DNA of 55,124 nucleotides from NCBI GenBank assembly GCA_021324975.1, contig JAJPIA010000057.1:1-55124 (forward strand), given 5' to 3'. Below the pieces are notes generated by a model. The model was given only the letters and a program-made list of their open reading frames with translations. It did no database searches and was not told the DNA's origin. Shown piece by piece: positions 1 to 55,124 of this stretch. The stretch comes from Bacillota bacterium. Its GTDB lineage: Bacteria; Sysuimicrobiota; Sysuimicrobiia; Sysuimicrobiales; Segetimicrobiaceae. The position numbers and the translations under genes are program-made. How positions within the stretch are numbered: the stretch's first letter is position 1; each line of letters starts with the position of its first letter.

Positions 1-13
1 ACACGTTCGAGCC

Positions 14-98
14 GTTCACAATGCTCCGAAACGACCGTTCACGATGGACCGAAACGGGCGTTCACGATGCTCCGAAATGAGCGTTCACGATGGACCGA
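14..98. repeat. Four 23-bp tandem repeats, probable end of an IS21-like element
   Basis: Four head-to-tail copies begin at 14, 37, 60 and 83, an exact 23-bp period. Each opens with GTTCACRATG followed by CTCCGAAA or GGACCGAAA. Copies 1 and 3 share the CTCCG version and copies 2 and 4 the GGACC version, so the true unit may be a 46-bp dimer. Multiple short direct repeats of this kind are known at the ends of IS21-family insertion sequences. The array stops where the truncated doxX-like reading frame begins, as expected for an insertion boundary. No istA or istB gene lies inside the window. The repeat itself is directly visible; the IS21 assignment is inference from memory of family ends. Confidence 0.55.
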
Positions 99-179
99 CG
101 CGCGCAGCAAGGCGTTTGTGGCCGCATAGATGTTTGCGCCGGCGGCGAGAATGGTGACGATCAAGTAGGCCATAAACAT
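99..179 (-). pseudogene. DoxX-like membrane protein, 5' fragment
   Basis: A minus-strand frame starts at an ATG at 179, with GGAGGT seven bases upstream. It encodes 27 residues beginning MFMAYLIVTILAAGANIYAA, the usual first transmembrane helix of small DoxX-family membrane proteins (normally about 120-140 aa). The frame then runs into the tandem repeats at 98 and loses similarity, so only the N-terminus remains. DoxX-like genes often neighbour ECF41-type sigma factors, and one lies immediately divergent at 256, which supports the identification. An intact ribosome binding site with a missing body points to insertion of a mobile element rather than slow decay. Confidence 0.6.
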
Positions 180-214
180 TAGGACACCTCCGGTCACAAG
201 GGCTTGGGCCCGTG

Positions 215-240
215 TGTCATTGCTATAGACACACGGCGTT
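215..240 (+). promoter_or_regulatory. Possible ECF41-type promoter of the sigma factor gene
   Basis: TGTCATT at 215-221 is followed after 15 bases by CGTT at 237-240, just before the ribosome binding site GAGAGG (241-246). ECF41 sigma factors are reported to recognise promoters with a TGTCACA-like -35 and a CGTC-like -10 element, and to autoregulate. The match is imperfect in both boxes, and the very short leader makes it tentative. Confidence 0.35.
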
Positions 241-255
241 GAGAGGATGTGACCG

Positions 256-1140
256 ATGAGTGGAAGCCAATGGCTGGCTGGACGATTCGAGGCCAATCGC
301 AAGCATTTGAGGGCGGTGGCCTATCGAATGCTTGGCTCGCTGGCCGAAGCAGACGATGCGGTCCAGGAATGCTGGCTCCGGGTGAGCCGTGCCGACACCG
401 GCGGTGTCGACAATCTGGAAGGATGGCTGACGATCGTTCTGGCACGGGTGTGTCTTAACATGCTGCGCTCGCGCAGGCTACGGCGCGAGGAGCCACTGGA
501 CGTCCGTGCGGCGGAGCCCCTTGCGGCTCATGGGAGCGGCATTGATCCTGAACATGAAGCGCTGATGGCCGAATCCGTCGGCCTCGCGTTGATCGTGGTC
601 CTTGAACGGCTGTCTCCGGCGGAGCGGGTCGCGTTCGTGCTGCACGACGTATTCGACGTCCCCTTCGAAACCATCGCTCCTGTCGTGCGACGCACACCGG
701 TGGCGGCACGACAGCTCGCGAGCCGTGCCCGCCGCCGCGTGCGCGGCACGGCCGCCGTCTCGGATGCCGACCTCGTTCAACAACGAACGGTTGTCGATGC
801 GTTCCTTGCGGCGTTGCGCGCCGGCGATCTCGATAGGCTTATCGCCGTACTCGATCCGGATGTTGTTCGGCGGGCCGATCGCGTGGCCTCACCTGCGGAG
901 GCCGCTCGGGAACTTCGGGGAGCCGCCAGCGTGGCGGAGGGAACGCTCGCGTACCGGGGCCTTGCCCGCTTCGCCCGGCCAGCTCTGGTCGACGGGACCG
1001 TGGGCATCATCGTGGCGCCTCGAGGGCGGCTACGCCTCGTGGTCCACTGCGCGATACGTGGCGGCAAGATCGCTGCCATGGACGTGATCGCCGAGGCCGC
1101 CCGCCTCCAAACACTCGAGCTGGCGGTCTTGCACGACTGA
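256..1140 (+). CDS. ECF41-family RNA polymerase sigma factor with SnoaL-like C-terminal domain
   Basis: Predicted cytoplasmic alternative sigma factor (294 aa). Residues 13-77 form sigma region 2 (AYRMLGS..EADDAVQECWLR, then NLEGWLTIVLARVCLNMLRSR). Residues about 110-163 form region 4 (LSPAERVAFVLHDVFDVPFETIA). Residues about 177-290 match the NTF2/SnoaL-like extension that defines the ECF41 (SigJ-like) group and modulates activity in place of an anti-sigma factor. The start at 256 has GAGAGG nine bases upstream. The conserved DGGGK-type segment after the second linker reads RRADRVAS (about 205-212), so the regulatory motif is altered. The divergent doxX-like gene, a plausible target, is truncated. 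Family assignment is firm; the target genes are unknown. Confidence 0.92.
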   Translation: MSGSQWLAGRFEANRKHLRAVAYRMLGSLAEADDAVQECWLRVSRADTGGVDNLEGWLTIVLARVCLNMLRSRRLRREEPLDVRAAEPLAAHGSGIDPEHEALMAESVGLALIVVLERLSPAERVAFVLHDVFDVPFETIAPVVRRTPVAARQLASRARRRVRGTAAVSDADLVQQRTVVDAFLAALRAGDLDRLIAVLDPDVVRRADRVASPAEAARELRGAASVAEGTLAYRGLARFARPALVDGTVGIIVAPRGRLRLVVHCAIRGGKIAAMDVIAEAARLQTLELAVLHD

Positions 1141-1304
1141 CGGACGTTCCCGGTGTCACGCCCCTTCGCAATGTTTCTCGGCCGAAAAGGCGTGACCGTC
1201 CTTAGCGAGCCCTCTCGGCCCCTCCACGGAAAAGTTCGCATGCCGCTCCGAGGCCGGTTGCGCGGTGGAAGCCTATGACGAAGCGAGGGGCGCGAGGTTC
1301 ATCC

Positions 1305-2300
1305 TCAGGCTGGATGTGACTCCTCCGCAGCACGTCGGGCGCTCGCAAGGTTCTCTGCCGGGGTGCGATATCCGATGACGCACCCGGGCGCCACGATGAG
1401 GCGCCGCCCGCCCGTTTGACATATGGCGTCGTGCACCTCGGCGGTGACTTCCTCAGGACGGCCTGCTGCAATCGCGCCGTTTCGGTTGATCCCCGCGACG
1501 AGTGTCCGCCGCGTCATGCTCAGCGCGGCGCTGAGCGCCGGTGCGGTTTCCCGATCGTGCCAGTTTACTGCGTCCACGGGATACTCGTCCGCCAGCTCGA
1601 ACATGGGGTCCGATCCGTGAAGATGTAGGATAGTGCACCATGTTCTGCTCCGCAGCGCTTCCAGCACCCGCAGGTCATAGGGGATGCCCAGGTGCCGATA
1701 CATCCCGCCTGGCAACGCGGAGCGTCCCGCGAGCTGCGTCGCAAGGAAGAATCCATCCGCGCCGGCCTCAACACACGCGCGGCCGAATGCGACCACATCG
1801 TCTGCAATGCGCTGCAGCGCCGTAGTGAGCAAGGGCTCATGCTCTTCGGCCGCTTCCACCACGGGATCGGCGCTTCCGGCAATCTTGGCCGCGATGGTAA
1901 TCGGACTAAAGATGGTCTGGACAACAACCGCGTCGCGCCCCAGGGCCTTTCGCACAAGCGCTACTGCCTCGACTTCTCTGGCCAGGATGCCCCGGTCAGG
2001 AGACACCGTTGGAAGCCGCGCCCAGTCACTGGGCGCGTGAATAGGTCCGCTCACGAATCTCGTCGTGCCAATATGGTCATTCGAGAGCTTGACCTCAACG
2101 CCGTAGTCAATGGCAGGGTACATCCCAGTGGGCATTAACTTCACCAGATCCAGATCATAGAGACGCTGGAAGGTGACGGTAGCATCCGCAAGGCCACGCG
2201 CACTGTCATCCCGACCGGGGAAATGATGCCACAGACCGATCGCGGAGCGATCTACCGGGTTCCCTTTCAGCGTAGCCTGGATGCGCTCGCGATGTGTCAT
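1305..2300 (-). CDS. Uroporphyrinogen decarboxylase-superfamily protein (methyltransferase-like)
   Basis: A 331-aa TIM-barrel protein of the UroD superfamily. It opens MTHRERIQATLKGNPVDRSAIG, a start shared by MtaA-like corrinoid methyltransferases and other non-haem UroD relatives. The RQAGR motif of true HemE is absent, so haem synthesis is unlikely. In MtaA-type enzymes zinc is held by an HxC pair and a distal Cys. Here the first pair reads HLHG (about residue 225), while the distal Cys is present in APGCVIG near the C-terminus, so metal binding may differ. The start at 2300 has GGAGG close upstream. It is the last gene of a minus-strand run, 38 bp after the ChrB-like gene. Substrate unknown. 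Confidence 0.8.
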   Translation of the reverse strand: MTHRERIQATLKGNPVDRSAIGLWHHFPGRDDSARGLADATVTFQRLYDLDLVKLMPTGMYPAIDYGVEVKLSNDHIGTTRFVSGPIHAPSDWARLPTVSPDRGILAREVEAVALVRKALGRDAVVVQTIFSPITIAAKIAGSADPVVEAAEEHEPLLTTALQRIADDVVAFGRACVEAGADGFFLATQLAGRSALPGGMYRHLGIPYDLRVLEALRSRTWCTILHLHGSDPMFELADEYPVDAVNWHDRETAPALSAALSMTRRTLVAGINRNGAIAAGRPEEVTAEVHDAICQTGGRRLIVAPGCVIGYRTPAENLASARRAAEESHPA

Positions 2301-2338
2301 GCCTCGCCTCCGGCTAGGGCGTAATCCGACCGGATCCC

Positions 2339-3163
2339 TTACTCGTCTGACGGTGTGTCGGCGGCGCGATCGGTGGGCAGTTCGGAGTTGCGTAACTTAC
2401 CGGTCGGTCGCCCACGACGCAACCGAGCCCGAAGCCGCGCGGCGCCGATGCGGCGACTGCCATTCGAATTCCGAGTCGTTAGTCTCTCAGGAACGGGCGC
2501 TGGGAATCCGACACCGGCGCCGTAAGGTGAGGACACATCGCGGCCCCTCGAGGCTCGAGGGCCCGTGACAGGCCCTTCTTGGTTTGCAGCGTAGACACGC
2601 GCCTCGAAGTGATCAAGCAACCGTTCACATCGCGACAGCCAGGTCTGTACAAGTTTCCGGTTCGGCGCGCCAAACCAGTCCCGCTCTCTCACGCGCTCGA
2701 ACCATGCGACGATCTTTTCGAATTCTGTACGGATCTCCTCGGCTTCTTCGTACGTGAAGTTCTTGCGAAAGATCTCGAACTCGATCTCCTTGACAAAGTT
2801 GACCTCACAGTTTTCGATGATTTCCTTGTAGTGGCGGGAGGTCTGGTCACGAAATCGTGCGACCAGCTTTTCTCGCTCCTCGGGCGGGAGATTTCCGAGA
2901 GAAAGTAGGTGGTACTCGCCGCCGGCCGCCACCACCTTGCGCAGGATTGGTTTGAGTTCACGGACGATCCTTGGATCATCCGGGAAGACTCCCGCCATCT
3001 GCTGCAGATATACCAACCCGATCTTATTCAGTTGTCGCCACACGGCCACCCGGGCCGCGGAGGCTGTTGACGGGATACGGTAAATGAGAAGGACAAATCG
3101 CGTCCTCTTGCGTTCCAATTGCTGGACGCGGCTTGTTGGCTTGCGTTGTCGGTGCATCGTCAT
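2339..3163 (-). CDS. ChrB N-terminal-domain protein
   Basis: A 274-aa protein whose residues about 20-185 match the ChrB N-terminal domain (RFVLLIYRIPSTASAARVAVWRQL, then LVYLQQMAGVFPD). ChrB proteins are known as chromate-responsive regulators, usually next to the chromate pump chrA. No chrA lies in this window, and the ChrB C-terminal domain is missing. Residues from about 190 on are Arg- and Pro-rich, of low complexity and unlike the family, so the functional protein may end near residue 185, with the tail being read-through after loss of a stop. It lies between a metal transporter and a UroD-like gene in one minus-strand run, which suggests a metal-related role. Function is inferred only from the domain. 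Confidence 0.75.
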   Translation of the reverse strand: MTMHRQRKPTSRVQQLERKRTRFVLLIYRIPSTASAARVAVWRQLNKIGLVYLQQMAGVFPDDPRIVRELKPILRKVVAAGGEYHLLSLGNLPPEEREKLVARFRDQTSRHYKEIIENCEVNFVKEIEFEIFRKNFTYEEAEEIRTEFEKIVAWFERVRERDWFGAPNRKLVQTWLSRCERLLDHFEARVYAANQEGPVTGPRASRGRDVSSPYGAGVGFPAPVPERLTTRNSNGSRRIGAARLRARLRRGRPTGKLRNSELPTDRAADTPSDE

Positions 3164-3252
3164 CTGCCGGGGTTAATTTCGCTGTCGCCCTGATATCCCC
3201 TTGGGGGCGGTTGATCTGTCCACTTCCTGACCCTACGTGTGCCGCATGCCTA

Positions 3253-3825
3253 TCATGAGCTGCCGATGAGGATACCGGCAAGAAAGACCAGTCCTCCACC
3301 CACCACGACCTGCAGTGCGGAAAGCCAGAAGTTCATCCTGAAGTATCGATAGCGAATCAGCGCAATGGAGATGAGCTCAATCCCGACGACAAGATACGCC
3401 AACACCAGGGCGAGACCCAGATGCGGAATCAAGAACGGCAGCGCATGCATGATGCCCCCGATCAGGGTAGCTCCACCGGTAATCGTCCCACGGATGAACG
3501 GGTGCCCGCGCCCAGTATGCTCGCCAGTATCCGATAAGGCTTCCGCAAAGCCCATACTGATCCCGGCGCCAAGCGCCGCGGCACTGCCGACGAGAAAGGC
3601 GGTGTGCGTGCTGTGTATCGCAAACGCGCTGGCAAAAAGCGGCGCCAACGTGGATATCGACCCGTCCATGAGTCCCAGGAGGGCAGGCTGGATCACCTTG
3701 AGGAGGAAGCCCAGGTGGTGGTGCGTCCTGGGCTGTTCAGTCCGGTCAGCGCCCGCCTGGCTCCCAACGGCGGTTGCAGACACGTCCACGCCCACTTCAT
3801 CTCGTGGCACGCGTGCACCCCCCAC
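3253..3825 (-). CDS. VIT-family (CCC1-like) metal transporter
   Basis: A 190-aa integral membrane protein of the VIT1/CCC1 group, which moves Fe2+ or Mn2+ out of the cytoplasm or into stores. After a hydrophilic His-containing N-terminus (about 1-40), the segment IQPALLGLMDGSISTLAPLF is the family's characteristic first helix. GISMGFAEALSDTG follows, and about five hydrophobic helices are visible. The GTG start at 3825 lies 9 bp after the Fur-family gene, so the two are almost certainly co-transcribed. Membrane placement and metal efflux or storage are family knowledge; iron versus manganese cannot be decided from the sequence. Confidence 0.85.
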   Translation of the reverse strand: MGGARVPRDEVGVDVSATAVGSQAGADRTEQPRTHHHLGFLLKVIQPALLGLMDGSISTLAPLFASAFAIHSTHTAFLVGSAAALGAGISMGFAEALSDTGEHTGRGHPFIRGTITGGATLIGGIMHALPFLIPHLGLALVLAYLVVGIELISIALIRYRYFRMNFWLSALQVVVGGGLVFLAGILIGSS

Positions 3826-3834
3826 GTGATTGGA

Positions 3835-4326
3835 TCAAGCGGAGCGTTGACAGTTCGGGCAGATGCCGTGGAGCTCAAAGCGCGTTTTCCGGACGCTGAA
3901 CCTTGCCTGTGATGCAACCTTGCGCTCGATATCTTCAAGACGAGTATCGAAAACGTCGACGACGCTCCCGCATCGCTCGCACACGAGGTTCACGTGCCGC
4001 GCCGCCTGGCCATCGTACCGCCGGATCGGGCCGCTGACCTCTTGAATCAAACCAAGGTCGGCGAATAGGCTGAGTGTCACATAGACCGTGGCGCGGCTCA
4101 GGCTTGGAAACCGCTTATGGACGTGCTCGTACACCATATCGACGCTCGGGTGCGTTGTGCGGCCTACGACCGCATCATAAATGGCCATTCGCTGCGGCGT
4201 CAGGCGATCGCCACGCGCGGCTAGGAGGCGTCTCAGTTCTCCCCAGGGCCGCTTCATCTCCTGGGGTGCAGGCGCCGCTTCTCTTGATCGCACACGTTCC
4301 TTATCAATACTGGATTTTGTTTTCAT
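3835..4326 (-). CDS. Fur/PerR-family metalloregulator
   Basis: A 163-aa cytoplasmic repressor of the Fur family. The winged helix contains RLTPQRMAIYDAV and the recognition helix SLSRATVYVTL (about 75-86). The dimerisation domain has H111, C116-x-x-C119 and C156-x-x-C159, the structural zinc CxxC pairs, with H153 nearby. The frame is open upstream to a TTG at 4365. The ATG at 4326 is preferred because a -35/-10 pair and an inverted repeat occupy 4337-4365; transcription would then be nearly leaderless. An ATG at 4257 is an alternative. It is first in a run with the VIT transporter, so it probably controls that transporter and itself. Confidence 0.9.
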   Translation of the reverse strand: MKTKSSIDKERVRSREAAPAPQEMKRPWGELRRLLAARGDRLTPQRMAIYDAVVGRTTHPSVDMVYEHVHKRFPSLSRATVYVTLSLFADLGLIQEVSGPIRRYDGQAARHVNLVCERCGSVVDVFDTRLEDIERKVASQARFSVRKTRFELHGICPNCQRSA

Positions 4327-4336
4327 ATTAGAAGCC

Positions 4337-4365
4337 AGTGTAAGGCCCTTAGTGTCTATAGTCAA
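4337..4365 (-). promoter_or_regulatory. Probable sigma-70 promoter of the Fur-family gene
   Basis: Read on the minus strand, TTGACT (4365-4360) and TACACT (4342-4337) are 17 bp apart, optimal sigma-70 spacing. The predicted start point falls only a few bases before the ATG at 4326. An inverted repeat (4341-4351) lies in the spacer and -10 region, the position expected for autorepression. Confidence 0.5.
4341..4351. promoter_or_regulatory. Fur-like operator, copy 1
   Basis: TAAGG-C-CCTTA is a perfect 5-1-5 inverted repeat and the core of the longer copy at 4416-4430, whose centre is 77 bp away. It overlaps the spacer and -10 of the predicted fur promoter. The likely ligand is the adjacent Fur-family protein. 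Confidence 0.5.
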
Positions 4366-4368
4366 GGC

Positions 4369-4397
4369 TTGACATCACATCCGTTCGATATTATAGG
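4369..4397 (+). promoter_or_regulatory. Probable divergent sigma-70 promoter
   Basis: TTGACA (4369-4374) and TATAGG (4392-4397) are separated by 17 bp on the plus strand. The promoter points at the COG4280-like reading frame that starts at 4488. The longer inverted repeat at 4416-4430 lies just downstream of the predicted start point, where a bound repressor would block transcription. Confidence 0.5.
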
Positions 4398-4415
4398 TAT
4401 AACAATTAAACGGCT

Positions 4416-4430
4416 GTTAAGGCCCTTAAC
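4416..4430. promoter_or_regulatory. Fur-like operator, copy 2
   Basis: GTTAAGG-C-CCTTAAC is a perfect 7-1-7 inverted repeat. This is the geometry of Fur/PerR/Zur boxes, but with a GC centre in place of the usual AT-rich one. It shares 11 bases exactly with copy 1 at 4341-4351. It lies between the divergent promoters and the plus-strand gene remnant. Confidence 0.55.
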
Positions 4431-4487
4431 ATCTTGCGGCGTCCGAGCAGTCGGCGCTGACACTACGTCATGCGTGCGGGAGAGGGT

Positions 4488-4763
4488 ATGGGTAGTTTCT
4501 TCCTGATCCTGGCGGCGTTCTTGGCGTCCGCTGTAGAGATGGTCGAGGCGTTGACGATCGTGCTTGCCGTGGGAATGACGCGTGGCTGGCGCTCGACCGC
4601 AATTGGTACGGGGACCGCCACTGTGGCGCTGGCGGCGAGCGTCGCTGCCGTAGGACCGGCCCTCGTACGGATCCCCGTTGACGCCCTCCATTGTGGTTGT
4701 CGCCGTCCGTTGAGCGTGGCCGACCGTATCGCGCGATTGCGTGGACGACGCGACGGCCGGTAA
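4488..4763 (+). pseudogene. COG4280-like membrane protein, 5' remnant
   Basis: From an ATG at 4488 (GGGAGAGG just upstream) the frame reads MGSFFLILAAFLASAVEMVE and continues through LTIVLAVGMTRGWRSTAIG to LVRIPVDAL. This matches the N-terminal two helices of COG4280 membrane proteins, as I recall that family. After about 4690 the frame turns into an Arg-rich sequence with no membrane character and stops at 4761-4763, so the remaining helices are lost. The preceding operator and promoter are intact, and the gene would have belonged to the Fur-type regulon. Function of the family is unknown to me. Confidence 0.5.
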
Positions 4764-5333
4764 TGAAGCTGGCGGCCTTGTTGATGCTCGACGCCGGCGC
4801 AGGGGGCCTGATTCTTCCCCCGATGATTGCCTACTGGATGGGTGATTCGATTCGGAGCCACCCCGGAGCAACTTGGGGTGACGTTCGCGGTGGCAAATGC
4901 CCTGCAAACGGCCTCGTATGAGGCGGCGTGGCGATTGGCCAATCGCATCGGTCTTCTGAACACCATGATCTGGACGCATCTCCCGCCTCAGCTCTTCCTG
5001 CTGCTGATGGCTGTGGCCCCAAGTTTTTCCGCGGCTGCTCTCTGTTACCTTGCAAACACGGCCCTCGCTTCGATGGACGTCCCGGCGCGTCAGGCTTATC
5101 TTGTCTCCATTGTCCCGCACGCAGAGCGAGAAGCCACCCTGGGAGTTATCGGCGCCACGAGAAGCCTGAGCCAGGTGGTAAGCCCCGTCCTCTCTGGTCT
5201 GGCCGTTCAGATCTCGGTGCTGGCGCTACGTTTTGTCGCGTGCGCGACGGCGAAGTTGCTGTACTTGGGATTGTTGTACAGGTCCTTCAAAGACACTCGC
5301 GGCGATCACGAGAGAGCCGTGGCAGCGCGGTAG
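4763..5333 (+). pseudogene. MFS transporter, C-terminal half with a frameshift
   Basis: Two frames together encode the second half of a major facilitator superfamily transporter. The first part (from an ATG at 4763 overlapping the previous stop) reads KLAALLMLDAGAGGLILPP. A one-base shift near 4842-4853 is needed to continue into FGATPEQLGVTFAVANALQT, then ANRIGLLNTMIWTHLPPQ and MDVPARQAYLVSIV, ending at 5333. The six N-terminal helices are absent. Loss of half the fold plus a frameshift makes a working transporter very unlikely. The sequence abuts the COG4280 remnant directly, which suggests a deletion joined two decaying genes. Confidence 0.7.
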
Positions 5334-5919
5334 ATCGTGGTAAAGCTCGGTTGGGTTTCTTGGGCGGCCAGTGTTGGGGCGTGTGGTGCCCCACCAAGAT
5401 ATCGAAGGCATTGATCGGAGCTCGGTTGCGCGTGCGGGAGGGGCATCGTGGTCCAACGGCGCGGGAAACATACGCTGGTAGAGCAGCTGATCGATAACTT
5501 CAACTATCTATCTGGCAAACTCAGTACCGCAGAGCGAGCGTTCATGGATCGTGGAGCGTCCGGCTGAGAATTAGCCAGCGTTGGAAGAAGCCTTCGGCCT
5601 CGGCACTCCGGGTCTGGTCGAAGTGATGATCGAGCGCAAGGGACGCTGTCGTCTTGCTCTTGGCTACGCGTACGTTGCCTCCGGCGTGCGCAACGTGTGT
5701 CGCAGGCCAGGTGACGGCTGTCCGAGTGGGACAGGCTCTGCGCCATGGCGCACCTTTGTATCGCCCTTAGCGGGTCCGAGGTTCGAGACCTCGCAGCCTA
5801 ATGTACAGCCCTAGGGACCGTATCGAAGAGAGCGGGGTGGAATCATTAACCAAGGCGTCGCACTGCACGTAGCGCCGGACGTCCAGGTATTTCTCGGGCT
5901 CATCGTCTTTCTCATTGCC
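5334..5919. other. Stretch without a recognisable gene
   Basis: Between the MFS remnant and the ArsB remnant I find no gene of a known family. It holds the short candidate frame at 5448-5567, a second unidentified plus-strand frame (5581-5814), and a T-arm-like hairpin at 5777-5793 that is not part of a complete tRNA. The setting between pseudogenes suggests eroded sequence. Confidence 0.4.
5448..5567 (+). CDS. Possible 39-aa protein of unknown function
   Basis: A GTG at 5448 follows GGGAGGGG at good spacing. It opens a short frame containing LVEQLIDNFNYLSGKL and ending at 5567. The peptide is amphipathic and helical in character, with alternating hydrophobic and charged residues. I do not recognise a family. 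It lies between two pseudogenes, so it may be a relic rather than a live gene; the ribosome binding site is the only positive evidence. Confidence 0.3.
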   Translation: MVQRRGKHTLVEQLIDNFNYLSGKLSTAERAFMDRGASG

Positions 5920-6750
5920 ATGGTCCTCATGATAGTCTGGCCCGGACGCCTACATGAAGCATGGCTGGCGGTAGGTGGTGCGGCCGCGCTCCTTATGGTA
6001 GGCTTGCTCACCCCGGCGGATATGATCGCTGTCGGGCGCGAAACGGGAAGTGTCTTGTTGTTCCTGCTCGGCATGATGATCATCTCGATCGTACTAGAGC
6101 AGGCCGGGGTGTTCCGCTGGGCAGCATATTACGCAGTCCAAGCCAGTTGGGGAGTTGGTCAACGCCTACTGATTGACGTCTTTCTCCTTGGCGCCATCGT
6201 GACGGCGTTGCTGTCGCTTGACGTCACGGTCATCATTCTGACACCTGTCATCCATGCCGCGGTGGCAACGCTTGGATCTGATCCGCTTCCTTACCTATAC
6301 GCGTGCGCGTTCGTCGTCAACACCGGCTCGCTCGTATTCCCCACGAGCAATCTCACCAATCTGATCATCACGGATCGACTTGGCGTGCCATTCTCGCTGT
6401 TCACGCTTGAGATGGCGCTTCCGAATGCCGCGGCGGTGGTTGCTAACATACTGGTGTTCCTCTGGTTATTCCGGGATCAACTGCGGGATCGTCTTCCCCA
6501 AGTCGCCCGGCCGGACGCCGGCGCGCTACAGGCGTCGTTTCGCGGAGCGCTCATAGTGGCCGGCCTCGCTCTGGCTGGAATCTTTCTCTCTGGGCTCGCC
6601 GGCCGGCCGCTGTGGCCGGTGGCGCTGGCCGGAGCGACAGTCGCCGTCGTTGTGGCTGTGAGCGCGAGAGCAGGCACAGTGCAGGGTATCGGTTTCCACG
6701 GAGCGTACCTCGTTCATGCGCCGCCGGCGATAACGCCGGCCAGCGTGTAG
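5920..6750 (+). pseudogene. arsB: ArsB/NhaD-type transporter, truncated
   Basis: Residues match the N-terminal 60% of the arsenite pump ArsB (normally about 420 aa). Segments include VLLFLLGMMIISIVLEQAG, SLDVTVIILTPVIHA and NTGSLVFPTSNLTNLII, with about seven membrane helices. The hydrophobic frame extends upstream of the ATG at 5920 (VFLGLIVFLIA), but no start codon is found there, so the true start is lost or altered. After about 6690 the match ends abruptly and the frame runs out at 6750, where a reversed ureohydrolase remnant begins. Two membrane bundles are missing, so the protein should be inactive. Confidence 0.7.
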
Positions 6751-7110
6751 AGGAGAATATAGACGCAGATCGCATGGAGCGTCTGAGCGTCGTGCGGGAG
6801 CGCCATAAACCCAAGACCGCCGAACTTGCTGCGGCCGCACGCTCGGCCGACCTGGTCGTCAGTTCCGTGAGCTCTTCCGTTGTAGGACCGAGCGGTTCGT
6901 CTCCAAAATCGGGATTCGATCCCAGATTCAGCACATCGGGATCCATGGCGATCCAGACTTTGGCAGCGCCGTCGGCGATGGTCCACGCCAGGCGGGTGGC
7001 CCACTCGTCAAACCCGGTGGGCCGAGCGTGCTTAATCTCTCGATAAGCCCTAGTCGCAACAACTTGGATCCGGGGCAGTGTATTCACGCCGTGCGGCAGG
7101 GGATTAGCGA
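6714..7110 (-). pseudogene. Arginase/agmatinase-superfamily remnant
   Basis: Minus-strand frames together give a C-terminal ureohydrolase fragment. From about 7110 the frame contains HARPTGFDEWATRLAW, then KVWIAMDPDVLNLGSNPDFG, where the second metal-binding segment (DxDxxD-like) is still recognisable, and EPLGPTTEELTEL. A shift near 6838 is required to reach KFGGLGFMALPHDAQTLHA and the terminal membrane-like helix that ends at the TGA at 6714. The N-terminal metal motifs (GGxHS, DAHxD) are absent. It is not a copy of the intact ureohydrolase at 23099, whose C-terminus differs. It abuts the truncated arsB, marking a rearrangement joint. Confidence 0.6.
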
Positions 7111-7150
7111 AGGAGCGCGGTAGTTTCGGACCAACCGCGAACGTAGCCGA

Positions 7151-7163
7151 GGGGGACGCCCCC
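7151..7163 (+). promoter_or_regulatory. Hairpin overlapping the ribosome binding site of the M24 gene
   Basis: GGGGG (7151-7155), loop ACG and CCCCC (7159-7163) end directly before the ATG at 7164. The G-run is also the only Shine-Dalgarno-like sequence, so folding would hide it. A chance GC-rich palindrome cannot be excluded. Confidence 0.35.
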
Positions 7164-8339
7164 ATGCCTGAATTTCCGTTCGACAGGTCCGAGTATCGCA
7201 CACGCATTCAGCGTACCCGACAATCCATGGCGGCCGAGCGGCTGGATGGCATGCTCTTGTTTCATCAAGAGAGCCTCTATTACTTGTTCGGATACGACCA
7301 AGTAGGCTATTGGGTCTATCAGGCGGTCGTGTTGCCCGCGGACCCGTCCGTCCCGACCATTGCTGTCTGCCGCCGAGCGGACGAGTTGATCATTCGCGAC
7401 CTGCCGCTGGTCGATGAAATCAGCACGTGGCTGGACGATGGAGACCGGGACCCCGGCTGGACCACCGCGCAGGTGCTGGAGGCGCACGGCCTGCTTGGCT
7501 CCTCCAAGCGGCTGGGGGTCGAAAAAAAGAGCCATGCGCTGGTACCCTACTATTACGATCTCCTGCGCGGCCACCTCGACGGCCGTGTGGAACTGGTCGA
7601 CGCCTCGGACCTCGTCACCGAGCTCCGCCTCATTAAGTCGCCCGCGGAGATGCGCTACATGCGCCGCGCCGGCGAAATCATGGACAAGGCGTTCGCCGCC
7701 GCGTTCGAGGTCGTTCACGCGGGCCGGCGGGAGTGCGACGTCAACGCGGCCGTGCTGTCGACGCTCTCCACCGAGGGGGCCGACTACCCGGCCGTCGCCC
7801 CGCCCATCGCGTTCGGGAGGCGGACCTTGACCCAGACGCACGGGGCGGCAACGGAACGCGTGATTCAACAGGGGGACGTTTTCACCATCGAGATCGGCGC
7901 TCCGTACAAGCGCTACCACGCCGTCGCCGTCCACTCGGGCTGTGTCGGTGCCCCCCCAGCAGAGGTGCAGACGCTGTACGGCCACATGCGGGACGGGCTC
8001 GAGCGCGGCCTCGAGAGCATCGCGCCCGGCGTCCCCACCTCCCGGGTCTGCCGGGCGGTCAACGCCGGCCTGGAACCTGGCGGCCTGTCGCGGACGGGCA
8101 GGCACGTCGGATATGGGATCGGCATCGGATACCCGCCCACCTGGATCGACAATCTCCGCATCAAGGAGCGCGATACGCACGTTCTGCAACCGGGCATGAC
8201 GTTTTTCCTCTTCGTCGGCGCCCAGACCCCTGCAGGGGATCGTTGCCTGTACCTGGGCGAACCGGTTGCCGTGACCGATCGAGGGGCGGAGCGCCTCAGC
8301 GGTCTTCCCCGGCAACTTCGCATCATAGGCGCCGCGTAG
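7164..8339 (+). CDS. M24-family (creatinase/ectoine hydrolase-like) protein
   Basis: A 391-aa pita-bread-fold protein. The N-terminal creatinase-type domain covers about 10-150 and the M24 domain about 160-385 (ELRLIKSPAEMRYMRRAGEI). The His corresponding to the creatinase catalytic base lies in TQTHG (H226). Metal positions of true aminopeptidases are mostly lost: the first Asp is E243 (FTIEIG), the second Asp is replaced in YHAVAVHSG, and the usual FxxEP Glu is absent from MTFFLFVGA. Only the last Glu (E366) is clear. That pattern fits metal-independent members such as creatinase or ectoine hydrolase, which open C-N bonds in small molecules. It is followed 85 bp on by an M20 gene, probably in one operon. 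Confidence 0.85.
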   Translation: MPEFPFDRSEYRTRIQRTRQSMAAERLDGMLLFHQESLYYLFGYDQVGYWVYQAVVLPADPSVPTIAVCRRADELIIRDLPLVDEISTWLDDGDRDPGWTTAQVLEAHGLLGSSKRLGVEKKSHALVPYYYDLLRGHLDGRVELVDASDLVTELRLIKSPAEMRYMRRAGEIMDKAFAAAFEVVHAGRRECDVNAAVLSTLSTEGADYPAVAPPIAFGRRTLTQTHGAATERVIQQGDVFTIEIGAPYKRYHAVAVHSGCVGAPPAEVQTLYGHMRDGLERGLESIAPGVPTSRVCRAVNAGLEPGGLSRTGRHVGYGIGIGYPPTWIDNLRIKERDTHVLQPGMTFFLFVGAQTPAGDRCLYLGEPVAVTDRGAERLSGLPRQLRIIGAA

Positions 8340-8424
8340 CGGCTGCCCCGGGGCGGAGCGCCTCGCTTAGCTGGAGTGGGCGACGGCAGCGACGCATGGG
8401 GGAGGGCATGCTCGGGCACCGATC

Positions 8425-9621
8425 GTGACTAGCTCCTTTGCGATCGACGAGTTCGACTTGGCACGGCTGCTTCAGTCGCTCGTGCGGGTGCCGACCGTCA
8501 ATCCGCCCGGGGACGAAGCGCTCTTAGCGCCGTTGATCGCCGACCGCCTTCGCCAGCTCGGCTGCGATGTGCAGATCATCGAATCGGAGCCTGGGCGGGC
8601 CAATATCGTCGCAATCCTACAAGGATCCGGGCAAGGGCCCACGCTGATTTGGAACGGTCACATGGATGTCCAACCGCCTGGCCATGACTGGATCCACGAT
8701 CCATTCGGCGCGGAGATCGAGGGCGACCGGCTGTACGGGCGGGGCGCCATGGACATGAAGGCCGGCATCGCGGCCGTGCTCGCGGCCGCCTCAGCGCTTC
8801 GATCATCCGGTGTGGCGCTGCGCGGTGATCTCGTCTTCGCCATCGTCGCGGACGAGGTCAGCGGAGGCCATAAGGGGACGGGGTTCCTGACGGCACACGG
8901 GCGGCTGCGCGGCGACATGGCCGTCGTCGGGGAGCCGACCGGCGACAGCGTCAACATTGCCCACCGGGGCTCCCTATGGGCCGAGGTGGAAGTCCGCGGT
9001 AAGAGCGCGCACGGCGGGCGACCCTGGCTCGGCATCAACGCGATCAGCAAGATGGTCCGGGTAGCGCGGGCAATCGAGAGCGAGCTCGTCCCGCGATTGC
9101 GGCAGCGGACCCACGCGATCCTGCCGGCGCCCACCGTCAATTTCGGCGGCATTCAGGGCGGCGTGAAATTCAACTTGGTCGCGGACCGCTGCACCCTACA
9201 GGTAGACCGGCGCCTGATTCCCGGCGAGACGGCCGAGCAGGCCCTTAGCGAACTGCGTAACGTGTGCGCGCGCGTCCGCGCCCGGGATCCCGAGCCGTTC
9301 GAGGTCAGTGTGCGGGAGATCATGCATGTGCACCCGATGGAGATCGCCCCGGACGCCTCAATCGTCGCAGCGTGTCAGCGCGCGTATCGCGAGGTGACCG
9401 GGCGCGAGGCCGGGCTCGGGTGTACCGCTGGATTCGAGGACGCACACTTTTTCATGGACGCCGGCATCCCGACCGCGATGTTCGGTCCGTACCGAGAGTC
9501 GAACACGTCGCAACCGGCATTTTTCACGACATCGGGCATGGCGGACGAATACGTGGAGCTCACCGCGGTCGCGCGTGCCGCCCGCATCTACGCGACATTG
9601 ATCCACAATCTCTTGGGGTGA
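8425..9621 (+). CDS. M20-family (ArgE/DapE-like) amidohydrolase
   Basis: A 398-aa protein with the M20 fold, a catalytic domain interrupted by a dimerisation lid (about 180-295). Metal and catalytic residues seen are H79/D81 (GHMDV), D110 (GRGAMDMK), E144 of the base motif and E170 (VVGEPT). Two deviations stand out. The second Glu of the canonical DEE is V145, and the C-terminal His of the AHxxDE motif is missing (SGMADEYV), so a two-zinc site may be incomplete. M20 enzymes hydrolyse amides of amino acids, peptides, carbamoyl compounds or ureides. GTG start. It follows the M24-like gene; the RpiR gene converges downstream with only 34 bp between. Confidence 0.85.
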   Translation: MTSSFAIDEFDLARLLQSLVRVPTVNPPGDEALLAPLIADRLRQLGCDVQIIESEPGRANIVAILQGSGQGPTLIWNGHMDVQPPGHDWIHDPFGAEIEGDRLYGRGAMDMKAGIAAVLAAASALRSSGVALRGDLVFAIVADEVSGGHKGTGFLTAHGRLRGDMAVVGEPTGDSVNIAHRGSLWAEVEVRGKSAHGGRPWLGINAISKMVRVARAIESELVPRLRQRTHAILPAPTVNFGGIQGGVKFNLVADRCTLQVDRRLIPGETAEQALSELRNVCARVRARDPEPFEVSVREIMHVHPMEIAPDASIVAACQRAYREVTGREAGLGCTAGFEDAHFFMDAGIPTAMFGPYRESNTSQPAFFTTSGMADEYVELTAVARAARIYATLIHNLLG

Positions 9622-9655
9622 TAGCGCGCCAGGGGTCAGCCGGTGGCAGCGCGCG

Positions 9656-10579
9656 TTATGTCCTGAGAAACACCCCCGTCCGGCGGGCGGCCGCGTCGTA
9701 CTCCGCGAGGGACCGGCGCACCGCTCCCATCGCCACGGAGGCGAACTGCGTCAGTGCCGCCGTCATCATGCAAATGGCGGCTGCGTAGCCGTCCACGAAC
9801 GTGAGCGGCGTCGTGGGGGCCACGAGCGAGGGCCGGCCAAACGTTGCCAGCGGCGAGACCTCACTGTCGGTGAGCACCACCACGCGTACCCCGCGCTCGT
9901 GCGCGAATCGCGCGAGGTCGACGAGCGCACGAGGATACCGGGGGAAGCCTATCACGCAGGCTACGTCCCGCTGACTCATCGCCGCGAGTGCATGGTATGC
10001 TACAAGATCTGCCGTCCCAAAGCAATGCACACCGGTCCGGCCCTTGCTCAGGTGGAACGCCAGAAACTGTGCGAGCGGCGCCGTGGCCAGCGCCCCGCAC
10101 ACCGCTACGCGCCGTGCGGACCGCAACGCGCGCCCCCAATCGCGAACTGCGCGCGAGCGGTTGGCTTGAAGCAGCCTGCTGATACTTTCCTGCTCATGAC
10201 GGACGACCGTCGCTAGGACGTCGGCGCGTCGGCCGTTCACTTTCAGGTGGTAGTCGCGTAGCCGCTCGAGCGTGGTCAGTTCCTGCAGCACCCGCTCGCG
10301 GAGCGCCTGTTGCAGCTGGGGAAATCCGCGATACCCCAAAGAGGTAGCGAAGCGAACGACGCTCGCTTCGCTGACGTGCACTTGGCGGGCGATCTCCGCC
10401 GCTGTGGCGAACGCGGCAGCCTTGTACTCGGCGAGCAGGTAAGAGGCCAGCCGCCGCTGGGTTGCGGAACGATTGTCCTGCGGTGCCTCCAGCCGTTCCA
10501 AGACGGTCGAGATACCGGCTGCCGGCGGCCTGCCAGTCGTAATGACCTTTCCTCGGGCTGGCGCCCGGCCGTCGGTCAC
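9656..10579 (-). CDS. RpiR/MurR-family transcriptional regulator
   Basis: A 307-aa regulator. The N-terminal helix-turn-helix (about 30-105) includes RLASYLLAEYKAAAFATAAE and the signature SEASVVRFATSLGYRGFPQL. The C-terminal SIS-like effector domain (about 130-290) has ARRVAVCGALATAPLAQFLA. RpiR proteins usually sense phosphorylated sugars, but members near peptide or amide transporters are common. The GTG start at 10579 has GGAGG at good spacing. It is the last gene of the minus-strand arm (CE4 protein, DUF1989, binding protein, regulator). A perfect palindrome between the arms at 14181 is its best operator candidate. Confidence 0.9.
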   Translation of the reverse strand: MTDGRAPARGKVITTGRPPAAGISTVLERLEAPQDNRSATQRRLASYLLAEYKAAAFATAAEIARQVHVSEASVVRFATSLGYRGFPQLQQALRERVLQELTTLERLRDYHLKVNGRRADVLATVVRHEQESISRLLQANRSRAVRDWGRALRSARRVAVCGALATAPLAQFLAFHLSKGRTGVHCFGTADLVAYHALAAMSQRDVACVIGFPRYPRALVDLARFAHERGVRVVVLTDSEVSPLATFGRPSLVAPTTPLTFVDGYAAAICMMTAALTQFASVAMGAVRRSLAEYDAAARRTGVFLRT

Positions 10580-10694
10580 GAGGACCTCCGCAGATACAGC
10601 CGGCTGCTACATGAGGTGCTAACGGTGACTGGCATCCGAAGTCCTACTAGCCTCCTGGATCGTCGCGGCCGGCCCGCCGCCGCGGCAGGCGGCA

Positions 10695-12377
10695 TCACCC
10701 GACCCACCACTCGTTCGTATTCCACACGATGCCCGATATGCCCCCGAAATTGATTGGGCGGACGCCCCGCAGGCGGCTGCTTACGGTGTTGATACTCGCG
10801 CGGTCGTACATGGGGATCATCGGCACGTCGTTGTGGATAAGCACTTGAGCCTGATTGAGCAACGTCCGCCGCCGTTCCGGATCCAGTTCTCTCAGCTGCG
10901 CGTCCAAGAGGGCATCCAGGCGGGAATCTGCCAGCCCGCTGCTATTCAACCCGTTCCGATTCGTCTTCGTAGGAATCTGGCTGGAGTGCCAGAATGGTCG
11001 AAAGTTAGGGTCGATGCTCGTCAGGCCGTTTGTGAATCCAACCACGTCGTACCTCCGGGAGACGTACGCGCCCCCGCCGGCGAAGCTGGCGAAGAATTTC
11101 GATCCCGGCTCGTTGTGGATTGTCATCTCGACCCCCACCGCCTTCCAGCCCGCCTGCACGATCGCAGCAATCGTCTCGCGGGTTCGGTTCCCGGCGGTAG
11201 TGCTGAAGGTCAGCGTCAGCCGGCGGCCATCCTTCGTGCGGACGCCGTCTGCGCCACGCCGCCATCCAGCCTGATCGAGTAGCTCGGCGGCCTGGTTGGG
11301 CGAGAATGGTAGCGGGTGGATCGCCCGGTTCTCGTACGGGGTGTTGTCTAGTTCGTTCTTGGCAATCGTGGTCTTCCCGTAAAGCGCCGTGTCAATAATC
11401 GTTTGGCGGTCCGTTGCCAGGATGAGCGCCCGCCGCACGCGCCGGTCGCCGAGGATGGGATGCGGCGTCTTGAGGTCATCAACGCTGACCATGGTGAAAT
11501 GATAACGCTCGTACTGGGCCGGGTGGGTGACGGCCAGCTGTAGGCCCGGGGCGTTCGTCAATTCCGGGATCTGCGCCTCCGTGTAACTGACCCCGATATC
11601 GATGTCGCCGGTCTTCGCTTGCGCAATGACCGAGTTGATGTCGGGGAGGATCTTGAAGATGATTCGGTCGAGGAAAGCCTTCGGGGCCCGCCAATACAGC
11701 GGGTTGCGGTCCATGGTGATGTGATCCCCGGACGCCCACTCCACGAACTTGAATGGTCCGTTACCGACCGGCTTGCGGCCGAATGCCTCTGAGCTCATGG
11801 TGCTCTGGACGTGTTCGGGAAGGAGCTGCCACCCGGCCAGCGTCTCCGCGACGAAGGGCACGTAACGCTCGCGCAGCGTAACGATTGCAAGTACATCGCT
11901 CTTCACCCGAACGTCGGCGATCTTGTCCCATCCCGCGGTGATCTGCGCGCCGCTCTTCGGGTTCATGATCCACTTCCACGTGAAGGTCCAGTCGCGCATC
12001 GTGCACGGCGCGCCATCGTCCCACTTTAAACCGGGCCGCAAGTGGAGCGTGTAGGTCGTCCCGTCTCGCGAGATGCCGCCGTTCGCCACGGTGGGCACCT
12101 CGGCGAGCAGCGCAGGTTCTGGTTGAGACTGGGCATTGACCCGGAGCATCGGCTCGAACATCGGAGCCAAAATCATCGTCCCAAAGGAGATGGGCCCGCC
12201 GGTGAGGATCCAGTTCAGGCTGTTTGCCTCCTGATACACTCCCACGACGACCGTGCCGCCGGCTTTCGGGGTAGGGGCCGCAGCGGACGCGCGTTCCGGC
12301 GAGCCGCCCTTCACCACGCGAGCGAACGCTCCCGCGTACGCGAGACCGCGAAGGAACTTCCTGCGTGTTGCTCTCAC
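10695..12377 (-). CDS. Family-5 ABC transporter solute-binding protein, Tat-exported
   Basis: A 560-aa extracytoplasmic binding protein of the peptide/opine/nickel family 5. The N-terminus carries a Tat-type signal (RRKFLRGLAYAGAF) with no lipobox Cys. The mature part begins near GGTVVVGVYQEANSLNWIL, and PVGNGPFKF is the usual family segment. It is highly similar throughout to the binding protein at 19426-21102, with runs of ten or more identical residues, so the two are recent paralogues. This copy has no permease next to it; it sits 115 bp before rpiR and 104 bp after the DUF1989 gene. It may feed the permease pair at 21107-22973. The ligand is unknown, though the neighbours suggest a nitrogen-rich small molecule. 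Confidence 0.9.
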   Translation of the reverse strand: MRATRRKFLRGLAYAGAFARVVKGGSPERASAAAPTPKAGGTVVVGVYQEANSLNWILTGGPISFGTMILAPMFEPMLRVNAQSQPEPALLAEVPTVANGGISRDGTTYTLHLRPGLKWDDGAPCTMRDWTFTWKWIMNPKSGAQITAGWDKIADVRVKSDVLAIVTLRERYVPFVAETLAGWQLLPEHVQSTMSSEAFGRKPVGNGPFKFVEWASGDHITMDRNPLYWRAPKAFLDRIIFKILPDINSVIAQAKTGDIDIGVSYTEAQIPELTNAPGLQLAVTHPAQYERYHFTMVSVDDLKTPHPILGDRRVRRALILATDRQTIIDTALYGKTTIAKNELDNTPYENRAIHPLPFSPNQAAELLDQAGWRRGADGVRTKDGRRLTLTFSTTAGNRTRETIAAIVQAGWKAVGVEMTIHNEPGSKFFASFAGGGAYVSRRYDVVGFTNGLTSIDPNFRPFWHSSQIPTKTNRNGLNSSGLADSRLDALLDAQLRELDPERRRTLLNQAQVLIHNDVPMIPMYDRASINTVSSRLRGVRPINFGGISGIVWNTNEWWVG

Positions 12378-12403
12378 CCCTCCACCTCCATCCGCGAGGG
12401 TGC

Positions 12404-12419
12404 GCCGCCGCGGGGCGGC
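12404..12419. other. GC-rich hairpin between the DUF1989 and binding-protein genes
   Basis: GCCGCC, loop GCGG, GGCGGC gives a 6-bp stem in the 104-bp gap upstream of the binding-protein start. There is no T-run. Hairpins flanking binding-protein genes can protect the abundant binding-protein mRNA from decay; that role here is only a suggestion. Confidence 0.3.
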
Positions 12420-12481
12420 ACGGCTGCTTCCCCCTCGTCGCCACTATCCGCGCACAGCCCCCGCCGCCAGGGCGTAGCAGA

Positions 12482-13084
12482 TCAGGCCAGGACCTCGAGC
12501 GCGAGGCCCGTGGGCCGCCTGTTGTTGATGGGGACAATGTCCTGCGGGCACGCCGAGATGACAACGAAGCAGTCCATCTCCGCCCGCAGGGTGACGGAAT
12601 CTCCTGGCTGAGTGAGCGCAGGCCGCCAGTCCAGCCAGCCGTCCTCCATAATCGGGATATTGGTGAAGAGGTTAATCGGCTGCGGGACCTCGATACGGTC
12701 GAAACCAAAAGTGCGCATCGCGCCGCGGAGATTCTCCTCGCACGAGGCGTGCCAGGCCGCGATTCCCAGCGCAGCGTAGCGCGCCGGGTCGCACGCTGCG
12801 ACCAGCATGTCGTGAGCGCCGGGCGAGTCGTCCCGCTCCAGTAGGAGAATCGGCCGGCGCCGGTTAGTCACGAAGGCTTCTCCTGGCCGGGGAAAGAGTC
12901 GGTTCACGTGCACCCGCGTGTGCGGTGCGCTCGCGTATTCTGAGATGTCCGCGGTGGCGTAGGCGAACAAATCCCCGCACTGGCCGCCCTCAACGTCGAC
13001 GATCCGAAACCGGCTGCCGCATGCGATCCGGAGCGCGCGCCCTTCCCTCGCCGGTACCGCAATGCACTGCGCGACTCGATCCAT
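12482..13084 (-). CDS. DUF1989 (urea carboxylase-associated type) protein
   Basis: A 200-aa protein of the DUF1989 family. These proteins accompany urea carboxylase and other nitrogen-catabolic genes; the catalytic role is not settled, and guanidine carboxylase-associated deiminase-like roles have been discussed. Family residues are visible: GQCGDLF (35-40), AHDML (90-94) with C98, CEENL (115-119), NLFTNIP (138-144) and the signature SACPQDIVPIN (177-187) with C179, so a Cys/His metal-binding or catalytic site is likely intact. GGAGGAG precedes the ATG at 13084. It lies 26 bp after the CE4 gene and upstream of the binding protein, hence co-transcribed. Confidence 0.88.
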   Translation of the reverse strand: MDRVAQCIAVPAREGRALRIACGSRFRIVDVEGGQCGDLFAYATADISEYASAPHTRVHVNRLFPRPGEAFVTNRRRPILLLERDDSPGAHDMLVAACDPARYAALGIAAWHASCEENLRGAMRTFGFDRIEVPQPINLFTNIPIMEDGWLDWRPALTQPGDSVTLRAEMDCFVVISACPQDIVPINNRRPTGLALEVLA

Positions 13085-13110
13085 TTGCGTCTCCTCCTTC
13101 AGTTCGGGTG

Positions 13111-14040
13111 CTACGCGTCGGGATACACCTCCGCGTTGACCCCGAGCGGGACGGGGCGGCGGCGCGCGAGCGTCGCATCCGCGGCCGCCCGGCGCGCGAC
13201 CTCCTCGGCGGTCACGATGTCAACGTCGCTCCGCGCCGCCGCGAACTCAATGAAACGGCGCAGCGCTTCGATCCGGCTCGGACGTCCAGAGAGAAATGGG
13301 TGGCAGGTCACCATGCAAAGGCAGTGGTAGTGGCACATGGCGTCGAGCTCGCCGGACCAAAGTTCGAGGAGTTTGGTCGGCGACTCGATGTGCTGGCCGA
13401 TCGACGGCTGCGGCAGGTAGGCGTACTGCTCCCAATCGTCGAGGCTCCAGTGGGGCGGTAACTCGACGATCGCATGGTTGCCGGTTTCCAGCAGGTAAGG
13501 CCGATCGTCGTCCATCAGGCTGGAGTCGTAGAGAAGCCCGTACTCGGCGACGAGAGCCGGCGTCCGCCAGGTCGCCTCCCAGAGTGCCGCCCGGTGCCCC
13601 ACAGGACGGACGCCGAGGCGTCCTAGCGCGTCGAGCGCGCGCTCGAAGTCGAGCCGCTCCTCGTCCGGTGTGAGCGTGACGGCGGAGCGATGACTGAACG
13701 AGTGGTGGGCGATCTCGTGGCCGGCCGCCGCCACGCGTTCCACCATCTCCGGGTACCGCTCGGCGGTCAGACCCGGGATGAAGAACGTCGCTTTAAGCGC
13801 CACGTCGGTGAGCAGTTGCAGCAGCCGCGGGACGCCCACCAGAGGACCGTACGCCTGGTGCGTCATGACCATGGCATGCTCGGCGTACCGCCGGCCGTAC
13901 GGCAAGATGGCCGCCTCCGCGTCCACGTCGAACGACAAGACTAAGGCCGCGGCCTTACCTTTGAGCCACCCGGGGCCGGGCGCACCGGCCCCCAGCGCCC
14001 CCTTGCCCGTCGGGTGCGGACCCTTGCCGGATGCGCCCAT
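13111..14040 (-). CDS. CE4 polysaccharide deacetylase-fold protein (PuuE/HpPgdA-like)
   Basis: A 309-aa NodB-fold enzyme. The divalent-metal Asp pair is in LSFDVDAE (D38, D40) and the His pair in HHSFSH (H113, H117). The later part (GLLYDSSLMDDDRPYLL, ELPPHWSLDDWEQY, TCHPFLSGRPSR) is typical of the PuuE/HpPgdA-like subgroup, which includes cofactor-light allantoinases and peptidoglycan deacetylases. No signal peptide is evident, so a cytoplasmic ureide or amide hydrolase is more likely than a cell-wall enzyme. The start at 14040 is chosen over an open upstream extension because GGAGAGG lies about seven bases before it. It is first in the minus-strand arm. Confidence 0.85.
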   Translation of the reverse strand: MGASGKGPHPTGKGALGAGAPGPGWLKGKAAALVLSFDVDAEAAILPYGRRYAEHAMVMTHQAYGPLVGVPRLLQLLTDVALKATFFIPGLTAERYPEMVERVAAAGHEIAHHSFSHRSAVTLTPDEERLDFERALDALGRLGVRPVGHRAALWEATWRTPALVAEYGLLYDSSLMDDDRPYLLETGNHAIVELPPHWSLDDWEQYAYLPQPSIGQHIESPTKLLELWSGELDAMCHYHCLCMVTCHPFLSGRPSRIEALRRFIEFAAARSDVDIVTAEEVARRAAADATLARRRPVPLGVNAEVYPDA

Positions 14041-14180
14041 CGTCACGCCTCTCCAGGCCCGGAAGCGCCTCTTCCCCTCGGTGGTGGGCGCCCGGCCAGC
14101 CCGGCTCAATCCAACTTGAGTTGGTATCGACGACGAAAGGATCTCGGTGGTGCCGTGGTGAAGGAATACTTGCAACAATT

Positions 14181-14198
14181 GAAAGTAATCTTACTTTC
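14181..14198. promoter_or_regulatory. Perfect 18-bp palindrome, likely RpiR operator
   Basis: GAAAGTAA-TC-TTACTTTC is an exact 8-2-8 inverted repeat in the 271-bp region between two divergent gene arms. It is AT-rich in a GC-rich neighbourhood, and its GAAA/TTTC ends resemble operators of several RpiR-family proteins. The rpiR gene is the last gene of the left arm. I saw no second full copy in the window. Confidence 0.55.
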
Positions 14199-14311
14199 TG
14201 CTGGCCGCCGCTGTCAAGGGCTTGGGTGGTCGGAAGACGCGGACGATCCCGTGTCGGGCCGCGCCGTTCACTGAGGAGACACGCCCGGCGCGGGCGTCGG
14301 GAGGGGAGTGC

Positions 14312-15880
14312 ATGGGCAAGGACGCAGCCGCAGCCCGCGACGAGACAACAGAGATTCGCGCCTCCTGGGTGGTCGCGTACGACGGGTCAGACCACCGCAT
14401 CATCGAACAGGGCCGGGTGGTCTACCGGGGCGATCGGATCGTGCACGTGGGGAGGCACTGGAGCGGCGTCGCGGATCGAATCATCGACGCGACCGACAAG
14501 CTGGTCATTCCCGGATTGATCAGCACCCACGCGCACGTTGGGGCGTCCTACGGCGACCGCCTGATCGTCGATACCGGACGGCGCGACCTGCTGCGGTCCG
14601 GATTTCTCAACTACGAGCCGAGGCGCGCGGCCGGCGGGCCGGCGTTTACAGCAGCGGACGATCCCGACGCCTCGATCCGGTTCGGATTCGGCTCGTTGCT
14701 CCGACACGGCGTCAGCACGGTCGTTGAGATGGGTGGCGGCCTGTTCGACGGGGGCGTGACCATGCTGCGGCGGGCCGGGGAATGCGGCATCCGGCTGTAC
14801 TACGCTCCCGGGTTCAACCCAGGGACGTATACTTTCGACGACCGGGGACGGCTACATCGCAGCACCGACGAGCGGGGAGCATTCGCGGCCATGGACCGCG
14901 CGGCGGAGTTCATAGCCCGGCACGCGGGCGCCTACCAGCGGCGTTACCGAGGGATCCTCATTCCCGATGAGGCGTTCAACTGTACGCCAAAGGTGCTCCA
15001 GCGCACCCGGGTCCTCGCGGACGAGCTCCGCGTGGGCATCACGCTCCACGTCGGCGAGCAAGTCTACGAATTCGAGGATGCCGTGCGCCGCACAGGACGA
15101 ACGCCGGTCGGGCTTCTCGCCGAGCACGGCCTGCTCGGGCCCGATGTGATTCTCGGGCATTGCCGCTTCGTAGGCGGGAACAGCCAGATCGCGTATCCGT
15201 ACGACGACGATTTGGAGACCGTGGCGCGCTCGGGCGCAACGGTGGCGCACGCGCCGCTCGCTGGCGGGCGACGGGGCGGGGTGCTCGAGAGCTTCCAGCG
15301 CTACCTCGACCGCGGTATCAACATGTCGATCGGCACGGACACGTATCCGCTAGATATCGTGGCGGAAATGCAGGCGGCTGCCCTGTTCTGCAAGGTGACG
15401 GAACAGAGACCCGAGGTTGCGTCGGCCGGCGACATTTTTCGGGCCGCTACCCTCGGCGGTGCCAGGGCATTGGGCCGGGATGATCTGGGCCGGCTGTCCC
15501 GTGGGGCCAAGGCGGATATCGCCATAATCGATTTCCACGCCCTGCGCGTCGGGCCCGTGTACGATCCGATCCGGTCCCTTGTGCACGCGGCGTCCGGCGA
15601 ATTGGTGGACACGGTGATTGTAGATGGCCGCACCGTGGTCCGGGACGGGCGGGTGCTCGCCTGGAACATGGACTCCGTAACACAGGACGTCCGCCGCGCT
15701 GGGGAACGCATCTGGCAGCGGTTCCCCAACTATCATTGGTCCGGCGGCCCGGTGGAAGCTGTGTTTCCCCGGTCCTTGACGCTGTGGGACGGACTCGAGC
15801 CCACGCGCGACCTTGCCAGCGAGGTGGTTGACGCGACGGCACCGCAAGTCCCGCGACGGGGGAGGCGGTCTGGTTGCTGA
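14312..15880 (+). CDS. Amidohydrolase-superfamily enzyme, copy 1
   Basis: A 522-aa metal-dependent hydrolase of the cytosine deaminase/dihydroorotase-like amidohydrolase superfamily. Metal ligands are H73-x-H75 (STHAHVG), H246 (LHVGEQ), H283 (GHC) and D343 (GTDTYP). Flanking beta-sandwich segments are also present (ASWVVAYDG at the N-terminus, GAKADIAIIDF near the C-terminus). The family deaminates or hydrolyses heterocycles and amides. The start at 14312 has GAGGGG close upstream, and the open frame before it shows no homology. The next gene is a clear paralogue, 34 bp downstream. Cytoplasmic; substrate unknown, but the neighbours suggest a ureide or guanidine-type compound. Confidence 0.88.
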   Translation: MGKDAAAARDETTEIRASWVVAYDGSDHRIIEQGRVVYRGDRIVHVGRHWSGVADRIIDATDKLVIPGLISTHAHVGASYGDRLIVDTGRRDLLRSGFLNYEPRRAAGGPAFTAADDPDASIRFGFGSLLRHGVSTVVEMGGGLFDGGVTMLRRAGECGIRLYYAPGFNPGTYTFDDRGRLHRSTDERGAFAAMDRAAEFIARHAGAYQRRYRGILIPDEAFNCTPKVLQRTRVLADELRVGITLHVGEQVYEFEDAVRRTGRTPVGLLAEHGLLGPDVILGHCRFVGGNSQIAYPYDDDLETVARSGATVAHAPLAGGRRGGVLESFQRYLDRGINMSIGTDTYPLDIVAEMQAAALFCKVTEQRPEVASAGDIFRAATLGGARALGRDDLGRLSRGAKADIAIIDFHALRVGPVYDPIRSLVHAASGELVDTVIVDGRTVVRDGRVLAWNMDSVTQDVRRAGERIWQRFPNYHWSGGPVEAVFPRSLTLWDGLEPTRDLASEVVDATAPQVPRRGRRSGC

Positions 15881-15914
15881 GAGCGCGGACGGCGTGCGCC
15901 GTTCCCGGCAGAGG

Positions 15915-17423
15915 ATGATGTCGCAGGCGAGCGCACCGCCAAGGCAAAGGACCGCCATCCGCGGCGGATGGGTCGTTGCGTTCGATGGGTCCCGTCACCG
16001 TATCATCTCAGACGGCGCCGTTGTGTTCGTCGGCGATCGGATCGTCGCGGTCGGCGTGGGGGCAGAAGCGGACGCCGACACCGTGATCGACGCGCGCGGC
16101 AAACTCGTCATCCCTGGGCTCATCAGCACCCACGCGCACATCGGCGCGCACCCGGGCGATCGCCTGGTGCTGGACGTCGGCCGGCGCGAACTGCAGGGGT
16201 CCGGGTTTCTCCACTACGAGCCGCGCAAGGCGCTTCACGCTCCGCCGTTCGGTGCCGGCGAGGATACCGGCGCGGCGCTGCGCTTCGGCCTCGCCACGTT
16301 GCTGCGCAGCGGGGTGACGACGGTGCTCGACATGGGGACCGGCGACGCTATCGTCGGCCGAGAACTTGTGCGGTTCGCCGGGGAATGCGGCATCCGATTG
16401 TACTACGGCCCGGGCGTCACCTCGGCCCACTACCTTTGGAGCGTGGATGGGCGGGTGCTACGGTCGTGGCGAGAGGACGGCGGGGCCGGCGCGCTGCGCG
16501 ATGCCGTCGATTTCATCAAGGAGCATCACGGCCGGTACGACGGGCGGGTGCACGGGATGGTGATCATCCACGAGACCTTCAACGCCGCCCCCGCGCTTCT
16601 GCGCGCCGCCAAGACGGCGGCCGGCAGCCTCGGGGTTGGCCTCTCGATACACTGCGCGGAGCAGGTGTTTGAGTTTCATGAAATCCTGCGGACGACGGGT
16701 TTTACGCCGGTCGGGTACCTGGCAAGTGTTGATTTCCTCGGCCCTGAGGTCGTCCTCGGCCATTGCCTGTACGCTGACGGACACTCGCGTGTCGGGTACC
16801 CTTACGCCGGGGATCTCGAGACGATTGCGCGGACTGGCAGCTCTGTAGCGCATTCGCCGGTCGCCGTTGCGCGTCGGGGCGCCATGCTGGAGGATCTGCA
16901 GCGCTATGTGGACTGCGGCGTCACCGTGTCGATTGGGACCGACAGCTACCCGCACGACATGTTCGCGGAGATGCAGTATGCCTCGATGCTTGGGAAGGTC
17001 GCCACACGGAACCACGAAGCGGCGGACGCCGCTACCGTTTTCACGGCCGCTACACTGGGCGGCGCGAAGGCGCTCAGGCGAACCGATCTCGGCCGCCTCT
17101 GCCCTGGGGCGAAGGCCGACCTCGTGATCGTCGACTTCACGAATCCGCGCCTGGGTCCAGTGTACGACCCGGTCAAGGCGCTGTTACACTGTGCCACGAG
17201 CGACCTGGTCGAGCGTGTCATCGTCGACGGCATCACGGTGGTCGACCGCGGGGAGGTCTTGGCGTGGGACCATTCGACCCTCCTCGCGGGCGTGCGGGCG
17301 TCCTCGCGGCGCGTTTGGGATGGTTTTCGCGCTCACCACTGGGCCGGTAGGACGGCGGAGGAGGAGTTTCCGCCTTCCTTCCAAGCCTGGACCGGCGACG
17401 ACGACGCATCCTGCGGTGGTTGA
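15915..17423 (+). CDS. Amidohydrolase-superfamily enzyme, copy 2
   Basis: A 502-aa paralogue of the preceding gene, collinear over its whole length (GGWVVAFDG, VIPGLISTHAHIGAH, YEPRKA, FAGECGIRLYYGPG). H73/H75, the His of LSIHCAEQ, the His of GHC and the Asp of GTDSYP are all kept, so both copies should be active. They differ in the segments expected to line the substrate pocket, so they may act on successive intermediates or pair as a heteromer. The frame is open upstream to 15813, but the first Met candidates are at 15915 and 15918 behind AGAGG. Tandem duplication is the simplest origin. Confidence 0.86.
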   Translation: MMSQASAPPRQRTAIRGGWVVAFDGSRHRIISDGAVVFVGDRIVAVGVGAEADADTVIDARGKLVIPGLISTHAHIGAHPGDRLVLDVGRRELQGSGFLHYEPRKALHAPPFGAGEDTGAALRFGLATLLRSGVTTVLDMGTGDAIVGRELVRFAGECGIRLYYGPGVTSAHYLWSVDGRVLRSWREDGGAGALRDAVDFIKEHHGRYDGRVHGMVIIHETFNAAPALLRAAKTAAGSLGVGLSIHCAEQVFEFHEILRTTGFTPVGYLASVDFLGPEVVLGHCLYADGHSRVGYPYAGDLETIARTGSSVAHSPVAVARRGAMLEDLQRYVDCGVTVSIGTDSYPHDMFAEMQYASMLGKVATRNHEAADAATVFTAATLGGAKALRRTDLGRLCPGAKADLVIVDFTNPRLGPVYDPVKALLHCATSDLVERVIVDGITVVDRGEVLAWDHSTLLAGVRASSRRVWDGFRAHHWAGRTAEEEFPPSFQAWTGDDDASCGG

Positions 17424-17702
17424 TCCCGAAGCGGCCTCCCATGCGAACGACGTACGGTACGGTCCGGGACGCGCGACCTCGGGTAACGGTGCAGGTCCGC
17501 CTCCCGCGCTCCCGAATGGGTTCAGCACTGCGTCGGCAGTCGCGGGGATGGTCGCCCCGGCGGACCGCAGGCATCACGGCTCGCCTTGACACCGACAACC
17601 AGGCCGCCCGCGTGCGCTCGGGCGCGCGGCACTGAACTAAGGTGCGGCGCAGCCATTGTTCCAACGAAGCCCGGTATGACGGATCGAGCGGGAGGAGCGA
17701 TC

Positions 17703-18140
17703 ATGCCAAGGCGTCGGATTCGCGAGTTCAGCGGTGCCGCCTACCGGCACCACGCGAACGGTGTATACTCCATGGCCATCCGCGCCAGCGGAGATTTCGT
17801 CTTCCTGCGAGGTCAAACCGGTTTCGACCTCGACGGTCGGTTCGTCGGCCGCGACGACCCTGGGGCGCAAGCGGAGCAGGCCTGCAAGAACATCAAACAG
17901 CTCATGGTGGAAGCGGGCGGCGACATCACGGATGTCTGCAAGCTGACCGTGTACGTGACCGACGTATCTTACCGCCCCGCTGTCTACCGTGTCATCGATC
18001 GGTACTTCGAAGGCATCCGTCACTGCAGTACCGGCGTCGTCGTGAAGGGGTTGGCGCTGCCAGAACTCCTGGTGGAGATCGACGCGTTCGCCGTGATCGA
18101 CCGCTCGGAGGAGCCAGCCGCGGCGCCCCGGTCGACGTGA
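17703..18140 (+). CDS. Rid (YjgF/YER057c/UK114) family protein
   Basis: A 145-aa small trimeric-type protein of the Rid superfamily. The family segments FVFLRGQTGFDLDG, DVCKLTVYVTDV and LPELLVEIDAFAVI are present. The Arg that RidA uses for imine hydrolysis (in RLPxxxxxEI) appears to be replaced by Leu, so this is probably not a canonical RidA imine deaminase but one of the pathway-specific Rid groups (RutC-like or other). ATG at 17703 with GGGAGGAG upstream. It lies 13 bp before the M20 gene. Rid proteins commonly accompany amide and heterocycle catabolic enzymes, where they hydrolyse unstable enamine, imine or aminoacrylate products. Confidence 0.87.
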   Translation: MPRRRIREFSGAAYRHHANGVYSMAIRASGDFVFLRGQTGFDLDGRFVGRDDPGAQAEQACKNIKQLMVEAGGDITDVCKLTVYVTDVSYRPAVYRVIDRYFEGIRHCSTGVVVKGLALPELLVEIDAFAVIDRSEEPAAAPRST

Positions 18141-18153
18141 GGAGGTGTAGGGA

Positions 18154-19392
18154 ATGGCCACGACGGATGCGGTGCTGGAGCGGGTCAACGCCGAGCAGCT
18201 GATCGATCTCTGCGGAAGCCTGATCCGGATTCCGAGTTTCAAGACCGAAGAGACCGCCGTCGCGCGCTGGCTGGCCGACTTCTTCCAGCGGCGCGGGTAC
18301 GAGGTGGAGCTGCAGGAGGTGGACCCCGAACGGTTCCAGACCATCGCGACGCTGCGCGGCGCCGGCGGCGGAAGGAGCTTGATGTTCAACGGCCACATCG
18401 ACATCGATCCCCTGGCGCAGGGATGGACGCGCGACCCGTGGACCCCCATCGTCGAAGGCGACCGGCTGTACGGGGCCGGTTCCTACAACATGAAGGGCGG
18501 GGATACGTCGATGATCATGGCCGCGGAGACGATCCGCGAGTCGGGCGTCAGGCTCAGGGGCGACTTGGTCATCGCCTGCGTCGTCGGCGAGTTGCAGGGG
18601 GGCGTGGGGACCGTGCACCTCCTCGAGCGCGGTCGGCGCACGGACATGGCGGTGGTCACGGAGCCGTACGGCGCACACAACGTCATCACCACGCACGCGG
18701 GGGTCGTCGAGATCGCCATCTCCATCGTCGGGCGGTCGACCCATATCACCCGTCCGCAGTACCGCGTGGATGCGATCGCCAACGCGATGAAGGCGATCAA
18801 GGCACTGCGAACCGTCAAGTTCCGCCACACGCCCCGGCCCGACCTGCCCGCACTGCCGCTGCTCAATGTCGGGTGCATCATCGGAGGGCGCGGGCGCGAC
18901 TACGTGATGAGCGGGCCGAACTATTCGTGCGATTACTGCACGCTGCTCGTCGACGTGCGGTTCCTGCCCACGCAGACATCGCAAACGGTGGTCGAAGACA
19001 TCCGGGCCGCGCTCGACGCCGTGCGGACCGCAGATCCGCAGTTCCAGTACGAGATCGATGTGCCGCCACCGCCGCGGTTCAAGGCCCTGCGGGTGACGAT
19101 GGAGCCCACCGACGTGCCGGTGCAGGAGTACATTGTGCAGTCCGTGATCCGGCACTACCGCGACGTGACCGGCCGTGACCCGGAGACCGTCGGTACGGTG
19201 CTGCCCTTGTCGTACGCCGGGGACGACATCTGCCACCTGTGGCGGGCTGGCATTCCCTGCGTATTGTACGGGCCGGCCGGGCTGGAAGGAACGGCCGAAG
19301 CTCCCGACAACTGCATTCTTATTAGCGAAATGGTGTTGGCCACCAAGGTGCTCGCGTTGACCGCCTTGGACGTGTGCGGCACTGCGCGTTGA
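18154..19392 (+). CDS. M20-family amidohydrolase (ArgE-like) with altered metal motif
   Basis: A 412-aa M20-fold protein. H81/D83 (GHIDID) and E170 (VVTEPY) are present. The bridging Asp of GxGxxDMKGG is N112 (AGSYNMKGG), the DEE motif reads GEL (E146, L147), and the His of AHxxDE is absent (EAPDN). Three of the usual metal contacts are therefore changed, so the enzyme may use one metal, another chemistry, or act as a binding protein. GAGGTG precedes the ATG. It lies 33 bp before a Tat-type binding protein in the same plus-strand arm, as expected for an enzyme acting on the imported compound. Confidence 0.86.
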   Translation: MATTDAVLERVNAEQLIDLCGSLIRIPSFKTEETAVARWLADFFQRRGYEVELQEVDPERFQTIATLRGAGGGRSLMFNGHIDIDPLAQGWTRDPWTPIVEGDRLYGAGSYNMKGGDTSMIMAAETIRESGVRLRGDLVIACVVGELQGGVGTVHLLERGRRTDMAVVTEPYGAHNVITTHAGVVEIAISIVGRSTHITRPQYRVDAIANAMKAIKALRTVKFRHTPRPDLPALPLLNVGCIIGGRGRDYVMSGPNYSCDYCTLLVDVRFLPTQTSQTVVEDIRAALDAVRTADPQFQYEIDVPPPPRFKALRVTMEPTDVPVQEYIVQSVIRHYRDVTGRDPETVGTVLPLSYAGDDICHLWRAGIPCVLYGPAGLEGTAEAPDNCILISEMVLATKVLALTALDVCGTAR

Positions 19393-19425
19393 ATGAACTA
19401 TGAGAACGGTGGAGGGGGTCCTGTC

Positions 19426-21102
19426 ATGCGGAGGTCCACACGCAGACAGTTCTTAAAAGCCGGAGCGTATTTGGGGGCGGGCGCAGCGGTGGCGGGGCGT
19501 TTTACGCCGCGGGTGCTGGCGGCGGCTCCGAAACGCGGCGGCACGGTCGTGGTCGGTGTGTACCAAGAGGCCAACAGCCTAAACTGGATCCTGACCGGAG
19601 GCAACATCTCGTTCGCGACGATGACGCTGAGCCCGATGTTCGACCCCATGCTGCGGGTCAACCAGCAGTCCCAGTTGGAGCCGGCGCTCCTCGCGGAGGT
19701 GCCGTCGGTGGCGAACGGCGGCATCTCAAAGGACGGAATGACCTACACCCTGCGTATGCACCCCGGGTTGAAGTGGGACGATGGCGCGCCGTGCACCATG
19801 CGCGACTGGGCATTCACGTGGAAGTGGATCATGACACCGAAGAATGGGGCCGTCATCACGTCCGGGTGGGACAAGATCGCGGACGTCCAAGTGAAGAACG
19901 ATACGACGGCCGTCGTGACCCTGAAGCAGCAGTATATCCCGTTCGTCGCGGAGACGCTGGCGGACTGGCAATTGCTGCCGGAGCACGTGCAGAGCAAGAT
20001 GACCTCGCAGGATTTCGGGCGCAAGCCGGTCGGTAACGGCCCGTTCAAGTTCGGCGAGTGGGCGTCCGGCGACCACATCACGATGGTCCGAAATCCGCTC
20101 TACTGGCGCCCCCAGAAGGCGTATCTCGACCGCATTGTGTTTAAGGTGTTGCCCGACCGCAACACGGTGATCGCACAGGCCAAAACGGGGGACATCGACC
20201 TCGGCATCGACTACACCGAGGCCCAGATCCCCGAGATGTCCAAGGTGCCGAACGTCAACCTGATCATCACCCACCCGCCGATCTACGAGCGGTACCACTT
20301 TACGATGGTGTCGAGGGACGACGTCTCGAAGCCGCATCCCATCCTGGGCGATATCCGCGTCCGGCGGGCGCTCGTCATGGCGACCGACAGGCCGACGGTG
20401 ATCAATACGGTCCTGTTCGGGCGGACGAAGATCGCGAAAAACGAGCTCGACAACACCGCGTACGAGGACACGAGTATCCACCCGCTGCCGTTCTCGCTGG
20501 ACCAGGCCCGGGCGCTCCTCGACGAGGCAGGATGGAAGCTCGGCGCTGACGGGATCCGGGCGAAGGACGGCCAGCGGCTCTCGCTGACGTTCTCCACGAC
20601 TGCAGGGAACCAGACGCGTGCGACGATCGAGGCCATTGTCCAGGCGAACTGGAAGTCCGTCGGCGTCGAGATGACGATCCACGACGAGCCGGCCTCGAAC
20701 TTCTTCGGCAGTTTCTCCGAAGGCGGCGGGTGGCTCGCGCGGAAGTACGACGTGGTGGGGTTCGCGAATGGGCTGTCCAGCGTCGACCCGAACCTCCGGC
20801 CATTCTGGCACTCGAGCGAGATTCCGACGAAGGAGAAACCCAACGGGCTCAACGCGAGCGGCCTCGCCGACGCGAAACTCGATGCCCTGCTCGACGCGCA
20901 GCTCAAGGAATTCGACCCGGCGAAGCGGCGGCAGCTGCTGGACCAGGCCCAGGTGCTGCTCCATAACGACGTGCCGATGATCCCGATGTACGACCGCGCG
21001 ACGATCAACACCGTGAACAAGCGCGTGCACGGCGTGAACCCAACAAACTTTGGTGGCATCACCGGTCTGATGTGGAACACGTACGAGTGGTGGGTCGAGT
21101 AG
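19426..21102 (+). CDS. Family-5 ABC transporter solute-binding protein, Tat-exported
   Basis: A 558-aa extracytoplasmic binding protein. It has a Tat signal (RRQFLKAGAYLGAGAA) with a probable cleavage site after VLA and no lipobox Cys. The mature protein starts near GGTVVVGVYQEANSLNWIL, which is identical to the start of the mature binding protein at 10695. The ATG at 19426 has GGAGGGGG upstream; an earlier in-frame ATG at 19393 lacks one. The DppB-type permease follows after 4 bp, so this is the cognate receptor for that transporter. The close paralogue across the divergon probably shares the permease and recognises a related ligand. Confidence 0.92.
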   Translation: MRRSTRRQFLKAGAYLGAGAAVAGRFTPRVLAAAPKRGGTVVVGVYQEANSLNWILTGGNISFATMTLSPMFDPMLRVNQQSQLEPALLAEVPSVANGGISKDGMTYTLRMHPGLKWDDGAPCTMRDWAFTWKWIMTPKNGAVITSGWDKIADVQVKNDTTAVVTLKQQYIPFVAETLADWQLLPEHVQSKMTSQDFGRKPVGNGPFKFGEWASGDHITMVRNPLYWRPQKAYLDRIVFKVLPDRNTVIAQAKTGDIDLGIDYTEAQIPEMSKVPNVNLIITHPPIYERYHFTMVSRDDVSKPHPILGDIRVRRALVMATDRPTVINTVLFGRTKIAKNELDNTAYEDTSIHPLPFSLDQARALLDEAGWKLGADGIRAKDGQRLSLTFSTTAGNQTRATIEAIVQANWKSVGVEMTIHDEPASNFFGSFSEGGGWLARKYDVVGFANGLSSVDPNLRPFWHSSEIPTKEKPNGLNASGLADAKLDALLDAQLKEFDPAKRRQLLDQAQVLLHNDVPMIPMYDRATINTVNKRVHGVNPTNFGGITGLMWNTYEWWVE

Positions 21103-21106
21103 GGCC

Positions 21107-22072
21107 GTGATCGGTCTGATCGTCCGGCGCCTTCTGCAGGCGGTGCCGCTGCTCTTCGCGATTTCGCTGGTCGCGTTTGTGCTCGTGCGTCTGAGCGGCG
21201 ACCCCATGTCGATGTATGGGGCGAACGCCGCGCTCTCAGCGCAAGACCGCGCTCGCATCATCGCGGCGCACGGGTGGGACAAGCCGAAGATTGTGCAGTA
21301 CTTCTATTGGTTGCGCGACGTGGTCCGCGGCGACTGGGGCACGTCGTTGTACACCTATCGCCCCGTGACGGTGATGATCTGGGAACGCCTTCCCAACACC
21401 CTGATCCTCATGGGTACGGTGTACGTGATCGTCGTACTGGTATCGGTCCCGCTCGGCGTGTACTCGGCCACGCACCGCTACAGCGCGTGGGACTATGTGA
21501 TCAACGGCGGGGCCTTCTTTTCGTTCGCGCTACCGACGTTCTGGCTCGGACTGGTCAGTATCATGATCGTATCGGTCAAGTTCCAGCAATGGGGGCTGCC
21601 GCATCTCCCGGCCGGCGGGATGTACAACCTGCAGCGGGGGGAGAGCGTGGGGCAGGTGCTGCTGCACCTGATCCTGCCCGCCGCCGTCCTGTCCATCGTG
21701 TCCCTCGCCGGGTACGTCCGCTACCTCCGGGCCAGCATGCTGGAGGTGCTGCGGCAGGACTACGTGCGCACAGCCCGCGCGAAAGGGGTCCCGGAAGCAC
21801 GGGTGCTGTGGACCCACGTCTTCCGCAACGCGCTCTTGTCACTTGTCACGCTCATGTCCTTGGATGCGGCGCGCATCTTCTCGGGCGCGCTGGTCACGGA
21901 GCAGGTCTTTGCCTGGCCTGGCATGGGGCGCCTGTTCGTGGAGAATGCCGCGCGGGCCGACTACCCGGTGCTGATGGGGTTGATCATGGCTGTCTCGGTC
22001 CTCGTGATCGTGTTCAACTTGATCGCCGACATCGTGTATGGGTACCTCGACCCGAAGATCAGATTTGGGTAG
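21107..22072 (+). CDS. ABC transporter permease, DppB type
   Basis: A 321-aa inner-membrane permease of the dipeptide/oligopeptide group, with about six helices. The first runs from RRLLQAVPLLFAISLVAFVL. The ATPase-contact loop is YVRTARAKGVPEARVLWTHV, and the C-terminus LDPKIRFG is typical. GTG start 4 bp after the binding protein. It pairs with the DppC-type gene immediately downstream. No ATPase gene accompanies them. Confidence 0.93.
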   Translation: MIGLIVRRLLQAVPLLFAISLVAFVLVRLSGDPMSMYGANAALSAQDRARIIAAHGWDKPKIVQYFYWLRDVVRGDWGTSLYTYRPVTVMIWERLPNTLILMGTVYVIVVLVSVPLGVYSATHRYSAWDYVINGGAFFSFALPTFWLGLVSIMIVSVKFQQWGLPHLPAGGMYNLQRGESVGQVLLHLILPAAVLSIVSLAGYVRYLRASMLEVLRQDYVRTARAKGVPEARVLWTHVFRNALLSLVTLMSLDAARIFSGALVTEQVFAWPGMGRLFVENAARADYPVLMGLIMAVSVLVIVFNLIADIVYGYLDPKIRFG

Positions 22073-22073
22073 C

Positions 22074-22973
22074 GTGGCGAAGGCCGCGGGCGCGCTGGCG
22101 CAGGGTCGCGAGCGGCGGCCGGGACACCAGCGCTCCGGTCCGTCGCTGTGGGCCCGGTACGCGCGCCACCGAGGCGCAGTCTTGGCGCTCGGTGTGGTCA
22201 CCATCGTCGTCGCCATTGCCCTGCTGACGCCGGTCCTGGTGCCGCAGGCGGCGGCGATCCAGCCCCACCCGCAGAACATGCTGCACACGCCCGACGCGGC
22301 TCACCCGCTCGGGACGGACGAGGTCGGACGAGACATTCTCGCGCGGCTCATGTACGCGAGCCGGATCTCGCTGACGGTCGGCGTGCTTGCCATGTTGGTG
22401 TCGATTGGCCTCGGCGTGTCGGTCGGTGCACTCGCGGGGTACTTCGTCGGCTGGGTCGACACCGTCCTGATGCGGTTCACGGACGCACTGCTCAGCATCC
22501 CAGTGCTGTTCCTCCTCATTGCGCTCGCGGTCGTTCTGGGGCCGAGCGTGCGGACCCTCATTGTGGCGATCGGCGCGCTCAGCTGGATGGAGCTCGCCCG
22601 GATCATCAGGGCCAACATCCTGTCACTGCGCGAGCGCGAGTTTGTGGAGGCAGCCCGGGCCATCGGCGCGGTGGACCTCCTGATTATCGCCCGCCATATC
22701 CTCCCCAACACCTTCGGTCCGATTGTCGTGGCTGGGACGCTGAACGTTGGCAACGCTATGCTCACCGAAGCGGCGGTGAGCTACCTCGGCCTCGGCGTGC
22801 AGCCGCCAACGCCCAGTTGGGGCAACATGCTCTTCAACGCGCAGAGCTATCTCTGGAACGCGCCGTGGGTCGCCCTATATCCCGGGTTGATGATCGTCGT
22901 TACGGTGCTCGCCATCAATTTTGTGGGCGACGGCTTGCGAGACGCCCTGGACCCGCGGAGGGTCGAGGGGTAG
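22074..22973 (+). CDS. ABC transporter permease, DppC type
   Basis: A 299-aa inner-membrane permease. The cytoplasmic N-terminus is followed by a first helix near residues 40-60, the conserved HPLGTDEVGRDILARLMYA, the ATPase-contact loop EFVEAARAIGAVDLLIIARH and the end VGDGLRDALDPR. The GTG at 22074 sits one base after the dppB stop and is taken as the start; in-frame TTG (22065) or ATG (22038) codons inside dppB are alternatives. It forms the translocation pore with the preceding protein. The ureohydrolase gene follows, probably in the same transcript. Confidence 0.92.
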   Translation: MAKAAGALAQGRERRPGHQRSGPSLWARYARHRGAVLALGVVTIVVAIALLTPVLVPQAAAIQPHPQNMLHTPDAAHPLGTDEVGRDILARLMYASRISLTVGVLAMLVSIGLGVSVGALAGYFVGWVDTVLMRFTDALLSIPVLFLLIALAVVLGPSVRTLIVAIGALSWMELARIIRANILSLREREFVEAARAIGAVDLLIIARHILPNTFGPIVVAGTLNVGNAMLTEAAVSYLGLGVQPPTPSWGNMLFNAQSYLWNAPWVALYPGLMIVVTVLAINFVGDGLRDALDPRRVEG

Positions 22974-23098
22974 GCCGTTGAGCATGCATGGGAGCGTCTG
23001 CGGCCAAGGCGCTTGTCTCGGCATACGGTGTCTCGCATGATGCAACTCATACGCCGCGCTTCTGGAGGGCGTCGGAAATGAAGGGAGGCATGGAGGCG

Positions 23099-24073
23099 AT
23101 GACCCCGCGACTCGCGCCCGTTCCCTCGGGCAGCCCCACGTTTCTCGACGCGCCGCGATGCCACGACGTCCGCGCGTTGGACGCCGACGTGGCGATCATT
23201 GGGGTGCCGTTCGGCACGCCGTACGAGCTCGAGTACTCGACGGCGGCGAGCGCGGCGCCGCGCGCGATCCGCGAACAGTCGATGAAGTATGTGCCATGGT
23301 ATGTGACCCATTACGACTTTGACTTTGGCGGAGACCTCTTCGGGGGCCGGCCGGTTCGCATCGCGGACTGCGGAGACGTCGCTATGGCGCCCGGTGCGTG
23401 GGCCGAGAACGCTGCCGCCACGACGACCGCGATCCGCGAGATCCTGCGTCAGGGCGCCTTGCCAATCGTGTTGGGCGGCGAGCACTCGATACCGATCCCT
23501 GTCATGCGTGCCTTCGATGCCTGTGGCCCGATGTGTGTGGTTCAGCTCGACGCGCATATCGACTGGCGCGACGATCGTGACGGCGTACGGGACGGGCTCA
23601 GCAGCACCATGCGCCGGGCCTCGGAGTTGCCGTGGGTCACGGGGATGGCGCAGATTGGGATCCGCGGCTTCGGTAGCGCGCGAGAGGCCGAGTTCGATGC
23701 CGCCCGTGCGTACGGGTCCGTCATCGTGGGGGCGGAGGAAGTACACCGCGCCGGCGTCGGGGCGGTGCTGAGCCGCGTGCCCGATGCGCCGGCGTACTAC
23801 ATCACGCTGGATGCGGATGGGCTCGATCCGTCGATCGCGCCCGGCGTCTGGGGGCCCGCGTTTGGAGGGCTGACCTACTTCGAGGCCACGAACCTGCTGC
23901 GCGGCATCGCCGCCAAGGGACGCATCGTGGGGTTCGACTTCGTTGAGGTGATCCCGAGCCTCGATGTGCAGCACACGACCAGTCGGTTGGCGGCCCGATT
24001 GATCATGAACCTGCTCGGCGCCGCGGCCCGCTCCGGACAGTTCGGGCGGCCGGCGGCGGGGACGGGGTCATGA
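23099..24073 (+). CDS. Ureohydrolase (arginase/agmatinase superfamily)
   Basis: A 324-aa binuclear manganese-type hydrolase. All metal segments are present: GGEHS (H129), DAHID (D151, H153, D155) and TLDADGLDP (D238, D240). The family splits guanidino groups to urea, or formimino groups to formamide. Substrate residues do not identify arginase, agmatinase or guanidinobutyrase. Several Met codons are in frame; 23099 is chosen because GGGAGG lies ten bases upstream, with 23090 and 23078 as alternatives. It is the last gene of the plus-strand arm, so a guanidino or ureido intermediate is a reasonable guess for the locus substrate. Confidence 0.9.
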   Translation: MTPRLAPVPSGSPTFLDAPRCHDVRALDADVAIIGVPFGTPYELEYSTAASAAPRAIREQSMKYVPWYVTHYDFDFGGDLFGGRPVRIADCGDVAMAPGAWAENAAATTTAIREILRQGALPIVLGGEHSIPIPVMRAFDACGPMCVVQLDAHIDWRDDRDGVRDGLSSTMRRASELPWVTGMAQIGIRGFGSAREAEFDAARAYGSVIVGAEEVHRAGVGAVLSRVPDAPAYYITLDADGLDPSIAPGVWGPAFGGLTYFEATNLLRGIAAKGRIVGFDFVEVIPSLDVQHTTSRLAARLIMNLLGAAARSGQFGRPAAGTGS

Positions 24074-24223
24074 CGATGCGAGCCAGCTCCATCCGTGCAT
24101 CGAGTTCCGGGATCATCAGGGTCGGCTGAGCTATGACCGCACCCCTAGCGCGCTCGTGTCGAGCGACGATTTTTCGGCGAGGCTGATGCAATCGCCTGGC
24201 CGCTTTTCATCAAACGTAATAGG

Positions 24224-24242
24224 GCACGGCAACTTGCCGTGC
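24224..24242. terminator. Probable bidirectional terminator between convergent operons
   Basis: GCACGGCAA-C-TTGCCGTGC is a perfect 9-1-9 inverted repeat that can fold as a 7-bp GC-rich stem with an AACTT loop. It lies in the 197-bp gap where the plus-strand ureohydrolase arm and the minus-strand permease operon meet. No clear U-tract follows on either strand, so termination would be weak or factor-assisted. Confidence 0.5.
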
Positions 24243-24270
24243 TCCTCGGTCGCGTGGCGCCGGCACATGC

Positions 24271-25092
24271 CTAGGCGCCTCGTCCGATGGCGGCGCGGTC
24301 CCGCAGCCCATCGCCCACCAACACCGCGGCCAGGGCAATCGCCACGAGCACACCCGCCGGAAAGGCCGCAAGCCACGGCGCTTGCACGACAACCGCCTGA
24401 GTCTCGCCCAGCATGGTCCCAAGGCTTGCCGCCGGCGGTTGCAGGCCGGCGCCGATAAAGCTGAACGTGGCCTCGCCCAGGATCGCCCCCACGAAAACCA
24501 CGGTTTGCTGCACCAGCACGGAATCCACAGCGTTTCGCAAGATGTGCCGGTAGAGCATGCGCGGCAAGGTGCTCCCAAGCGCTCTCGCGGCCTCAACGTA
24601 CTCCTGGGACGACAACGCTAAAGTGGCGGCCCGCGCCACTCGAATAGTCAGAGGTGTCCACGCTATCAATAGGACGACCACGATGTTGAGGAGCCCGGCG
24701 CCCAACACGGCTACCGAGGCAATGGCGAGGAGGACCGGAGGCAATGACATCAGCGTATCAACGGTGCGCATGATGAACCCATCGAGGTTCCGAATATAGG
24801 CAGCCGCCATGCCAATCGGCATGCCCAAAAGGAACGTCCCCACGCTCACCCCGAGGCCGATTCCCAGAGCGATCTGGGTCGCGTAAATGGTGCGAACCAG
24901 GACGTCCCGACCATACATGTCCGTGCCCATCGCGTGGTCGGGACTGGGGGGCTGCATCAAGCTGTTCGGATCCGCCGCATTGGGATCGAGATGAACGAGA
25001 AAAGGTACAATCAAGACTAACACCGCGATGATACAGAGCGCGCCGCCCCCCACCCACAGGCGCGCATGTCGCGCCCAGGTGCGATTATGCAT
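24271..25092 (-). CDS. ABC transporter permease, DppC type
   Basis: A 273-aa inner-membrane permease. It has HAMGTDMYGRDVLVRTIYA, the contact loop EYVEAARALGSTLPRMLYRH and VLVGDGLRDRAAIGRG at the end. The usual LDPR terminus is replaced and the loop-side Gly-Asp-Gly is kept. Its start overlaps the end of the upstream dppB gene by 8 bp. It is the last gene of the operon binding-protein/DppB/DppC preceded by a serine hydrolase. No ATPase gene follows. Confidence 0.92.
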   Translation of the reverse strand: MHNRTWARHARLWVGGGALCIIAVLVLIVPFLVHLDPNAADPNSLMQPPSPDHAMGTDMYGRDVLVRTIYATQIALGIGLGVSVGTFLLGMPIGMAAAYIRNLDGFIMRTVDTLMSLPPVLLAIASVAVLGAGLLNIVVVLLIAWTPLTIRVARAATLALSSQEYVEAARALGSTLPRMLYRHILRNAVDSVLVQQTVVFVGAILGEATFSFIGAGLQPPAASLGTMLGETQAVVVQAPWLAAFPAGVLVAIALAAVLVGDGLRDRAAIGRGA

Positions 25093-26026
25093 ACGTCACG
25101 CGCGGATCGGCAAGCCCGTAGGCCAGGTCGACCACCAGATTCACCAGAACCACGAGCGTACCGACGAACAGCACGCCACCCTGGAGCGTCGGAAAATCCC
25201 GGTTCAGCGCACTATCGAGGAGCATCCGGCCGAGCCCCGGCAAATTGAACACGACCTCCGCGGCAAATGCCCCACCCAATAACGCAGTAAAGATCAGGCC
25301 GGCGGCCGTGATGACGGGGAGGAGCGCCGAGCGCAATGCATGGCGGAGCAGGACGGCTCGTCGAGGAAGACCTTTGGCCCGCGCCGTCCTCACGTAATCC
25401 GTCGCGAGGGTTTGCAGCATGCCGTTTCTGACAAACCTTGCCAGCGGTCCCCCCTGGATGAGGCCAATCGCGAGCGACGGTAGGCAGATATGCATGAACC
25501 ATGCCCCGGGCGCCCGCACGAGCGGTATGTAGCCTTGCACGGGGAACACCGGCAGGACATCCGCCAGCAGGACCAGCAGGGCCAGGGCTAACAGAAACTC
25601 AGGAAGGACGGACGCACCCGAAGATGCAAGGACCACGAGCATGTCCGTCACACCGCGCCTGACTGCGGCGAAGATGCCCGCGCTGAACCCGATTACCGCC
25701 GCGACAGCAAACCCGACGAGTGTGATGCTCGCCGTCACGCCGAAGTGCGTTGTAATGGCAACAGCGACCGGCGCGTTCAGGAAAATCGACTGCCCCAGGT
25801 TGCCGCGCACCACTTGGCTCAACCATCGCACGTACTGCACCGGAAGCGGCAAATTCAGCCCGTAAATCTGGTTCAGCCGCGCAATGGCTTCCGGCGTCGC
25901 CTGCACACCGAGGATGACGGACGCCGGGCTTCCTCCGGCCAAGTGCACCAGCAGAAAACTCACCACGCTGAGCACGAGCCATACCGCGCCAAGACCCAGA
26001 AGCCGCTTCCCGAGGTATGCAGCCAT
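25085..26026 (-). CDS. ABC transporter permease, DppB type
   Basis: A 313-aa inner-membrane permease. It begins MAAYLGKRLLGLGAVWLVLS and has the contact loop YVRTARAKGLPRRAVLLRHA and the C-terminal GLADPRVTYA. The open frame reaches 26167, but residues before the ATG at 26026 are hydrophilic, overlap the binding-protein gene and are not family-like, so 26026 is preferred. It lies 26 bp after the binding-protein stop. It pairs with the following DppC protein. Confidence 0.92.
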   Translation of the reverse strand: MAAYLGKRLLGLGAVWLVLSVVSFLLVHLAGGSPASVILGVQATPEAIARLNQIYGLNLPLPVQYVRWLSQVVRGNLGQSIFLNAPVAVAITTHFGVTASITLVGFAVAAVIGFSAGIFAAVRRGVTDMLVVLASSGASVLPEFLLALALLVLLADVLPVFPVQGYIPLVRAPGAWFMHICLPSLAIGLIQGGPLARFVRNGMLQTLATDYVRTARAKGLPRRAVLLRHALRSALLPVITAAGLIFTALLGGAFAAEVVFNLPGLGRMLLDSALNRDFPTLQGGVLFVGTLVVLVNLVVDLAYGLADPRVTYA

Positions 26027-26052
26027 GCGGCCTCGATTCCGAAGCGCGTGGC

Positions 26053-27648
26053 CTAGGCCACGTTCCAAAATCGCTGGATGAAATAAACGCGATAGTCCTT
26101 TACGCTGTTGGCCCGCGCGTCGAAGCCCGACAGCAAGCCGATTGGTAGAAACGGCACCTGCTCCCACACGAGATCTTGAATGGCGCGATAGACGCGTCGA
26201 CGTTCGGCAGGATCGAATGCGGCGTCTGCTTCATCGAACAACTTCGCCATCTCCGGGCTCGTGAACCCCGGCGCGAGGGGTGCGTTCGGCGCAATGATAA
26301 TCTTCCAATCGAGCAGGCTCGGCTTGAAGATTGCGCTGCTCGCAAACATGTCCCAGCCGGTTGGCTGGCTGAACAACCGACCGGCGCCGGGCCAGTCCAG
26401 CACTTTGAGTGTCGTCTTGATCCCGGCCAAGTTGAGTTGCCGCGAGACCTCCAGCGCCTCCGAGTACATGTAGGGATAATTGTGGTTAGTGACAATCGTC
26501 AGCGGTTGTCCCCGATATCCCGCCTGTTTGAGCATGGCACGGGCACGTGCCGGATTGGGATGGTTGTAGATACCGGACCCAGCATCAGGATGGTACTTGT
26601 CAGTTTGCTCTGGCCAGAACAAACTGCCGCTGGGCTTGTAGAACCGCTGATCGCCGGCCGCTGCCACGCGGAGGACGGAGGTGAAATCGAGGGATGCGAC
26701 CATGGCCTGCCGCAAAGGGAGACTGGCCAACGGCTGCCCCGGCCGCTGGTTGAGCCAGAAACCGAGCAGCGCGTTTTGCGTCATCACGAGCGGTTGAACA
26801 GTCTTGCCGGCAAGTACCTTTGTGAAGCTGATCGGGAGATCTTGCGCGTAACTGTAGTCGCCGCGCAACAGACCCGTGAGCCGAGTCTGCTCCTCTTTGA
26901 CGAACATGAAGCGCACGGCTGAGTGGTACGCGATTCGGGTACCGCCCAGTCCCGTTGCCGGCAGACGCGACGGAGACTTGTATCCTGTCCAGCGGGCCAG
27001 CAGGAGATATTGATCCGGGCGCCACTCCTGGACCCTGTACGGCCCGGTACCCACGATTTCGGTTACAGTGAGTGGCCGCGTCATGTGGGCGTACTGGGCT
27101 GGCATGACCGCCACCTGCGGCAGCGGTGTCGCAAGCGCATCGAGCAAGAGCGCGTACGGCTTATCCGTTTGCACAACCACTGTATACGCACCGGTTGCCT
27201 TGACCGAGACGATCGGCTTCAGCGCCGCCACCGCCTGCCCCATCGAGCGTGCGCGGTCGAGGGAAGCGACCACGTCGTCGGCTGTGACCGGTGCCCCATT
27301 GTGAAATCGGAGCTCAGGCGCCAGCGTGAACGTGTATGTGGTCCGATCCGCGCTCACGTGCCAGCGAGTGGCTACGTTCGGAATAATCCTGTATTGCTCG
27401 TCATAGGTTACGAGCGAATCGTAGACATGCAGAAGGAGCTCCATCGCGATCTGCGATCCGTTCAACGTGACATCCACTGTGGGTGCGGGAGTTGACGGCG
27501 CCACGCGCAGTTCACCGAGGGAGCCCGCCTGCATCGATTGGGCGAACACCGCGGTGCCGGGCTCCAGAATACGTGGAAGCGCCGCTCCGCCGACGGTGAG
27601 CCCGCCAACACCGAGTGACCGCCAGATAAACTCTCGCCGCTTCATCAT
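26053..27648 (-). CDS. Family-5 ABC transporter solute-binding protein, Tat-like signal
   Basis: A 531-aa extracytoplasmic binding protein. The signal peptide MMKRREFIWRSLGVGGLTVG is Tat-like (KRREF), cleaved near VFAQS, with no lipobox. The mature protein has the family-5 pattern (ATRWHVSADRTTYTFTLAPE, FHNGAPVTADDV, VGTGPYRVQEW). It differs strongly from the other binding proteins in the window. Order in the operon is serine hydrolase, binding protein, DppB, DppC. The ligand is probably a peptide or peptide-like compound, given the upstream penicillin-recognising hydrolase; this is inference. Confidence 0.9.
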   Translation of the reverse strand: MMKRREFIWRSLGVGGLTVGGAALPRILEPGTAVFAQSMQAGSLGELRVAPSTPAPTVDVTLNGSQIAMELLLHVYDSLVTYDEQYRIIPNVATRWHVSADRTTYTFTLAPELRFHNGAPVTADDVVASLDRARSMGQAVAALKPIVSVKATGAYTVVVQTDKPYALLLDALATPLPQVAVMPAQYAHMTRPLTVTEIVGTGPYRVQEWRPDQYLLLARWTGYKSPSRLPATGLGGTRIAYHSAVRFMFVKEEQTRLTGLLRGDYSYAQDLPISFTKVLAGKTVQPLVMTQNALLGFWLNQRPGQPLASLPLRQAMVASLDFTSVLRVAAAGDQRFYKPSGSLFWPEQTDKYHPDAGSGIYNHPNPARARAMLKQAGYRGQPLTIVTNHNYPYMYSEALEVSRQLNLAGIKTTLKVLDWPGAGRLFSQPTGWDMFASSAIFKPSLLDWKIIIAPNAPLAPGFTSPEMAKLFDEADAAFDPAERRRVYRAIQDLVWEQVPFLPIGLLSGFDARANSVKDYRVYFIQRFWNVA

Positions 27649-27675
27649 GTCCGCTCCCTCCCCCGTCTAGCGTGC

Positions 27676-28497
27676 CTACCGCGGCACTACATCCTCAGCG
27701 CACCACGCGTCGTATGTTAGTCTCGCCAACTTGCCGATATAGACCTCCCCTTCATTCTCGAAGGAGAACCCGGCGTCCCGAGAATCAGCCGTCATGATCG
27801 CGAGAGCGATCGATTTCGTTCGATTCTCGATGAGCGCGATATCGGTGCGGACACCGGGCAGGCTGCCTGTTTTGTTTGCGATCTGCAATGGAGATCGTCC
27901 GTACGCTCCGTAGGGCAGGTAGCGCGGAATCATGTTTCGATAGAACTGCTTGCGCGCTATGTCCAGCGTTCCGGCAGAGCCAGGGAAGCGCCCAGCCGCG
28001 AGTCCCTTGATGTAGTCGAGAAGGGCACGCGGGGTCGCCCGACCCATGGACCGAGTCGGACGATCTGGCTGAAAATATGCGTACGAATCGACTATGATGC
28101 CGGGCCCGATCACGGACCGAATACACTCGTTCGTCCACTCGATGCTCATGGTGCGAAGCAGCACGTTCGTCGCGAGATTATCCGATAAGCAAATCATCAG
28201 CCATGCTGCGTCTCGGAAGGAGATCGGGCGGGGTAGAGACAGGTACTGTAGCACGCCGGAACCGCCCGGGACATCATGCGGGGACAACCCTACCGTATCA
28301 TCCCAAGATGCCCGCCCCTGCGCGACATATGTGTGGAATGCCGTGAGCACAGGCAGCTTGACCGCGCTCGCCGTTGGGAACATGTCATCGGCGTCGGCCA
28401 AGATTAACTGGTCCGACGTCAGATCGGCCAGAGCGTACCCAATACGCCCAGAAAATCCGCCGGCGGTTTCCGCGAGACGCAACGCGAGGTCGCTCAC
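27676..28497 (-). CDS. Serine hydrolase of the penicillin-recognising (class A beta-lactamase-like) fold
   Basis: A 273-aa protein with all three active-site boxes: S44-A-V-K47 (TASAVKLP), S105-D-N107 (LSDNLATN) and K209-T-G211 (NKTGSLPGVRTD). The deacylating Glu of class A lactamases (omega loop) is not evident, so it is more likely a peptidase or amidohydrolase than a resistance enzyme. No signal peptide is seen, so it may act in the cytoplasm. The GTG start lacks a good ribosome binding site. It leads the transporter operon, with the binding-protein start 27 bp downstream, so it may open an imported peptide or lactam-like compound. Confidence 0.85.
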   Translation of the reverse strand: MSDLALRLAETAGGFSGRIGYALADLTSDQLILADADDMFPTASAVKLPVLTAFHTYVAQGRASWDDTVGLSPHDVPGGSGVLQYLSLPRPISFRDAAWLMICLSDNLATNVLLRTMSIEWTNECIRSVIGPGIIVDSYAYFQPDRPTRSMGRATPRALLDYIKGLAAGRFPGSAGTLDIARKQFYRNMIPRYLPYGAYGRSPLQIANKTGSLPGVRTDIALIENRTKSIALAIMTADSRDAGFSFENEGEVYIGKLARLTYDAWCAEDVVPR

Positions 28498-29135
28498 GAT
28501 GGTTCACCGTGGACCCAGGTACGCTTCCAGTCCTCGATTCGAGTATTCGCGGACGCCGGAGAAATTCATGCCGGCAGCATCAGTCATGCCGCTACACCAA
28601 GTGGGCGGCCCTGCGCATAGCTGGCGGATCGGGTTCGCGGTGTCGCACCGAGTGTTCCCCAAGGATCGTGCACGGCCCGAGGACGCCCGTACAATACCGC
28701 TCCCACTCGTCGCGCAGCGCCACGTTGCCCCGATGGGTACTGGGTAATTTGCCACGCATCGTATCATGGAGCCGCACGGTGCTTGGGCACGTGGTGCCTT
28801 ATTCGCATCATGTTAGCCACACTATCAGAACCTCCACCAAACAAGTTTCCAGATGGCGCGAGCCCCCCAGTTGCTGCCGACACAGGGGGTGGCGCACCTT
28901 CCGTCCTGTTCCCGATCCGACCCCGCCTCCTTTGGCGGAGACAACCTTCTCAGGCGCCTCTGCTCATCCTGTCGATCTGAGGGTGGGCTCTGATCGGCGA
29001 TCCGGGTCGATTTTTGAGGCCAAAGCGACTCGCCATGGGGCAGGATTCTGGCCAGTCTTGCGTAACAATATTTTGGATCACCCAGTCTACCGCCCACTCG
29101 CGGATGTCGATCCGACATCAGGAGGAATGCGAGAC
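28498..29135. other. Divergent intergenic region without a recognised gene
   Basis: 638 bp separate the minus-strand serine hydrolase operon from the plus-strand ten-gene operon. Overlapping minus-strand frames at 28592-28777 and 28504-28767 resemble a short frameshifted coding relic, but I cannot name a family. The right half should hold the promoter of the plus-strand operon; I found no convincing -35/-10 pair. AGGAGG at 29120-29125 is the ribosome binding site of the next gene. Confidence 0.4.
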
Positions 29136-30701
29136 ATGCCTCGGATAACTCGCCGGCAATTCGCGCAACGCGCGTTGGGCACAACGAGCCTGTTGTTGTT
29201 CGGCGTTGCACAACGCGCTGCTCCGCAAGGCGCTTCGCGGCTTACCGTTGCGATGGGCGACGAGCCCAACACGTTCGACATCCCGTTCTATTCGACCAGC
29301 CCGCTGTCCCACTCAGCAGTAGGGCTGGTCGAAGAGGGCCTCGCCTATATCGATGAGCGAGGAGCACTCAAGCCGCTGCTGGCCGAGAGCTGGGGCGTTT
29401 CCGGCGACGGCCTGGTGTGGACGTTTCGGCTCCGGCGAGGCGTCCGGTTCCACGATGGAACGCCGTTCAATGCCGAGGCCGCGAAGTTCACATTTGACCG
29501 CATGCTCGCGGAGACTGATCCGATCACCGGCAAGAAGGCGCTTAACGCCTTTATTTTCAGCGGTGTCACCGGAATTCGGGCGGTCGACACGTACACGTTG
29601 CAGATTGCCACGAAAGCGAAATATGCGCCGATGGTGCGCAACATCGCCTATGGAGGCGGGGTTGGAATCGCGAGTCCCACTGCCGTGAAGAAGCTGGGCA
29701 CGAGCTACGGGCTGCATCCCGTCGGGACGGGCCCGTACCGTCTCACGGAGTGGGCGAAGGGCGAACGCATCGTGCTGGGGCGGAACGGCGAATACTGGGG
29801 TGGCGGCGGTGGGGTAGACACGATCACGTTTCGTATTATCCCCGACGCCTCGGCCAGGACGTTGGGCCTCATGAGCGGCGATTATGATGTAATCGGTGAC
29901 GTACCTCCGGAGCAGGTCGCGCAATTGCGCCGGGCACGGGCCCTGGGTGTCATCGCTCAACCCATCAATCGGATGATCTGGCTCATCCCCAACGTTCGGA
30001 ACAGCTCACCGCTCAGCAAGCCGCCGGTGAGACGAGCCGTGAACCTTGCGATCAATCGCGAGACCTTGGTCAAGGATGCATTGTACGGGTTTGCGAGACC
30101 AGCGGACACCGTTTTGTCGCCCCTGACGCCCGGCTACGCGGCGGTCGGTCGATATCCGTACAATCCTGCCGACGCTAAGAAGTTGCTGGCGCAGGCGGGG
30201 TATCCGAACGGGTTCACGGTCAAGTTGGTCTACGCCCCGTATGTGCCACAGAGTCAGTTGGTCAGCGAGACCGTGCAGGGGTACTTGCAACAAATCGGCG
30301 TGCGGGTCGAGCTGACGCACCTGGAGCAGGCGACATACTGGGCTGCCATGCGGGACGCTTCCGATAAGTATGACCTTTGGCTGTTTGCCTGGGGTCCCGG
30401 CAACGCCGACGCTGATACGTTGCTCACGTCGACGTTCAGTTCAACGTCCATCCCCGTCTATAACGTCGGCGCTTCTTCGAATCCGGTGCTGGACCGTCTC
30501 ATCGCTCAGCAGCGCAGCACACTCGATCCCCGGGCGCGAGCTCGGATTATCGGCCAGGTTCTCGAGCAGATCTACAACCAAGATCTGGCGATTCCGCTCT
30601 TCAACCAGGAAGCCCTGATCGGCCTCAAGCTGAGTATCAAAGGCATGTGGGTTTCCCCTAACGGCACACTCGGGCTCGAACGAGTGACGGTCGGGTCATA
30701 A
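29136..30701 (+). CDS. Family-5 ABC transporter solute-binding protein, Tat-exported
   Basis: A 521-aa extracytoplasmic binding protein. Signal MPRITRRQFAQRALGTTSL carries a twin-Arg motif without a lipobox. The mature domain shows the dipeptide/oligopeptide pattern (LAESWGVSGDGLVWTFRLR, VRFHDGTPFNAEAAKFTFDR, HPVGTGPYRLTEW). ATG codons at 29127 and 29136 are both in frame; 29136 is chosen because AGGAGG lies ten bases before it. It is first in the ten-gene operon and is the receptor for the DppB/DppC pair found six genes later. The ligand may be the substrate of the two amidohydrolases that follow. Confidence 0.92.
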   Translation: MPRITRRQFAQRALGTTSLLLFGVAQRAAPQGASRLTVAMGDEPNTFDIPFYSTSPLSHSAVGLVEEGLAYIDERGALKPLLAESWGVSGDGLVWTFRLRRGVRFHDGTPFNAEAAKFTFDRMLAETDPITGKKALNAFIFSGVTGIRAVDTYTLQIATKAKYAPMVRNIAYGGGVGIASPTAVKKLGTSYGLHPVGTGPYRLTEWAKGERIVLGRNGEYWGGGGGVDTITFRIIPDASARTLGLMSGDYDVIGDVPPEQVAQLRRARALGVIAQPINRMIWLIPNVRNSSPLSKPPVRRAVNLAINRETLVKDALYGFARPADTVLSPLTPGYAAVGRYPYNPADAKKLLAQAGYPNGFTVKLVYAPYVPQSQLVSETVQGYLQQIGVRVELTHLEQATYWAAMRDASDKYDLWLFAWGPGNADADTLLTSTFSSTSIPVYNVGASSNPVLDRLIAQQRSTLDPRARARIIGQVLEQIYNQDLAIPLFNQEALIGLKLSIKGMWVSPNGTLGLERVTVGS

Positions 30702-30702
30702 C

Positions 30703-31725
30703 GTGAGCCTGGTCATCGATGCCGATACCCATATCGAGGTGAGTCTCGAAGAGCTCGCCCAATTCATGGCGCAGCCGATGAGGCGCGAGGTCGAAGCGGC
30801 GACGCCTGGGTCGCTGCTTCCGGGAACTCTCGGTGCCCCGCCATCGGCCGCCACACTGCAGCAGAAGGGGTCGGACGGGCCGGGCTCGTCGGACGGCAGC
30901 TCTGAGCCGGACTACTGGCTCGCATTTCCAGGGCTCGTGCTCACGATGACGTTTCATCCCAGTGTCCGGCTGGAGACCGGGGTCGCCACCGCCTATGCGC
31001 GCTGGCTCGCAAACGCCTATCTGCCCACGCATCCCCGGGCGAGGGCGATGCTCTATCTGCCCATCAGGGATACGGACGCGTCGTGTCGATTGGTGGACGA
31101 GTTTGGAGACGTAGCGGGGATTGTGGGCGCGTTTGCCACCAACCTCCCGGCGCTTCAACCGTTTGAAAACCACGATATGCGGTCGTATCGAGCGCTGGAG
31201 GAACGAAGGTTGCCGCTCGGGTTTCATCCCGTCTTCATGTGGACCGAGCCACCGCTCACCGTGTTCGATACGTATACGGCAGCGTACGCTTACGCGTATC
31301 CCTTCACGCAGGCGACGCACCTAATGAACTGGATTCTCAGCGGCATGCCCGAACGCATTCCGGATCTCGCCTGTATCTACTACGGAGCCGGCATCACGTG
31401 GCTCAACTTTGTCGCCCACCGGCTGGATCAAGGATACATGAGGCGGCCGTCGGAAGCGCCACTCCTGAAGGAACGTCCAAGTCACTATATGCGGCGCTAC
31501 TTCTATGGGACGCATCCGGTCGACGCGAACGACGATGCGGGGTACCTCAAGGCCACGTTCGATCTCATCGGCGTCGGCCAATTTATCTACGCGTCAAACT
31601 CTCCGCAATGGGATTTCGACACCCCCGAGGCGATCCGGCGGCTGGAGTTCTTGGACGAAGCGGAGCAGGCGGCCATCCTCGGTTCGAACGCGGCGGGCCT
31701 CTTCCGCCTGCCCGCTGCATCATAG
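30703..31725 (+). CDS. Amidohydrolase-2 (ACMSD-like) protein with altered active site
   Basis: A 340-aa TIM-barrel protein of the amidohydrolase-2 family (decarboxylases and hydrolases such as ACMSD). IDADTHIE at the N-terminus and H175 (GFHP) are kept. The C-terminal metal site reads YASNSPQWDFD (N299, Q302), where the sister protein at 32137 has YASDYPHWDFD. The essential Asp is therefore Asn and the nearby His is Gln, so this copy is probably catalytically weak or dead. GTG start directly after the binding-protein stop. It is collinear with the sister protein and separated from it only by a Rieske gene, so a complex of an active and an inactive subunit is plausible. Confidence 0.87.
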   Translation: MSLVIDADTHIEVSLEELAQFMAQPMRREVEAATPGSLLPGTLGAPPSAATLQQKGSDGPGSSDGSSEPDYWLAFPGLVLTMTFHPSVRLETGVATAYARWLANAYLPTHPRARAMLYLPIRDTDASCRLVDEFGDVAGIVGAFATNLPALQPFENHDMRSYRALEERRLPLGFHPVFMWTEPPLTVFDTYTAAYAYAYPFTQATHLMNWILSGMPERIPDLACIYYGAGITWLNFVAHRLDQGYMRRPSEAPLLKERPSHYMRRYFYGTHPVDANDDAGYLKATFDLIGVGQFIYASNSPQWDFDTPEAIRRLEFLDEAEQAAILGSNAAGLFRLPAAS

Positions 31726-31733
31726 GATCGGCG

Positions 31734-32147
31734 ATGGACTGGCGTGCTGTCTGTCGATGTGACGATGTCACGGCGGAGGCCGTCACGGTCGTTGAGGTCG
31801 ACGGGGTTGAGGTCGGTCTTGTTCGCGTCGGCGGCACCATCACCGCGTTTGAGAATATCTGTCCGCATCAGGCCGGTCCGGTTTGCGATGGGGAGGTAAT
31901 GGGCCCGGTCGAAGTGCTCCTCGACAGCGACAGGCGGATGCTCGACGAGCGCTTCGCGGCACATCGCCGCATCCTGATCTGCCCGTGGCACGGTTACTCA
32001 TTTGACGTTGCCACGGGTGAGTGCATTACTGATCGGAAGATCCACTTGCGTCGATGGAAAGTCCGGGAGGACGACGGCGTGGTATACGTGACGGTCCCTG
32101 GCACGCGTGCGGCACACCGCGGTCAGGAGGGATCCAATGCCACGTGA
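31734..32147 (+). CDS. Rieske [2Fe-2S] protein with an insertion in the cluster domain
   Basis: A 137-aa ferredoxin-like electron carrier. Cluster ligands are C43/H45 (CPHQAG) and C83/H86 (CPWHGYSFD). The two boxes are 37 residues apart, about 20 more than in ordinary Rieske ferredoxins; the insert (MGPVEVLLDSDRRMLDE) is charged. No oxygenase large subunit lies nearby, so it is not an obvious ring-hydroxylase partner. It sits 8 bp after one amidohydrolase-2 gene and overlaps the next by 11 bp, so the three products are probably made together and may form one complex. The ATG at 31734 begins a compact Rieske domain. Confidence 0.9.
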   Translation: MDWRAVCRCDDVTAEAVTVVEVDGVEVGLVRVGGTITAFENICPHQAGPVCDGEVMGPVEVLLDSDRRMLDERFAAHRRILICPWHGYSFDVATGECITDRKIHLRRWKVREDDGVVYVTVPGTRAAHRGQEGSNAT

Positions 32148-33336
32148 CCTGCTTCGAAACGCCCCGCGCCTCGTGCGAGAACGCGGGCTCGACCGGACGC
32201 TCATCATCGATGCCGACGTCCATCACATCAGCGTGATCAAGTTCCTCGGCCAGTTCATGGATGCGCCGTGGCGGCGTCTGTTTGAGACGTTGCCGGTCGA
32301 GTCGCTCGCCCCGACCGATCCGGCAGACCGCCGCGTGGCGGGCCGGATCAAACGGCCGCCGATCCCGTCCCCCGATCCGACTGACCCGGCGCGGGCGGCA
32401 CACGCCCTTGTCGCCGATCTTGCACGGATTGGCGTAGACTACTCCGTGATCTTCGCCGACGATCTGCTGACGCTGTCGCTCCATCCGGATCGGCGTTTTC
32501 AAACCGCGGTGGCTCGCGCCTACGCCCGCTGGCTCACGGAGTGCATCCTGCCCCAGGAACCGCGCATCAAGGCCATGCTGTATTTGCCGATGGTCGATCC
32601 TGATGCGAGCCTTGCGCTGATCCACGAGTTTGGAGACGCGGCCGGCGTGGTCGGGTTTCAAGTAAACCTTGTTGGCCTCGATCAATTTTACGTTGACGGT
32701 TGCGCCAGAGTCTACGCAGCCGCGGAGGAACGGGGACGGGCCGTTGGGTTCCATTCGACCGGGCACTGGCCGCGCTTCCCGATGTTCGAGACGTTCCTCG
32801 GTGCGCACGCGATCAGCTTCCCCGCGTTCAATGCGATGTGCCTGATCAATTGGGTGTGGAGCGGGATGTGTGAGCGATTCCCGCGGCTCCGCTGTATTTT
32901 CTTTGAGGCAGGAGCGGCATGGATCGCTATGTTGATGGCGCGGCTCGACCGCGTCTACCGAATGCGTCCAGAGGACGCGCCGTGCCTGAGGCGGCTGCCG
33001 AGCGAATACATGGCCGAGTGTTTCTACACGGTGCAGCCGCTTGAGCAGCCGGAGAGCGCCGAGCAGCTGCGACTACTGTTTGCCCGCATCGGATCGGGGC
33101 AAGTCCTCTACGCCTCGGACTATCCGCACTGGGACTTTGACATGCCGTACTCGTTGAGCCGCCTGTCATTCCTTTCGCGCGCCGAGCGCGAAGACGTGCT
33201 TGCGCTGAACGCCATACGCGCGTTCGGGCTCCGGCGCGAAGAACTTTCACTCGTGGAGTGGAAACGTGAGGCGGCAGCGCGGGCACCGCGCGGCGCCTGT
33301 GTTGACGAAAACCTCATCACGGAAGGACCGGCATGA
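32137..33336 (+). CDS. Amidohydrolase-2 (ACMSD-like) enzyme, intact active site
   Basis: A 399-aa TIM-barrel metal enzyme. IDADVHHI (residues 24-31) supplies the N-terminal ligands, H206 (VGFHSTGH) the barrel His, and YASDYPHWDFD the C-terminal Asp (D328) and His (H331). The family performs metal-dependent decarboxylation or hydrolysis of small acids. Segments such as AYARWLTECILPQEPRIKAM and HEFGDAAGVVGFQVN match the copy at 30703, showing a duplication around the Rieske gene. AGGAGG precedes the ATG at 32137. The next gene overlaps the stop by 4 bp (ATGA), indicating translational coupling. Substrate unknown. Confidence 0.9.
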   Translation: MPRDLLRNAPRLVRERGLDRTLIIDADVHHISVIKFLGQFMDAPWRRLFETLPVESLAPTDPADRRVAGRIKRPPIPSPDPTDPARAAHALVADLARIGVDYSVIFADDLLTLSLHPDRRFQTAVARAYARWLTECILPQEPRIKAMLYLPMVDPDASLALIHEFGDAAGVVGFQVNLVGLDQFYVDGCARVYAAAEERGRAVGFHSTGHWPRFPMFETFLGAHAISFPAFNAMCLINWVWSGMCERFPRLRCIFFEAGAAWIAMLMARLDRVYRMRPEDAPCLRRLPSEYMAECFYTVQPLEQPESAEQLRLLFARIGSGQVLYASDYPHWDFDMPYSLSRLSFLSRAEREDVLALNAIRAFGLRREELSLVEWKREAAARAPRGACVDENLITEGPA

Positions 33337-33590
33337 CAACCCATCACGCTAGTACCGTACTGGCAGTGGCCGTGAAGGAATACGCACGGACGGTCGGCGA
33401 GGCGATCGAGCGGGGGACCCAGCCACCAGCGGCGTTGCCTGCGGAGAGCGCTGTGACGCCCACAGAGGTGATGATCGCGGTTGACGGGCTCCTTCGTGCG
33501 GCCGACCTGGAGGTCTTCGAAGTCCAGATCTGGCGCGCGCTTGGCCGCGGCATCCCAAGCGCCGCTGATCTCGGCAGGCGTGAACCATGA
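33333..33590 (+). CDS. Small conserved-looking protein of unknown function
   Basis: An 85-aa protein I do not recognise. It starts in an ATGA overlap with the amidohydrolase stop (GGAAGGACC upstream) and itself overlaps the GntR start, so it is translationally coupled on both sides. This strongly supports real coding. It is predicted soluble and mostly helical; VAVKEYARTVGEAIERG and TEVMIAVDGLLRAADLEVFE are amphipathic segments separated by a Pro/Ala linker. It has no signal peptide or Cys/His cluster. A small accessory or assembly subunit for the amidohydrolase/Rieske proteins is one possibility. Confidence 0.75.
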   Translation: MTTHHASTVLAVAVKEYARTVGEAIERGTQPPAALPAESAVTPTEVMIAVDGLLRAADLEVFEVQIWRALGRGIPSAADLGRREP

Positions 33591-34306
33591 CCATGAGCCT
33601 GAACCGCGGCGCGACGGGCCGGCCGGTGGCCACCGAGGGAGACGTCAGTTTCCAAAAAGTCCGGGGGGTGCGCCTGTACGAGAGCGTGGTCAATCAGATC
33701 TTCGACCTGCTCGCCGCAGGTCGTCTCGGGCCCGGGCATCAATTGCCCCCAGAACGTCTCCTGGCGCAGCAGCTCGGCGTGAGCCGCAACGTCCTGCGCG
33801 AAGCGTTTCGAGCGCTCGAAATGCAGGGGATCGTGGTGAGTGTTCCGGGCGGGCGGCGATTTATCCGGCCAGATAACATCCAGGAGATCATCGACATCCG
33901 AGGGTTGATCCTGCGCCTGGAGCACGCGACGGTTCGCGACATTCTTGAATCGCGTGCGCTCGTCGAGACGGAAGCGGCCTCCCTCGCGGCCGACCGCATC
34001 GTAGAAGCGGACGTAGCGCTGCTGCGGGATGCGGCGCGCCGGCGCGACACGTGGCAGGATAACCGGAATTTCCACGTGGTCCTGGCGTCTGCGACGCACA
34101 ATATCCTGCTGCCGAAACTTGTGGGGATTCACCTGGATCTGCTTCAGGATCTCAACCAGCGGGGCCGCTACCGCGACGAACAGGCTCAGGAACTATTGCG
34201 TGAACATGTCGGCATCGCCGAGGCGGTCATCGCCAAGGCGCGTGACCGATCCCGCGAACTAATGCAACAGCACTTCCGGCACACGCGCGAGTTCTTGGGG
34301 GTGTGA
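33587..34306 (+). CDS. GntR-family (FadR/FCD) transcriptional regulator
   Basis: A 239-aa regulator. The winged helix covers about 25-95 (LPPERLLAQQLGVSRNVLREAFRALEMQGIVVSVPGG, an unmistakable GntR signature). The FCD ligand domain covers about 110-235 (DILESRALVETEAASLAADR, FHVVLASATHNILLPKLV, LREHVGIAEAVIAKARD) and includes the Asp/His positions that often bind a metal and an organic acid. It sits in the middle of the ten-gene operon and overlaps the preceding small gene by 4 bp. It most likely senses the operon's substrate or a carboxylate intermediate. No clear operator was found upstream of 29136. Confidence 0.92.
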   Translation: MTMSLNRGATGRPVATEGDVSFQKVRGVRLYESVVNQIFDLLAAGRLGPGHQLPPERLLAQQLGVSRNVLREAFRALEMQGIVVSVPGGRRFIRPDNIQEIIDIRGLILRLEHATVRDILESRALVETEAASLAADRIVEADVALLRDAARRRDTWQDNRNFHVVLASATHNILLPKLVGIHLDLLQDLNQRGRYRDEQAQELLREHVGIAEAVIAKARDRSRELMQQHFRHTREFLGV

Positions 34307-35440
34307 GTGAATGCCGCGTGCCTCGCGGTTCGCATGAGAATCACGGCGCTCGAAGCCATTCCGCTCCGTGCCGCGTTCTCGCGCTCATTCAGTTTCGGGA
34401 CGGTGGACCGCACGGTGTCGCATAACGTCGTGCTGAAGCTGACCAGCGACGACGGCATCCACGGTTTCGGCGAAGCCTGCCCCGTTGGCGCCTTTAGCGG
34501 CGAGACGCAAGAATCGGTTGTGCAGTTGCTCGAAGGTCCCGTGCGCGAGATGATCCTCAACGCGGACCCGTTTCAACATGCCGCGTTGGTGAAGCAGCTG
34601 GAACCGCGCCTCCACGGGTGTCCGTTTACGCTGGCAGCCGTCGATATGGCGTTGTACGATCTCGCGGGCAAGGCGCTCGGCGTGACGGCGGCGACCCTTC
34701 TGGGTGGGGTCTTCCGGGAGCGCGTAGTGATGCACGGTTCTGTCGGCTGGGGAGTGGCGGAAGAGATGGCCGAAGCGGCGCTGCAACAGCTAGCGTACGG
34801 CTATCGCTCCGTCAAACTCTATGCTGGGCGGGGTGATTTGGCCGCAGATCTGCGTCGCATTGAGACAGTCCGCAGTGCGGTGGGCGACGACGTCGGTTTG
34901 ATCGTGGACGTGAACGGGTTGTGGGACTTCGCGACGTGCCGACGGGCGCTGGGCCCGCTGCGAGACCTGCGCGTTTCGCTCCTTGAACAACCGCTCCCAC
35001 CATGGGACTGCGATGGACTACGCTGGGTCACCGAGACGGGTCAAGTGGACATCGCCGGCGACGAGGCCATTTATACAACGTTTGACGTGGCACAGGCTGG
35101 CCGCTTGCGGACCATGGATGCCGTGAACCTCGGCATCTCCAAGCTCGGCGGTCTCCTCCGGGCCCGGGATTGCGCGGCCGTGGCGTTCTCAGCCGGCCTC
35201 AGGGTCGTGATGGGCAGTGTCTTGGAGTTGGATATCGCCACGGCCGCCGGCCTCCAGTTCGCCGCAACACTCCCCACACTGCCATATGCGAGCTACTTGA
35301 TTGGTCCGATGAAGTACGAGCGCCGTCTCGGCGTGACGGCATTCGAGGTCCACGACGGGGCCGTCGACGTGCCGCGCGGTCCGGGCCTGGGGGTGGAGGT
35401 CGATCCCGACGCGCTCGCGGCGCTCGACCTCAGGCGATAG
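34307..35440 (+). CDS. Enolase-superfamily (mandelate racemase/muconate lactonising) enzyme
   Basis: A 377-aa protein with an alpha/beta capping domain (about 10-135) and a TIM barrel. Metal ligands appear as D201-x-N203 (IVDVNGLWD), E227 (LLEQPL) and D252/E253 (GDEAIY), and the base Lys as K279 (ISKLGG). On the other face the usual KxK motif reads K170-L-Y172, so one of the two Lys is Tyr, which should change the chemistry. The family abstracts a proton next to a carboxylate for racemisation, cycloisomerisation or dehydration. The GTG immediately after the GntR stop is given as start; the family match begins at the Met encoded at 34334, a possible true start. Confidence 0.88.
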   Translation: MNAACLAVRMRITALEAIPLRAAFSRSFSFGTVDRTVSHNVVLKLTSDDGIHGFGEACPVGAFSGETQESVVQLLEGPVREMILNADPFQHAALVKQLEPRLHGCPFTLAAVDMALYDLAGKALGVTAATLLGGVFRERVVMHGSVGWGVAEEMAEAALQQLAYGYRSVKLYAGRGDLAADLRRIETVRSAVGDDVGLIVDVNGLWDFATCRRALGPLRDLRVSLLEQPLPPWDCDGLRWVTETGQVDIAGDEAIYTTFDVAQAGRLRTMDAVNLGISKLGGLLRARDCAAVAFSAGLRVVMGSVLELDIATAAGLQFAATLPTLPYASYLIGPMKYERRLGVTAFEVHDGAVDVPRGPGLGVEVDPDALAALDLRR

Positions 35441-35483
35441 GCCGGTCGCCGCAGCATGGCCCACGGCGCGGCTGGATTCTGAA

Positions 35484-36404
35484 GTGACACGGTTTTGGCT
35501 CGCCCGCATCGTGCGCACCGCGGCCGTTTTATTCGGCGTATCAGTTGTCGTGTTTGCGATCATGCGGGCCATCCCCGGGGATCCGGCGGTCATCCTCCTC
35601 GGGGGGCAGGGGACGGCGCAGGATCTCCAGCGCGTGCGGCAGAGCCTGGGGCTCGACCAACCTGTCTACGTGCAATTCTTGAAGTGGTTTTCCCAGATCG
35701 TATTAGGCAACCTCGGGACGTCGATCTTCACGGGGCAGCCCGTGCTCACCGAGATTGTACCGCGGCTTTGGGCCAGCCTCGAACTTGCAGGGTTTGGAAC
35801 CGGGATCGGCGTCACGATAGGGCTTGCGTTGGGCGTATTCGCCGGTGCCCGGAGTCAAACGTTCTTCGACCACGCGGCGACGCTGGTGGCGGTGTTTACG
35901 ATTTCGATGCCGGCATTCTGGCTCGGCATCATTCTGATCTACGTGTTCTCCGTACTGCTGGGTTGGTTCCCTACCGGCGGGCAAGGCGGGCTCGCGAGCT
36001 TGGTGCTGCCGGGGCTGTCGATCGCCACGTGGACACTGGGGTTAGTCACCAGAATGACGCGGTCCGGCGTGCTCGACGTGTTAGGGCACGAGTACGTGCG
36101 AACGGCGAGAGCCAAAGGCAGCAGCGAGTCGCGCGTGATGTACCGGCACGTGTTGCGGAACGCCCTGCTGCCGGTCATTACGGTCCTCGGCGTTCAGTTT
36201 GGTGTCGTCCTGAGTTCCGCTGTCGGGGTCGAGGTGGTCTTTGCGTGGCCCGGCATCGCTCGGCAAATCACTCAGGCGATCCTCGAGCGCGACTACCCGA
36301 TGATTCAGGCGGCGGTTCTTATCATCGCCTCCGTCTTTGTATGCAGCAACCTGCTGGTCGATCTCTTGGTCGGCTACCTCGACCCCCGGATTCGGTACGG
36401 GTGA
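35484..36404 (+). CDS. ABC transporter permease, DppB type
   Basis: A 306-aa inner-membrane permease. The first helix is RTAAVLFGVSVVVFAIMRAI, followed by PGDPAVILLGGQGT, the contact loop YVRTARAKGSSESRVMYRHV and the end LDPRIRYG. GTG start, 43 bp after the enolase-superfamily gene. It belongs to the ten-gene operon whose first gene encodes the binding protein. It pairs with the DppC protein 36 bp downstream. Confidence 0.93.
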   Translation: MTRFWLARIVRTAAVLFGVSVVVFAIMRAIPGDPAVILLGGQGTAQDLQRVRQSLGLDQPVYVQFLKWFSQIVLGNLGTSIFTGQPVLTEIVPRLWASLELAGFGTGIGVTIGLALGVFAGARSQTFFDHAATLVAVFTISMPAFWLGIILIYVFSVLLGWFPTGGQGGLASLVLPGLSIATWTLGLVTRMTRSGVLDVLGHEYVRTARAKGSSESRVMYRHVLRNALLPVITVLGVQFGVVLSSAVGVEVVFAWPGIARQITQAILERDYPMIQAAVLIIASVFVCSNLLVDLLVGYLDPRIRYG

Positions 36405-36440
36405 CGGGGTGGTTCGAATCGAGGTTGAGGCAGTCGGCAC

Positions 36441-37307
36441 ATGAGGCTCCGGCAGTTCAAGCGCAATGGGGTGGCATTGTTGGGGAGCGTGATTGTCGGC
36501 GTCTTTCTCATCGGCGGGATTGCGGCGCCATCCATCACGCGGTATGACCCGACGCGGATGAACCTTCCGGACAAGCTCATGCCACCGACCGACCGCCATC
36601 TCCTGGGCACTGACGAATTAGGCCGCGACTTGCTGACGCGAATCCTGTACGGCGCGCGCATCGCTTTTGTGACCAGTGGTCTCGTCATCGCGATCGGTCT
36701 CACCAGCGGCGCCGCCATGGGCGTGCTCGCCGCCTGGTACCGGGCGGCTGATCCGATCGTCAGCGGCCTCGTCGAGATCTTGATGTCCATCCCGGCGATC
36801 TTGCTGGCGCTCGCCATCGTGACCGTGCTCGGTCCGGGCGCGATGAAAGCCGCCGTCGCGATCGGGATTGCCGCGTGTCCCAATTTTGCGCGGCTGATTC
36901 GCAGCACGCTCATGGCCGTCAAGCGGCGCGAATACGTCGAAGCCGCCCGGGCTGTGGGCGCCAGGGACAGCCGAATCATCATCAAGTACCTTATCCCGAA
37001 TAGCGTGTCCCCGATCATTGTCCTCGCCACGTATCAAATGTCGACTGCACTGCTGACCCTGGCTACCTTGAGTTTCATCGGACTCGGCACCCAGCCGCCT
37101 GCTCCAGATTGGGGCACGATGCTTGCGCGCGGCCGTGAATTTCTGCAGCTGGCGCCATACTACTCGATCGTCGCGGGTATGCCCATCGTTCTTCTGGTGT
37201 TGGGGTTCAATCTGGTCGGTGACGCATTGCGGGACGTGTTCGATCCGAGGTTCACCGGTCACGACGCGGCATTCGGCGCGCGTGGCGGTGCGACGCGAAC
37301 GGGGTGA
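36441..37307 (+). CDS. ABC transporter permease, DppC type
   Basis: A 288-aa inner-membrane permease. It has HLLGTDELGRDLLTRILYGA, the contact loop EYVEAARAVGARDSRIIIKY, the segment LATLSFIGLGTQPPAPDWG and VGDALRDVFDPR at the end. It overlaps nothing and lies 10 bp before the oxidoreductase gene. It completes the transporter of the ten-gene operon except for the ATPases, which are absent. Confidence 0.93.
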   Translation: MRLRQFKRNGVALLGSVIVGVFLIGGIAAPSITRYDPTRMNLPDKLMPPTDRHLLGTDELGRDLLTRILYGARIAFVTSGLVIAIGLTSGAAMGVLAAWYRAADPIVSGLVEILMSIPAILLALAIVTVLGPGAMKAAVAIGIAACPNFARLIRSTLMAVKRREYVEAARAVGARDSRIIIKYLIPNSVSPIIVLATYQMSTALLTLATLSFIGLGTQPPAPDWGTMLARGREFLQLAPYYSIVAGMPIVLLVLGFNLVGDALRDVFDPRFTGHDAAFGARGGATRTG

Positions 37308-37317
37308 ACGAAAGCCA

Positions 37318-38955
37318 ATGAGACAGTACGACGCGATCGTTATCGGCGGCGGCCACAACGGGCTCACGGCCGCGGGCTACTTGGCGCGGGAGGGCCTTCG
37401 AGTCCTCGTGCTTGAGCGGCGCGCAGTGGTTGGAGGGCCGTGCTCGCTGCTGGAATACTTTCCCGGCTACCGGGGAGCGTTTTCAAATTCCCCGGGATCA
37501 TTCGAGCCCAAGATCATGCGCGACCTGCGCTTGCAGGAATTTGGCCTCACCTTCGTGCGGCCCGATCCGTACGTTATCCATCCTTTTCCCGACGGACGGT
37601 GTTTCGCCGCGTGGCGGGACCGGGACCGAATGCTGGAACATCTCGCGGGGTTCTCGGCGCACGACGCCGGCGCGTACCAGGATCTGCTCGATGATCTGCA
37701 AGCCTTTGCGACCCGGTTGCGGGTGTCGTTATTCGCCCCACCTCCGTCTCTTCGAGAGCTTGTGAGCCGATTGGATACGCCGCAAGACGAGGAGATGCTC
37801 GCGAAGCTCGTGTTCGGAAGTGTCAAAGAATTGGTGGACGAGCGGCTCGAATCGGATGAAGTCAAAGCGGTCCTCGCCATGCTCAGTCTCATGAGCAGTC
37901 TGGCGGGTCCCCACACTCCCGGCACGCCGCTCATGCTCCTGCACCGGCCGCTTGCGCTCGCGTCGCGGGGCCTCGAGCAGGGTTACGATCCGGCGGTTCT
38001 CCCGCTGAGAGGATCGACCGGGCTTCCGTGCGGCGGGATGGGATCGATCACGCAGGCGATGAGCCGATCCATTCAGGCGTTGGGTGGCGAGATCAGGACC
38101 AAGGCGCCGGTCGCAAAAGTCCGGGTGGCGGGGAATCGTGCGGTCGGCGTCGTCCTAGCAACCGGGGAGGAGTTGGGCGCCACGGTCATACTGTCGAACC
38201 TGAACCCGAAGACGACCTTCCTGGACATTATCGAGCCGCACTGTCTGAGCGGTGACTTCCGCGACCGGGTTCGGCGGTTACCCATGCAGGGCAATCAGTT
38301 CAAACTCGGCCTGGCGCTCGATGGGCTTCCGCGATTCGCCGCAGCGCGAACCGACGAGGAAGTGCTCGGGTTCGCGGGGTGCCAATTCCGGATCGGACCC
38401 TCCATGGACTATATGGAGAGCGCGTGGGACGATGCGAAGCGCGGCCGCTGGGCCCGAACCCCGATGATGTGGGGCCTGACGCCCTCCGTCATGGATCCGT
38501 CGCTGGCGCCTCCCGGGAAACATCTCATGAGCATTAACATCTACCACGCACCGTACCGGCTCAGCGACGGCGATTGGCGAGAAGAGCGTGACCGCTTCGG
38601 CCGCCACTGCATCGACGTTCTTAGCAGTTACATTCCCAACCTGAAGGATCTGATCGCCCAATACCGGGTCTGGAGCCCAAAGGACCTCGAGGATGAGCTC
38701 GGTCTCGTGGAAGCCAATATCACCCACGGCGACATGGTCCCCTCGAACATGTTCGCGATGCGACCGCTGGCCGGCTGGTCTGACTACCGAACGCCACTCC
38801 AAGGATTGTATCTCTGCGGAGTCGGAACGTGGCCGGGCGGATACGTGTCGGGAATACCGGGGCACAATGCGGCGCAGCAGGTGCTTCGCGACCTGCGTGA
38901 AGGCCTCGACCAAGTCCATCGACGGGTGATCGGAGAGAGGCGCCCCGGACTCTAG
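37318..38955 (+). CDS. FAD-dependent oxidoreductase, phytoene desaturase/PYROXD2-like
   Basis: A 545-aa flavoprotein. The N-terminal Rossmann motif VIGGGHNGLTAAGYLAREG (8-26) and the following ERRAVVGGP are typical of the phytoene desaturase-like amine oxidase superfamily. The C-terminal FAD segment is LYLCGVGTWPGGYVSGIPG. Length fits PYROXD2-like proteins, whose substrates are poorly known. The start at 37318 is chosen because the flavin-binding strand begins at residue 4 and the open frame upstream overlaps the permease. It is the last gene of the ten-gene operon. It might exchange electrons with the Rieske protein; this is conjecture. Confidence 0.88.
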   Translation: MRQYDAIVIGGGHNGLTAAGYLAREGLRVLVLERRAVVGGPCSLLEYFPGYRGAFSNSPGSFEPKIMRDLRLQEFGLTFVRPDPYVIHPFPDGRCFAAWRDRDRMLEHLAGFSAHDAGAYQDLLDDLQAFATRLRVSLFAPPPSLRELVSRLDTPQDEEMLAKLVFGSVKELVDERLESDEVKAVLAMLSLMSSLAGPHTPGTPLMLLHRPLALASRGLEQGYDPAVLPLRGSTGLPCGGMGSITQAMSRSIQALGGEIRTKAPVAKVRVAGNRAVGVVLATGEELGATVILSNLNPKTTFLDIIEPHCLSGDFRDRVRRLPMQGNQFKLGLALDGLPRFAAARTDEEVLGFAGCQFRIGPSMDYMESAWDDAKRGRWARTPMMWGLTPSVMDPSLAPPGKHLMSINIYHAPYRLSDGDWREERDRFGRHCIDVLSSYIPNLKDLIAQYRVWSPKDLEDELGLVEANITHGDMVPSNMFAMRPLAGWSDYRTPLQGLYLCGVGTWPGGYVSGIPGHNAAQQVLRDLREGLDQVHRRVIGERRPGL

Positions 38956-38961
38956 TGCTCG

Positions 38962-40029
38962 TCAGCGGAACGCGAGCGCGCCTGCGGGATTGTCGACCAA
39001 GAATGCGTGAACGTCGTCTTCGCTGAACCCGCGCTGCCGGAGCCGCGGCACGATGTTCACGAGAATATGCTCGTATCCATGGCCTCCATAGCGGACCAGC
39101 TGGTACTTGTTCGCGACATCGTCGGAGAGCAGAATGCGGTCCCGATAGCCTGCATCGACCAAGCGCTGCACCCATTGCATACGCTGCGCGTCGCTCACCA
39201 TGTCGAGCGCGGGATTGGACTGGTAATATGAGGTCTCCTGGCCGAACAGGTCGTACTCGAGAAAACAGCCAGTCCGGGCCAGTTCGGCGAGAGGTTCCCA
39301 CGAGTGAATCGTCCGGCAGAGATGACACATGATTGTGTGAGTCGGGTCGCCGCCTGCGCTCTCTACAATGCGCATCGCGTCGCGCGGAGCGTCGGGGTGC
39401 CGCCCCGGATGGACGACGAGCGGAGCGCCCGTCAGGCGCTGCGCGCCGGCTGCCGCGCGAAGGACGACGTATTCGTCAGGGTGCGGTGGCCACGAGAGGC
39501 CGATTTCGCCGATAATGCCCGGTCGGATATCGGTCGCGCCGGCACCACCGATGATTTCCTGCGCGATTTCTTCGGCTATCCGCTCCGGCCCGCTTTGGGT
39601 GAATTGCGCCGGGTGCACCGACGAAACATAATAGCCGGATCCCATGACGACATGGAGTCCGGTGGCCTGCGCGATTCGCGCCAAGCCGGCCGGGTTCCGA
39701 CCGATACCGCCGCTTGTCGCATCGACGATCGCCGATCCGCCCGCCCGCTTATAGCGCAGGGCTTCTTCGATCGCAACGGCCTCGTCGGTCAGCGATAGAT
39801 TGGCTCGATTGGAGTACGGATGGTATCGCAGCCGGCCGATGATGTCAATCGTGATGGGAGCGTCCGCAAATGCGCGCTCATCCTCACTCTGAGGGCGACG
39901 CAGAAAGGGCGTGAGGTCACACAACAAGTGCTCGTGAGGCAGCGTCACGCCAAGGCGACTCGCGGGCACAAGCCCCACGACGGTTTGGACAGCGCCACGG
40001 CGGCTCGCGCCGGTCAGATCGGCGTTCAT
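38962..40029 (-). CDS. Phosphotriesterase-family hydrolase
   Basis: A 355-aa TIM-barrel metal hydrolase of the PTE family (lactonases, phosphotriesterases and PTE-homology proteins). Ligands seen are H32-x-H34 (LPHEHLLCD), E175 (GEIGLSW) in place of the carbamylated Lys, H207 (VVHPG), H236 (MCHLCR) and D303/D304 (LLSDDV). The Glu-bridged site is typical of PTE-homology proteins rather than pesticide hydrolases. The ATG overlaps the aminotransferase stop in an ATGA junction, so the two are coupled. It converges with the ten-gene operon, 6 bp between stops. Substrate unknown, probably a lactone or ester. Confidence 0.88.
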   Translation of the reverse strand: MNADLTGASRRGAVQTVVGLVPASRLGVTLPHEHLLCDLTPFLRRPQSEDERAFADAPITIDIIGRLRYHPYSNRANLSLTDEAVAIEEALRYKRAGGSAIVDATSGGIGRNPAGLARIAQATGLHVVMGSGYYVSSVHPAQFTQSGPERIAEEIAQEIIGGAGATDIRPGIIGEIGLSWPPHPDEYVVLRAAAGAQRLTGAPLVVHPGRHPDAPRDAMRIVESAGGDPTHTIMCHLCRTIHSWEPLAELARTGCFLEYDLFGQETSYYQSNPALDMVSDAQRMQWVQRLVDAGYRDRILLSDDVANKYQLVRYGGHGYEHILVNIVPRLRQRGFSEDDVHAFLVDNPAGALAFR

Positions 40030-41258
40030 CGCGGCTGCTCGGTGACCTGCTTGATCCGTGCAATGCCCTCCTCGATCTTGGCCATGGAAGCCGCGTAAGA
40101 AAACCGGATGTGCCCCGGCCCGAAGAACGCATCACCCGGCACAACCGCGACGTGCGCGGTGTTCAGCCAGTGCTCGGCCAGGGCCATCGAGTCGCGAACA
40201 CCGCCCCGTTGAGACTTGTCGGCAAGCAGGGCGGTCACGTCCGGGAAGGCGTAGAATGCTCCTTGCGGCATGGGGCACGTGACCCCGGAGATACGGTTGA
40301 GTGCCGCAACCATGTAACGACGCCGTGCATCGTACTCGCGTAGCATCGCTGAGTAGTCCACATGCTCGCGCAGTGCGCAGAGTGCCGCTCGCTGGGCGAT
40401 CGAGTTCACGTTGCCGGTTACGTGCCCTTGGAGCCGGTCGATGCCTTCGATGACGTCGCGCGGGCCGGCCAGCGATCCGACCCGCCACCCGGTCATGGCA
40501 AACGTCTTCGACATCGAATTCGCGAGCAACGTGAGCGGCCGGACATCGGGTCGTACCAGCGGCACGCTGAGGTGCGCTGTGCCGTCGTAGGTCAGCGCTT
40601 CGTAGACCTCATCGACGATCAGATAGAGGTTGTGCCGGAGGGCGACGTCCGCGATCGCAGACAAGACATCGCGCGGATAAACTGCTCCGGTCGGGTTGTT
40701 GGGGCTGTTGAGCACGATAGCGCGTGTGCGAGGCGTGACAGCGGCCACCACGCGCTCGGGATCCGGTGCAAACTGCGTCGCCTCGCTCACCGGTACGAGC
40801 ATAGGGGTGCCGCCCGCGAGCTTGATTTGTTCCGTGAAGCTCACCCAGCAGGGGCTCGGGATGATGATCTCGTCGCCGGGTTCGCACACCGCGGCGATCG
40901 CATTGAACAGCGCCTGCTTGGCGCCATTGGTGACCACGATCTCGTCCGACGAATAGTCGAGACCTTGCGCACGCAGCTTCGCTTCGATCGCCTCGCGCAA
41001 TTCGGGGATGCCGGCGCTTGACGTATATTTGGTGAAGCCCTCGCGAAGCGCACGCACGGCTGCGTCTTTCACGGCCTCAGGGGTATCGAAATCCGGCTCG
41101 CCTCCGACGAGGCTGATGATGTCGATGCCACGCGCGGCGAGTGCTTTTGCCCGTTCCTCCATCCGAATTGTCATCGACGGGGTGATTGCCCGAATTCTGC
41201 TGGACAACCGTTGACGAGACGTCTTGGCGTCGCCCACGATCGCACCCACCTTGCTCAA
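40026..41258 (-). CDS. Class I/II pyridoxal-phosphate aminotransferase (AspC subgroup I-gamma-like)
   Basis: A 410-aa PLP enzyme. Motifs are SLVGGEPDFDTPEAVKDAA, TNGAKQALFNAI (PLP phosphate cup), NSPNNPTG (184-191), D216 of VDEVYE and the Schiff-base K251 in SMSKTFAMTGWRVG. This set is characteristic of broad aspartate/prephenate-type aminotransferases. TTG at 41258 is given as the start; a GTG at 41249 is possible. It is translationally coupled to the phosphotriesterase-like gene, which suggests the pair act on one substrate, for example opening a lactam or lactone and transaminating the product. A housekeeping aspartate aminotransferase role cannot be excluded. Confidence 0.92.
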   Translation of the reverse strand: MSKVGAIVGDAKTSRQRLSSRIRAITPSMTIRMEERAKALAARGIDIISLVGGEPDFDTPEAVKDAAVRALREGFTKYTSSAGIPELREAIEAKLRAQGLDYSSDEIVVTNGAKQALFNAIAAVCEPGDEIIIPSPCWVSFTEQIKLAGGTPMLVPVSEATQFAPDPERVVAAVTPRTRAIVLNSPNNPTGAVYPRDVLSAIADVALRHNLYLIVDEVYEALTYDGTAHLSVPLVRPDVRPLTLLANSMSKTFAMTGWRVGSLAGPRDVIEGIDRLQGHVTGNVNSIAQRAALCALREHVDYSAMLREYDARRRYMVAALNRISGVTCPMPQGAFYAFPDVTALLADKSQRGGVRDSMALAEHWLNTAHVAVVPGDAFFGPGHIRFSYAASMAKIEEGIARIKQVTEQPR

Positions 41259-41518
41259 CGAGGTGCCTCGCCAGGGAGGGTACTACCCCCTGAAAAAACC
41301 ATGGTGACATCAGTTTTCGGGGTCTTCAGGATCGTACCTTTGCCGCCGGTGTGGATGACTCGTACGAGATGGGCGCGGATAGGAGATGTGAAACCATAGA
41401 ACGTAACCTGAGTGGTGTTCGGGGCGCAGGGATCGTCGAAACGCTCAATCCCAGTCCTCCACTGCCGTCGATACGGCGGGGGTGACACCGCGCTCAGTCG
41501 CAATTGAGGAGTCTTGCC
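41259..41518. other. Divergent intergenic region
   Basis: 260 bp between the minus-strand aminotransferase and the plus-strand amidohydrolase. A short minus-strand frame (about 41416-41266, containing IHTGGKGTILKTPKTDVTMV) looks protein-like but has no start or ribosome binding site. GAGGAG at about 41506-41511 serves the next gene. No clear operator was seen. Confidence 0.35.
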
Positions 41519-42532
41519 ATGAATCGGCCGGAATGGATATCGAAGTCGCCGATGGGATCGATCGACTTCCACGCCCACTACGTCCCTCCGGAAGCGCTTC
41601 CGTCGAACACGTTCGAGCGTAACGGGGACATGGTTGTGTTTGCGCTGGGCGGGCAGGGTAGCGAGCGCATCGGCCCCGTCCCGGCGACGGTCATGGATCT
41701 CGGGGCGCACGCGGACGCATTGGTCCGTGACCGCATCGATTGCCGTGTGCTGTCGCTCCCGCCGTTTGCGCTCGCCGACAACATCTCCGGCGATGAGGCT
41801 GTAGCGTATGCACGGGCGGCGAATAAGGCCTTTGGCGCCGTGAGCCGGGAGAGCGGAGGCAAGTTTCTCGGTCTGGCGACGGTGCCACTGTCGGAAGCTC
41901 CCCACGTTGTTGACGTCATGCGTGAGGCCGTGGAAACGCATGGGCTGCGCGGCGTCGAGATTTGCAGCTACAACGGCACGCGAGAGTTGGACGACCCGGC
42001 GCTCGAACCGTTCTGGACCGGCGCCGAGATGCTGGCGCTCCCGGTCCTTATCCATCCCAACAAGGTGGCCGGGGCAGCGCGGATGGGATCCTACTACCTC
42101 CAGAATCTGGTCGGGAATCCACTCGAGACCGCGCTCGCGGCCGCGCGTCTCACGTTTGGCAACGTACTCGCTCGCCATCCCGCGCTGACCGTGGTGTTGA
42201 GCCATGGTGGCGGTGCGTTTCCCTTCATCGCCGGCCGGCTCCAGCGAGGCGCGGAGGCACGCCCTGAATGCCAAGGATCGCTTGCGCCCTGGGAAGCGCT
42301 TCGACGCATCTACGTGGACACCGTGGTCTTTCACCCAACGATCTTGCGTGCGCTCCTGCTACTCGTGCCCGCAAGCCACGTCGTGTTGGGATCCGACGCT
42401 CCATTTTCGATGAGCGAGCAGGACGCATTGGCGACGATCCGTGCCGCCGTTGCACCAGGCCCGGACAGGGACGCGATCCTGTTCCAAAATGGCATGGACC
42501 TGCTCCGAGGTTCCAGCAAGCCGCAGGGCTAG
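41519..42532 (+). CDS. Amidohydrolase-2 (ACMSD-like) enzyme
   Basis: A 337-aa TIM-barrel metal enzyme. H18-x-H20 (IDFHAHYVPPE), the barrel His in VLIHPNK, the His in VLSHGGGAFPF and the Asp in LGSDAPF form the complete metal site of the 2-amino-3-carboxymuconate-semialdehyde decarboxylase family. It is not closely related to the pair at 30703 and 32137. It is closer to classic ACMSD-like decarboxylases. The ATG at 41519 follows GAGGAG; an in-frame Met at 41504 has none. It is transcribed alone, diverging from the aminotransferase and converging on the racemase-like gene. Confidence 0.88.
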   Translation: MNRPEWISKSPMGSIDFHAHYVPPEALPSNTFERNGDMVVFALGGQGSERIGPVPATVMDLGAHADALVRDRIDCRVLSLPPFALADNISGDEAVAYARAANKAFGAVSRESGGKFLGLATVPLSEAPHVVDVMREAVETHGLRGVEICSYNGTRELDDPALEPFWTGAEMLALPVLIHPNKVAGAARMGSYYLQNLVGNPLETALAAARLTFGNVLARHPALTVVLSHGGGAFPFIAGRLQRGAEARPECQGSLAPWEALRRIYVDTVVFHPTILRALLLLVPASHVVLGSDAPFSMSEQDALATIRAAVAPGPDRDAILFQNGMDLLRGSSKPQG

Positions 42533-42597
42533 CGTGTCGCGGTGCCTTTCTCCGAGTATGATGCGCCGCCCGTCCGCTTGCCGGATCCTATGCAGCA

Positions 42598-43317
42598 CTA
42601 CAACCGAAACAGTGCGCCCAAGCTAGGAATGTCGTCTCGGATCCCCACCATCCGCAGCGCCTTCCACAAGGACGACTGATTGCTCGTCACCACGGGCACT
42701 CCCGTGTCCTTTTCAAGGGCACGGATCATTTCGAACGTTCTGAAGCCTCCGCATGAGATGAGAATGCCGTCCGCGCCATGCGCCTGACCGAACACCTCAC
42801 GCCCCAACCGATACGAATGGTGGTCCTCAAGGGAGATGGCTTCTTGCGGATATCGCTGCTGCAGTCCCTTCATCGCAATAACCTCGAAGTCGGACCCCTG
42901 AAGGAATGCCGTGAGCTTCGCGTTGACCTCGTCAATGTACGTCGTGCCCACAGCGACGCGGCGAATGTTGAGCGCGCGCATCGCGTCCACCATCGCAGTC
43001 ATCATGGTAGTCGCTGGAATGCTGGTCGCCTTTTCCATCTCCGCGATGACCGTTCGATCGTGGCCCAAGCCTCGCAAGAAGATCCCGGGCGCGCCACACT
43101 GAACGATGACCTGCGGCTTTGCCGCGGCCACGAGTTTGGCCGCATCGACAACCTGTTTCATCATTGCTGCGAGCCCCGATTCGGTGACTTCTTCGACCAT
43201 GGTGCGGCCGTCTACGAAGGCCACGCCCTCCGGTGCGACACGGCGCCATTCCTCCGATCCTTCGATCGCTGTGGCCGGGCGGAGGTTTCCAATTCGTGCT
43301 CTCCATCCAAACAGCAT
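42598..43317 (-). CDS. Asp/Glu racemase-superfamily protein (maleate isomerase/arylmalonate decarboxylase-like)
   Basis: A 239-aa cofactor-independent enzyme. The two catalytic Cys positions of the superfamily are C74 (VQCGAPG) and C189 (ISCGGFRT). Other family segments are SIPATTMMTAMVDAMRAL, RRVAVGTTYIDEVN and VTSNQSSLWKALR. Maleate isomerases and decarboxylases of this group act on small dicarboxylates. The ATG at 43317 has AAAGGGGG at good spacing; upstream frame extension is not conserved-looking. It follows the amidase gene by 214 bp on the same strand, so amide hydrolysis followed by isomerisation of the acid is a plausible order of events. Confidence 0.87.
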   Translation of the reverse strand: MLFGWRARIGNLRPATAIEGSEEWRRVAPEGVAFVDGRTMVEEVTESGLAAMMKQVVDAAKLVAAAKPQVIVQCGAPGIFLRGLGHDRTVIAEMEKATSIPATTMMTAMVDAMRALNIRRVAVGTTYIDEVNAKLTAFLQGSDFEVIAMKGLQQRYPQEAISLEDHHSYRLGREVFGQAHGADGILISCGGFRTFEMIRALEKDTGVPVVTSNQSSLWKALRMVGIRDDIPSLGALFRL

Positions 43318-43531
43318 TTGCCATCCCCCTTTTATGTGTGATTGCTGGCCGTCCTGGACGCGGTATGCCCCGAACCGGGGTTCGTCCGCCAGCATCTGCT
43401 TGTCCTGGTTGTCGTTAACTTCCTTGTTTCCGTGCCGTCTGGATTGCCAACACTCGACGGCCTCCGTGCGGTCCGCACACCTGTAGGTTGCCGGCGGCGA
43501 ACCGGATGCTGGGAACTACGTGGCTGGCTCA

Positions 43532-44971
43532 CTAGGCCGCCGACGGGGGGAGCGCGGGACCTCCCTGAGCCTCCTCGAGGATGGCCGCCGCCCCGAGGAG
43601 GGTACACTCTTCGAAATGGCGGGCAACGAGTTGGGCAGCGATAGGAAGCCCATCTCCGGTGACGCCACACGGCACTACCATGGCCGGGTGGCCGGTCGCA
43701 TTGAATACCCAGCAATTCGCAATCTGAAGATCCATGAGCGCCATGTCGCCTCCCGCCCATGGCATCGCTCGCGTGCCGTATGGTGTCGCGGGGATCGGCA
43801 CCGCCGGCATGAGGAGGAGATCCACGTGTTCGAAGAGGTCACGGTAAGCGTCACGCAGGTGCCTGATCTGGATCGCAAGCTCCCCCATGACTTTCCTCCG
43901 CGCGCCGCGCAAACGCGTCCGTATGAACGCGCCGTACTCGCCGGGCCCGATCTCCCCAGTGTCGTGAGCCTCCCACTCCTCGAGCATCGTGGCCTCGAAC
44001 CAAAGACTGGTCCTCGCGTGCGGGAGGGAGACCTCGGCAATGTCTGCGCCGGCGCGCACGAGCACCTTCGCCTGATCCGCGACCCGGTTCAGGATCTCCG
44101 CGTCTGAGCCGTAGGGGCCACCATCGGAGGTCCAGCCGACGCGTAGCCCCGCGGGGGTACGGCGCTCCAAGCTGGCTACATAGTCCGGTACGGGAACGTC
44201 TATCGACGCGGGATCCTGGGGATCGTGACCCGCGAGTACACCGAGCATCAGCGCGGCGTCGCGCACCGTTCTTGTTAGCGGTCCAACGTGTTCCAATGTA
44301 CGGCAGAGCCCGAAGATGTCGCCGCGCAGGCTGACCCGACCGTACGTCGGCTTAACACCGACCAGGCCTGTAAAGGCGGCCGGAATGCGAATGGACCCAC
44401 CGAGGTCGGTGCCGACGCTTGCGTACCCCATGCCGATTGAGACGGAGACCGCCGACCCGCTACTAGACCCCCCGGCCGTGTACCCGGTGTTCCAGGGATT
44501 GCGGGGTGCTTCGAACCGTGGGATCTCGGGATTGGCCCACTCATCGCTGCCGACATTCGTCTTCCCCAAGATCACCGCGCCCGCAGCCACGAGTCGATCG
44601 ACGCAAGCAGCGTCACCGTCTGTATCCGCGACACCGCTGAGCAGCGGCGATCCTAACGTCGTGGGCGTTCCCCGGATACGGAACGCGTCCTTGACGTTTA
44701 CGGGCACACCATGCAGTGGCCCAAGCGCGCCACCTGCGGCCACCTCGCGGTCCGCGCGAGCCGCGGCGGCCAAGGCCTGCTCCGGAAGAACCAGCGTGTA
44801 CGCATGATACACTGGATCCAGCGCCGCGATACGGGCCAGGCACGCTTTGGTAACTTCGACCGACGAGAACGCTTTGCTTCGGATGAGGTCGGCGATCTCA
44901 GCGGCAGACGCCCCACTCGGTATGGCGTCCCTCGTCGTTTTGGTCCCTCCGCCGCTTACTTTGCCAGCCAT
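43532..44971 (-). CDS. Amidase-signature enzyme
   Basis: A 479-aa Ser-cisSer-Lys amidase. The catalytic Lys is K94 (VPVNVKDAF), the cis-Ser lies in AGGSSSGSA (169-171) and the nucleophile is S193 in GTDLGGSIRIPA. The Gly/Ser-rich signature is intact, so it should be active. Lack of a signal peptide indicates cytoplasmic action. The ATG at 44971 overlaps the end of the upstream binding-protein gene by 16 bp, showing that the amidase belongs to the transporter operon. GatA of the glutamyl-tRNA amidotransferase is excluded because no gatB or gatC is present and the context is catabolic. Substrate is probably the imported amide. Confidence 0.91.
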   Translation of the reverse strand: MAGKVSGGGTKTTRDAIPSGASAAEIADLIRSKAFSSVEVTKACLARIAALDPVYHAYTLVLPEQALAAAARADREVAAGGALGPLHGVPVNVKDAFRIRGTPTTLGSPLLSGVADTDGDAACVDRLVAAGAVILGKTNVGSDEWANPEIPRFEAPRNPWNTGYTAGGSSSGSAVSVSIGMGYASVGTDLGGSIRIPAAFTGLVGVKPTYGRVSLRGDIFGLCRTLEHVGPLTRTVRDAALMLGVLAGHDPQDPASIDVPVPDYVASLERRTPAGLRVGWTSDGGPYGSDAEILNRVADQAKVLVRAGADIAEVSLPHARTSLWFEATMLEEWEAHDTGEIGPGEYGAFIRTRLRGARRKVMGELAIQIRHLRDAYRDLFEHVDLLLMPAVPIPATPYGTRAMPWAGGDMALMDLQIANCWVFNATGHPAMVVPCGVTGDGLPIAAQLVARHFEECTLLGAAAILEEAQGGPALPPSAA

Positions 44972-46581
44972 ACCTTGGTCATGTCGACGTAGGGGCACGG
45001 CACGCTGACAAACCCGTGCACTTTGGTGCGGATCGCGCGCGGCCACCGGTCTTGATAGATGAAGATCCAGGGGGCATCGTCCGCGATGATCGCGACGGCC
45101 TTCCGGTACGTGGTGATCCGCTGCGTCGCATTCAATTCGTGGCGCGCCTTAGCCAACAACTGATCCACCATGCTATTTGAGTACCAGGCGCGGTTGGGTC
45201 CATTCGGTGGCGCCGATGCGCTGCTGAACATGGTTTCGAACCAGTACGGATCCTGCGTTCCAGTATCCCAACCTGTGTACAATGCCGCGGTGCGGTCGTC
45301 GAGCCCCTTGATGGCCTTGGCCAGAAAGGCAGCCCATTCCATGCGCTCGAACGCCACGTTGACCCCGACGTCTCTGAGTTCCTGCTGCATGACCGTGCCC
45401 ACCGCGGGGGCGTCCGTGAGCTCCGCGCCGCTTGTCGGGAGCATTACGACCAGTTCAAGGGGGAGGGGGACCTTCGCCGCGGCGAGGAGTGCTTTGGCTT
45501 TTGCCGGGTTGTAATCGTACGGGAGCAACGCCGGCTCGTACACCGGATTACCGACAGGTGCCGGCCCACCGCACGGCCGCACACTGCCCTTTAGGAGCTC
45601 GTTCGAGATCGCTCGGCGATTGATCGCGTAGTTGAGCGCTTGGCGCACCTGCTTGCTGGTCGTCGGGCCATTGCGGGTATTCAGCATCCAGAAGAACACA
45701 TTGGCCAGGTCCGTGTACTGGATCTGGATATTTGGATCCTTCGACAGCGTGGTCAACTGGTCGACCGTCAGCGTGAATACGACGTCGACTTCGCCAGTCT
45801 GCAGAGCCGCCCCGAGCGCCGTGGGGTCCGGGTACGGGCGAAAGATGATGCGGTCGAGGTACGGCTTCGTGCCCCAGTACGCGGGGTTGCGATCTACCGT
45901 GATGGTGTTATCCGTCGATTTCGATCCGAAGCGAAATGGACCGCTGCCGACCGGATGTGCGCCGATGTCGGTGTTGCCCGCCTTCCGGAGCGCCGTGGGA
46001 CTGATGAGACCCATCCGGCGGTCGGCCAATTCCTCCGGCAGCGACGGAAATGGTTGCTTGAGGCGGACAATAAACGTCGCCGGGTTCGGCGCGTCGACGC
46101 GATCCACCCAGCGCATAATGAAATTCAGGTTGCCCTTCGCCGGCGGATAGTAAAAGGGCGATGATGGATCTAGCGCCCGATCGAAATTGGCTTTCACGGC
46201 CGCGGCGTCGAGCGGTGTGCCATCGTGGAATCGGACGCCGCTCCGGATACGAAATGTGTAGACGGTCCCATCGCCCGAGACCGTCCACGATTCAGCGACG
46301 CCGGGTGCCAAGGGCACATATTTGAGTTCCGGATGGGTCATATCTTGGGTGATCAGATTTTCGTAGATCAGCGACGTGATGTGTAAGGTGACGGTGCCTG
46401 TCAAGACGTGGGGATCCAAGGTCTGGTGCTGTCCCTCCGACCCGATCACGAGCGTGCCGCCGGCAATCGGGGCGGGTGCTGCGCCGGCCCGCTCCCCGAT
46501 GGCTGACGACCAGATCCCCGCCATCGTTGTAAGGCCGCGCGCGACGAACCGCCGACGCGTAAACCTCAAACCGCGCATCAT
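44956..46581 (-). CDS. Family-5 ABC transporter solute-binding protein, Tat-exported
   Basis: A 541-aa extracytoplasmic binding protein. The signal contains FTRRRFVARGLTTMAG, a twin-Arg motif, and cleavage is likely near RAGAA; there is no lipobox. Family-5 hallmarks are VAESWTVSGDGTVYTFRIR, VRFHDGTPLDAAAVKANFDR and HPVGSGPFRF. The ATG at 46581 is chosen because a G-rich Shine-Dalgarno lies just upstream. It follows the DppB gene by 96 bp and overlaps the amidase. Operon order on this strand is M19, DppC, DppB, binding protein, amidase, racemase-like. Confidence 0.92.
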   Translation of the reverse strand: MMRGLRFTRRRFVARGLTTMAGIWSSAIGERAGAAPAPIAGGTLVIGSEGQHQTLDPHVLTGTVTLHITSLIYENLITQDMTHPELKYVPLAPGVAESWTVSGDGTVYTFRIRSGVRFHDGTPLDAAAVKANFDRALDPSSPFYYPPAKGNLNFIMRWVDRVDAPNPATFIVRLKQPFPSLPEELADRRMGLISPTALRKAGNTDIGAHPVGSGPFRFGSKSTDNTITVDRNPAYWGTKPYLDRIIFRPYPDPTALGAALQTGEVDVVFTLTVDQLTTLSKDPNIQIQYTDLANVFFWMLNTRNGPTTSKQVRQALNYAINRRAISNELLKGSVRPCGGPAPVGNPVYEPALLPYDYNPAKAKALLAAAKVPLPLELVVMLPTSGAELTDAPAVGTVMQQELRDVGVNVAFERMEWAAFLAKAIKGLDDRTAALYTGWDTGTQDPYWFETMFSSASAPPNGPNRAWYSNSMVDQLLAKARHELNATQRITTYRKAVAIIADDAPWIFIYQDRWPRAIRTKVHGFVSVPCPYVDMTKVWLAK

Positions 46582-46677
46582 ATGTATCCCCCCGTGCGAC
46601 ACTCTCGGCGTTCGATCAATGCATCCACAGGCCTGCGTTCGTATTCCGTCGCTCCCGGGCGCTTCCCTGCGGCGGCG

Positions 46678-47628
46678 TCAGCCAAGCCGGACCCGCGGAT
46701 CAATCACGACATACAACACATCGACGATCGCATTGACGACCACGAACACCGCCGACATGACGAGGATGCCACCCAGGATCACGGGCAAGTCCCGCGCACC
46801 GATGGCGTTGTACATGAGCAGCCCCAGACCGGGCCACGCGAAGATCGCTTCGGTGACGATCGCTCCGCCGAGTAGCGTGCCGGCCTGCAGGCTGATCACC
46901 GTCACGACCGGCAGGAGTGCGTTGCGCAGCGCGTGCCGGTATATCACCAGTCGTTCGGCGAGACCTTTCGACCGCGCAGTCCGGACGTAGGCCAGGCCGA
47001 TGACCTCCAGCATGCTGGACCGTGAGATGCGGGCGATGATGCCGACAGACCATGCGCTCAAGCTGATCGTGGGTAACACCAGATGGGCCAAAAGATCGCC
47101 CGGCCCCGAGGGGCCACGAATCGAGACCATGCCGCCGACAGGAAAGATCCGGAGCCAGACCGATCCGCTCAGGATCAGCAACAGCCCCAGCCAGAACGAG
47201 GGCATGCTATTGAGAAACAGCGCCACGAGCATGCCGATCACGTCGAAGACGGATCCGGGCCGCGTCGCCGACAGGATGCCGGCCGGGATACCCGCCAGAA
47301 TCGCGACGACAATGCTGGCGGCGCCAAGAAGCGCCGTGTTTCGGAAGCTTGTGAACACAAGCGAGGTCACAGGTTGCGCAAGCGATGTCGAGGTTCCTAG
47401 GTCCCCGTGGACCGCTCGTTCCAACCAACGGAGATACTGGATGGCGACGGGGCGATCGAGACCCATCGCGGCGCGGAGCTGGCGGACTTCCTCCGGTGTC
47501 CCCTGCGGTCCCAGCAGCGTTGCGGCAGGGTCGCCGGGGATCAGCTTGATCATGAGGAAGACGACGACGCTCACCCCGAGGAGGACGAGGGCCGTTCCAA
47601 CGAGGCGCCGCCAGACGAAAACGTACAC
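46678..47628 (-). CDS. ABC transporter permease, DppB type
   Basis: A 316-aa inner-membrane permease. It begins MYVFVWRRLVGTALVLLGVS, has PGDPAATLLGPQGTPEEVR, the contact loop YVRTARSKGLAERLVIYRHA and the end IDPRVRLG. The GTG start lies 10 bp after the DppC stop. It is part of the operon with the amidase. Confidence 0.93.
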   Translation of the reverse strand: MYVFVWRRLVGTALVLLGVSVVVFLMIKLIPGDPAATLLGPQGTPEEVRQLRAAMGLDRPVAIQYLRWLERAVHGDLGTSTSLAQPVTSLVFTSFRNTALLGAASIVVAILAGIPAGILSATRPGSVFDVIGMLVALFLNSMPSFWLGLLLILSGSVWLRIFPVGGMVSIRGPSGPGDLLAHLVLPTISLSAWSVGIIARISRSSMLEVIGLAYVRTARSKGLAERLVIYRHALRNALLPVVTVISLQAGTLLGGAIVTEAIFAWPGLGLLMYNAIGARDLPVILGGILVMSAVFVVVNAIVDVLYVVIDPRVRLG

Positions 47629-47638
47629 GTTGGGATCC

Positions 47639-48529
47639 TCAGGACCGCATCAGCGGGTCAAGGATATCGCGCATACCGTCGCCGACCAGATTGAAGCCGA
47701 GGGTGACGAGGAAGATGGCGAGTCCGGGAATCGTCGCCACCGCGGGCGCAAGCGCGATGACCGACCGGCCCTCGCTGAGCATGACACCCCAATCCGCAGC
47801 CGGCGGCTGAATGCCGAGTCCAAGAAAGCTGAGGCTGGCAGCGAGGATGACGTTGCGTCCAGTCTGCAGCGTTGTGTACACGATCACGGGGGACACGATG
47901 TTGACAAGCATATGCCGTACTAGCACCCGCGGTGTGCTCGCCCCGAGCGATCTCGCCGCCTCTACGTACGCGTGCTCCTTCGCCGCAAGCACGAGGCCGC
48001 GCACCAGGCGGATCAGCGGCGGTGCGTTCACGACCATCATGGCGATGAGGGCCGTCCGCAACCCCGGCCCGAGAGCCGCGGCGAGTCCAAGGGCCAGCAG
48101 AATCGTCGGGAAGGCCAGCCAGACATCGAGGATGCGCATGATGCCGTAATCCAATAGCCCTCCCGCATAGCCCGCGACGACGCCGGCAGCGAGGCCGATG
48201 CCGAGCGCCACAATGACCGGCACGGTAGACACGACAAAAGCTACCCGCGCGCCCCACGCGAGCCGGCTGACGATATCGCGCCCCAGCGTGTCGGTGCCGA
48301 GGAGGAACTGCGGCGAGGGTGGCGCCAACGCGCGGGCCAGATCGACGCGATAGGGGTCATGCGGGGCGACGAGCGGTCCGGCGATTGCCGCCGTGACAAA
48401 CCCGAGCACGAAGCACGAGCCGATGACAACCTGCCACCGCCGCATCAACCTGCGGCGTACTGCCCAATCTCTCCACCACGCGGAACGCCTGCGAGCCCGG
48501 ACAGGCCGCCGCGTGAGGGCGTCCTGCAT
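47639..48529 (-). CDS. ABC transporter permease, DppC type
   Basis: A 296-aa inner-membrane permease with a strongly basic N-terminus. It has FLLGTDTLGRDIVSRLAWGA, the contact loop AYVEAARSLGASTPRVLVRH, LSFLGLGIQPPAADWG and VGDGMRDILDP. It follows the M19 gene by 9 bp and precedes DppB, so the permeases are in C-B order here, the reverse of the sets at 21107 and 35484. Confidence 0.93.
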   Translation of the reverse strand: MQDALTRRPVRARRRSAWWRDWAVRRRLMRRWQVVIGSCFVLGFVTAAIAGPLVAPHDPYRVDLARALAPPSPQFLLGTDTLGRDIVSRLAWGARVAFVVSTVPVIVALGIGLAAGVVAGYAGGLLDYGIMRILDVWLAFPTILLALGLAAALGPGLRTALIAMMVVNAPPLIRLVRGLVLAAKEHAYVEAARSLGASTPRVLVRHMLVNIVSPVIVYTTLQTGRNVILAASLSFLGLGIQPPAADWGVMLSEGRSVIALAPAVATIPGLAIFLVTLGFNLVGDGMRDILDPLMRS

Positions 48530-48538
48530 ACCCCGAGG

Positions 48539-49534
48539 TCACCCAGGGCGGAAGGCTTCGTCGAAAAAGCGGAGCCAGTTGTCGCCCATGACCTTGGCAA
48601 CCTGGCCCCGCGAGAGACCGGTCTCGAGCAACCCTTCGGTCAAGTTGGGAAAGTCGGCCGGCGTCTTGAACCATGAAGGCCACGTTGGCCAGGATCGGTT
48701 CGCCGCGGATCCCTCGCCGAAGTCCACCGCGAACGTCCACCGGCCGCTTCGGATCCAGTCAAGATCAGCGTCCTGCCATTTGCGACTTTGATCGGAGCCG
48801 ATGCCGATGTGATCCTCGCCCATCTGTTCCACGACGCGCTTCACCATCTCGCAGAAGGCAGCGAGCGTCCGTCCCGCGCCGCCGATGTGGAACGGGTAGA
48901 GGCTCAGCCCAAGCATCCCTCCGCGACGTTCGAGAGCGCGAAGTACCTCGTCGGACTTGTTGCGGATGCCGTCATGGAACCACTTCGGATTGGAGTGCGT
49001 CACGGCAACCGGCCGCTCCGACGTTTCGATCGCGTCCAGGGTCGTCCGCTCGTTGCAGTGCGACAGGTCCACCAGCATCCCGACCCGATTCATCTCCTTA
49101 ATCACCTCTCGACCGAATCGCGTCAGGCCTCCGTCGCCCTTCTCGTAACAGCCGCTGCCGATCAGGCTCTGGTTATTATACGTCAGCTGGATGACCCTCA
49201 CGCCGAGCTCGTGGAACACCTTCACCAGCGCCAAGTCGTCTTCGATCGGCGAAGCGTTCTGGAATCCGAAAATGATGGCGGTCTTGCCGCTTGTCTTCGC
49301 CGCGCGGATGTCTGTCGCCGATCGCGCGTGCGTTATCAGGTCCGCATACTGCTCAAAGCGTCGGTGCCAGCGGCCGATATTGTCGAGCGTCGTGCGCGCG
49401 TCTTCCCACACTGCCAAGGTAGTGTGAATGGCGGTGACGCCACCGGCACGGAGCTCGTTGAACAAGTCGCGATCCCAATTGCTGTGTTCGAGCGCATCGA
49501 TCAGGATTAGCTCGTCGTGAAAATCGCGATTCAC
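48539..49534 (-). CDS. M19-family (renal dipeptidase-like) protein
   Basis: A 331-aa TIM-barrel protein of the membrane-dipeptidase family. H158 (DLSHCN), H179 (THSNPK) and D245 (GIGSD) match canonical zinc ligands, and E97 (SPIEDD) may be the bridging Glu. The N-terminal HxD motif (DGHND in the family) reads EHSN (H17, N19), so one ligand Asp may be Asn. The family hydrolyses L,D- and D,D-dipeptides and some cyclic amides. The GTG start has GGAGGTAGC directly upstream. No signal peptide. It is the first gene of the transporter/amidase operon, preceded by a 368-bp gap that should hold the promoter. Confidence 0.88.
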   Translation of the reverse strand: MNRDFHDELILIDALEHSNWDRDLFNELRAGGVTAIHTTLAVWEDARTTLDNIGRWHRRFEQYADLITHARSATDIRAAKTSGKTAIIFGFQNASPIEDDLALVKVFHELGVRVIQLTYNNQSLIGSGCYEKGDGGLTRFGREVIKEMNRVGMLVDLSHCNERTTLDAIETSERPVAVTHSNPKWFHDGIRNKSDEVLRALERRGGMLGLSLYPFHIGGAGRTLAAFCEMVKRVVEQMGEDHIGIGSDQSRKWQDADLDWIRSGRWTFAVDFGEGSAANRSWPTWPSWFKTPADFPNLTEGLLETGLSRGQVAKVMGDNWLRFFDEAFRPG

Positions 49535-49902
49535 ACGCTACCTCCATGGTGGGCCAATGCAAGCGAACGCGCCACGCTCCCTGTTGCGTCTGCGGTTCGT
49601 CGCGAGCGTAGGCAGGTCCCTGCAGCCGTGACGTCTCGCACTGCGCGTTCACACGAATTCTTGGCTGTGGCGTGATGCAGCGTAATCGCTACGTGACAGG
49701 GGAACCCCTTGATGCGCTGGAACCGTGAAGAACCTATCGCCGGAAGCGTCGAGCTTTCGTCAATTGCGGCCACCTTGCTCCCGGTGCGAGATGCTCAGCA
49801 TGCTCGCCGGAAGGCACACGTTGCCGTGGGGAGCGATCCCTCGACTCTCAGTTCTGAGTGAAGCAAACGGCCACATCGACGAGCAGACATCCCGGCATCC
49901 GG
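49535..49902. other. Intergenic region upstream of the M19 operon
   Basis: 368 bp without a supported gene between two minus-strand genes. GGAGGT at about 49541-49546 belongs to the M19 start. The rest shows no long frame with coding character. An AGGGG-AA-CCCCT inverted repeat near 49699-49710 has too small a loop for a stable hairpin. It probably contains the M19 promoter and the end of the CocE-like transcript. Confidence 0.4.
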
Positions 49903-51837
49903 TCAACCGCGTGCGGGACCCGCACTGGGGACAATCGGGAGAAGAACGTGCGACGGTCGGGCCGCGTCCGCGTACACGGTATTTCGGACCACGAGCGTGT
50001 GTGTGTGCGCGCCAACGGGCTCGCCGGTGTTTGGGTTCACATCAAAGCGAGGAAAATTGCTGCTGGAAATATCAACCCGGATGCGATGCCCGGTTGCGAA
50101 GAGGTTGCTGGTTGGCGCAAGGTTGATGGTGACCTCGTAGACGTCCCCAGGGGTCATGAACTCGGGCCGGTCGAAGCCGTTCCGATATCGCGTGCGGATG
50201 ATACCGTCCGCCAGATTCATGTCATAGCCCTGCACATAGTCGGCGTTGGGCGGGTAAACGTCGAGCAGCTTCGCCGTGAAGTCGGTGTCGCGGCCCGTGG
50301 AGGCAACCCAGAGCTTGACCACAATTGGCCCCGTTACCTCGGTGGCCGTCCTCAAGCGCGGCGTCTGGACTACAAGCACGTCGAACCGGGCGGACAGCGG
50401 CGGGTACGGCGGACGGCAGCCGACGATCCCCGGCTCTTCCTTTTGATGGGAGGGACCCGGTAGGACGATGGAACGCATGCGTGCTCGAGGCGGCGACATG
50501 GAGGGATGCACGCCCTCGGGGACCGGCAGGTGCTCGTAGAAGCTTCCGACGTTCCCGCTGATCGTTGGCACGGGGTGTTCCGGATCAAAGACGTACACCA
50601 TTGGGTCCGCGCCGTCGCGCGGAGGATCCGTGCTGAGCAAGCCCGTGCCGTGAAAATAGTACGTCGTGTAGACGGTGCGCGCGAGCGGCCACTCGCGCTC
50701 GGCGCGCCAAGCGCCGCCATGGTTGAGGCGTCCGTCCGAGTTACGCCTCCCGTCGCCCCCGCCCATCACGAAAATACGAACTGGCGGGTCGTCTTCGGCG
50801 CCGTTCGCTTCATCCTTCAGCCACCGATCGAACCAACGGAGGCGCAGATCATTAAACGACGGCCCGGCGCTTCCGTCCAACGCGGCCGCCGGCCCGAAGT
50901 CGACATCGCCCGCATAGCGTCGGTCGCAGGCGTTGTGCGTCCACGGCCCCATAATGAGCCGGACCGGTCCCCGGTTCCGCGCAGCCAGGCGCCGGAAGAA
51001 TTCAGTGTTGGCCCACGCAAACAGATCATACCATCCGCATCGCAGTACGGTCGGCACATCGACGAAACGGCCGATGTGCTCCTCGAAGTTGATGCAGTCC
51101 TGCTTCCAAAATTCATCGTACTCGCCACGCCGGTAATAGTTGAAGAACACGTCCTCGAACTGCGGGGTCAAGGCCAGCGGGCTGCACCCCGGTTTGAGCG
51201 GCATCCGCATGACCCACTCCCGAAGATGTGCCGCCGCATCCGCGATCGCCCGAACGAGACTGGGGTCCTCTTGCACCTCGCGGCTGTCGTGTGCGTGAAG
51301 AAACATCATTCCCAGCGTGTCCAGCTCCAGCGCGCCGCCTTGGCGGGCGCCGTTCGTGAACCAGTTGAAGAATCCATCGTCCAGCCACATCGCGGTGAGA
51401 TGGGGCGGGGCGTGGAGGGCGAGCGCGCCTTGGACCACGGCGCCGTGCGAAACACCGACGGTTCCGACCCGCCCATTCGACCACCGCTGTTTTGCGATCC
51501 ATTCAATGGTGTCATAGCCGTCCGGCCCTTCATGGGGGTTCACGACGTGAGAGTAGCCGGCGCCCTCTGAATAGCCGCGTCCTCGAATGTCCTGCAGCAC
51601 AACCGCGTATCCGCGAGGGACGAAGTATTTCACCACGGGCTTGATCCACAGCCAGTCGGCTTCCTTGTCATACGACGTGCGGCCGAGGAGGGCGGGCCAC
51701 GCAAGTGCGGCCGCATGATCGCCGTTTCCTGCCGGCAGATAAACATCCGTCGCCAAGCGCGTGCCGTCTCGCATGGGGACCATGACATTTTTGAGGACCG
51801 ACATCGACATGCTGCATCGCTCAATCGAGGGAATCAC
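49903..51837 (-). CDS. CocE/NonD-family alpha/beta hydrolase
   Basis: A 644-aa hydrolase related to cocaine esterase, glutaryl-7-ACA acylase and X-Pro dipeptidyl-peptidase (S15). The N-terminal domain has VMVPMRDGTRLATDVYLPAG, the oxyanion segment RGYAVVLQDIRGRGYSEG and the nucleophile S130 in GVSHG; the later His is likely in MGPWTHNACDRRY. The C-terminal jelly-roll includes GPIVVKLWVAS and IRVDISSSNFPRFDVNPNTG. The GTG at 51837 is preferred because GGGAGG is five bases upstream; Met codons at 51810 and 51804 have none. It lies 46 bp after a DppC gene, so it belongs to the same operon and may deacylate the imported compound. No signal peptide. Confidence 0.9.
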   Translation of the reverse strand: MIPSIERCSMSMSVLKNVMVPMRDGTRLATDVYLPAGNGDHAAALAWPALLGRTSYDKEADWLWIKPVVKYFVPRGYAVVLQDIRGRGYSEGAGYSHVVNPHEGPDGYDTIEWIAKQRWSNGRVGTVGVSHGAVVQGALALHAPPHLTAMWLDDGFFNWFTNGARQGGALELDTLGMMFLHAHDSREVQEDPSLVRAIADAAAHLREWVMRMPLKPGCSPLALTPQFEDVFFNYYRRGEYDEFWKQDCINFEEHIGRFVDVPTVLRCGWYDLFAWANTEFFRRLAARNRGPVRLIMGPWTHNACDRRYAGDVDFGPAAALDGSAGPSFNDLRLRWFDRWLKDEANGAEDDPPVRIFVMGGGDGRRNSDGRLNHGGAWRAEREWPLARTVYTTYYFHGTGLLSTDPPRDGADPMVYVFDPEHPVPTISGNVGSFYEHLPVPEGVHPSMSPPRARMRSIVLPGPSHQKEEPGIVGCRPPYPPLSARFDVLVVQTPRLRTATEVTGPIVVKLWVASTGRDTDFTAKLLDVYPPNADYVQGYDMNLADGIIRTRYRNGFDRPEFMTPGDVYEVTINLAPTSNLFATGHRIRVDISSSNFPRFDVNPNTGEPVGAHTHTLVVRNTVYADAARPSHVLLPIVPSAGPARG

Positions 51838-51883
51838 CTCGCGCCTCCCGTCGGGTCGTTCCGTCAATCGCGATACGCCCGCC

Positions 51884-52843
51884 CTACGAAGACCTCTGCC
51901 TGTGCTCGCCGGCGGATTGCAGCCCGATCGCCAGTCGTGGATCGAGCCAATCGCGCAGGCCATCCCCGAGAAGGTTGAACCCCAGCACTGCGATGGAGAG
52001 CGCGGTTGCCGGGAAGAGCACGGTCCACGGGTCGATCTGCATCACCTGCAGACTGTCGTTCAGCATGGTGCCCCAGCTGACGTCCGGCGGCACGACGCCG
52101 AGACCCAGGAAACTCAAGGACGCCTCGATCACGATGCCGCTGGCGAAGTAACTTGTGGCCAGGACGATCGTCGGCGACAAGACGTTGGGGAGGATATGGC
52201 GGGCGAGGATGCGACTATCGCGCTGACCGATGCAGCGAGCCGCGTCTACATAGTCGCGCGTCCGCTCCGCCAAGACCAGCCCGCGCACCGACCGTGCAAA
52301 GATGGGGATCCGCAACGCGGCGACGGCCGTCATCACCGCGATCAATCCCTGTCCCAAGATCGCCACGAGCACGAGCGCAAGCAGGATCGCTGGAAACGCG
52401 AGCACCGAGTCCATGAGGCGCATGAGCACGTTATCGAAAAGCCCGCCCGCATATCCGCTAACCGCCCCAATGAGGGACCCCGCAACGAGACCGAGCAGCA
52501 CGGACATGCCCCCGACTTCGACGGAGACGCGGTCGCCGGCGACAACCCGCGAGAAGATGTCGCGCCCGAACACGTCGGTCCCCATGAGGTGCCGCGTGCT
52601 TGGCGGCTGGAGTCGCTCGCCGATACTCATCGTCTGCGGATTGTACGGCGTAACCGCCGGTGCGATCAGGGCGAGCGCGAGGATCGGGACGCAGATGCAA
52701 AGACCGGCTACTGCGACGCGGCTTCGCCTGACGAGGCGTAACACCGTGCGTCTCCCGGGCGATGGAACACCCGCCTTCCGCCGTGATGGCCGCGCGCCCC
52801 GCGAAGCGGCACGTTCTGCGGCGACGGAAGGATCGAGCGCCAC
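51884..52843 (-). CDS. ABC transporter permease, DppC type
   Basis: A 319-aa inner-membrane permease. It has HLMGTDVFGRDIFSRVVAGD, the contact loop DYVDAARCIGQRDSRILARH, LSFLGLGVVPPDVSWG and LGDGLRDWLDPRL, then a short extra tail. The GTG start is 2 bp after the binding-protein stop. Its DppB partner is on the other side of the binding-protein gene, giving the order DppB, binding protein, DppC. Confidence 0.93.
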   Translation of the reverse strand: MALDPSVAAERAASRGARPSRRKAGVPSPGRRTVLRLVRRSRVAVAGLCICVPILALALIAPAVTPYNPQTMSIGERLQPPSTRHLMGTDVFGRDIFSRVVAGDRVSVEVGGMSVLLGLVAGSLIGAVSGYAGGLFDNVLMRLMDSVLAFPAILLALVLVAILGQGLIAVMTAVAALRIPIFARSVRGLVLAERTRDYVDAARCIGQRDSRILARHILPNVLSPTIVLATSYFASGIVIEASLSFLGLGVVPPDVSWGTMLNDSLQVMQIDPWTVLFPATALSIAVLGFNLLGDGLRDWLDPRLAIGLQSAGEHRQRSS

Positions 52844-52845
52844 CG

Positions 52846-54468
52846 TTACTTAGCGAGCCACGCCTTGTGCAGCCCCATCTGGCCGTTGATCGCGACGAGA
52901 TCCCTACCGTACGCGTCGAACCCCTGCACGTAGCCGTGGTACGCGTCGATCAACGGCAGGTTGACATGATACTCTGGCGTGCCCACCGCCATGAAATCGG
53001 TAACCACTTGTCTGTAAATGGCCTTGGCCCTCGCCGGATCGAGTTCATCGCGCCCTTGGGCAAGCAGGGTCTCGACGCGAGGGTCGTCATAGCCTCCGAC
53101 GTAAGGATGCCCCACATTGTCTTTGCTGAGGTACCCGTACGGCCGGTCGGGGTGGAACAGCGTGCCGATTTCCAGCGTCGCCATTCCCCAGTTGTAGGTG
53201 GGCAGCAACGCGAAGAAACTTCCCGGATCATGCTTGTCCAGCTTGACGCGCATCCCGATCTGCGCCAGCTGAGCCTGGTACACTTCGGCGCAAGCATCGT
53301 TCACGGGAGACCAGACGGCGAGCGTGACGTCGACGCCCCTGCCGAACCCGGCTTGCTGCATCAGCGACTTTGCCTTGGTGAGATCGACGGGGGCGATGGG
53401 GATGTTCTCGTACCAGAACGACGAGGTCTTGAAGGGTTGGTTGTGGACCTGTCCCAAGCCAAAATACACGGCGTCGTTGAGCGCTCTTCGATCGATCGTC
53501 GCCTGGACCGCCTGGCGGACGCGCACGTCGTTGAACGGCGGGCGACGGGTGTTGAGACTGAGGTAGTCCGAATAGTTGTAGAACCAGCGGCGGAATTCAA
53601 TCCCCTCCGGGGGCTTGGCATCGATCCAGTTTCGAGCGGCGGCCACCGGCGGCTGGGTGATGAAGTCCAGCCCGCCGGCAAGGAGCGCATTCAACCGTGC
53701 GCTCGGGTCGGACACAACCTTGACGGTCAGGGCGTCGATGTACGGGAGGGGCTTGCCGTCCGCGCCGGTTTGCCAGTACCCGTCGTGACGCTTCGCGCTG
53801 AACTGTACCCCCGGCTTCCAATCGACGAACTGGAATGGGCCCGTCCCGATCGGTTTGGTCACCGTGCCGCTGGCGTCGACGGACTCGTGCGCCAGGATGG
53901 CGGCTCGCGTCGATTGGGCCAGATTGCTCAGAAACGCCCCGAAGCCAGTCGCGATGTCAGTCCGTACCGTGTACCGGTCGACGACGGTCGTGCGCAAGTC
54001 AATGATGTTGAAAATACTGGATAACACGGCGCCGTTTTTCCTGTCGCGGATCCGATCGAAGCTCCATTTCACGTCATCCCCGGTCATCTCACGGCCGTTG
54101 TGGAACTTGACGCCCTTTCGGAGATTGAAAATCCACGTCTTGCCTCCGCTCTCAGAGCGGTAGGTCTCAGCCAGTACCGGCTCGATCTTGTCCTCGGCGT
54201 TGCCGGCCACCAGCGGCTGGCTCATCAATCCCTGGATCAGGAGGTCGCCATTGCCATTGAGCTTGTAAGGATCGATCGAGGTGAGGTCCTCCTCGATGCC
54301 GATGTTCATGGATCCGCCACGTCTCGGGACCCCAGGGGCCGGCGCCGCGTCTGCCGCGACGGGCGGCCGTTCGAGGCCACGCGAGAGTCCGATCCCGATA
54401 CCGGCCGCGGTCAACCCCTTGAGGAGCGCTCGTCGAGACAACCCGCGTGACGACGCGTTACTCACCAT
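52846..54468 (-). CDS. Family-5 ABC transporter solute-binding protein, Tat-exported
   Basis: A 540-aa extracytoplasmic binding protein. The signal has LSRRALLKGLTAAGIGIGL, a twin-Arg motif with an SRRALLKG core and no lipobox. The mature part starts near RRGGSMNIGIEEDLTSIDPY. Family segments include VKFHNGREMTGDDVKWSFDR and KPIGTGPFQFVDW. The ATG at 54468 is preceded by GGAGGGGG. It lies 77 bp after the partial DppB gene and 2 bp before the DppC gene. Confidence 0.92.
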   Translation of the reverse strand: MVSNASSRGLSRRALLKGLTAAGIGIGLSRGLERPPVAADAAPAPGVPRRGGSMNIGIEEDLTSIDPYKLNGNGDLLIQGLMSQPLVAGNAEDKIEPVLAETYRSESGGKTWIFNLRKGVKFHNGREMTGDDVKWSFDRIRDRKNGAVLSSIFNIIDLRTTVVDRYTVRTDIATGFGAFLSNLAQSTRAAILAHESVDASGTVTKPIGTGPFQFVDWKPGVQFSAKRHDGYWQTGADGKPLPYIDALTVKVVSDPSARLNALLAGGLDFITQPPVAAARNWIDAKPPEGIEFRRWFYNYSDYLSLNTRRPPFNDVRVRQAVQATIDRRALNDAVYFGLGQVHNQPFKTSSFWYENIPIAPVDLTKAKSLMQQAGFGRGVDVTLAVWSPVNDACAEVYQAQLAQIGMRVKLDKHDPGSFFALLPTYNWGMATLEIGTLFHPDRPYGYLSKDNVGHPYVGGYDDPRVETLLAQGRDELDPARAKAIYRQVVTDFMAVGTPEYHVNLPLIDAYHGYVQGFDAYGRDLVAINGQMGLHKAWLAK

Positions 54469-54545
54469 GCCACCCCCTCCACGGTGTCGCATCCGGGCGC
54501 CGACTCGTGACCTGCGCGATCAAGCAGGTTCTCGCCGGATATCGC

Positions 54546-55124
54546 TCATCCCAGCCGGATCCTCGGGTCCAACATTGAGTAACTTACATCGACGGCCAGG
54601 CTGATCAGGATGACCCCAGTCGCGATCAGCAGCACCAATGCTTGAACGACGGGGTAGTCACGCGCAAGGATCGCATCCACGACCAGCCCGCCAAGGCCCG
54701 GCCATGCGAAGACGATCTCGACGATCACGGTGCCGCCCAGCAGGTAACTCATCTGCAACCCCACGAGCGTGATGATGGGAAGCAGGGCATTCTTGAGGAC
54801 ATGGGTGGCGAGGACCGCACGCTCCGCTACGCCTTTGGCTCTCGCGATCCTCACGTAGTCCTGTCCGAGCTCGTCGAGCACAGACGATCGAGTGAGGCGA
54901 AGCACAATGCCGATGAGCGTACCCGCCAACGTTACGGTCGGGAGGAGCAGGTGCGCCGGCCACCCGAAGACGCCGTCTCTCGCGGTCGGGTATCCCATGG
55001 TCGGCAACCAGTGGAGCGCAAGACCGAACAACAGGACCAGCAGGACCCCCGAGACAAACGGCGGCACCGACAGCGTGACAAGCGCCGTCGTCATCGCTCC
55101 CAAATCGATCGGTGAATCCCGATA
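54546..55124 (-). CDS. ABC transporter permease, DppB type (5' end outside window)
   Basis: The C-terminal about 192 residues of a DppB-type permease; the reading frame continues past the right edge. It contains LPTMGYPTARDGVF, the contact loop YVRIARAKGVAERAVLATHV, VFAWPGLGGLVVDAILARDY and the end LDPRIRLG. Three or four helices are visible. It is the first gene seen of the operon with the binding protein, DppC and the CocE-like hydrolase; earlier genes may lie beyond the window. Confidence 0.92.
   Translation of the reverse strand, partial: YRDSPIDLGAMTTALVTLSVPPFVSGVLLVLLFGLALHWLPTMGYPTARDGVFGWPAHLLLPTVTLAGTLIGIVLRLTRSSVLDELGQDYVRIARAKGVAERAVLATHVLKNALLPIITLVGLQMSYLLGGTVIVEIVFAWPGLGGLVVDAILARDYPVVQALVLLIATGVILISLAVDVSYSMLDPRIRLG

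Follow-up and report, generated by a model that had tools for sequence, protein, structure and literature searches.

A ligand-depleted and an intact amidohydrolase-related protein encoded on either side of a Rieske ferredoxin gene: a possible non-catalytic and catalytic subunit pair

The window analysed here is a 55,124 bp stretch of DNA from a Bacillota bacterium (GenBank assembly GCA_021324975.1, contig JAJPIA010000057.1, positions 1 to 55,124). Its forward strand carries a run of genes that appears packed like an operon. The run opens with a gene for an extracellular solute-binding protein of the peptide/opine-type ABC uptake systems (29127-30701; an ORF with its start, named by sequence resemblance), whose stop lies 1 base ahead of the start of copy A (30703-31725; PF04909, 48 bits), a degenerate protein of 340 aa resembling the amidohydrolase-related dinuclear oxygenases (AROs). 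A gene for a Rieske [2Fe-2S] ferredoxin of 137 aa (31734-32147; PF00355, E 1.4e-13, with a CPH ... CPWH motif) lies between copy A and copy B, the apparently intact ARO (32137-33336; PF04909, 86.9 bits against a cut-off of 26.4). The end of the Rieske gene overlaps the start of copy B, which is 399 aa long from the ATG at 32137 and 409 aa long from an upstream GTG at 32107. Next comes a small helical protein of 85 aa (33333-33590, assigned by its sequence family), with ATGA overlaps on both sides of its gene, one with copy B and one with the gene of a GntR/FadR-type regulator (33587-34306; matches to the GntR and FCD domains). The same strand continues with an enolase-superfamily enzyme of the mandelate racemase/muconate cycloisomerase type (34307-35440, from domain matches) and with DppB-like (35484-36404) and DppC-like (36441-37307) ABC permeases, both ORFs named by sequence resemblance.

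The two ORFs at 30703-31725 and 32137-33336 had been described in a sequence-only reading as an active/inactive amidohydrolase pair, and both are confirmed. Copies A and B are identical at 140 of 348 aligned columns (40%, E 1e-80), far above chance, in agreement with the earlier description of sister proteins sharing long collinear segments. The motif YASDYPHWD of copy B is YASNSPQWD in copy A (N299, Q302), again as described; D328 and H331 of copy B, numbered from the ATG at 32137, are D338 and H341 when numbered from the GTG at 32107. The metal ligands of AibH2 are reported as Asp25, His27, His211, Glu265, Asp337 and His340, and Asp342 as a second-shell residue (PMC7782822). At the aligned positions copy B reads DHHEDHD (D37, H39, H216, E267, D338, H341 and second-shell D343 in GTG numbering), which gives it six of the six metal ligands and the second-shell Asp. 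Copy A has D8, H10, H175, G228, N299 and Q302 in the same columns and retains the second-shell Asp as D304; three of the six first-shell residues have been replaced (E to G, D to N, H to Q), and D, H and H remain. The third lost ligand is the Glu of FFEAG in copy B (E267), which is a Gly in copy A (IYYGAG, G228), and the earlier account of metal-residue loss was right about the Asp and His but understated the extent. An ARO requires all six ligands, and of the two copies only B has them. The mononuclear ligand set of PF04909 (H-x-H, H and Asp) is found in neither, as both copies read D-x-H and copy A has Asn for the Asp. Copy A also lacks the N-terminal extension of its relatives and some 16-20 residues ahead of the strand DYW, a helix-sized gap at a segment found in all relatives. 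Inspection by eye of the other two frames showed no frameshifted remnant of the missing stretch; these frames carry nothing resembling that helix and copy A reads through, so a frameshift artefact is rejected. The sequence-only reading was silent on the Rieske gene, the third lost ligand, the missing N-terminal extension and the missing stretch before DYW.

Both copies belong to PF04909, and Pfam and automatic annotation label them Amidohydro_2. Their nearest solved structures are 8sm7, AibH2 (6m1w chain B), 8sm8, 8sm9, SfbO (8sm6), AibH1 and PtmU3; decarboxylases rank below the oxygenases, with much lower scores, among the solved-structure matches of both. A literature search for 'TruffO', a word in the PDB titles of 8sm7-9, gave no relevant match, only 'trough' and similar words or names. 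ARO genes are reported to be recognised by an adjoining small Rieske protein (PMC10811679), and a small Rieske ferredoxin gene (PF00355) adjoins copy B in what is probably one transcription unit. The position of this gene between the copies shifts the reading from hydrolase to oxygenase. Plain amidohydrolases are rejected by the ligand set, the PDB neighbours and the Rieske gene; the same three lines of evidence point to a dinuclear oxygenase as the predicted class of A and B. The earlier description as a pair, one member intact and one depleted of ligands, is thus kept, but its enzyme class is not. ACMSD and related PF04909 decarboxylases have the same fold as the window copies, but unlike the window pair they have one metal, an H-x-H motif, no Rieske gene and a homodimeric assembly. 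An ACMSD-like protein is also encoded in the window, at 41504-42532. Aligned through this protein, the column of Arg239 of ACMSD is occupied by R279 in copy B and by R240 in copy A.

Copies A and B were compared with 89 other ARO loci, 9 from genome look-ups plus the 80 best of 560 confirmed matches of a genome scan, for each of which a stretch of up to 8 kb on each side was fetched (shorter at contig ends). The Glu, Asp and His lost in copy A are retained in all 89. Ligand letters at the last five positions were read in every locus; those at the first two, taken from pairwise alignment, are unread or odd in eight (L022, L044, L052, L058, L067, L069, L073 and L097). By hand count, a Rieske gene is present at 78 of these 89 loci (9 plus the best 80 of 560), and a second ARO copy at none within the fetched stretches. 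The expectation that one copy would always carry N/Q in homologous loci therefore fails. The single-copy AROs (SfbO, 8sm6; 8sm7, 8sm8 and 8sm9; the 89 loci) share ligands, fold and the Rieske neighbour with the window, but they have one ARO gene per locus, whereas the window has two, one of them degenerate. In 1264 genome look-ups with copy A or the small protein as query (many genomes repeated), no orthologue of copy A turned up; these include the overlapping sets of 61, 43, 386 and 386 genomes searched with copy A. A search of 386 further genomes around one genome (G073) returned only two already known single-copy loci, a scan of genome contigs with copy A alone returned no relative, and a plasmid search with copy A returned, among the matches listed (15 of 34), only single places at about 33% identity. 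The only genome in which copy A has been seen is a MAG of 144 contigs.

Two trees were built, one of 39 rows (34 of the 91 collected AROs, A and B included, with 5 PDB chains) and one of 32 rows (21 of the 91 with 11 plasmid proteins). A and B are joined in both, with support of 98/94 and 94/96, respectively. Both have long branches, 1.98 for A and 1.5 for B against a median end branch of 0.36 in the 39-row tree; that the branch of B is long too is as expected if A and B changed together. These sequences favour A and B as sisters, but an AU test does not reject placing A outside a group formed by B and the single-copy AROs (p 0.38). In the 32-row tree, branches with full support divide the AibH1- and AibH2-type proteins from a set comprising A, B and the single-copy loci. 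Grouping A with five AibH1-type proteins is rejected (AU p 3e-7), and with it the candidate of A as an AibH1 orthologue. As far as sequence phylogeny goes, it is safe to state that the A/B pair does not derive from the AibH1/AibH2 duplication; a duplication within the lineage of this operon appears likely.

The closest parallel to the window is AibH1H2, the 2-aminoisobutyrate hydroxylase of Rhodococcus wratislaviensis (PDB 6m1w, 8fun), and it is the only structurally known one. Its locus, like the window, has adjacent PF04909 paralogues with a Rieske gene, one paralogue with the full dinuclear ligand set and one presumed non-catalytic, and uptake genes nearby. AibH1H2 is reported to form a heterotetramer in which one member is non-catalytic (PMC7782822, PMC12141560), and AibH1 to be required for activity in cells (PMC7782822). 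AibH1 has a mononuclear site, site 0, with ligands D, H, H, E and D (PMC7782822); site-0 mutants are described as insoluble, and the authors leave the role of AibH1 open and ask for more experiments (PMC10401708). Copy A does not carry this set either, given its E to G and D to N replacements. In five plasmid AibH1-AibH2 loci every AibH1-type protein has the full set of D, H, H, E, D and H; the second-shell Asp alone is missing, replaced by H in two of them and by Q in the other three. Copy A is the reverse of this type, with the second-shell Asp retained and E, D and H lost.

Several features bear on whether copy A is maintained. It is an intact ORF with no stop or frameshift, and its GC3 of 0.75 is like that of its neighbours, so that a compositional sign of decay is rejected. 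Thirty-five columns are at least 98% conserved among the 89 other AROs. Copy A departs from 10 of them (7 of the 16 polar columns, 3 of the 19 non-polar ones) and copy B from 4 (none of the 16 polar columns, 4 of the 19 non-polar ones); the difference in polar loss has a Fisher p of 0.007, for groups picked after seeing the data. Judged by conservation, it is residues of catalytic appearance rather than scaffold positions that copy A has lost. Known from one genome, the N/Q change counts as local by the criterion of the sequence-only reading, but copy A is altered at 7 of 16 conserved polar columns and not at N/Q alone, which is too much for one chance mutation. At a looser 90% level (96 columns) the two copies are alike, A keeping 67 and B 72, while other AROs keep a median of 99% and two distant ones 51% and 61%; both copies have therefore moved away from the family. 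In a neutral simulation of random substitutions only, started from copy A, 5% of runs were still free of stops when 22% of residues had changed and 1% at 34%. Copy A has a branch of some 2 changes per column (1.98 in the 39-row tree, 1.43 in the 32-row tree), and the open frame at this length, set against the simulation, means that selection must have held for most of the branch. The predicted single-chain structure of copy A is a TIM barrel (mean pLDDT 85.3, pTM 0.86), with residues 46-65, next to the missing stretch, disordered. It matches 8sm7_A with Z 37.2 over 324 residues, SfbO with Z 36.3, AibH2 with Z 35.1 and PtmU3 with Z 31.0. The model used an alignment of intact relatives and tends to show their fold, and as evidence that copy A itself folds it is weak.

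The small protein encoded downstream of copy B belongs to a family of about 85-130 aa with a C-terminal motif T-[AP]-T-[ED] ... F-[ED]-[LV]-x-[ML]-W. An iterated HMM found it adjoining the ARO and Rieske genes at 51 of 90 ARO loci (the window, the 9 look-up loci and the best 80 of 560 confirmed matches) and did not find it at the other 39, some of which are cut by contig ends and 11 of which have no Rieske match either. Copy B is closest to the ARO clade that also carries this protein. In six AibH2-type plasmid loci it was not found, the only matches being weak (E 2.3 or worse). Run against 386 genomes, its profile gave 7 matches in 6 genomes, all 7 at already collected ARO loci. Within a family set of 40 of the 51 members, from which the loci from genome look-ups and some near-copies were left out, none has a Pfam match at E 0.01 and one has a weak NCBIfam match to a hypothetical protein (E 0.0024); in a PDB profile search with the family no match had an E below 0.09. 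For a 99-aa relative, structure prediction yields four helices (pLDDT 91.0, pTM 0.75), and a fold search with this model gave no PDB match below E 4.5. MmoB and T4moD are effector or coupling proteins of diiron monooxygenases. In those systems, as in the window, a small extra protein is encoded with the hydroxylase and ferredoxin; unlike them, the window protein is predicted to form four helices without a PDB match, the sequence link having been examined by the PDB search only. By this analogy we would guess at an effector, with an MmoB-like role. The words 'small protein' do not occur in PMC10401708, and no such protein is mentioned in the available text of PMC10811679.

Taken with the essential and non-catalytic AibH1 in its heterotetramer, which is a precedent for such a subunit, these observations make it reasonably probable that copy A is a non-catalytic partner subunit of copy B in a Rieske-fed dinuclear monooxygenase, standing to B as AibH1 stands to AibH2. 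The earlier suggestion that copy A is a structural or regulatory subunit in a heteromer with its intact sister is our best reading too, by analogy with AibH1H2 (PMC7782822, PMC12141560). A and B would be the two subunits of the hydroxylase component, probably assembled as A2B2 or AB. Copy B, with its predicted complete dinuclear site (Fe/Fe or Mn/Fe), would activate O2 and hydroxylate a C-H bond, the Rieske ferredoxin would deliver electrons to it, and copy A would complete the quaternary structure as a structural or regulatory partner. It may also lend residues across the interface to the active site of B, for example R240. In ACMSD, Arg239 from the adjacent subunit is reported to enter the active site (PMC11650718), and that R240 of copy A reaches into B in the same manner is our guess from the alignment. 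The SBP/DppBC transporter would import a small organic compound, whose breakdown the operon would start by hydroxylation. We infer the binding of A to B, the non-catalytic state of A, the metal content, the oxygenase activity and the nature of the substrate. Four things count against a partner role: single-copy relatives of the same clade work without a partner (none of the 89 loci has one); the missing N-terminal segment and helix-sized stretch, and the disorder at 46-65, could mark decay; copy A is known from one MAG only; and the sister position of A and B, both on long branches, is not firm. More tentatively, the locus might encode a second, independent asymmetric ARO hydroxylase, in which a metal-free partner would act by its shape and interface and the small four-helix protein of the ARO clade would be an effector or coupling protein.

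An unlikely though not negligible alternative is that copy A is a decaying duplicate on its way out and that copy B alone is the enzyme, forming a homo-oligomer as the single-copy relatives do. Its occurrence in one genome, the loss of ligands through one- or two-base changes, the missing segments and the fact that all single-copy relatives manage without an A-type copy are what one would expect of such a duplicate. However, the frame is free of stops and frameshifts, and by the neutral simulation release from selection could only be recent; the 10 of 35 top columns lost show a polar bias, with 16 of 19 non-polar scaffold columns kept; the gene sits directly upstream of the Rieske gene and copy B with a normal GC3; and decay leaves the long branch of B unexplained.

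We consider it improbable that copy A is instead an enzyme with a changed site, holding one metal on D-x-H and H175 (a 2-His-1-carboxylate site) and carrying out another reaction on the product, such as a lyase, hydratase or hydrolase step. D8, H10, H175 and D304 are retained, and one-metal members of PF04909 exist (PMC10811679), but the metal Asp of the mononuclear type (ACMSD His9, His11, His177 and Asp294; PMC11650718) is N299 in copy A, the catalytic or ligand Glu at position 228 is Gly, and the positions of H195, Q271 and E274, which copy B retains and which are conserved to at least 98%, are altered. It is more improbable still that A and B are ordinary hydrolases or decarboxylases beside an unrelated Rieske gene. 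The Amidohydro_2 label speaks for this, whereas the best matches of both are oxygenases, with decarboxylases scoring much lower, D-x-H with E and D/H is the ARO ligand set, and the Rieske gene recurs at 78 of the 89 loci (9 plus the best 80 of 560 matches).

A literature search for pseudoenzyme amidohydrolases found nothing relevant, and the A/B pair looks like a second, separate invention of the arrangement seen in AibH1H2. If copy A is the partner of copy B, the division of labour between a catalytic and a non-catalytic ARO subunit would have arisen more than once, and a natural partner without the site ligands would separate the need for a partner from the need for the partner's metal, with no mutagenesis. 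KM values above 100 mM for AibH1H2 without native partners (PMC10401708) and of 83 mM for SfbO with a surrogate (PMC10811679) are reported. The small protein may be a new candidate component for Mn/Fe or Fe/Fe monooxygenases that work poorly in vitro.

Immediately 3' of the intact amidohydrolase-related dinuclear oxygenase (ARO) gene, the window encodes a small helical protein (33333-33590, plus strand) with relatives at other collected ARO loci, for example L028 (7577-7885 of the fetched stretch) and L100 (4046-4345). The family is present at 51 of 90 ARO loci (the window and 89 others, including the best 80 of 560 scan matches), and all seven matches of its profile in the 386 genomes searched adjoin an ARO. 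Pfam and PDB searches returned no relatives. The family is undescribed and tied to one ARO clade.

The window's own genome has a second ARO locus (L026, 4550-6112), adjoining a Rieske gene; its ARO is single-copy and belongs to another subclade. In two marine/alphaproteobacterial AROs (L044, 1293-2564; L069, 5749-6969), pairwise alignment reads the ligand His of D-x-H as Ser, which may be an alignment slip.

Upstream of the run, a serine beta-lactamase-fold protein (27676-28497, minus strand; Beta-lactamase2, 1.4e-37) lies next to a peptide-type ABC gene set of opposite orientation (24271-27648; assignment by eye). It scores 55.5 bits, well under the NCBIfam class A beta-lactamase cut-off of 200, and may act as a peptidase or an amidase instead of conferring resistance. 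The run is closed by a CrtO/phytoene-desaturase-like FAD protein (37123-38955, plus strand; score far under the family cut-off), whose ORF begins within the preceding permease gene, so that its true start lies further downstream.

A set of alphaproteobacterial loci (L030, L033-L036, L038, L039, L043, L046, L048, L050 and others) carries Rieske directly 5' of ARO with the small protein absent, indicating that its loss is possible or that something else takes its place in these loci. In the ARO clade that carries it, the small helical protein may be a fourth monooxygenase component.
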